Shown here: one piece after another, positions 1 to 35,211 of the stretch
Layout of the letters: every line of letters starts with the position of its first letter
Numbering within the stretch: position 1 is the first letter of the stretch
Assembly (NCBI GenBank): GCA_015492495.1
Contig: WGEY01000013.1
Location: forward strand, 1 to 35,211
Direction: 5' to 3'
Length of the DNA: 35,211 bases
Origin: Deltaproteobacteria bacterium
GTDB lineage: Bacteria; Desulfobacterota; GWC2-55-46; DRQE01
The notes under the pieces: generated by a model
Database searches by the model: none
Told to the model about the DNA's origin: nothing
What the model saw: the letters and a program-made list of their open reading frames with translations, nothing else
Made by a program: the position numbers and the translations under genes

Positions 1-2009
1 CCCCAGAAGTGTTCCTCGCCCCCCTTCCCACCGGTGCCGTCCTCCTTCAGTATCTTTATGGCATTGTTGAGCTCGAGATGGCTTCCAAGGAGCACCAGGA
101 GGTCGCCGGCCTGCACCTTGAAGTCCCCGTTGGGGTTCATGACGGCCTTGCCCTTTCTTATGACCGCCATGACAGTGGCCCCGCCGGTTCTCCTCCTTAT
201 GTCGAGCTCACCGAGCGTCTTTCCGTCCGCGCGGCTGCCCCTTTCCACGTAATACGTGTCCATGACGCTCGTTTCGAGTATGGATGCAAGGCGGGCTAGC
301 CTCTCGACACTCAGGGAGGGGCTCCGGAACATGGCGTAGCCCTCCTGGCGTACGAGGTCGATCTGGTTCTGTATGATGTTGCCGGGGACCCTGTACTCCT
401 TGAGGACACGCGCGAATATCTCGACAGATGTCTCGAACTCTTCGGGGATGACCTGTGTCGCCCCGAGGCGATAAAGATCTTCCACCTCGTCCAGGTAATG
501 CGTCCTGACGATAATCGAAATCGTGGGATTGAGGTCCCTCGACGCCTTGACCGCCCTCCTCGTCGCCACCGGGTCGGTTATGCCTACCACTATTACCCTG
601 GCCTTTTCAACCCCCATCCTCTTCAGTATCTCCGGGTGGCTCGCATCGCCGAAGTACGCCTTGTGCCCCTCTTCCCTCGCACGCTGGACCCTCTCGACGT
701 TTATGTCCACGACGAGATGCTCTATGCCGGTCTCCTTAAGCACCCTGGCGAGGTTCCGTCCGTTGAGCCCGTAGCCCACGATGATCACGTGATCGGTGAG
801 GTGGGTATGAGGAACGGCCTCGCCGGTGGCCACCCTGGTTCCGAGGCGGCGGCCGAGGAAGTTGGCCACACCGGCCGACCAGTTGAAGATAAAGGGCGTA
901 AGGGCCATGGTTATTATGGATACGGCGAGGATAAGCTGGTAGAGGTCATGCGGGAGGAACCCGAAGCCCTCGCCCATCTTGATGAGTATGAAGGAGAACT
1001 CCCCTATCTGGGCGAGGTTGAGCCCCACTATTATGGACAGGCGGAGCGGATATCTCAGTATACGGCCTGCCAGAACGAGGACAACGGTCTTTACGAGCAG
1101 TATGCCCATGGTGAGCAGGCACAGCAGCAACAGGTTCGAGATGAAGAAGTTGAGCTCGAGGAGCATCCCTATGGATACGAAGAAGAGCGAGCTGAAGGTG
1201 TCCTTGAACGGGAGGACCTCCGCCACTATCTGATGGGAATACTCTGATTCGGATATTACAAGCCCTGCGATGAACGCCCCCATGGCCAGCGACAGCCCCA
1301 CCAGCGAGGAGGCCCAGGCCGTGCCCAGGCATACGAGCACGATGGTGAGGATGAAGATTTCCCTGTTTCTGAGCTTTACGACCTCGTTGAAGAGCCTCGG
1401 CACTATGTACGAGGTGGTGGCCATTATGGCGAATATAGCCAGCGCGGCTATGCCCAGGTCCCTTACCACCGAGGCGCCGGAAAGCCCGCCTTCCCCTGCA
1501 ATGCCCTGTATGACCATGACCATCCAGACGATGCTGATGTCCTGGAAGAGCAGAATGCCAACCGAGAGGTTGCCGTGGGCGGAACGCAGGTCGCCCCGGT
1601 CGGCGAGCAGCTTGAAGACTATGGCCGAGGATGACATGGAAACAATGAAACCGAGAAGAAGCGCCACCTCGAAGGACTGTCCCGCAAGGGTCATGAAGAG
1701 CCAGACGAAAAGGGTCGTGAGCCCTATCTGGAGCCCCCCGCCCAGCATGACCTCGCGCTTTATGCCGAGCATTCTCTTTACCGAGAACTCCAGGCCGATG
1801 GTGAAGAGCAGAAGCACGATCCCTATATGGGCCAGCACCTCGACGGTCTCGGTCTCGGTCACGAGCCCGAATCCCTGCGGGCCGATGATCATTCCCGACA
1901 CGAAGAAGCCCACGATAGTGGGAAGCCCGAGCCTCGCAAGGCCGATGCTCAGGGGAACGGAGATCCCCAGAAGGATCAACATGTCTCTCAGTAACGGGAT
2001 GCTTTCCAC
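1..2009 (-). CDS. CPA2-family monovalent cation:proton antiporter (Kef/YbaL-like) with C-terminal TrkA-N and TrkA-C domains; 3' end truncated by window edge
   Basis: Minus-strand translation from GTG at 2009 reads VESIPLLRDMLILLGISVPLSIGLARLGLPTIVGFFVSGMIIGPQGFGLVTETETVEVLAHIGIVLLLFTIGLEFS..., followed by a Rossmann motif HVIIVGYGLNGRNLARVLKETGIEHLVVD and an RCK_C-like segment. Missing from the ORF track because it runs off the window. Confidence 0.88.
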   Translation of the reverse strand, partial: MESIPLLRDMLILLGISVPLSIGLARLGLPTIVGFFVSGMIIGPQGFGLVTETETVEVLAHIGIVLLLFTIGLEFSVKRMLGIKREVMLGGGLQIGLTTLFVWLFMTLAGQSFEVALLLGFIVSMSSSAIVFKLLADRGDLRSAHGNLSVGILLFQDISIVWMVMVIQGIAGEGGLSGASVVRDLGIAALAIFAIMATTSYIVPRLFNEVVKLRNREIFILTIVLVCLGTAWASSLVGLSLAMGAFIAGLVISESEYSHQIVAEVLPFKDTFSSLFFVSIGMLLELNFFISNLLLLCLLTMGILLVKTVVLVLAGRILRYPLRLSIIVGLNLAQIGEFSFILIKMGEGFGFLPHDLYQLILAVSIITMALTPFIFNWSAGVANFLGRRLGTRVATGEAVPHTHLTDHVIIVGYGLNGRNLARVLKETGIEHLVVDINVERVQRAREEGHKAYFGDASHPEILKRMGVEKARVIVVGITDPVATRRAVKASRDLNPTISIIVRTHYLDEVEDLYRLGATQVIPEEFETSVEIFARVLKEYRVPGNIIQNQIDLVRQEGYAMFRSPSLSVERLARLASILETSVMDTYYVERGSRADGKTLGELDIRRRTGGATVMAVIRKGKAVMNPNGDFKVQAGDLLVLLGSHLELNNAIKILKEDGTGGKGGEEHFW

Positions 2010-2084
2010 CTGACAGGCTCCTCCGTAGCGGAAAGGTGCTTAATGAAACGCGGGAACAGAGACCTTTTTCAGAAGAAAAAACGA

Positions 2085-2732
2085 CTAACCGAAGATCTCG
2101 GTCAGCGTTTCGAGGGTCTTTTCCTCGCACAGTATGTTGAGGTGATCCCCCTCGAGAACCTTGAAGCCGCTCTTGGGGATGAAGAACTCCTCACCCCGCT
2201 GCACGACCACCGGCAGGCAGTCCTCCGGAAGGTCAAGGTCGTCTATGTGTTTTCCTATGTGTTCCTTCTTGTGGATGATGGTGGTGAAGACCCTTATGGA
2301 GCCGCCGACGAGCGTCGATACCTCCAGCGCATGCAGCTTCCGGGCCATGTCGGCTATGTGCTTTGCCGTGGCCACCTTGGGGTTGATCACCTCCTGTATG
2401 CCGAGTGTGCGGCATACGTTGTTGAACTCCGGGTCATCGAGCCTCACGAGGACCCTTTTTACCCCGTACTCCATGGCGACGAGTGCGATTATTATGTTCT
2501 CATGGTCACCGTCGGTCAGTGACAGGACCATGTCGGCCTTGTCGACCTCCGCCTTCTCGAGCATGTCGGGCCTCGTTGCATCACCGCAGAGCACCATCAC
2601 ATCGAGCTCGTTCGCAAGCATCTCGCAGACGTCCTGGCTTTCATCGATGACGATGACGTCATGGCCGGCGTTCACGAGGCTTTCCGCCACGAGGCGCCCG
2701 ATATCTCCTCCCCCGGCTATGATTACTCTCAT
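2085..2732 (-). CDS. trkA: Trk potassium uptake NAD-binding regulatory protein TrkA (single RCK unit)
   Basis: MRVIIAGGGDIGRLVAESLVNAGHDVIVIDESQDVCEMLANELDVMVLCGDATRPDMLEKAEV...; typical TrkA_N then TrkA_C; adjacent to trkH. Confidence 0.92.
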   Translation of the reverse strand: MRVIIAGGGDIGRLVAESLVNAGHDVIVIDESQDVCEMLANELDVMVLCGDATRPDMLEKAEVDKADMVLSLTDGDHENIIIALVAMEYGVKRVLVRLDDPEFNNVCRTLGIQEVINPKVATAKHIADMARKLHALEVSTLVGGSIRVFTTIIHKKEHIGKHIDDLDLPEDCLPVVVQRGEEFFIPKSGFKVLEGDHLNILCEEKTLETLTEIFG

Positions 2733-2744
2733 GTTACGCTCCTT

Positions 2745-4190
2745 TTAGGGTTTGCGCAGCATCCTGCTGTTGGCCGCGGCTCCGAAGGAGTAACCCCAGA
2801 CAAAGAGCGGCAGGAACTCGAGCCTCCCGGCCCACATCATGAGTATGAACAGCACCTTCAGCTGGACCGGAAGTTCGGGTGATACTATGCCCGATGAAAG
2901 CCCCACCGTGGACGCCGCCGATGTCACTTCGAATATGCTCTCCAAGGGTCCGTAGCCGTGCCATACCAGTATCAGGCCGGCTACGAAGATACAGACGAGG
3001 TAGAGTGTTATGACGTAGGATATGCCGACGAGCTCTTCCTTGGCTTCTTCGGAGACCCTGAGATGCGGCGGCAGCACCCTTTCCCTAGGATAGAGCCTGG
3101 AGGTGAGAAATCCAACGAGCCCCTTGTAGAGCTGAATGATGCGGTGAAGCTTGATTCCCCCGGCGGTCGAGCCCATCGATCCGCCGACGAGCATGGATAC
3201 CACGAGCACCATCATGGCGGCCTCGGAGAGATCCGCCGGGACGTTGTGCAGGTAGAAACCGGTTGTTGTCTGCGCGGAGGCGGCCAGAAAGAGGCCGTTC
3301 AGCCATCGTCCCTTGCCGGTGAGCCCTGCGCCGGCGAGTACACCGGCTGCCGCTATCATGACGAGGAGCAGGCGTGTCTGCGGATTTTTTATCATGCCCA
3401 GCAAGGCGTCCTTCCATGTTTTGCTCGCCTTCCACACCCGGTAATGGCTGACGAAGTTCGTGGCACCGAGGACCATTATCACCAGGAACGGAACGAAGGC
3501 CCTTGCGCCGGGCAGTATCCCGGCGCTCCCGGTCCGGGAGGCGAAGCCGCCGGTAGATATGCCGGCGAGAGTGTAGCAGACGGCGTCAAAGGGTTTTATG
3601 CCGAAGATACTGAAGAGCAGGATGCCGAAGGCCGTAAACAGGAGATAGGTTATTATGATCACATGGAGGTGCTTGGCTATGCGTGGAGCGACCTTCTCCT
3701 TGCCGGTCTCCTTTAGGAGCGTCACTGCGGGTCTGCCAGAGATTATGAAGAGGCTCACCGTTATGGCCACGAAGCCGAGCCCGCCGAGCCACTGTTGCAA
3801 CGCCCTTGAAAATAGCAGGGAGCGGGGGGCTGTTCCTACGTCGATCATGCTGAACCCGGTGGTCGTAAAGCCGCTCATGGCCTCGAACCAGGCGTCCATT
3901 AAAGAGAGGTCGCCGAAGAAGAAAAACGGTACGGCCCCCACAAGGCTTGCGATGAGAAAAGAAAGCGATGCTATGGAGGCTACCTCCGCGCCTGTTACGT
4001 CCTTCTCGGGGACCCTCCGCGAAAGGAACAGGCCCGCACCCGCCACAACAAGCCCGAAGACCGTATGAAAGACGAAGTGTCCCTCCCCGAGCAGTATGAT
4101 GACCGCGGCATTGAGAAGCAAGGATCCGCCGAGTACGACAAGCACGCCCCCTATGTACTTGGATATAACCCTGTAGCGTATTACACTCAC
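2745..4190 (-). CDS. trkH: Trk-type potassium uptake protein TrkH
   Basis: 481 aa; FEAMSGFTTTGFSMI, AGISTGGFASRTGS, SAQTTTGFY, VGGSMGSTAGGIKLHRI: the four TrkH/KtrB selectivity-filter repeats. Confidence 0.93.
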   Translation of the reverse strand: MSVIRYRVISKYIGGVLVVLGGSLLLNAAVIILLGEGHFVFHTVFGLVVAGAGLFLSRRVPEKDVTGAEVASIASLSFLIASLVGAVPFFFFGDLSLMDAWFEAMSGFTTTGFSMIDVGTAPRSLLFSRALQQWLGGLGFVAITVSLFIISGRPAVTLLKETGKEKVAPRIAKHLHVIIITYLLFTAFGILLFSIFGIKPFDAVCYTLAGISTGGFASRTGSAGILPGARAFVPFLVIMVLGATNFVSHYRVWKASKTWKDALLGMIKNPQTRLLLVMIAAAGVLAGAGLTGKGRWLNGLFLAASAQTTTGFYLHNVPADLSEAAMMVLVVSMLVGGSMGSTAGGIKLHRIIQLYKGLVGFLTSRLYPRERVLPPHLRVSEEAKEELVGISYVITLYLVCIFVAGLILVWHGYGPLESIFEVTSAASTVGLSSGIVSPELPVQLKVLFILMMWAGRLEFLPLFVWGYSFGAAANSRMLRKP

Positions 4191-4663
4191 TCTTTGGGTT
4201 CTTTTGGCGCCTCTTTTTCAGGTTCGGTCGTTTCTTCCGGCGCTTCTTCGGTCCGGCCTTCTTCCGAGGGCTCTTCCTTCTCCCCGGCCTCCGCAGGCGC
4301 CTCTTCCGGGGCCGGCTGCTCCGAGGGCCTGGCTGCTATCCTTTTCTTGACCCGTTCAATCTCCTCCTCGATCTTCGCCGTCTCCTCCTCCACCTTCTTT
4401 ATATCCTCGACGAGCTTCATCACCTCGGGCTTGGAGAGCGGATTCTCATAGGGTGGCTTCGCCAGGTCGTAGACGATGCCCCCCAGCTCGGTGAAGAGCT
4501 TTTCGGCCTTTTTGTGTGTTGTATAGGCCTTGTAGCGCAGCTTGCTCGTCTTTGCCACCTCCTCGCTCTTCTCTGCGGCAACCTTGGCCCCGCCCTTTAC
4601 GGCCTCCCAGCCCTCATGGGCCGCCTTCTTGAGTTCCTCTCTGACTCTGTCCCAGAATGCCAT
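4187..4663 (-). CDS. Hypothetical coiled-coil protein with acidic E/P/A-rich C-terminal tail; overlaps trkH start
   Basis: MAFWDRVREELKKAAHEGWEAVKGGAKVAAEKSEEVAK...KVEEETAKIEEEIERVKKRIAARPSEQPAPEEAPAEAGEKEEPSEEG...; stop overlaps the GTG start of trkH. Confidence 0.75.
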   Translation of the reverse strand: MAFWDRVREELKKAAHEGWEAVKGGAKVAAEKSEEVAKTSKLRYKAYTTHKKAEKLFTELGGIVYDLAKPPYENPLSKPEVMKLVEDIKKVEEETAKIEEEIERVKKRIAARPSEQPAPEEAPAEAGEKEEPSEEGRTEEAPEETTEPEKEAPKEPKE

Positions 4664-4699
4664 CGCTCTCCTCCTTGTGTCTTTTTTTCTTATACATCG

Positions 4700-4728
4700 A
4701 TAATATAGGTAGCCTATGTGTCTGTCAA
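4700..4728 (-). promoter_or_regulatory. Putative sigma70 promoter for the trk operon
   Basis: Minus strand TTGACA (4728-4723), 17-bp spacer, TATTAT (4705-4700), about 40 bp upstream of the 4663 start. Confidence 0.6.
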
Positions 4729-4808
4729 GGTCTAAGAGGGGCCGTATGCGGCCTGGCATCTTCAGTGTGTCAGAGGCCGTACATACAGCCGGGAGCTTCG
4801 ATAAAGGC

Positions 4809-4837
4809 TTTACAAGAAATGTGTTTGAAAGTATACT
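4809..4837 (+). promoter_or_regulatory. Putative sigma70 promoter for folD
   Basis: TTTACA (4809-4814), 17-bp spacer, TATACT (4832-4837). Confidence 0.5.
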
Positions 4838-4838
4838 A

Positions 4839-4910
4839 AAGGAAACCCTGATTAATCCGTCATTGCGCAGCGAAGCAATGACGAGACAGGCAGTAAATCA
4901 GGGCTTCCTT
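4839..4910. repeat. Nested inverted repeat between folD promoter and start codon
   Basis: Outer arms AAGGAAACCCTGATT (4839-4853) and AATCAGGGCTTCCTT (4896-4910), 14/15 complementary; inner perfect arms CGTCATTGC and GCAATGACG within 4858-4883. Confidence 0.8.
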
Positions 4911-4918
4911 AAATAATT

Positions 4919-5782
4919 ATGGCTGAAATAATAGACGGAAAGGCTGTCGCCCGGGAGGTAAGGGAGGCGGTCAAGAACGAGGTGGAGAAGCTTGGCAGGG
5001 AGAGGGGGCTTGTCCCCGGGCTCTCCGTGGTGCTAGTCGGCGAGGACCCTGCCTCGCAGGTGTATGTGAGGAACAAGGGCAAGGCCTGCGAGAAGACGGG
5101 TATCCGCTCTGTGCAGCACACCCTGCCCGAAGACACCACGCAGGAGAGGCTCCTGGGGCTCATAGAGGAGCTGAACAACGACCCTTCGGTGCACGGTATC
5201 CTCGTGCAGCTGCCGCTCCCGCCGCATATAGACGAGCACTCCGTAATAGAGGCCATCTCTCCGGAAAAGGACGTGGACGGGTTCCATCCGTTCAACGTGG
5301 GAAGGCTCGTGGTGGGAAGGCCGGCCTTCAGGCCCTGTACGCCAGCCGGGATCATGAGGCTTTTGGACTCCACGGGCATCGACCTCACGGGCAAGGAGGC
5401 CGTGGTGGTGGGCAGGTCTAATATAGTCGGCAAGCCGGTGGCCTTCATGCTTCTTGAGCGCAACTCCACGGTCACCATATGTCACTCAAGGACAGAGGAC
5501 CTGCCCGAAAAGATAGCCAGGGCGGACGTACTCATAGGGGCCGTTGGAAGGCCGGAGATGATAAAGGGCGAGTGGATAAAGCCCGGGGCCGTGGTGGTGG
5601 ACGTGGGCATAAACCGTGTCCCTGAAAGGGGCCTCGTGGGTGATGTGGAGTTCGAGAGCGCAGCCAGAAGGGCTTCCTGGATAACGCCGGTGCCGGGCGG
5701 GGTAGGGCCCATGACGATAGCGATGCTCCTCCGGAATACGGTCGAAGCGGCAAAGAGGGCGGCCGACGGGTCGGGTGCATGA
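4919..5782 (+). CDS. folD: Bifunctional methylenetetrahydrofolate dehydrogenase/methenyltetrahydrofolate cyclohydrolase FolD
   Basis: [18 protein letters not shown]...[22 protein letters not shown]...[13 protein letters not shown]...[14 protein letters not shown]...[18 protein letters not shown]...[20 protein letters not shown]. Confidence 0.97.
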
Positions 5783-6432
5783 TCATTACAAAGAAAAAGA
5801 GCGTGGATTCCGTACTCAAGAGCCTTGAAGGGGTCCGGGACAAAAGGATATATCTCTTCGGCTGCAACTCCTGCGCGGAGCAGTGCAAGACCGGCGGACC
5901 GCAGGAGCTTACGGAGATGGCCCGTACGCTCGAGGACAACGGCTTCGAGGTCATCGGCAGCTCGCTTGTCGACGAGACCTGCTATAACCAGCTCGTAAGG
6001 AGGGAGTTCCGCAGGAAGGAGGAGATCAGAAGGGCCGATGCGATAGTGGTGCTCGCCTGCGGAGCCGGGGTGAAGACCGTCGCATCCAATGCGGACGCAT
6101 CCCAGCCGGTCTTTCCGGCACTCGACACGCTGTTCCTTGCAAGCGTGGAGAGGTACGGCAGGTTCTTCGAGGGGTGCTCTCTGTGCGGTGAGTGCGTACT
6201 TGACCGTACCGGCGGCATATGCCCGCACACCGAGTGTCCAAAGGGGCTGTTGAACGGCCCGTGCGGCGGGGTTGTCGGCGGTATGTGCGAGGTGGATACG
6301 TCAAACGAGTGCGCATGGGTGAGGATATTCAAGCGGCTTGAAAAGCAGAACAGGCTCGATGTGATGAAGAGGTTCTCGCCGCCCAAGGACCACTCCGGTT
6401 CGCTGCGTCCGAGAAACGTATGCCTTAGATGA
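5779..6432 (+). CDS. metV: Methylenetetrahydrofolate reductase C-terminal/zinc-binding protein (MetV-like)
   Basis: [15 protein letters not shown]...[33 protein letters not shown], the cysteine-rich MTHFR_C signature; overlaps the folD stop. Confidence 0.85.
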
Positions 6433-6516
6433 GACCCCTCACGCCCCACCTTCCTTAGTGTGCAAAAGAAGACCCTTGTATCAGCACGCCCCCGTGATGC
6501 ATGTTCAACGGGAAAG

Positions 6517-7593
6517 ATGAACACGGCTTTTCTCTACTCCGAAAAGTTTTCCGACTTCTCCTATGGGGTCGATCACCCCATGAGGCCGTTGAGGCTAAGG
6601 CTCACTTACGAGCTCATCAGGGGCTGCGGGCTCTTAGACCTGCCCGGCGCCTCTGTTGTCCGGGCCAGAAGGGCCACGGACGAAGAGCTTCTTCTCTTTC
6701 ACACACACGAATACATAAGGATATTAAAAGAGGCTGATTCCGGTGCCGTACCCGAAGGCGGGGCGGCCTTCGGGCTCGGTTACGGGGACAACCCGGCGTT
6801 CAGAGGGGTCTTCGAGTGGTCGAGTTACTCCGCCGGCGCATCTGTACAGGCCGCGGGGCTCGTTGCAGGCGGCAAGGCGGAGGTGGCCTTCAACATCGCA
6901 GGAGGGCTCCATCACGTGATGCCTGACAGGGCGAGCGGCTTCTGCTACCTGAATGATCCGGTGATAGCCATAAAGCACCTCACGGGCCTGGGTAAGCGGG
7001 TGGCCTACGTGGACATAGACGCACATCACGGCGACGGGGTTGAAGCGGCCTTCTACTCGACGGACACGGTCCTTACGGTCTCGCTGCACGAAAGCGGACA
7101 TTACCTCTTCCCCGGCACGGGCTTCCCGCACAACATGGGAGAAGGCAGGGGCAGGGGGTACGCCGTAAACCTGCCTTTTCCGCCCGGAACCGGCGATACC
7201 GTCTTTCTGAGGGGCTTCGAGGAGATAGTGCCGCCCTTCATAGAGGCGTTCAGGCCCGATATACTCGTTACACAGCTCGGCGTCGATACATTCAGGACCG
7301 ATCCCATAACGCACCTGAACCTTACGACAAACGGCTTCGAGGCGATGGTCGCAAGGTTCCGGTCCTTCGGCCTTCCATGGGTTGCACTGGGCGGGGGCGG
7401 CTACGACATGGACAATGTGAAGAGGGCGTGGACACTCGCCTGGGCTGTGATGAACGGTGCTGAGGTGCCGGAGGGTATCAGGGACGAACCACCGGAATCC
7501 AGCGTGGCGGAGGACGAAAGGTTGTGGAGCGTCGTGGAAGATGATGTAAGGTTCCTGAAAGAGGAGGTCTTGGAAATCGTCAAGGCTGAGTAA
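6517..7593 (+). CDS. AcuC/histone-deacetylase superfamily protein
   Basis: DHPMRPLRLRLTYEL, FNIAGGLHHVMPDRASGFCYLNDPVIAI, VAYVDIDAHHGDGVEAAF, LGVDTFRTDPITHLNLTTNGF, LGGGGYD. ATG 6517 preferred over upstream GTG 6460. Confidence 0.9.
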   Translation: MNTAFLYSEKFSDFSYGVDHPMRPLRLRLTYELIRGCGLLDLPGASVVRARRATDEELLLFHTHEYIRILKEADSGAVPEGGAAFGLGYGDNPAFRGVFEWSSYSAGASVQAAGLVAGGKAEVAFNIAGGLHHVMPDRASGFCYLNDPVIAIKHLTGLGKRVAYVDIDAHHGDGVEAAFYSTDTVLTVSLHESGHYLFPGTGFPHNMGEGRGRGYAVNLPFPPGTGDTVFLRGFEEIVPPFIEAFRPDILVTQLGVDTFRTDPITHLNLTTNGFEAMVARFRSFGLPWVALGGGGYDMDNVKRAWTLAWAVMNGAEVPEGIRDEPPESSVAEDERLWSVVEDDVRFLKEEVLEIVKAE

Positions 7594-7602
7594 GGAAGGA
7601 GG

Positions 7603-7661
7603 GGCAGACGGGGTTGAACACGGCTGCATGCTGCTATGATGCGTTTTCAACCCCGTCTGCC
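7603..7661. repeat. Perfect 16-bp inverted repeat (hairpin) downstream of acuC-like gene
   Basis: GGCAGACGGGGTTGAA (7603-7618) / TTCAACCCCGTCTGCC (7646-7661), 27-nt loop, no downstream T-tract. Confidence 0.8.
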
Positions 7662-7904
7662 GGGCGGAAGAAGCCTGGCTCCGATGAAGCCGAATTTATT
7701 AAATGTATCTGCCCTGCCCCCGGACCGGTCTGCGGGGCTTTAAAGAGGCAACGCCCCGTACCGGCGTATTGCATCTGATTATTTTATCGGAAGGCCCGGG
7801 AAAAACTTTAGAAGAATTTTTTTGACCGTGTCCGGACCTGCCGCGCAAGGCCGCAACAACACATATGTGTGTCATCACCCCGAGGCACATTACAAATACA
7901 GTGT

Positions 7905-7933
7905 TTATCGATGTTACAAAGTTATGCTATACT
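7905..7933 (+). promoter_or_regulatory. Putative extended -10 promoter for small XRE gene
   Basis: TGCTATACT (TG at 7925-7926, TATACT 7928-7933); weak -35 TTATCG at 7905-7910, 17-bp spacer. Confidence 0.4.
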
Positions 7934-8039
7934 CTTAACAGTATATTTTATGGCGGTACAGAACACTACATATATGTATTGTACATCCTACCCAAACATG
8001 TATAGTCGGGTGCAACATGTGGCAAAGGGGGCGCAAGAC

Positions 8040-8339
8040 ATGAAAAAGATACGTCAAGGATTAGGGAGGAGGATCAGGCTTCTCAGGAAGTCGAACGGCC
8101 TTACCCAGGAGCAGTTGGCGGAGAGGGCCGGGCTGTGCTACAAGTATGTAGGCGAGATAGAGAGGGGCGAGGTGAACCCGAGCTTGAAGTCAATGGTGGC
8201 TGTGGCTACGGCGCTCGGCGTAAGGATTAACGATCTCTTCCCCTCTGAAAACGACATTTTTCCGAACTTCGCACCCAGGGATCTCAGGTTGATCAAGGAA
8301 GCCCTATCGCTTTTAAACTCCACCTTCTCCAAATTGTAA
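8040..8339 (+). CDS. Small XRE-family helix-turn-helix transcriptional regulator
   Basis: MKKIRQGLGRRIRLLRKSNGLTQEQLAERAGLCYKYVGEIERGEVNPSLKSMVAVATALGVRINDLF. Confidence 0.88.
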   Translation: MKKIRQGLGRRIRLLRKSNGLTQEQLAERAGLCYKYVGEIERGEVNPSLKSMVAVATALGVRINDLFPSENDIFPNFAPRDLRLIKEALSLLNSTFSKL

Positions 8340-8484
8340 GAGCCTTGCGGGATACAGATTATTGGAACCGAGCGTGATCCAACCGCCCGGCGCCCCGCTT
8401 CCCGTATGCCCTTGAGCAGAAGCCTGTCGTTATCCCTTCCGCGTTTTCCTCAGCGGACATGACACGCCCCCAAGCAATCAGCAC

Positions 8485-8514
8485 TTGACAATAAGGTTTT
8501 ACAAACAGTATGCT
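8485..8514 (+). promoter_or_regulatory. Putative sigma70 promoter for crcB-DUF190
   Basis: TTGACA (8485-8490), 18-bp spacer, TATGCT (8509-8514). Confidence 0.45.
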
Positions 8515-8617
8515 TGAGGGCATGCTGTAAAAAGGGCGGCCGGGCTGCTCGAAGGTGCACGAGGAGCGTGTCCTGCTGCAACCTTGCGACTCTCCTGAGC
8601 ATGGCGGGGGCATCGAT

Positions 8618-8992
8618 TTGAAAAAAATAATCTTTCTTGCCCTTGGGGGTGCGGCGGGCACTGTACTGCGTTACTGGGTCTCCGGGTTCGTGCAGAGGTC
8701 GTACCGGGGCGGATTCCCTGTCGGCACCCTGGCGGTTAATATCGCCGGTTGCTTTCTGTTCGGGCTGGTCTGGTCGCTCGCCGAGGAGCGCCTTGTCGTA
8801 AGCGGGCAGTTGAGGGCCATGGTGCTGGTTGGCTTCATGGGTGCCTTCACCACGTTTTCGACCTTTGCCTTCGAGACGGGGGAGCTTCTGAGGGATGCGC
8901 AGTGGACGCTCGCCTCGTTCAACCTGCTGGCGCAGAACATATCGGGCATCATATTTCTCTACATAGGTCTTGCACTTGGACGTCTTCTTTAA
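8618..8992 (+). CDS. crcB: Fluoride channel/efflux protein CrcB (Fluc); TTG start likely
   Basis: LKKIIFLALGGAAGTVLRYWVSGF...FPVGTLAVNIAGCFLFGLVW...MVLVGFMGAFTTFSTFAFETGELL. Confidence 0.92.
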   Translation: MKKIIFLALGGAAGTVLRYWVSGFVQRSYRGGFPVGTLAVNIAGCFLFGLVWSLAEERLVVSGQLRAMVLVGFMGAFTTFSTFAFETGELLRDAQWTLASFNLLAQNISGIIFLYIGLALGRLL

Positions 8993-9006
8993 CGGGCGGG
9001 TGTGCT

Positions 9007-9351
9007 ATGAAACTGCCGGCTGAGGCCGAACTTCTGAGGATATTTATCGGTGAAAACGATCGCCACGAGGGGCGGCCGCTCTACGAGGTCATAGTCGAAG
9101 AGGCCAGGCGCCGGGGGCTTGCCGGCGCCACGGTGTTGAGGGGAACGCTCGGCTTCGGGGCGCACAGCCGATTGCACACGGCCAAGATACTGCGCCTTTC
9201 GGAGGACCTGCCCATGGTGGTCGAGATCGTGGATGTGCCGGAGAAGATAGAATCCTTCCTTCCCCTCCTCGAGGACCTGATCGAGGAGGGTCTTGTAACC
9301 ATCGAGACGGTCAGGGTGATCGCCTACAGGCACAACAAGGGGGCCGGTTAG
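9007..9351 (+). CDS. DUF190 family protein (CrcB-associated, PII-like fold)
   Basis: MKLPAEAELLRIFIGENDRHEGRPLYEVIVEEARRRGLAGATVLRGTLGFGAHSRLHTAKILRLSEDLPMVVEIVD; next to crcB. Confidence 0.88.
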   Translation: MKLPAEAELLRIFIGENDRHEGRPLYEVIVEEARRRGLAGATVLRGTLGFGAHSRLHTAKILRLSEDLPMVVEIVDVPEKIESFLPLLEDLIEEGLVTIETVRVIAYRHNKGAG

Positions 9352-9379
9352 AGGCACCGTTACTTGCAGTCGACTGAAT

Positions 9380-10492
9380 ATGATAATAGGCGTACCAAAG
9401 GAGATAAAGGACAACGAATACCGTGTGGCCCTCGTGCCCTCCGGTGTAAGGGCCCTGAAGGACCGGGGGCACCGCGTGCTGGTCCAAGAGGGGGCCGGGG
9501 CCGGCAGCGCCGTGCCGGACCGGGAGTTCGAGGAGGCGGGTGCCGAGATTGTGGCATCACCCGAAGAGGTCTTTTGCCGCTCGGATGTGATCATAAAGGT
9601 GAAGGAGCCGCAGCCGGAGGAGTACGCCTACCTCAAAGAAGGCCTCATCCTCTTTACATTCCTTCACCTCGCGACCAAAAAAAGGCTGGCGGAGGTTCTC
9701 ATAGAAAAAAGGGTTGCGTCGATCGCCTATGAGACGGTCGAGGTGGACGGGGGCGGGCTTCCCATACTGAGGCCCATGAGCGAGGTCGCGGGCAAGCTCT
9801 CCGTGCAGATAGGGGCGCACTTCCTACTTAAGCCCAACTGGGGAAGGGGCGTGTTGCTCGGTGGGGTGCCGGGGGTCGAAAGGGGAATGATACTCATCCT
9901 CGGTGCCGGCACCGTTGGATTGAACGCCCTCAAGGTCGCCGTGGGGCTCGGAGCAGAGCCTTGCGTCATCGATGTAGACACCGACAGGTTCAGATACCTC
10001 GACGATATCTTCGGAGGCAAGGTGAAGACCCTTGCCTCCAACACCTACAACATAGAGAAGGCTGCCACGGCCTGCGACATACTGGTAGGAGCGGTCCATA
10101 TCCCCGGCGCCAGAACCCCCGTCCTTGTGCCGGAAGAACTCGTCCGGCGCATGAAAAAGGGCAGCGTGATCGTCGACGTGGCCGTGGACCAGGGCGGCTG
10201 TGTGGAGACCATACGCCCCACGACCCACTCGCAGCCGGTGTATGAGGTCGCCGGGGTTCTGCACTACGGTGTATCCAACATCCCGGGCGCCGTCCCCAGG
10301 ACCTCCACCTTCGCCCTGACCAACGTCACGCTCCCCTACCTTTTGAAGATCGCCGACCTCGGCTTTGAAGGGGCCGTCAAGGCCGAACCGGCCCTTGCAA
10401 GGGGCACAAACACCTTCGGCGGCAACCTCTGCCACAGGGCCGTTGCAGAAGCGCTCGCCATGGAATGCACACCACTTGAAGAGATCCTCTGA
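9380..10492 (+). CDS. ald: Alanine dehydrogenase
   Basis: MIIGVPKEIKDNEYRVALVPSGVRAL...KVKEPQPEEYAYLKEGLILFTFLHLA...GVPGVERGMILILGAGTVGLNALKVA...YGVSNIPGAVPRTSTFALTNVTLPYLL. Confidence 0.96.
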   Translation: MIIGVPKEIKDNEYRVALVPSGVRALKDRGHRVLVQEGAGAGSAVPDREFEEAGAEIVASPEEVFCRSDVIIKVKEPQPEEYAYLKEGLILFTFLHLATKKRLAEVLIEKRVASIAYETVEVDGGGLPILRPMSEVAGKLSVQIGAHFLLKPNWGRGVLLGGVPGVERGMILILGAGTVGLNALKVAVGLGAEPCVIDVDTDRFRYLDDIFGGKVKTLASNTYNIEKAATACDILVGAVHIPGARTPVLVPEELVRRMKKGSVIVDVAVDQGGCVETIRPTTHSQPVYEVAGVLHYGVSNIPGAVPRTSTFALTNVTLPYLLKIADLGFEGAVKAEPALARGTNTFGGNLCHRAVAEALAMECTPLEEIL

Positions 10493-10671
10493 CCCTTTGC
10501 TCACGAGCCTTTACTGAAGGGCCTCTGTTCCAATAACCCCGTGAAAATTCGGCGTTTTCTCCTTGACTCCGGAGGCTAAATAGGATAGTTTTACTATTTG
10601 ATCGTCGAACTGCCGGCGGTTGTCCCTCAGCGGCCGAACGGGTATGGATTGAAGCCCCAGTTGCAGGGAAT

Positions 10672-10703
10672 GCCTGCCTGTGCCGTGGTCACGGCAGGCA
10701 GGC
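10672..10703. repeat. GC-rich inverted repeat upstream of lysS
   Basis: GCCTGCCTG-tg-CCGTG / CACGGCAGGCAGGC; 14 bp with a 2-nt bulge. Confidence 0.65.
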
Positions 10704-10760
10704 GCCAGCTATGCATTTTCACCGCCGTACCTTTACATGACTTGACCGAGGAGATGATTC

Positions 10761-12257
10761 GTGAAAGCGAGGAGCCAGGAATATCAACAGCGCCTGAACA
10801 AGCTCAAGGCGCTCAGACAAAAAGGGGTGGACCCGTATCCGAACGACTTTAAGCCCGACTCTACGTGTGCGCTCTGTGTGGAGAAGTACGGCGGGCTCAA
10901 GGCGGAGGAGCTTGAAGGATCGACCGACAGGGTGTCCTTGGGCGGCAGGATAATGTCTTTGAGGAAGTTCGGCAGGGCCTCGTTTGCGCACATACAGGAC
11001 AGGACCGGAAGGCTTCAGGTCTACTTCAAGAAGGACATCCTCGGCGAGGGTGCGTGGGAGCTTTTCAGGGAATGCGATATAGGCGATATAATAGGTGTTA
11101 CGGGAAGACCGTTCAGAACAAGGACCGGTGAGCTTACCATAGAGGTGGACGGCCTGAGGCTCCTTGCAAAGGGGTTGAACCCCCTTCCTGAGAAGTGGCA
11201 CGGGCTGAGGGACGTGGAGGCGAGGTACCGTCAAAGGTACGTGGACCTGATGGTGAACCCGGAGGTGAAGGATGTCTTCCGCAAGAGGACCGAGACGATA
11301 CGGTTCATAAGGGAGTTCCTCGCCTCGAGGGACTTCATCGAGGTGGAGACCCCCATGATGCAGCTCATCCCAGGCGGTGCCGCGGCAAAGCCCTTCATAA
11401 CGCACCACAACGCCCTCGATACGGACCTCTACCTGCGCATCGCTCCGGAGCTGTACCTTAAGAGGCTGGTCATCGGGGGCTTTGAGAGGGTCTTCGAGAT
11501 AAACAAGAACTTCAGGAACGAGGGGATCTCGACCCAGCACAACCCTGAGTTCACCATGCTGGAGTTCTACCAGTCCTATGCCACCTACGAGGACCTTATG
11601 GATCTCACCGAGGAGATGATCACGGCGCTCGTGGAAAGGCTCCACGGTACGCTCAAGATCGAATACCAGGGGCAGACACTGGACTTCACCCCTCCCTGGA
11701 CGAGGATCACGGTAAAGGACGCCATCCTCAAGTACGGCGACGCCGGCGAGGAGGTCTTCAGGGACCGGCAAGAGGCGCTCAAGGTGCTGAAAGGACTCGA
11801 TCCCCAGGCACCCGACGGGCTGAGCCACGGCAAGATACTCGTCGAGATCTTTGAGCACGTGGCCGAGCCGAGGCTCATACAGCCGACCTTTGTTACCCAT
11901 TATCCCATCGAGGTCTCTCCGCTCTCGAAGAGAAACGCACAGGATGAGGGCCTTGCAGACAGGTTTGAGCTGATGATCATGGGCAAGGAGATAGCCAACG
12001 CCTTCAGCGAGCTTAACGATCCCCTGGATCAGAGGGAGAGGTTCCTGGAGCAGGCCCGCGAGCGCGAGGCCGGTGATGAGGAGGCGCACCGCATGGACGA
12101 GGACTTCATCAGGGCGCTTGAGTACGGTATGCCGCCGACGGCCGGTGAAGGTATCGGCATAGACAGGCTGGTCATGATCCTTACGAACTCGCCTTCCATA
12201 CGCGATGTGATACTCTTTCCGCTCTTGAGAGCGGAAAGGCAGGGGCAAGGCGGCTGA
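10761..12257 (+). CDS. lysS: Lysyl-tRNA synthetase, class II
   Basis: [33 protein letters not shown]...[25 protein letters not shown]...[48 protein letters not shown]...[35 protein letters not shown]. Confidence 0.97.
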
Positions 12258-12409
12258 CCCTGATGCGGAAAAAGCGTTGGAGGTCTTCCGGCGAGCGGAC
12301 CGGGCCGGGGCTTGCTTCTCGCAGAGCCTGAACAGTCGTGTCCGAACAGGCCCCGTGTCCCGATGTCTCGAAGGCCGGAAGGGCTGGAAGAGGGGAACAG
12401 ACAAACCAC

Positions 12410-13678
12410 ATGTCCTACGAATGGTTTATCGGTTTAAGGTATCTCAGGGCAAAGAGAAGACCGACCTTTATCTCGGTCATAACGTTCATATCGATACTGG
12501 GTATAACGGTAGGGGTTACGGCGCTGATCATAGTCCTGTCGGTCATGACGGGGTTTGAAGAGGACCTCAAGGAGAAGATACTCGGCATAAACGCACACAT
12601 AGTCGTAACCGGGGCGGGAGGCGGCATAAAGGGCTACAACGAGGTGGCTTCACGCATAAGAGGGGTTGAGGGTGTCACAGGCGCCACCCCGTTCATATAC
12701 AGGCAGGCCATGCTCTCCACCAGGAGGGGGGTTACCGGGGCCGTTGTAAGGGGGCTCGATGTCGATACCATAGGAGAGGTCACAGTATTGCCCCGTCGCA
12801 TGAAGGCGGGAGGGTTGGAAGGGCTTACGCGGTCCTTCAGGGAGGCCTCGGACAAGGGGGAGCTGCCAGGCATAGTCGTCGGAGCGGAGCTTGCAAGGAG
12901 CCTCGGTGTCTGGCTCGGTGACGAGGTCAACGTCATCACGTCGCTTGGAGGTGGTGCGGCAATGGGCCCGGTGCCGAGGATGGCGCGCTTCAGGGTGGCC
13001 GGGATATTCGAGCTCGGCATGTACGACTACGACTCGAGCCTGGCATTCATATCCATAGAGAACGCACAGAGCTTCTTCAGGCTCGGGGACACCGCAACAG
13101 GCATAGAGGTGAAGATAGAGGATATATACAAGGCGGACAAGATCAAGAAGAAGATACAGTCCGCCCTCGGGCTTCCCTATCTTGCAAGGACATGGATGGA
13201 GATGAACAGGAACCTCTTTTCGGCCCTCAAGCTCGAGAAGGTCGCCATGTTCATAATACTGATGCTCATAGTCGCGGTCGCGGCGCTTAACATAATAAGC
13301 ACGCTTATTATGGTGGTGATGCAGAAGGGAAAGGAGATCGCAATCCTCAAGGGCCTCGGGGCGACCTCGGCCTCGATCATGAAGATATTCATGATAGAGG
13401 GGTTTGTCATAGGGCTTGTGGGAACCTTCTTCGGCACACTGATAGGGGTGGTCTGCGCGCTGAACCTCGAAGGGTTGGTGGGGTTCATCGAAAGGGTCTT
13501 CCACTTCAAGATCCTTCCACCGAGCGTCTATTACATCGACAGGCTCCCGTCGAGGGTGGAGCCGGCCTTCGTCCTCGTCATCGTGCTCGTCTCCATAGGT
13601 ATAAGCTTCCTGGCGACCATCTACCCCTCTTGGAAGGCGTCCCGGTTAGACCCTGTGGAGGGGCTGAGGTATGAGTGA
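12410..13678 (+). CDS. Lipoprotein-releasing ABC transporter permease (LolC/LolE family)
   Basis: MSYEWFIGLRYLRAKRRPTFISVITFISILGITVGVTALIIVLSVMTGFEEDLKEKILGINAHI; C-terminal FtsX-like TM region; followed by LolD-like ATPase. Confidence 0.92.
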   Translation: MSYEWFIGLRYLRAKRRPTFISVITFISILGITVGVTALIIVLSVMTGFEEDLKEKILGINAHIVVTGAGGGIKGYNEVASRIRGVEGVTGATPFIYRQAMLSTRRGVTGAVVRGLDVDTIGEVTVLPRRMKAGGLEGLTRSFREASDKGELPGIVVGAELARSLGVWLGDEVNVITSLGGGAAMGPVPRMARFRVAGIFELGMYDYDSSLAFISIENAQSFFRLGDTATGIEVKIEDIYKADKIKKKIQSALGLPYLARTWMEMNRNLFSALKLEKVAMFIILMLIVAVAALNIISTLIMVVMQKGKEIAILKGLGATSASIMKIFMIEGFVIGLVGTFFGTLIGVVCALNLEGLVGFIERVFHFKILPPSVYYIDRLPSRVEPAFVLVIVLVSIGISFLATIYPSWKASRLDPVEGLRYE

Positions 13679-13876
13679 GCCCGTGCGAGGTTGGCGTTGA
13701 ACGGCGTGCAGCCGCAGGGAAGGCTGATGGACTAAAGCTGGTGCGCGTCTCGTCGGTGCCGCGGTGACGAGATTCGAAGCATCCTGTAACAGGCTCGGGG
13801 AGTCTTCTCATGTAAGTGATTACAGAGCAGGCGCCGCGGCTGCAGGGAACGCACTCGCGATGTATGTTCAACGGAT

Positions 13877-14551
13877 ATGGCACACATAAGGGTAAAGGGA
13901 GTTCACAAGACTTACGGACAAGGGGAAAACGCCGTAGATGTACTTAACGGGATCGACCTTGAAATAGACAGGGGAGAGACGCTGGCGATTCTCGGCGCCT
14001 CGGGGGTCGGCAAGTCCACGCTCCTCAACATCATAGGGGCGCTCGATCGCCCCACAAGGGGTGAGGTCTTTTATAAGGACGAGCCCATATTCAACATGGA
14101 CGACAGGAGGCTCGCCGCGTTCAGAAACAGGACCATAGGCTTTGTCTTCCAGTTCCACCACCTTCTACCGGAGTTCACGGCCGTGGAGAACGTCATGCTC
14201 CCGGCGCTCATCGGGGGCGGTGATTACACCGAGGCCAGAAAAAGGAGCGAGGACCTTCTGAGGGAGGTGGGGCTCGGTGGAAGGCTGGGGCACAAGCCAG
14301 GGGAGCTTTCGGGCGGCGAACAGCAGCGGTGCGCGATAGTGCGCGCCCTCATCCAGACCCCTGAGGTCATACTCGCGGACGAGCCCACGGGGAACCTCGA
14401 TACGAAGACCGGTGACGAGGTCTTCGAGCTTCTTTTGAGGTTCAACAGGGAAAAGAATATATCCCTCGTCGTTGTGACGCACAACGAAAGGCTTGCGGCA
14501 AGGCTCGGAGGGAGGATCACCATGGTGGACGGCAGGATCGCGGAACAGTAA
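13877..14551 (+). CDS. lolD: Lipoprotein-releasing ABC transporter ATPase LolD
   Basis: [26 protein letters not shown]...[27 protein letters not shown]...[32 protein letters not shown]. Confidence 0.94.
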
Positions 14552-14586
14552 AAACATACAGAAAGTTTAAGGGGGCACATCAACGG

Positions 14587-17265
14587 TTGAGGCTCATCCG
14601 GGTACTTTTCGTTATCATAGCTTTGGTGATCGTGTTTTCCGGTACAGCAGCCGCGGAACGTACCGGCCCGAGGGTACTTATTCTTCCATTTGACATCCAC
14701 TCCGGGGTCGACATCTCGGCTGAAAGAAGGGATCTGATGGAGACCATCGCCTCGTCGCTCTACGACCAGGGGGCCGAGATAGTCGGCGTTGAGCGCGTAA
14801 AGGAGCTCTTTGTGGAAGAAGGTGTACGGAGCTTCGACGAGAAGACCGCGATGGAGCTCTCCGGGAAGGTGAAGGCCGACTTCGCCGTGCTTGGTTCGAT
14901 AACGCTACTTGAAAGCATCTATTCGGCGGACTGGCGCATACTGGACATAAAGGGATCGAGGCTCCTCAGGTTCTACCACAAGGAGGCCTCTTCAGCCGGG
15001 GAGCTTGCAAAGAAGGTGAAGGATACGACCGCTTCCATGTACAAGAGGATGCTCATGGGCGCCGGGTTGAAGCCCCACGTAAGTACCGGGGTCGTTGCGC
15101 AGGTACTCATCGAGGGTAACAGAAGGATAGATTCCGAGGCCGTCTCAAGGAAGCTCAGGACCAGGGCCGGGCACCCCTTTTCAGCCGAAGACATCAAAGA
15201 GGACATACACACGGTTTACGGCATGGGCTACTTCGATGACGTCATGGTGGACCTCTCTGAGACGAAGGACGGCAAGGTGGTGACCTTCATCGTAAGGGAG
15301 AAGCCCTTTGTAAAGACCGTGAACATAAAGGGCAACAAGAACATAAACGAAGAGAGGATCAGGGAGGTTCTCACGCTCAAGACCAATACCATACTCGACC
15401 GTATCGTTGTAAAGGAAGACGCCGAGAGGATCAGGGGGCTCTACATCCAGGACGGTTATTACCTCGCGGATGTCAGGGGTGAGGTGAAGGTCGAGGGGCT
15501 CGATGCCACGGTGACCTTCCGCATCGACGAGGGGGAGAAGGTCAAGGTGAGGAGGATAACGATCATCGGGAACAAGGCCTTCTCGGACAGGAGGCTCAAG
15601 GGGCTCATGAACACGAAGGAGACCGACCTGCTCTCTTTTGTCACCGGCTCCGGGAGCTTCAACGAGTATGTCTTTGAAAACGACCTCGCCCTCATCATGA
15701 AGCATTACTTCGACAACGGCTACATAAAGGCGGACATACTCGACCGCAAGGTGCTTTTGAGCGAAGACAAGCGATGGTTTTACATAACGATAGCCGTCTT
15801 TGAAGGGGAACGGTTCAGGGTGGGCAGTATCGATATCGAGGGGGAACTCATCGCCGGCAAGGAGGAGCTCCTGAAGGCACTCAGGATTGGTACAGGCCAG
15901 ATCTTCAACAGGAGCAAGCTTCGCAAGGGGATCGACGCCCTGACCGAGATATACGGTGACAAGGGATTCGCCAACGCGGAGTTCGATCCCGTAACCAGGA
16001 TAAACGACGATAAGAAAACGATCGACATAGTCATACGGGTGACCAAGAACGAACCGGTTTATATCGAAAGGATCGGTATAACCGGCAACGTGCGCACGAG
16101 GGACAAGGTCATAAGAAGGGAGCTGGAGTTCGCCGAAGGGGAGCTCTTTTCTTTCTCCGGGCTTAAAAAGAGCAGAAACAACCTGAGAAGGCTCGGGTAC
16201 TTTGAGTCAGTGGACATAGAGAAGAGCGCCGGCAGCGCGCCGAACAAGGTGAAGCTCGATGTGAACGTAACGGAAAGGCCCACCGGTGCGGTCACCTTCG
16301 GCATGGGCTATAGCACGGTGGACAAGGTCATAGCCACCGCCTCGGTATCCCAGTCGAACCTCATGGGCACGGGGATAAAGCTCGACATGTCGGGTACCAT
16401 AAGCTCAAAGAGTTCCAATTATGTATTCAGCTTCACCCAGCCCTGGCTCTTTGACAGGCCGCTTTCCGCCGGGGTGGACCTCTTCAACACAACGAGGGTG
16501 TACCCCGACTTCTCCATGGACAAGAAGGGCTTCAACCTGCGGTTCGGCTTTCCCCTGTACAAGAGGACGACGCGCGCCTACCTTACATACAGGTACGAAA
16601 ATGTCTATGTCACCGACGTGGCTGGCACGGCGTCGAGCACCATAAAGGATCAGGAGGGAAAGAGCACGGTTAGCAGCGTAAGAGCGCTCATACGACACGA
16701 CACCCGTGACGACATATTCTTCCCCACCGAGGGTGAGACCCTGTCGTTCTCCACCGAGGTGGCGGGAGGCTGGCTCGGCGGTAACACAAGCTACGTCAAA
16801 CACGAGGGCAGCGCCACAAAGTACTTCCCCATGCCTTGGGAGACCACACTTTCCATAAGGGGCTCGTTCGGCTTCGTATACAGCTTCGGCGGAAAGGACG
16901 TCCCTGTGTACGAAAGGTACTTTCTCGGAGGCATAAACTCCCTCAGGGGCTTTGAAACGCGTACCGTGGGTCCGAAGGATCCGTCAACAGGCGAGATCAT
17001 AGGCGGAGAGAGCATGGTGACGATCAATACCGAGTACATCTTCCCGCTCTTTCCCCAGGAGCGAATAAAGGGGGTCGTCTTCTTCGACGTGGGCAATGCC
17101 TTTGAGAGCGCAATAGACCCCGGAGACCTCAGAAAGGGTGCCGGTGTGGGCATACGCTGGTTCTCGCCCATCGGCCCCTTGAGGATCGAGTGGGGGTACA
17201 ACCTGGATAGGAAGGACGACGAGAAGCAGTCTGTATGGGAGTTCACCATGGGCGGTATGTTCTAA
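14587..17265 (+). CDS. bamA: Outer membrane protein assembly factor BamA with additional N-terminal TolB_N/FlgO-like domain
   Basis: Signal peptide; TolB/FlgO-like RVLILPFDIHS...AERRDLMETIASSLYDQGAEIVGVERVKELF...KVKADFAVLGSITLLES; five POTRA-like repeats; barrel with SLRGFETRTVGP and terminal F (WEFTMGGMF). Confidence 0.94.
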   Translation: MRLIRVLFVIIALVIVFSGTAAAERTGPRVLILPFDIHSGVDISAERRDLMETIASSLYDQGAEIVGVERVKELFVEEGVRSFDEKTAMELSGKVKADFAVLGSITLLESIYSADWRILDIKGSRLLRFYHKEASSAGELAKKVKDTTASMYKRMLMGAGLKPHVSTGVVAQVLIEGNRRIDSEAVSRKLRTRAGHPFSAEDIKEDIHTVYGMGYFDDVMVDLSETKDGKVVTFIVREKPFVKTVNIKGNKNINEERIREVLTLKTNTILDRIVVKEDAERIRGLYIQDGYYLADVRGEVKVEGLDATVTFRIDEGEKVKVRRITIIGNKAFSDRRLKGLMNTKETDLLSFVTGSGSFNEYVFENDLALIMKHYFDNGYIKADILDRKVLLSEDKRWFYITIAVFEGERFRVGSIDIEGELIAGKEELLKALRIGTGQIFNRSKLRKGIDALTEIYGDKGFANAEFDPVTRINDDKKTIDIVIRVTKNEPVYIERIGITGNVRTRDKVIRRELEFAEGELFSFSGLKKSRNNLRRLGYFESVDIEKSAGSAPNKVKLDVNVTERPTGAVTFGMGYSTVDKVIATASVSQSNLMGTGIKLDMSGTISSKSSNYVFSFTQPWLFDRPLSAGVDLFNTTRVYPDFSMDKKGFNLRFGFPLYKRTTRAYLTYRYENVYVTDVAGTASSTIKDQEGKSTVSSVRALIRHDTRDDIFFPTEGETLSFSTEVAGGWLGGNTSYVKHEGSATKYFPMPWETTLSIRGSFGFVYSFGGKDVPVYERYFLGGINSLRGFETRTVGPKDPSTGEIIGGESMVTINTEYIFPLFPQERIKGVVFFDVGNAFESAIDPGDLRKGAGVGIRWFSPIGPLRIEWGYNLDRKDDEKQSVWEFTMGGMF

Positions 17266-17431
17266 GCCGCCGGCTGTCCTGCGGAATACTTGGAGAACCG
17301 CTTCGGGGGCCGGGTTGTTGAAAGGAGCATCCTGGCCGGAAGGGTGTGAGAAGCGCACTTCTCCGGCCGGCCTTTAGGCCGGGCATCAGGGAATGCTCGG
17401 TCCAGTACAAAAAAAAAAGGAGCCAAAGAAG

Positions 17432-17950
17432 ATGAAGAAGGTTTTTGCTGTCACACTCCTGGCCTTGTTCGCATTCATCGCCCAGGCATCCGCCGCGGAG
17501 CTCAGGATCGCCTACGCAAACCTGCAGCGGGCCCTGAACGAATGCGAGGCCGGGATAAGGGCAAAGGAAGAATTGAAGAAGGAGGCGCAGAAGCTCGAGG
17601 CCGAGCTTGCCGCAAAGCAGGAAGAGCTTAAGAAGCTTAAAGAGGAGATAGACAAGAAGGGCTCGGTCTGGAACAAGGAGACGAGGGAGGCCAAGCAAAG
17701 GGAGTTCCAGATAAAGAGCCAGGAGTTGCAGAAAGAATTCATGCGCTACAGCGACGAGCTCAACAAGAAGAGGTCCCGCAGGGAAGGCGAGATCATAAGG
17801 GAACTCAAGAAGGTCATAAAGGAGATAGCTGAGAAAGAGGGCTATTCGTACGTCTTCGAATCCTCCCTCGGCGGGCTCTTGTATGCGCCCGATGAAGCGG
17901 ATATAACCGACGAGGTGATAAAGGCGTATAACGCCAGGGTAAAGCGCTGA
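17432..17950 (+). CDS. OmpH/Skp family periplasmic chaperone
   Basis: Signal peptide MKKVFAVTLLALFAFIAQASA then ELRIAYANLQRALNECEAGIRAKEELKKEAQKLEAEL...; coiled coil; directly after bamA. Confidence 0.88.
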   Translation: MKKVFAVTLLALFAFIAQASAAELRIAYANLQRALNECEAGIRAKEELKKEAQKLEAELAAKQEELKKLKEEIDKKGSVWNKETREAKQREFQIKSQELQKEFMRYSDELNKKRSRREGEIIRELKKVIKEIAEKEGYSYVFESSLGGLLYAPDEADITDEVIKAYNARVKR

Positions 17951-17991
17951 GGCGGAAACGCCCGGAGGAGCTTACGACACCTGTTCAAATA

Positions 17992-19032
17992 ATGGACCGT
18001 GAAAAGACGCTCGAAGAGATAGCCGACGTGGTCGGCGGAAGGGTGATCGGGGACGGCTCGGTGAAGGTAAGGTCGGTCGCCGGCATAGAGGATGCCTCGG
18101 AGGGTGACATTACCTTTGTCTCGAATCCCCGGTACCTCAAGTACCTCCCTGAGACGGCCGCTTCGGCCGTTATCGTGGCCGAAGGCACTGATGCGGCCTG
18201 TGGAAAGAACCTTTTGGTGGTCAAAGACCCCTACCTCGCATTTGCGGCCGTCCTCGAGGTGCTGAAGCCTGTCCGGCTACCGGAACGCGCCATCCACCCC
18301 AAGGCCGAGATTCACCCCCGGGCCCGGGTGGGGAGGAACGTCGCCATCCAGGCATATGCGGTGGTCGAAGAGGGGGCCAGGGTCTCGGACGGGGTGGTCA
18401 TCTTCCCCGGGGTCTATGTGGGGCCTGACGTGGAGATAGGAGAAGACTCCATAATCTATGCGAACGTTTCCATAAGAGAGTCGACGAGGATAGGAAAAAG
18501 GGTCATAATCCACTGTAACTCCGTCATAGGCAGCGACGGCTTCGGCTACGCGAGGGAGGGTGAAAGACACAGAAAGATACCCCAGACCGGCATTGTAAGG
18601 ATCGAGGACGACGTCGAGATAGGGGCCTCGGTCACCATAGACAGGGCGACCATGGGCGAGACGGTGATAGGCAGGGGCACGAAGATAGACAACCTCGTTC
18701 AGATCGCCCACAATGTACGGATCGGCGAAGATTCCATCATAGTCGCACAGGTTGGTGTCTCAGGCTCCACGACGATCGGCAGCCGCGTTACACTGGCCGG
18801 ACAGACCGGTGTGGCCGGACACATAAGCATAGCCGACGATTGCGTGGTGGGGGCCAAGTCCGGGGTCACAAACGACATCAGGAAAAAGGGCGTGTATACG
18901 GGTTATCCAGTAATACCGCATGCGGAATGGCTCAGGGCGCAGGGGGTCTTCGCCAGGCTGCCGGAGATAAGGAAGAGGCTCCTGGAGCTGGAAAGAAGGC
19001 TCGATGAGATAGAGAAGACAAAGGGCGGTTGA
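17992..19032 (+). CDS. lpxD: UDP-3-O-(3-hydroxyacyl)glucosamine N-acyltransferase LpxD
   Basis: Left-handed beta-helix hexapeptides; HCNSVIGSDGFGYAREGERHRKIPQTGIVRIEDDVEIGASVTIDRATMGETVIGRGTKIDNLVQIAHNV. Confidence 0.96.
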   Translation: MDREKTLEEIADVVGGRVIGDGSVKVRSVAGIEDASEGDITFVSNPRYLKYLPETAASAVIVAEGTDAACGKNLLVVKDPYLAFAAVLEVLKPVRLPERAIHPKAEIHPRARVGRNVAIQAYAVVEEGARVSDGVVIFPGVYVGPDVEIGEDSIIYANVSIRESTRIGKRVIIHCNSVIGSDGFGYAREGERHRKIPQTGIVRIEDDVEIGASVTIDRATMGETVIGRGTKIDNLVQIAHNVRIGEDSIIVAQVGVSGSTTIGSRVTLAGQTGVAGHISIADDCVVGAKSGVTNDIRKKGVYTGYPVIPHAEWLRAQGVFARLPEIRKRLLELERRLDEIEKTKGG

Positions 19033-19093
19033 TCTTGCAACCTTCAAAATATACTCGGCTCTACCCGAAGGTCCTTAAAAAAGGAGGGAAGTC

Positions 19094-19555
19094 ATGGCAG
19101 GCAACAACCCCGACACCACGGACAAGGCGATTGACATCAATGAAATACTGAGGATACTGCCCCACAGGTACCCCTTTCTCCTCATAGACAGGGTCGTTGA
19201 GCTGGAGGAGGGCAAGTACGCCAAGGGGATCAAGAACGTCACGATAAACGAACCGTTTTTTAAGGGGCACTTCCCGGGCCACCCTATAATGCCCGGTGTA
19301 CTGATAGTCGAGGCCATGGCCCAGGTCGGCGGCATACTGGCCTTCAAGAGCGCAAATGTTACGAACAAGGCCGTCTACTTCATGGGGATAGACAAGGCCC
19401 GCTTCAGACGACCGGTGCTCCCCGGGGACAGGCTCGTGCTTACGCTGGAGGTTCAGAAGACCAGGGGATCGGTGTGGATGTTCAAGGGGCTGGCGCATGT
19501 GGACGACAAGCTCGCCGCAGAGGCCGAGCTCATGGCTACGATAGTAGACAAATAG
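19094..19555 (+). CDS. fabZ: 3-hydroxyacyl-ACP dehydratase FabZ
   Basis: ILRILPHRYPFLLIDRVVELE...FFKGHFPGHPIMPGVLIVEAMAQVGGIL. Confidence 0.97.
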   Translation: MAGNNPDTTDKAIDINEILRILPHRYPFLLIDRVVELEEGKYAKGIKNVTINEPFFKGHFPGHPIMPGVLIVEAMAQVGGILAFKSANVTNKAVYFMGIDKARFRRPVLPGDRLVLTLEVQKTRGSVWMFKGLAHVDDKLAAEAELMATIVDK

Positions 19556-19575
19556 GACGGAAAGGCAGCTTATTT

Positions 19576-20418
19576 ATGAGTGAAGAGGCAAAGAAAAAGA
19601 CACCGGAGGTCAGGATAGACCCCACAGCCATTGTGCATCCTTCGGCCGAACTGGATATCGGCGTGGAGATAGGCCCCTACTCCATAGTAGGGGAGGGGGT
19701 GAGGATAGGAAAGAACACCTGGGTGGGACCGCATGTGGTGATCGGCGAGAGGACCACGATAGGACGGGACTCCCGGGTATACCAGTTCGCCTCGGTGGGC
19801 GCCCCGCCGCAGGATCTGGCGTACAAGGGTGAGGAGACCGAGACTATCATAGGCGACGGGAATATCATCAGGGAGTTCGTTACCATCCACAGGGGGACCC
19901 TGAAGGACAAGGGAAGGACCATTTGCGGTGACAACAACCTGTTCATGAACTACGTCCATGTCGCCCACGACTGCACCGTAGGCAACAACGTCATAATGGC
20001 CAACGCCGCCACCCTCGCAGGACATGTGACCATAGAGGACCATGCCATAGTGGGCGGACTCGTTGCCGTGCACCAGCACGTGAGGATAGGTGCGTACTGC
20101 ATAATAGGGGGGGCATCGGCCGTGAGCAAGGACATACCCCCTTACGTCATGGCCGTCGGCAACCGGGCGCACCTTTACGGGCTGAACAGGGTGGGGCTCA
20201 GGAGACACGGCTTTTCACGCGAAGAGGTGGAGGAGATTAAGAAGGCCTACCACATACTCTTCAAGTCCTCCCTGCGGCTCAGGGAGGCTGTGGAAAGGCT
20301 CAGGCGTGAACTGCCCGGTTCCAGGCATGCCGTAAGGTTCATCGAATTCATCGAGAGGTCGAAAAGGGGGATAGCGAGGGAGAGGGCGGCAAAGAGATAC
20401 GACCAGCCCGAGAACTGA
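19576..20418 (+). CDS. lpxA: UDP-N-acetylglucosamine O-acyltransferase LpxA
   Basis: IDPTAIVHPSAELDIGVEIGPYSIVGEGVRIG...FASVGAPPQDLAYKGEETETIIGDGNIIREFVTIHRGT...NLFMNYVHVAHDCTVGNNVIMANAATLAGHV...NRVGLRRHGFSREE. Confidence 0.96.
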   Translation: MSEEAKKKTPEVRIDPTAIVHPSAELDIGVEIGPYSIVGEGVRIGKNTWVGPHVVIGERTTIGRDSRVYQFASVGAPPQDLAYKGEETETIIGDGNIIREFVTIHRGTLKDKGRTICGDNNLFMNYVHVAHDCTVGNNVIMANAATLAGHVTIEDHAIVGGLVAVHQHVRIGAYCIIGGASAVSKDIPPYVMAVGNRAHLYGLNRVGLRRHGFSREEVEEIKKAYHILFKSSLRLREAVERLRRELPGSRHAVRFIEFIERSKRGIARERAAKRYDQPEN

Positions 20419-20669
20419 TATGCCCGGTATGCCGTGAAGGCGGTTCAAAGAGAGTATACAATGGTGGTATAATAAAGAATCATCGGAGCGGCTTGTGTGT
20501 TGAGGCTGCGGGCCTGACCGGGGAGATGCGCCACTCCCCTCCTCCAACCGGAATCGAGCGGCTTGTAGGTGCTTCGGGGTGTGGCCGGGGGGAAATGCTT
20601 CCATGAAAAAGGCGTGCATAGAGGTTACGGAACACCTTGCAGCGCTCCTTTGTGACGGGCAGTGGAAAG

Positions 20670-21668
20670 ATGAACAAGATAAGAGCAGGTGTTGTGGGTG
20701 CAGGGTACCTCGGCAGGTTCCATGCACAGAAGTATGCTGAAATCGATGCGGCCGAGCTGGTGGGCGTGGTTGACATCGACAGGGGGCGCGCCGAGGATGT
20801 GGCCCGCCTTGCGTGTACGACCCCGTACACGGACTACGAGGAGCTCTTCGGCAAGGTGGACGCGGTGAGTGTCGTCACCCCAACGGAGACGCACTGCGAG
20901 ATAGGACTGGCCTTTCTTTCGAAGGGTATAGACGTCCTCATAGAGAAGCCCATGGCCGTAACCACGGCCGAGGCCGAGGCACTGATAAAGGAGGCCGAGG
21001 ACAAGGGGGCCGTATTGCAGGTAGGGCACCTCGAAAGGTTCAATCCCGCCGTGGTCGCGCTCGAAGGCAAGCTTACAAACCCCATGTTCATCGAGTCGCA
21101 CAGGCTGTCGCCCTTTCCAAACAGGGCCACGGATGTGGACGTGGTGCTCGATGTCATGATTCATGACATCGATATAATACTCAACCTCGTCGACTCGGAG
21201 GTGGAGAGCGTGGATGCCGTGGGGGTACCCATCATATCGAACAAGGTTGATATTGCGAATGCGCGGATGAGGTTCAAAAACGGCTGTGTGGCCAATGTCA
21301 CGGCAAGCCGCGTTTCAAAGGAGAGCCTCAGGCGTACTAGGATCTTTCAACCCGACGCCTACATAGCGATCGACTACGCGGCGCAATGCATCTCGATCTC
21401 CAGGCTCGTCCGCGGCGGGGACACACCTTATCCCGCGATAAACGAAGAGAGGCTCGAGATAGAAAGAAGGGATTCGCTCAAGGACGAAATAAGGTCGTTC
21501 CTCGAATGCTCTGTTACAAGGACGCCGCCCCTTGTAACTGGCAGGGACGGTAAAAGGGCCTTGGAGGTCGCGGCAAGGATACAGGCCGCAACAAAAAGTT
21601 CGCTTGAGGCACTCCGCGGCTCTGCGAAGGTGGACACAACCGCCGGCATAAAAGACGTATCCGTATAG
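20670..21668 (+). CDS. Gfo/Idh/MocA family oxidoreductase (possible GnnA-like UDP-GlcNAc 3-dehydrogenase)
   Basis: MNKIRAGVVGAGYLGRFHAQKYAEI...IDVLIEKPMAVTTAEAEALI...VGHLERFNPAV...; located between lpxA and lpxB. Confidence 0.9.
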   Translation: MNKIRAGVVGAGYLGRFHAQKYAEIDAAELVGVVDIDRGRAEDVARLACTTPYTDYEELFGKVDAVSVVTPTETHCEIGLAFLSKGIDVLIEKPMAVTTAEAEALIKEAEDKGAVLQVGHLERFNPAVVALEGKLTNPMFIESHRLSPFPNRATDVDVVLDVMIHDIDIILNLVDSEVESVDAVGVPIISNKVDIANARMRFKNGCVANVTASRVSKESLRRTRIFQPDAYIAIDYAAQCISISRLVRGGDTPYPAINEERLEIERRDSLKDEIRSFLECSVTRTPPLVTGRDGKRALEVAARIQAATKSSLEALRGSAKVDTTAGIKDVSV

Positions 21669-21740
21669 GAAAGGGGTGTCCGGGGCTTTTCTTATGCACC
21701 TTACGCCCTCATCCGGCATTGAGCGCCGTCCCGTTATTCT

Positions 21741-22901
21741 ATGGTTAAGAACATACTGATGATAAGCGGTGAGGCCTCGGGAGACCTCCACGGTAGTTCG
21801 CTCATAAAGGCCCTGAAACGGATTGCCCCTTCGGTCAGTGTAAAGGGCATGGGCGGAAGGAGGATGAGGGAGGCCGGGCTTGAGGGGATCGATTCGACAA
21901 AGCTTTCGGTCGTCGGCATTGTAGAGGTTTTCACGAGGTTCTCCGACATACTGCACGCCTTCTCAGAGCTGAAGAATCTCCTCTGCAGGGAGAGCTTCGA
22001 CTGCGTGGTGCTCATAGACTATCCGGACTTCAACCTCAGGTTCGCAAAGGTGGCAAAAAAGAAGGGCGTGCCGGTGGTGTATTACATAAGCCCGCAGGTG
22101 TGGGCCTGGAGAAGGAACAGAATATACAAGATAGCAAAACTCGTCGATAAGATGCTTGTGGTATTCCCCTTCGAGGAGCCGCTGTACAGGAAGGTCGGGG
22201 TGGATGTCGAATACGTGGGGCATCCGCTTGTAGGCGAAGCGGTCTGCAACAAGACGAAGGAGGAGGCAAGGGGCGCCCTCGGTGTGCCGGCGGGAAGGAC
22301 TGTGGTGGCCGTACTGCCCGGAAGCAGGGTCGAGGAGATACGGCGCCATCTCGACCCCATGGTCCGGGGGGTCGAACTCTTTCAGAAGGAGGCCGGGGCC
22401 CCGGTGGAGGTGTTGCTGCCCGCGGCAGAGGGCGTGGAAAGGGCCTTTTTGGACGAGCTCATAAGGGAGTGTCCCCTCGAAGTGAGGATCATCCGGCGGA
22501 ACACCTACACGGCGCTGAGGGCTGCTGACGCAGCGGTGGTCGCCTCGGGTACCGCCACGCTCGAGACGGCCCTCATGGGCACGCCGATGGTCATAGTCTA
22601 CAGGGTCTCTCCCCTCTCTTATCTGATTGGAAGGCTTCTCATAGGGGTGGACAATATCGGACTGCCCAACATCGTCTGCGGAAGAAGGATAGTGCCGGAA
22701 CTCATACAGAACGAGGTGACCCCTGAAAACATTGCTCGGGAGCTTTCGGGCATCCTGAGAGATCCGGAAAGACGCAGGACCATGGAAGAGGGGTACAAAG
22801 AGGTAAGGGGTAAGCTTAGGGGGCTTTCCGCGCCGGAAAGGGCCGCGGCGGCCGTCTGCAACCTCGTATGTGGATCCGTTGCTGAATCGACCGCCTCGTA
22901 G
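21741..22901 (+). CDS. lpxB: Lipid-A-disaccharide synthase LpxB
   Basis: ILMISGEASGDLHGSSLIKALKR...GMGGRRMREAGLEGI...YYISPQVWAWRRNRIYKIAKLVDKMLVVFPFE...EYVGHPL...LPGSRVEEIRRHL...VASGTATLETALMGTPMVIVYRVSPLSYLIGR. Confidence 0.97.
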   Translation: MVKNILMISGEASGDLHGSSLIKALKRIAPSVSVKGMGGRRMREAGLEGIDSTKLSVVGIVEVFTRFSDILHAFSELKNLLCRESFDCVVLIDYPDFNLRFAKVAKKKGVPVVYYISPQVWAWRRNRIYKIAKLVDKMLVVFPFEEPLYRKVGVDVEYVGHPLVGEAVCNKTKEEARGALGVPAGRTVVAVLPGSRVEEIRRHLDPMVRGVELFQKEAGAPVEVLLPAAEGVERAFLDELIRECPLEVRIIRRNTYTALRAADAAVVASGTATLETALMGTPMVIVYRVSPLSYLIGRLLIGVDNIGLPNIVCGRRIVPELIQNEVTPENIARELSGILRDPERRRTMEEGYKEVRGKLRGLSAPERAAAAVCNLVCGSVAESTAS

Positions 22902-22995
22902 CAGAGTGCGGGTAATGTGGTCGCACCGATTCCGGGCGGGCCGCTGGCGGTTTTTCGCTGACCGGATCCGCTTTGCGGAAGAGGGGTCGTAGCTC

Positions 22996-24789
22996 ATGAA
23001 TATATATCTTAGACTGCTTAAGTATCTGCGTCCGTACTGGTCGAGGCTTGCGGCCGCCGTTGTGTGCATGGTCTTCTTTGCCTTGACCAACGGGGCCCTG
23101 GCGTATCTTCTCGGGCCGGCCATAAAGATGCTCTTTACGAGTGACTCCAAGGAGGGCGTAAGCGTCATCCCGTTTGACCTGGTCACCATACCGCCGGACA
23201 AGATGTCATTTGCGGTGCCGCTTGCGATAATCGTCATAGCGGTCGTAAAGGGGCTTTCCTCCTACGGCAATACGTATTACATGGGTTATGTGGGGCAGAA
23301 GGTGATCTCCGACCTGAGGAGGGATCTGTACGGGCACATACTGAGGCTGCCGCTTGGTTACTTCACCTCGAACCCCACCGGCAGCCTGACTTCGAGGCTT
23401 ACAAGCGACGTAAACATGCTCCAGAAGACCACCGCCGCCGCGCTTACCAATGCGCTCAAGCAGCTTTTCAGCCTTCTTGTGCTCGTCGGGATAATAGTGG
23501 GCATGGACTGGAAGCTCGCTGTTATCGCCTTCGTAGTCTTTCCCGTGGCCGTGTATCCGGCGCTCAGGCTCGGACGCAAGATGAAGAGCGTCTCGAAGAA
23601 GGGCCAGGCGACCATGGGGGCCATGACATCGCTTCTGCACGAGGCCATCTCCGGCGTGAGGATAGTAAAGGCGTTCTCAATGGAGGATTATGAGTCCGGC
23701 AGGTTCAACGACGAGAACAGAAGGTTCACGCGCCAGATGATCAAAACGGTAAAGGTCCGCGGCATATCCACCCCGCTCATGGAGACACTCGGCGCCGTGG
23801 GATTCGCCCTGACCATCTGGTATGCATCGTACAGGATCTCGCACGGCACCCTGAAGCCCGAGTCGTTCATCTCCTTCTTCGCAGCGGTGGTCATGCTCTA
23901 TCAGCCTATAAAGGCGTTGAACGGCGTGCACCTAAACATACAGCAGGGCCTTGCCTCGGCCATGAGGATCTTCGAGGTCATGGATACCCCGGTCGAACCG
24001 GTCGGATGCGAGGGGGCCGGAGCAAAGAAGACGCTCAAGGGGCTCAACGACTCCATAGAGTTCAGGGACGTTCACTTCAGTTACGGCAAAGAAGAGGTCA
24101 TAAAGGGCATAACGTTAAAGGTCAGGAAGGGAGAGAAGATCGCCATCGTGGGTTCCAGCGGCGCGGGCAAGACCACCTTCGTCAACCTCATTCCGAGGTT
24201 CTATGATGTAACCAGGGGACAGATCCTCATAGACGGAACCGACATAAGGGAGCTTTCCCTCGAGTCACTCCGCAGCCAGATAGCCATAGTCTCGCAGGAT
24301 GTCATACTCTTCAATGATACCGTAAGAAACAACATCGCCTACGGCGAGCCCGGAAAGAGCCTCGAGGAGACAAAGGCCGCGGCCCTTGCCGCCAATGCGC
24401 ACAGCTTCATAACGCGGCTTCCGCAGGGTTATGACACTCTCATAGGAGAAGGCGGGGTTAGGCTTTCCGGCGGGGAGAGGCAACGCCTTTCCATAGCAAG
24501 GGCCATACTCAAGAACGCGCCCATTCTCATAATGGACGAAGCGACCTCATCGCTTGACACCGAATCCGAGTACGAGGTGCAGAAGGGGCTCGACAACCTT
24601 ATGAAGGGCCGTACCAGCTTCGTCATAGCCCACAGGCTCTCCACGGTCAAGAACGCCGACAGGATAGTAGTCCTTTCAGACGGCGCCGTAGTGGAGTGCG
24701 GCACGCACGAGGAGCTCATAGGCCGCGGCGGCGAGTATTTACGCCTCTACAACATGCAGTTCCAGGGCATGGAGGAAGGGATCGCCTGA
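22996..24789 (+). CDS. msbA: Lipid A export ABC transporter MsbA-like (fused permease-ATPase)
   Basis: N-terminal TM domain plus IVGSSGAGKTTFVNLIPRFYDVTRGQILIDGTDIRELSLESLRSQIAIVSQDVILFNDTVRNNIAYG...LSGGERQRLSIARAILKNAPILIMDEATSSLDTESE. Confidence 0.94.
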   Translation: MNIYLRLLKYLRPYWSRLAAAVVCMVFFALTNGALAYLLGPAIKMLFTSDSKEGVSVIPFDLVTIPPDKMSFAVPLAIIVIAVVKGLSSYGNTYYMGYVGQKVISDLRRDLYGHILRLPLGYFTSNPTGSLTSRLTSDVNMLQKTTAAALTNALKQLFSLLVLVGIIVGMDWKLAVIAFVVFPVAVYPALRLGRKMKSVSKKGQATMGAMTSLLHEAISGVRIVKAFSMEDYESGRFNDENRRFTRQMIKTVKVRGISTPLMETLGAVGFALTIWYASYRISHGTLKPESFISFFAAVVMLYQPIKALNGVHLNIQQGLASAMRIFEVMDTPVEPVGCEGAGAKKTLKGLNDSIEFRDVHFSYGKEEVIKGITLKVRKGEKIAIVGSSGAGKTTFVNLIPRFYDVTRGQILIDGTDIRELSLESLRSQIAIVSQDVILFNDTVRNNIAYGEPGKSLEETKAAALAANAHSFITRLPQGYDTLIGEGGVRLSGGERQRLSIARAILKNAPILIMDEATSSLDTESEYEVQKGLDNLMKGRTSFVIAHRLSTVKNADRIVVLSDGAVVECGTHEELIGRGGEYLRLYNMQFQGMEEGIA

Positions 24790-24799
24790 GACACAGCGG

Positions 24800-25485
24800 A
24801 TGAAGAAAAGGATACTCGACAGGATTACGGTTGCTCTTCTGCCACGCCTTGCCCGGTGGATGATCAGGTTCCTCGCGCTCTCGATGCGGTTCACCTACGT
24901 AAACTTCGATTCGTACCGTAAAAGGCTCGACAAGGGGGGCCAGATCATCCTGGCCTTCTGGCACGGAAGGCTTTTGATGATGCCCTATTCATACCCCGGC
25001 AGGGGGATCACCGTTCTGGTGAGCCAGCATCGCGACGGGGAGCTGATCGCAAGGACCGTAAAGGGCTTCGGCATAGAGAGCGTCAGGGGTTCCTCGACGC
25101 GGGGATGGTTCGGCGGCATAAAGGGGCTCCTTAAGTCCGTAAGGAGCGGACGCGACATAGCGATAACACCGGACGGGCCGCAGGGGCCGAGGTACAAGGC
25201 GCAGATGGGTACGATACAGCTGGCCGCAACGACCGGCCTTCCCATTTACCCCATGGCCTTCGGCGCATCTAAAAAAAAACCCTTAAGAGCTGGGATGCCT
25301 TCATCATACCGTATCCCTTTTCAAGGGGGGTTTTCATATGCGGCGAACCCCTGACGATCGACAAGGGCGCGGACGAACGGGAGAGGGAAGAGGCGAGGCT
25401 CGAGCTGGAGAAAAGGCTAAACGAGTTGACCCGGCGGGCGGATGATTTTTTCAAGGGAGAGGCATCCCGTAGGCGTAATCCGTGA
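24800..25485 (+). CDS. DUF374 lysophospholipid-acyltransferase-like protein, interrupted by a -1 frameshift at an A9 tract (25271-25279)
   Basis: Frame 0 (24800-25354): MKKRILDRITVALLPRLARWMIRFLALSMRFTYVNFDSYRKRL...IILAFWHGRLLMMPYSYPGRGITVLVSQHRDGELIARTVKGFGIESVRGSSTRGWFGGIKGLLKSVRSGRDIAITPDGPQGPRYKAQMGTIQLAATTGLPIYPMAFGASKKK; after A9 the -1 frame reads TLKSWDAFIIPYPFSRGVFICGEPLTIDKGADERER...RRRNP* to 25485, the expected family continuation. Confidence 0.82.
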
Positions 25486-25614
25486 TGTGCGGTGTGCGAA
25501 GCTACACAGCCAAGGCATGTAACGCAGGATGCCGCGGCCGAGACGCTCTGTGCCATCGAGCGGCGGACGGCTCCCGGGCGTGCGGTCCTTTTGAACGGCC
25601 CTGCAGAAAAGTAT

Positions 25615-26931
25615 ATGATGTACGTCATCTATGACATTATCCTTCACCTCTCCATCCTCGCCCTGACTCCATACTTCCTGATAAAGATGCTCTCTGCGGG
25701 TAAATACCGCAGCGGTATACCCGAGAGGTTCGGCATCATCAAGGACGGAAAGCTGAAGGCCGTCAGTGGGGGGAGGGTCGCCTGGTTCCATGCCGTGAGC
25801 GTGGGTGAGACCAAGGCCGTCCTGCCGCTTGTAAAGGCGTTTCGGGAGAAGAACCCCGGCACGAAGATAGTATTTTCGACCGTTACGAAGACCGGCCACA
25901 GGGTGGCGAAGAAGGAGGGCGCGCTCCTGATAGACACGCTCATCTACTTTCCCCTGGACCTTTCGTGGATTGCAAGGAGTGTGGTAAGGCGATTGAACCC
26001 CTGCGTGTTCATCGTCGTTGAAAAGGAGCTCTGGCCGAACCTCATCCGCCACCTCAGGGGCCGCTCCATACCGGTTGTCGTTGTGAACGGCACACTCTCG
26101 GAGAGGTCGTTCGAAAGGTACAGGAGGTTCTCCTTCCTCTTTGGGAAGATGTTCCGCTCTCTCAGCGCCTTCTGTGCGCGCACCGGGGAGGACGCAAAAA
26201 AGGCCCTCGCACTAGGGGCCGAACGCAGGAGGGTCGTTGTCACCGGGAACCTCAAGTTCGACATGGAGCCGAGGCCGCTGGATGCAGCCGAAAGGGAGCT
26301 CCTCGTAAGGTCGCTCGGTATAGGACCAGAGGATCGGGTGATCGTGGCGGGGAGCACGCATTCCGGAGAAGAGAAGGTCCTTCTCGATGCTTTCAAGCGA
26401 CTAAAGGGAGAGTTCAAGCGGTTGAAAATAGTCCTAGCGCCGCGACATCCCGAAAGGTTCGACGAGGTCGAATCCATCGTCAGGGCCTCGGGCCTCCCGT
26501 ACATAAGGCGCAGCCGTGGGGCTAAGGACAGCGGGCACGACGTGGTCATTCTCGATACCATAGGCGAGCTCGGCATGGTCTACAGCCTCGCCACAGCGGC
26601 ATTCGTAGGAGGCACCCTCGTCGACACAGGCGGACACAACCTTTTCGAACCCGCGCTTTACGGCAAGCCCGTACTCTACGGACCCTACCTGAGAGACTAC
26701 CTCTACATGGCCGAGATACTCGAGAAGGAAGGGGCGTCGTTCAGGGTAAAGGAGGGGGATCTGGCCTGCCGCCTAAAAACGCTACTTAAAGACCATGGGC
26801 TGCGGGCTGAGATGGGCAGGGCCGCGGCCCGGGTCGTGGAGTCCAACAGGGGGGCGACCGCAAGAACCCTCGATGTGATCGAAGCCGTCACAGCGGGTAG
26901 AACACCCGCCGCGGCGGAAGGCGCAGGGTAG
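25615..26931 (+). CDS. waaA: 3-deoxy-D-manno-octulosonic acid transferase WaaA/KdtA
   Basis: RVAWFHAVSVGETKAVLPLVKAFREKNPGTKIVFSTVTKTGHRVA...VVEKELWPNLIRHLRGRSIPVVVVNGTLSERSFERYRRFSFLF...GNLKFDMEP...VLAPRHPERFDEV...FVGGTLVDTGGHNLFEPALYGKPVLYGPYLRDY. Confidence 0.95.
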   Translation: MMYVIYDIILHLSILALTPYFLIKMLSAGKYRSGIPERFGIIKDGKLKAVSGGRVAWFHAVSVGETKAVLPLVKAFREKNPGTKIVFSTVTKTGHRVAKKEGALLIDTLIYFPLDLSWIARSVVRRLNPCVFIVVEKELWPNLIRHLRGRSIPVVVVNGTLSERSFERYRRFSFLFGKMFRSLSAFCARTGEDAKKALALGAERRRVVVTGNLKFDMEPRPLDAAERELLVRSLGIGPEDRVIVAGSTHSGEEKVLLDAFKRLKGEFKRLKIVLAPRHPERFDEVESIVRASGLPYIRRSRGAKDSGHDVVILDTIGELGMVYSLATAAFVGGTLVDTGGHNLFEPALYGKPVLYGPYLRDYLYMAEILEKEGASFRVKEGDLACRLKTLLKDHGLRAEMGRAAARVVESNRGATARTLDVIEAVTAGRTPAAAEGAG

Positions 26932-26934
26932 GTT

Positions 26935-28005
26935 ATGCAGACCATCAGGGAAAACATAGAGCAGGGCCTTGGTGAAAAGAGGATAGGCCCCTTTGCGCAC
27001 GCCCTTCTCTATGCGCTTTCGCTTGCATACGGCGCTGGGGTAAGGGCGAGGGCCGCTCTCTACCATACCGGCATCATCAGGTCGAAAAAGCTCCCCTGCA
27101 AGGTCATATCCGTCGGGAATATAACGGTCGGCGGAAGCGGCAAGACCCCCATGGTGGTGCATATCGCCGAACGCCTAAGTGAGACGGGGCTTAGGGTCCT
27201 GGTGCTGAGCAGGGGATATAAGCGGAACGGAAGCGGAACAGAGGTCGTCGCCGACGGCGAGAAGGTACTGCTCGACCCTCGCAGGGCCGGTGACGAGCCC
27301 TACCTCATGGCCACGAGGCTTGACGGCGTACCCGTCATGGTGGGTACCGACAGGGTCGAGGCCGGGTTGTGCGGCATAGAGAGGTTCTCACCTGACGTGA
27401 TAATCCTTGATGACGCCTTCCAGCATCTGCGGATAAAGAGGGACCTCGATATAATGCTTGTTGACTCCAGGAAGGGCTTTGGAAGCGGCTATCTTCTTCC
27501 CAGGGGGCCGTTGAGAGAGCCTTTGAGCGGTATAAACAGGGCAGACATAGTAATGATCAAAGGCGAGGGCGGATTCAGGCTGCCGTGGAGCGTGGCGCAG
27601 GAAAAACCCGTTTTCCGTTTTTCCTACACACCAAAGGGCCTGGTCGGCCCGGCGGGGGAACTTCCCGGGGGCGTGGACCGTCTAAGGGGCAGAAGGATTG
27701 CGGCGCTCGCCGGCATAGCGGACCCGACTTCCTTCTTCCAGACGCTCGAGCGCCTGGGTGCGGTGGTTACAAAGACGCTCGCTTACCCGGACCACCACTG
27801 GTATACCGCCGGAGATGTTGAGCGTATCAAGAAGGAGGCCTGTGGGGCGGGCCTCCTGGTCACCACCGAAAAGGACCTTGTAAGGCTCGACGTCCACGGC
27901 CTGGGAGAGGTCCCTGTGGCAGCGCTCGTGATAGATGTAGATGTAGAGGATGCCGAAAGGTTTCTTACGCTGGTGCGCAAGAAGCTCGGGCTTCAAGGCA
28001 GTTAG
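26935..28005 (+). CDS. lpxK: Tetraacyldisaccharide 4'-kinase LpxK
   Basis: KKLPCKVISVGNITVGGSGKTPMVVHIAERL...VLSRGYKRNGSG...DDAFQHLRIKRDLDIMLVDSRKGFGSGYLLPRGPLREPLSGINRAD...ALAGIADPTSFFQTLERLGAVV...YPDHHWYTAGDV. Confidence 0.96.
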   Translation: MQTIRENIEQGLGEKRIGPFAHALLYALSLAYGAGVRARAALYHTGIIRSKKLPCKVISVGNITVGGSGKTPMVVHIAERLSETGLRVLVLSRGYKRNGSGTEVVADGEKVLLDPRRAGDEPYLMATRLDGVPVMVGTDRVEAGLCGIERFSPDVIILDDAFQHLRIKRDLDIMLVDSRKGFGSGYLLPRGPLREPLSGINRADIVMIKGEGGFRLPWSVAQEKPVFRFSYTPKGLVGPAGELPGGVDRLRGRRIAALAGIADPTSFFQTLERLGAVVTKTLAYPDHHWYTAGDVERIKKEACGAGLLVTTEKDLVRLDVHGLGEVPVAALVIDVDVEDAERFLTLVRKKLGLQGS

Positions 28006-28068
28006 GCGATGGAGAGGGGTACCTGGGCGCCCACCGTATCCACAGGCCCTTCGGAGGCCTCAACGGGG

Positions 28069-28096
28069 TTGCACGGAACGCAGATTGTGGTAAAAT
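28069..28096 (+). promoter_or_regulatory. Putative sigma70 promoter for the structured RNA upstream of selC
   Basis: TTGCAC (28069-28074), 16-bp spacer, TAAAAT (28091-28096). Confidence 0.5.
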
Positions 28097-28102
28097 GTAA
28101 GT

Positions 28103-28302
28103 AGGGAATGGGTTTAACAAGCATTGCTCGAACTAACGCGTGCGTGCGTAAGCCCCATCCGCAGGGTGCGTACAAACCACCTAAGGAGGTCCGGAGGAAG
28201 TGCATGGAAAGTACTCAGTCCAGGAGGAGTGAGTACGGAAGTGCACGGACATAAGGACCGGCGGATTGGAGGAAAGCTGTTCGGAGCAATGCTTGTTTTT
28301 TT
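28103..28302 (+). ncRNA. Candidate structured small RNA (GGA-rich) with closing-stem intrinsic terminator
   Basis: Closing stem AACAAGCATTGCTCGAAC (28116-28133) pairs with GTTCGGAGCAATGCTTGTT (28279-28297), 18 bp with one bulged G, followed by a T-run (28296-28302); internal nested helices GTGCAT/GTGCAC (28200-28205/28241-28246) and GTACTCA/TGAGTAC (28211-28217/28230-28236); repeated GGA/GGAGG motifs in loops. The 5' end is inferred from the promoter. Confidence 0.6.
28280..28302 (+). terminator. 3' arm plus T7 tract of the candidate RNA (pairs with its 5' end)
   Basis: TTCGGAGCAATGCTTGTTTTTTT. Confidence 0.6.
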
Positions 28303-28347
28303 GTCGTAATTCCTGCCGCTGTTCCGGACAATCGCCCCATAAGCATG

Positions 28348-28444
28348 GGAAGGGGATAGGGCCCGGTGGCCCTGCGGGTCTTCAAAACCCGGCCGTCGCC
28401 CTTAAGCGGGGACCGGAGGGTTCGACTCCCTCCCCCTTCCGCCA
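28348..28444 (+). tRNA. selC: tRNA-Sec (anticodon UCA), CCA encoded
   Basis: GGAAGGGGATAGGGCCCGGTGGCCCTGCGGGTCTTCAAAACCCGGCCGTCGCCCTTAAGCGGGGACCGGAGGGTTCGACTCCCTCCCCCTTCCGCCA: 8-bp acceptor stem, CGGGT-CTTCAAA-ACCCG anticodon arm (UCA), long variable arm, GGTTCGACTCC T-arm. Confidence 0.95.
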
Positions 28445-29350
28445 TTATTTCTCAAATCTGACCTCAAGTTCTGTTACATGGCCGTCCCTCACGGCGACCT
28501 TTTCACCTTCATCCCTGTACCCCCTGAGCTCCAGGCGCAGTTCATAGATGCCCGGCTCGAGCTCAACCCGCATCGGAGTGAGCCCGTAATAAATATCCCC
28601 TATGTAAACCTTGGCACGTGAGGGCTCGGTGGTTATGACGAGCAGGCCCGTGCCCCCTGGCGCCTCTCCTTGGTCTCCGCCCTCTACAGGCATCTCCGGC
28701 CCGGCATGGGGTCGGTACAGGTAGGCCCCCATGCCTTCCTTGAGTGTTTTCTTAACGACGTCCGCGAGTGAATTTACCAAATAGGATGCTATGGTACGCC
28801 GGGAACTCCCCATCACGCCGGCGAACCTCTCATCCTCTTTTTTTTCAACGCCGGACCAGACGACCCGGCCGGTTCTTACGTCCCTTAAAACGGTGAAGAC
28901 CTCGATCGATATCCTGTTGCGCGGCCCTATATTGAGATTGAAACGCCGTACCTCGCCGCCCAGTGTGAAGTCTGCATCCTCGGTGCCTGTCCCTTCCTCC
29001 GGCCCGGGTAGCACCTTGAAGCCGGAGGCCTCCAGCTCCTCCCTGAAGGCGGAAGTGACTAATGCGGAGAGAGCGCGGTCGAGGACGATCCTTTTTGTCA
29101 TGATGTCCCCTACGGTTACATCCGGCTCGATGCGGCCGATTGAGCGCGGGTCCTCGACCCCTCTTACATCCCTAAAGGGAAAGAGGACTACTTTAAGAGG
29201 GGTTTTAAGCCTTAAGGCCGGCTCGCCGGGCTCATAAAGGACACGTAGGGGGCCTGATGATGCACAGCTGGCGAGGTGTGCAAGCATAAGTCCGAAGAGC
29301 GCCAAGCCCAAGACCGAGGCCGGAAAACGCAGATTATTCTTTATCTCCAT
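28445..29350 (-). CDS. Lipoprotein with N-terminal TolB-like region and C-terminal PEGA domain
   Basis: MEIKNNLRFPASVLGLALFGLMLAHLASCASS (lipobox LASC); C-term GLLVITTEPSRAKVYIGDIYYGLTPMRVELEPGIYELRLELRGYRDEGEKVAV. ORF track start (29956) is upstream and overlaps the previous gene; ATG 29350 preferred. Confidence 0.82.
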   Translation of the reverse strand: MEIKNNLRFPASVLGLALFGLMLAHLASCASSGPLRVLYEPGEPALRLKTPLKVVLFPFRDVRGVEDPRSIGRIEPDVTVGDIMTKRIVLDRALSALVTSAFREELEASGFKVLPGPEEGTGTEDADFTLGGEVRRFNLNIGPRNRISIEVFTVLRDVRTGRVVWSGVEKKEDERFAGVMGSSRRTIASYLVNSLADVVKKTLKEGMGAYLYRPHAGPEMPVEGGDQGEAPGGTGLLVITTEPSRAKVYIGDIYYGLTPMRVELEPGIYELRLELRGYRDEGEKVAVRDGHVTELEVRFEK

Positions 29351-29406
29351 CGCGCATCCTTTGTCCGTTCCTGTTTTTCGGAGCGGCACTTTGACCGTTA
29401 CCATTA

Positions 29407-30627
29407 TCAGAAGGCGGCAAATACCATCAGTGTCAGAAGCCTGTCGCCTGAGGCGGGCTCCCTGACTTCGGTGTCGTACCACGAGTGGTTCAACTGCATC
29501 TGCACATTCTGCGTAAGAAGGTATACCGCTCCCACTGTAACGGCGTTCTCCTTGCTCCGGGTGGCGGCACCGTTGTCGCCGGCCCTGTATGCCGCAGAGA
29601 GCGTGAGCCTGGCAGGGATCACCCCGCACTCTACAAGTGCGGTGAATGCCTCCTTTTCGTCGTTCGAGTTGGAGTTGAAGACATTTGTAAGGTTTGACTC
29701 CGACTCGTCGGCCTGACCATACGATAGGTACAGCCCCACCGGCATCCAAGCGACCCTGCCCTGTGCCTGGGCGTCGAAGGCCCATGCCTCTGCCTTGCGT
29801 TTCACATAGGAACCCGAGCCGTCGGTGTACTTGGTCTGGCCGTCCCAGACCTGCGCGCCTATTGCCATGTTCCAGCCCCTGACGCTCGGTGTAAGCGCCA
29901 AACGTCCGTAGTTGAGGTAGGGCTTGGCATCGGTCGACTGGTGCTCCGGCGACCATATGGTGTAGTTTATGTACCCGAAGCGGCGCCAGGCCACGAAGGC
30001 GACGCCCGTGGCCTCGGTGCCTGTTCCTATGTACTGTTGGGCCGATATCTCGGAACGGTGCTCAATGACCCTCTGCATCCTCATCGCCCCGGTATTGAGG
30101 AGCTCAAATCCGTACGCAGCGCCTGCGACATCGGTTGTGAACGGGATGATGCCCAGCCTTGTACCTCTTACTTCATAGACAAACGGTAGCTTGAACGACG
30201 CCCAGTTGGACGAGTCTGCATCAACGAGCTGGGCCTCGAGGAGAAAGCCTATGTGCTCACCCACGCGGCCGGCAAGAAACAGCGCGCCCTCGTTGGGAAG
30301 CTCAAGCCTGCCCCTGTTTCTCTTGTCAGTGAGGTCGCTCTTGCCGTTGGTCTTCTGGTATCTCAGCTTGGTTACAAGGGATGCGTTGAGCACCGAAGGC
30401 ATGCTGAGGTAGTCGCCTTCCACGAGGCTCTGGCCGCCGACCATGGTGTAGCCCCCGGCCTTGAAGCTGCGTCCGAATGCGTTCAATAGAGGAAAGTGCT
30501 GAAAATGGCAGGTGTTGCATGAAAAGCCTGTCTGGCGTGCGAATGCCGGAATTGCGTATGACCTTGCCGGTAGGATAACCAACGATGATAGGAAGATCAA
30601 CAGCATAACGGCGGGCTTCTTGATCAT
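29407..30627 (-). CDS. Cyc2-like fused monoheme cytochrome c-outer membrane porin
   Basis: Signal peptide then AIPAFARQTGFSCNTCHFQHFPLLNAFGRSFKAGGYTMVGGQ (one CxxCH), about 350-aa beta-barrel-like region with alternating aromatic strands, ending in LLTLMVFAAF; strong SD AGGAGGCAATTCGATG. Confidence 0.82.
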   Translation of the reverse strand: MIKKPAVMLLIFLSSLVILPARSYAIPAFARQTGFSCNTCHFQHFPLLNAFGRSFKAGGYTMVGGQSLVEGDYLSMPSVLNASLVTKLRYQKTNGKSDLTDKRNRGRLELPNEGALFLAGRVGEHIGFLLEAQLVDADSSNWASFKLPFVYEVRGTRLGIIPFTTDVAGAAYGFELLNTGAMRMQRVIEHRSEISAQQYIGTGTEATGVAFVAWRRFGYINYTIWSPEHQSTDAKPYLNYGRLALTPSVRGWNMAIGAQVWDGQTKYTDGSGSYVKRKAEAWAFDAQAQGRVAWMPVGLYLSYGQADESESNLTNVFNSNSNDEKEAFTALVECGVIPARLTLSAAYRAGDNGAATRSKENAVTVGAVYLLTQNVQMQLNHSWYDTEVREPASGDRLLTLMVFAAF

Positions 30628-30738
30628 CGAATTGCCTCCTGTTTGGATGAGGTTCGATGACATTCACCGCTGACTTATCCTCCTGTAAAATTACTGTCCG
30701 GTCTTTATCCCTCCTTTCAGATTTTTGATTTTAGCTCT

Positions 30739-30766
30739 AAAATACCACACATGCACCGTGTGTCAA
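30739..30766 (-). promoter_or_regulatory. Putative sigma70 promoter for the cyc2-like gene
   Basis: Minus strand TTGACA (30766-30761), 16-bp spacer, TATTTT (30744-30739). Confidence 0.5.
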
Positions 30767-30788
30767 GCGGTGGGGCCGTTCAAATACC

Positions 30789-30818
30789 TTGACCTCGATC
30801 TCGGTTAGCCCCTATAAT
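30789..30818 (+). promoter_or_regulatory. Putative sigma70 promoter for pyrE
   Basis: TTGACC (30789-30794), 18-bp spacer, TATAAT (30813-30818). Confidence 0.6.
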
Positions 30819-30850
30819 GAGATGACTTCAAGATAGCGGGGTATGTACGC

Positions 30851-31417
30851 ATGCGAGAAAAACTTCTTGAGATACTGTGCCGCAGATCATTCCGTTATGA
30901 CCCCCGGGAGGGGTTCCTCCTTTCATCAGGCCGCCGGAGCGACGTCTACATAGACGTAAAGAAGACCGTTTTAAGCTACGAGGGTATCGTGCCTACGGGG
31001 AGGACACTCTTTGAGAGGATCAGGGACGAAGACGTCGACGGAATCGGGGGGCTTACGCTCGGGGCGGATCCCTTGGCGTATTCGGCCGCCCTCATAAGCA
31101 ACCTCGAGGGCAGGCCCCTTGACGTGTTTGTTGTAAGGAAGGAGCCGAAGAAGCATGGAACCCAGCGTTGGATAGAGGGCTCGCTTAAAGAGGGTTCCAG
31201 GGTCGTCGTTGTAGACGACGTGGTCACGACGGGGGCATCGACCATAAAGGCCATAGAGAGGGCCAGGGAGGCGGGTTTTGTGGTGGAAAAGGCCCTCGTG
31301 CTCGTGGACAGGGAGGAAGGAGGAAGAGAGAATATAGAAAGGTACTGCAGGTTCGAATCGATATTTACAAAAAAAGAGCTCATCGAGGTTTACAAAAAAA
31401 GAGGCACACAACCATAA
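30851..31417 (+). CDS. pyrE: Orotate phosphoribosyltransferase
   Basis: FLLSSGRRSDVYIDVKKTVLSYEG...GLTLGADPLAYSAALIS...VVRKEPKKHGTQRWIEGSLKEGSRVVVVDDVVTTGASTIKAIERAREAGF. Confidence 0.94.
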   Translation: MREKLLEILCRRSFRYDPREGFLLSSGRRSDVYIDVKKTVLSYEGIVPTGRTLFERIRDEDVDGIGGLTLGADPLAYSAALISNLEGRPLDVFVVRKEPKKHGTQRWIEGSLKEGSRVVVVDDVVTTGASTIKAIERAREAGFVVEKALVLVDREEGGRENIERYCRFESIFTKKELIEVYKKRGTQP

Positions 31418-31436
31418 GTAAGGAACCTTCCTGGCT

Positions 31437-32174
31437 ATGAAAACGCTTACCGCCGAAGAACGGATCATCTTTCCTCTTGACCTGCCCACCATGGAGGAGG
31501 CCGTGGACTACGTGAGGCTCCTCAAGGATCATGTCGGGGTTTTCAAGGTAGGGCTCGAGCTCTTTGTGGCCTGCGGTCCGGATGTGATAAGGGCGATAAA
31601 GATGGAGGCCCCTGAGTGCAAGGTCTTCCTAGACATGAAGTTCCATGACATTCCCCAGACCGTCAAGAGGGCCCAGAGGGCGGCATCACGCCTCGGCGTG
31701 GACTTCATCACGGTGCACTGTGACGAAGGCAGGGGGCTGCTCGATGCCGCGGTACAGGAGGCAGGGGAGGTGGCCGTTCTCGGGGTGACCGTGCTTACGA
31801 GCCTCTCCAAGGAAGACCTCCTTTCCATGGGAATAGCCCCGGAGCTTGCCGACCCGGCGGATCTGGTCCTGCACAGGGCGCACCTTGCGCACCTCGCTGG
31901 CCTGCGCGGTGTGGTCTGCTCGGGGCTCGAGGCAAGGAGCGTCAAGGAGAGGTTCGGCAGGGACTTTCTGGTCGTAACCCCTGGTATAAGGCCGAGGGAA
32001 GGCAGGGTCGCAGGTGATGACCAGAAAAGGGTGGTGACCCCCTATGACGCCGTAACAAACGGAGCGGACTACATAGTCGTAGGCAGGCCCATAAGAGACG
32101 CACGCAACCCGCGTGAAGCCGCATCGGCCGTCGCACGGGAGATAGAGAGGGCCGCGGCTCTTTCAGATGCTTAG
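31437..32174 (+). CDS. pyrF: Orotidine 5'-phosphate decarboxylase
   Basis: IIFPLDLPTMEEAVDYVRLLKDHVGVFKVGLELF...VFLDMKFHDIPQTVKRA...FITVHCDEGRGLLDAAV...VVTPGIRPREGRVAGDDQKRVVTPYDAVTNGADYIVVGRPIRDARNP. Confidence 0.96.
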   Translation: MKTLTAEERIIFPLDLPTMEEAVDYVRLLKDHVGVFKVGLELFVACGPDVIRAIKMEAPECKVFLDMKFHDIPQTVKRAQRAASRLGVDFITVHCDEGRGLLDAAVQEAGEVAVLGVTVLTSLSKEDLLSMGIAPELADPADLVLHRAHLAHLAGLRGVVCSGLEARSVKERFGRDFLVVTPGIRPREGRVAGDDQKRVVTPYDAVTNGADYIVVGRPIRDARNPREAASAVAREIERAAALSDA

Positions 32175-32302
32175 CCAACGGATACAATAGAAGACACCTT
32201 CACGCGCCACAAGCCCGCTTCAGTTTCCAGATGGACGATCCAATCCATGCCGGCCGCTGCAAAGCAGTTTTTTCACTCAACTTGAAAAAATCCGACCTGG
32301 CC

Positions 32303-32330
32303 TTGACAACGCATGAATATGTGATATAAA
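32303..32330 (+). promoter_or_regulatory. Putative sigma70 promoter for second XRE gene
   Basis: TTGACA (32303-32308), 16-bp spacer, TATAAA (32325-32330). Confidence 0.6.
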
Positions 32331-32346
32331 AGTTCATACGAACTTT
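32329..32346. promoter_or_regulatory. Putative operator: AAAGTTC-N4-GAACTTT dyad overlapping/adjacent to -10
   Basis: AAAGTTCATACGAACTTT: perfect 7-bp arms around ATAC. Confidence 0.55.
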
Positions 32347-32463
32347 AAATACCCCTGTTTAATTATAATTACTGTCACCGCCGTTATCATCAAGGGTGTG
32401 GTGATGGGAGCGGATCGTTCTTTCGATTCTCAACGGCACCATAACAAGAGGCATGGGAGTGAT

Positions 32464-32850
32464 ATGACAAGGAGCATAGGAAAAAGGATACGTGCCCTCA
32501 GGGAGAGGTACATGCTTACACAGGAGGAGATGGCAAAGAGGATCCTCGTGTCGCGCAACCTCCTTTCCGAGCTAGAAAACGGAAGGCGGATGCCCAGCGG
32601 TCCGCTCCTCGTGGCGCTGGAGGCCCTTTTCATGGCCAACAAGGACTGGATCCTTACCGGCGAGGGCAGCATGATGCTGCACCAGGGTTTAGACGGTGGT
32701 TCAGGCGGGGGTCCAGAGGAATCGGACGAGGATGTGGTGAGCCTGCTCAAGGGCTTCAGGGCGCTTTCCGTTGACGGCAGGAAGAAGCTCATGAACATCC
32801 TGAGGGTCTTTGTGGTGGTGGAAAAGGAGGAGATCAGGGCCTGCCCTTGA
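32464..32850 (+). CDS. XRE-family helix-turn-helix regulator
   Basis: MTRSIGKRIRALRERYMLTQEEMAKRILVSRNLLSELENGRRMPSGPLLVALEALFMANKDWILTGEGSMM. Confidence 0.88.
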   Translation: MTRSIGKRIRALRERYMLTQEEMAKRILVSRNLLSELENGRRMPSGPLLVALEALFMANKDWILTGEGSMMLHQGLDGGSGGGPEESDEDVVSLLKGFRALSVDGRKKLMNILRVFVVVEKEEIRACP

Positions 32851-32928
32851 GCTGCGGTCCTTTTTCCCTGTACCATACCCGGACCTTGGTGCGGGTTGTA
32901 CCCTGTCTGCTCCCCGCGGGTACGCGGT

Positions 32929-33618
32929 CTATCTCTTTACACCGTAGCCGAGATAGTTTATGGAGGTGTCTCTTGATATCCTGAAGCTGAACCTCAGCGG
33001 ATCAAAGCTCATTCCCCGTATCTCTTCAACCTCCACCGCATTGTCCCTGAGGAGCTTTACAAGGTGTGACGGCCTTATGAACCTGTTGTAGTCGTGCGTG
33101 CCCTGCGGGAGCATTCCGAGGATATCCTCCGCGACGAACACGGCAAGAAGCCTGGCCTTCAGGGTCTTGTTTATTGTGCTGAAGAAAAAGAGCCCGCCCT
33201 TTTTCAGCAGGGAACAGGCGTTCCTTAGGAACCCTTCGAGGTCGTCTACGTGCTCGAGGACCTCCGAGCATACGATACAGTCGAAGCTTTCCGGCCCCTT
33301 TTCAAGGAGGCCCGCAACCGGCGCGACCATGTAATGGATGTCGAGTCCGCTCTTTTCCGCATGTTCCTTTGCCGCCTCGATGGCGGCGGGCGAGAGATCT
33401 ATCCCTGTCACCAGGGCGCCGGCAGAGGCGAACCTCTCTGCAAGCAGCCCCCCGCCGCATCCGATATCAAGGACCCTTTTCTTTTCGAGTCCGCCGATCT
33501 TTTCTTCGGCCTTTGATGCAAAAAAGTCGAATCTCAGCGGGTTTATCCTGTGCAGGCTCTTGAGCCTGCCCTCGGGGTTCCACCAGTCGTCTTTGAATGT
33601 ATCGAAGTTCTGCTGCAT
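32929..33618 (-). CDS. ubiG: UbiG-like polyprenyl-phenol/dihydroxybenzoate O-methyltransferase
   Basis: WWNPEGRLKSLHRINPLRFDFF...VLDIGCGGGLLAERFASAGALVTGIDLS...VCSEVLEHVDDL...GLFFFSTINKTLKARLLAVFVAEDILGMLPQGTHDYNRFIRPSHL...SINYLGYGVK, typical UbiG motifs. Confidence 0.9.
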   Translation of the reverse strand: MQQNFDTFKDDWWNPEGRLKSLHRINPLRFDFFASKAEEKIGGLEKKRVLDIGCGGGLLAERFASAGALVTGIDLSPAAIEAAKEHAEKSGLDIHYMVAPVAGLLEKGPESFDCIVCSEVLEHVDDLEGFLRNACSLLKKGGLFFFSTINKTLKARLLAVFVAEDILGMLPQGTHDYNRFIRPSHLVKLLRDNAVEVEEIRGMSFDPLRFSFRISRDTSINYLGYGVKR

Positions 33619-33662
33619 ATTCCCTGTGCCGGCCCGCCGCCTATCGTTCACGGACCGGGTGA

Positions 33663-35126
33663 TCAATCGATACCGTACTCGCTCCACCGTTCGGTGACGA
33701 GCTCTATTATGTCCGCATCCATCTCCATCTTCTCCCCCCACTTTCTCGACACCTCGGGCGGCATCTTGTTCGTTGCATCTATTCCGAGCTTGCTGCCGAG
33801 CCCCTCCTTGGGGGATGAGAAGTCCAGATAGTCGATCGGGGTGTCTTCAATGAAGACCGTATCGCGTTTTGGATCGACCCGTGTTGCCAAGGCCCATATG
33901 ACGTCAGACCAGTTGTGCACGTCTATGTCGTCGTCGACCACGATTATGTACTTTACGTAGAGAAACTGTTTGAGGATCCCCCACAGCCCCATCATTACCC
34001 TGCGGGCATGCCCGGGGTACTGTTTCCTTATGGAGACCACGGCGATCCTGTACGAGACCGCCTCCATGGGCAGGTTGAAGTCAACGACCTCCGGAAAGTT
34101 CAACCTGAGGGTGGGCAGGTAGAGCGTGTTCAGGACCGTGCCTATGACGGCGTCCTCCTTCGGGGGCCTGCCGGTTATAGTGGTGAGGTACATCGGGTCG
34201 GCACGGTGGGTTATTGCCTTGAGGTGGAACACCGGGAACGGCTCGGCCGCGTTGTAGTAGCCGGTGTGGTCGCCGAAAGGACCCTCGAGCTCCGCCTCTC
34301 CGTGGCGTATCTCGCCTTCCAGGACGATCTCGGCCGTAGCCGGTACCTTCAGGGGCACGGTCCTGCAGTCTACAAGCTCCACGGCCTTTTTTCTCAGAAC
34401 ACCTGCAAAGAGAAACTCTCCTACATCCTCGGGGAGCGGGGTGACGGCGGCTATGGTCGTCGCCGGTTCACACCCTATGGCCACGGCAACCGGCATGGGC
34501 TCGCCCCGTTCCTGCCACAGCCTCTGGTGGTGGGCCCCGCCCCTCTGCTTGAGCCATCTCATCACTGTTCTTTTGGAATCGAGCAGCTGCATCCTGTATA
34601 CACCGACGTTGTACGGTCCGCCCGAGGGGGCTTGGGTTATGACGAGCGGCCAGGTGATGAGAGGGGTGGCGTCCTTGGGCCAGCACTTGATTATGGGAAG
34701 CCTCATAAGGTCCGCGTCATCGCCGGTGAGGACCACCTCCTGGCAGGAACCGTCACGTACCGTCTTGGGACCCAGCGTGAGCATCTTGCCGAAGAAAGGT
34801 ATCTTCTTTACGGCATCCCACAGCCCTTCCGGCGGCTTTGGCCTCTGGAGCAGGGCAATGAACTCGGCGAGTGTTTTGAAGTCCTCCTCGCCTATGCCAA
34901 GCCCGGCCGCGACCCTCTCTCGCGTGCCGTACAGGTTGGCAACGATCGGGATATCATGCCCCTTCACCTTCTCAAAAAGAACGGCCGGCCCGCCTGTCCT
35001 GACCAGCCGGTCGATGATCTCGGCTATCTCAAGGTGCGGGTCGACCTCAACCTTGATTCTCTTGAGAAGGTTTCTTGATTCGAGGGCGCTCAAGAAGGCC
35101 CTCATGTCAGTGTAGATCATGGACAA
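33663..35126 (-). CDS. ubiD: UbiD family decarboxylase (3-polyprenyl-4-hydroxybenzoate decarboxylase)
   Basis: RTGGPAVLFEKVKGHDIPIVANLYGTRERVAAGLG...KCWPKDATPLITWPLVITQ...GPFGDHTGYYNAAEPFPVFHLKAITHRADPMYLTTITGRPPKEDAVIG...YIIVVDDDIDVHNWSDVIWALATRVDP. Confidence 0.94.
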   Translation of the reverse strand: MSMIYTDMRAFLSALESRNLLKRIKVEVDPHLEIAEIIDRLVRTGGPAVLFEKVKGHDIPIVANLYGTRERVAAGLGIGEEDFKTLAEFIALLQRPKPPEGLWDAVKKIPFFGKMLTLGPKTVRDGSCQEVVLTGDDADLMRLPIIKCWPKDATPLITWPLVITQAPSGGPYNVGVYRMQLLDSKRTVMRWLKQRGGAHHQRLWQERGEPMPVAVAIGCEPATTIAAVTPLPEDVGEFLFAGVLRKKAVELVDCRTVPLKVPATAEIVLEGEIRHGEAELEGPFGDHTGYYNAAEPFPVFHLKAITHRADPMYLTTITGRPPKEDAVIGTVLNTLYLPTLRLNFPEVVDFNLPMEAVSYRIAVVSIRKQYPGHARRVMMGLWGILKQFLYVKYIIVVDDDIDVHNWSDVIWALATRVDPKRDTVFIEDTPIDYLDFSSPKEGLGSKLGIDATNKMPPEVSRKWGEKMEMDADIIELVTERWSEYGID

Positions 35127-35139
35127 GTCTCTGCTGTCT

Positions 35140-35211
35140 TTAAAGTATCATGTTGCTGTTCATGTCGATTATTATGGCAAAAAGGATCAACACCCCGGCC
35201 CACACATTGGC
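35140..35211 (-). CDS. C-terminal 23 codons of a membrane protein, probably UbiA-type prenyltransferase (truncated by window)
   Basis: Minus strand reads ANVWAGVLILFAIIIDMNSNMIL*; a terminal hydrophobic helix just upstream of ubiD suggests ubiA. Confidence 0.45.
   Translation of the reverse strand, partial: ANVWAGVLILFAIIIDMNSNMIL

Follow-up and report, generated by a model that had tools for sequence, protein, structure and literature searches.

We describe here a structured RNA, X, whose gene lies at 28103-28302 of the window (the whole 35,211-nucleotide stretch of deltaproteobacterial DNA that was analysed). There is good support for a free-standing RNA gene here, equipped with a promoter of its own, a closing stem of 18 bp and a terminator, and X belongs to a genuine structured, covarying family, in which compensatory changes exceed those of both shuffled and slid-partner controls. 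While the existence of X is well supported, its function we infer from genomic linkage. Tentatively, and at somewhat less than an even chance, X would be a stand-alone, highly structured, trans-acting RNA, linked to 6S RNA and forming a ribonucleoprotein particle (RNP), that acts around RNA polymerase.

A sequence-only reading of the locus had proposed a TTGCAC-N16-TAAAAT promoter, an 18-bp pairing of the RNA ends that runs into seven Ts, and the internal helices GTGCAT/GTGCAC and GTACTCA/TGAGTAC, all of which are present (Table 1). The promoter boxes occupy 28069-28074 (TTGCAC) and 28091-28096 (TAAAAT) with a 16-nt spacer, and within the window's class 40 of 42 loci have a similar promoter 15-39 nt before the stem. 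The closing stem consists of 18 bp and one bulged G, formed by AACAAGCATTGCTCGAAC (28116-28133) with GTTC-g-GAGCAATGCTTGTT (28279-28297), and its 3' arm is continuous with the seven Ts at 28296-28302; in most class loci a run of at least four Ts occupies the corresponding place. The minimum free energy of the window RNA is -85.4 kcal/mol, compared with -61.4 +/- 3.9 kcal/mol in dinucleotide shuffles (z -6.1; 0 of 200 shuffles as stable). The single-sequence fold is stable beyond chance, but its ...CCACCUAAGGAGG... segment folds differently between members; for this segment covariation supports the pairing GGGUG-c-GU/AC-CACCU (P4) and leaves UAAGGA unpaired. A protein-coding reading was set aside: the RNA is covered by short open reading frames only (on the plus strand, the longest that falls mostly inside it has 63 codons), and the family varies by pairing and carries indels. 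The placement between lpxK and tRNA-Sec held as well, with a PF02606 match (317.9 bits) preceding the RNA gene and tRNA-Sec beginning at 28348. By Pfam, the DNA upstream of the RNA (21741-28005) holds a lipid A cluster of lpxB, an ABC exporter, a DUF374 protein, a kdo transferase and lpxK.

Table 1. Features of the X locus, in coordinates of the window
Feature	Position	Strand	Basis
Sigma-70-type promoter, TTGCAC-N16-TAAAAT	28069-28096	+	Read from sequence; similar promoters in class loci
RNA gene (predicted transcript limits)	28103-28302	+	Fold (z -6.1), covariance model R1, covariation
P1, 5' arm of closing stem	28116-28133	+	Sequence, fold; P1 pairs covary
P2 hairpin, ACGC...GCGU	28136-28149	+	Fold, covariation; 89.6% of cells paired (n = 74)
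P3, 5' strand CC.AUCCG, partner CGGAU.GG	28154-28161	+	95% of cells paired, almost invariant
P4 hairpin, GGGUG-c-GU-ACAA-AC-CACCU	28164-28182	+	Covariation (n = 74)
Unpaired conserved purine junction, AAGGA	28183-28187	+	Covariation model, member comparison
P5 arm: base GGUCC/GGACC, helices GTGCAT/GTGCAC and GTACTCA/TGAGTAC	28188-28259	+	Fold, alignment
P3, 3' strand CGGAU.GG; core motif of relatives CGACGGAUUGG-n-AAAG	28262-28269	+	Alignment, covariation
P1, 3' arm and T7; closing stem also an intrinsic terminator	28279-28302	+	Sequence, fold
tRNA-Sec (selC), neighbour outside the RNA	28348-28444	+	Flanking sequence of 24 of 41 class relatives has it too

The sequence-only reading had suggested a search for homologues and for covariation among them, and both were found. 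When 59 relatives were searched with a BLAST-type method, 41 genomes yielded matches at E <= 1, the weakest of these matches being short and some attributable to chance. Thirty homologues were extracted and aligned with MAFFT, yielding a covariance model, R1, of 187 positions and 33 pairs. R1 matches the window RNA, itself a member of its training set, with 162.5 bits (E 5.4e-42; matched core 28117-28299), and it detects X in 42 of 63 genomes of the window's class, with one copy each. A second model, R2, detects up to three copies each in 86 of 244 genomes of a second class, which we take to be Desulfuromonadia (the Geobacter group). The remaining 158 of these 244 genomes gave no match to R2, and a more thorough search left 29 of 38 without one; the RNA is not universal even within the second class. 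One of three genomes of a third class matched, as did 18 of 395 in an even sample of the phylum, a count that is a lower bound given the small number of candidates scored in each genome. Scanning 84,980 species by pattern returned 22 loci, all in metagenome-assembled genomes (21 titled Deltaproteobacteria and one titled 'bacterium'). The pattern scan of viral contigs returned no locus, and looking next to 6S RNAs in those genomes of the phylum sample that lie outside the second class added no members.

Common to the 30 aligned sequences is the core CCAUCCGCAGGGYGCGUNCAAACCRCCUAARGAGG ... CCGRCGGAUUGG-AAAAAGC, whose two parts are separated by a variable arm. The consensus consists of the closing stem P1, the small hairpin P2 (shifted in position in some members) and, joined in a three-way junction, P3, P4 and the P5 arm. 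An A-rich strand follows P3, and conserved unpaired purines follow P4. In the MAFFT alignment, whose structure was taken from the RNAalifold consensus, 94.1% of cells pair and 17 of the 33 pairs show double changes; covariation scores 0.272, compared with 0.161 for shuffled controls (0 of 500) and at most 0.079 for slid partners. Across 74 sequences from three classes, in an alignment that was fitted to the model and is therefore biased towards it, 92.1% of cells pair, 24 of 33 pairs change on both sides in a compensatory way, and the score is 0.417 against 0.180 (shuffled) and at most 0.102 (slid). The covariation is clearest in P4, where pair 63-79 is UA in 33, CG in 32, GC in 6 and AU in 3 of the 74 sequences. 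The junction that follows P4 reads UAARGAG in 29 of 41 class members and GAAAAAG in 33 of 51 others, while the P5 arm differs in length and sequence among members and has GG(Y)C/G(R)CC pairing at its base. Conservation over the structured core, with no short seed, suggests that the RNA binds a protein or RNP instead of acting as an antisense regulator.

The pointer to function comes from gene linkage in the second class. At 29 of 48 copies scanned, a 6S RNA (counting hits both above and below the gathering score) ends 2-13 nt upstream of X on the same strand. Second X copies within one genome often have their own 6S, as for L139 beside L136 in G475. The adjoining 6S is often a paralogue, and when 24 second-class genomes were searched, most proved to have a further 6S of higher score at a distance from X. 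This class also has free-standing copies preceded by promoter-like sequence of their own (L138, L145, L152, L153), and in the window's class X is not adjacent to 6S. A boxA-like sequence of the GTTCTTTGACAA type, a leader that we presume to be boxA as in rRNA antitermination, keeps its place some 190-200 nt before X, where the 6S-X unit starts (L094-L156), and also occurs 13-17 nt upstream of X in three free-standing copies; individual matches are often weak by shuffling, and it is their constant position that matters.

The arrangement of 6S and X varies among loci. The number of 6S RNAs ranges from two to four in several second-class genomes (e.g. G475, G123, G338, G374), which usually have a single high-scoring 6S and lower-scoring paralogues, some of them with no detectable X downstream. 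At L191 (G086:C1:55152-55330), a 6S paralogue is followed by a short hairpin element and a terminator instead of X, which has perhaps been lost or reduced there. At L116, the 6S RNA (1034-1214, 35.9 bits) lies 287 nt upstream of X, and the gap of about 285 nt (1215-1500) possibly contains another RNA. At L112, L114, L121, L123 and L135, the approximately 200 nt upstream of X have no Rfam 6S match and, on inspection by eye, show a closing-stem-like sequence in several cases; these are perhaps strongly divergent 6S RNAs.

Since the 6S-plus-X unit has been maintained and duplicated together, the partner of X is probably to be sought in the RNA polymerase/6S pathway. X would fold into a stable RNP and modify or accompany 6S-type transcription control, with the invariant P3/P4 core and the purine junction as its binding surface and the P5 arm as a species-specific extension. 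In the window's class, where X is free-standing, it would act in trans. With slightly less confidence, at about one chance in three, X would represent an unrecognised RNA class working with 6S on RNA polymerase, organised in Geobacter-type bacteria as a two-RNA unit of paralogous 6S and X and in other lineages as a separate X gene. Because X is repeatedly linked to 6S, and mostly to paralogous copies of it, the RNA polymerase pathway is our leading guess, level with a second one. Just as plausibly, X is a housekeeping-type structured RNA with an RNP of its own that is unrelated to RNA polymerase, as the raiA-motif RNA/ModT seems to be, and it follows 6S only through a shared boxA-type antiterminated transcript of abundant untranslated RNAs. 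Such a role would agree with the boxA-like leader, with conservation across the whole core without a seed, and with the occurrence, both in the window's class and in part of the second-class genomes, of free-standing copies that carry promoters of their own, and the 6S linkage could then reflect shared transcription instead of shared function. It accounts less well for a 6S neighbour that is duplicated together with X, and for adjoining 6S copies that are mostly paralogous.

Three further explanations are much less likely. The earlier proposal of a CsrA/RsmA-sequestering sponge drew on the GGA content of the window member, which is indeed high (13 GGA against 4.4 expected), and its genome encodes a CsrA (84.9 bits). 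Bacterial CsrA sponges such as CsrB and RsmX/Y/Z carry repeated, mostly unpaired GGA. However, over 92 members of the family GGA is near chance (mean 5.2 against 4.2 expected; only 5 of 92 above z = 2), the lone GGA present in 82 of 92 is base-paired inside P3, and the CsrB/C and RsmX/Y/Z models are unmatched. CsrA sequestration is thus not the family's function, and we consider a sponge of the CsrB/RsmZ kind highly improbable for X, though such a role may have been gained late, in the window species alone. A ribosome- or mRNA-directed RNA acting through an exposed UAAGGAGG, which matches the Shine-Dalgarno sequence, would suit the unpaired state of this segment in the covarying model and its presence in 17 of 41 class members, besides the more frequent UAARGAG. 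Yet UAAGGAGG is confined to the window's class: AAGGAGG occurs in 0 of 51 others, and the second class has the GAAAAAG-type sequence in its place, so that the match is not the family's function and this explanation is highly improbable. The last candidate, a divergent 6S RNA, shares with X its similar length and long closing stem, and in relatives X adjoins 6S. 6S RNA, which regulates RNA polymerase, has a large central bubble that mimics an open promoter, and a pRNA template; X has a covarying three-way-junction core in place of this bubble. Moreover, a standard 6S (78.4 bits) lies on another contig of the window's genome (G000:C32), relatives have 6S and X side by side as distinct RNAs, and no 6S match to X appears even at E 10. 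We therefore regard this possibility, also raised by the sequence-only reading, as extremely improbable.

Comparison with Rfam 15 (4227 models) assigned no family to the window RNA or to the scanned relatives, whether by gathering threshold or in E-value mode, and a scan of 28006-28347 up to E 10 gave neither 6S nor any other meaningful match. The families named beforehand as candidates (6S, CsrB, RsmX/Y/Z, SRP) were thus without a match on the window RNA; the SRP RNA of this genome, small and of the standard bacterial type, is encoded elsewhere (77.5 bits). The lack of an Rfam match at any threshold tried, together with strong stem covariation across homologues, supports the remaining suggestion of the earlier reading, namely a new class. 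Our claim of novelty is that X is found neither in Rfam 15 nor in the papers searched: the open literature searched, which mostly leaves out subscription papers, contains no description of X or of the 6S-X tandem. A Geobacter genome paper of 2009 lists, for G. metallireducens, 479 conserved nucleotide features, and proposes that those in multiple copies may be short RNAs (PMC2700814); X could be among these unnamed features. It is uncommon for a new bacterial RNA family to covary strongly and be widely distributed, and this one reaches apparently cultured Geobacter-type organisms, which makes it testable. Its linkage to 6S, in genomes that mostly have another 6S, would raise the question of why extra 6S RNAs are kept and what the attached RNA adds.

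Among known systems, 6S RNA resembles X as a stable-RNA gene of about 180-200 nt with a long closing stem and is linked to it in the second class, but it differs in fold and conserved sequence, shows no covariance model match and is present separately in the same genome. The CsrB/RsmZ-type sponges resemble the window member in being GGA-rich with some GGA in loops, whereas GGA repetition is not a property of the X family and their models are unmatched. The raiA-motif RNA/ModT (RF03072; PMC11706538) is, like X, a deeply conserved, free-standing, structured RNA found in a set of phyla; unlike X, it belongs to a different phylum, and its model is unmatched even at E 10. Structured RNAs other than 6S, such as Ms1, can bind RNA polymerase (PMC9130861, PMC11077062), and RIP-seq in other phyla found RNAs besides 6S bound to it (PMC11077062), which gives the RNA polymerase idea precedent rather than proof. 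Although they are reported in other phyla and were compared with X by the Rfam scan alone, Ms1 and the other RNA-polymerase-bound RNAs have the very mode of action that we propose for X.
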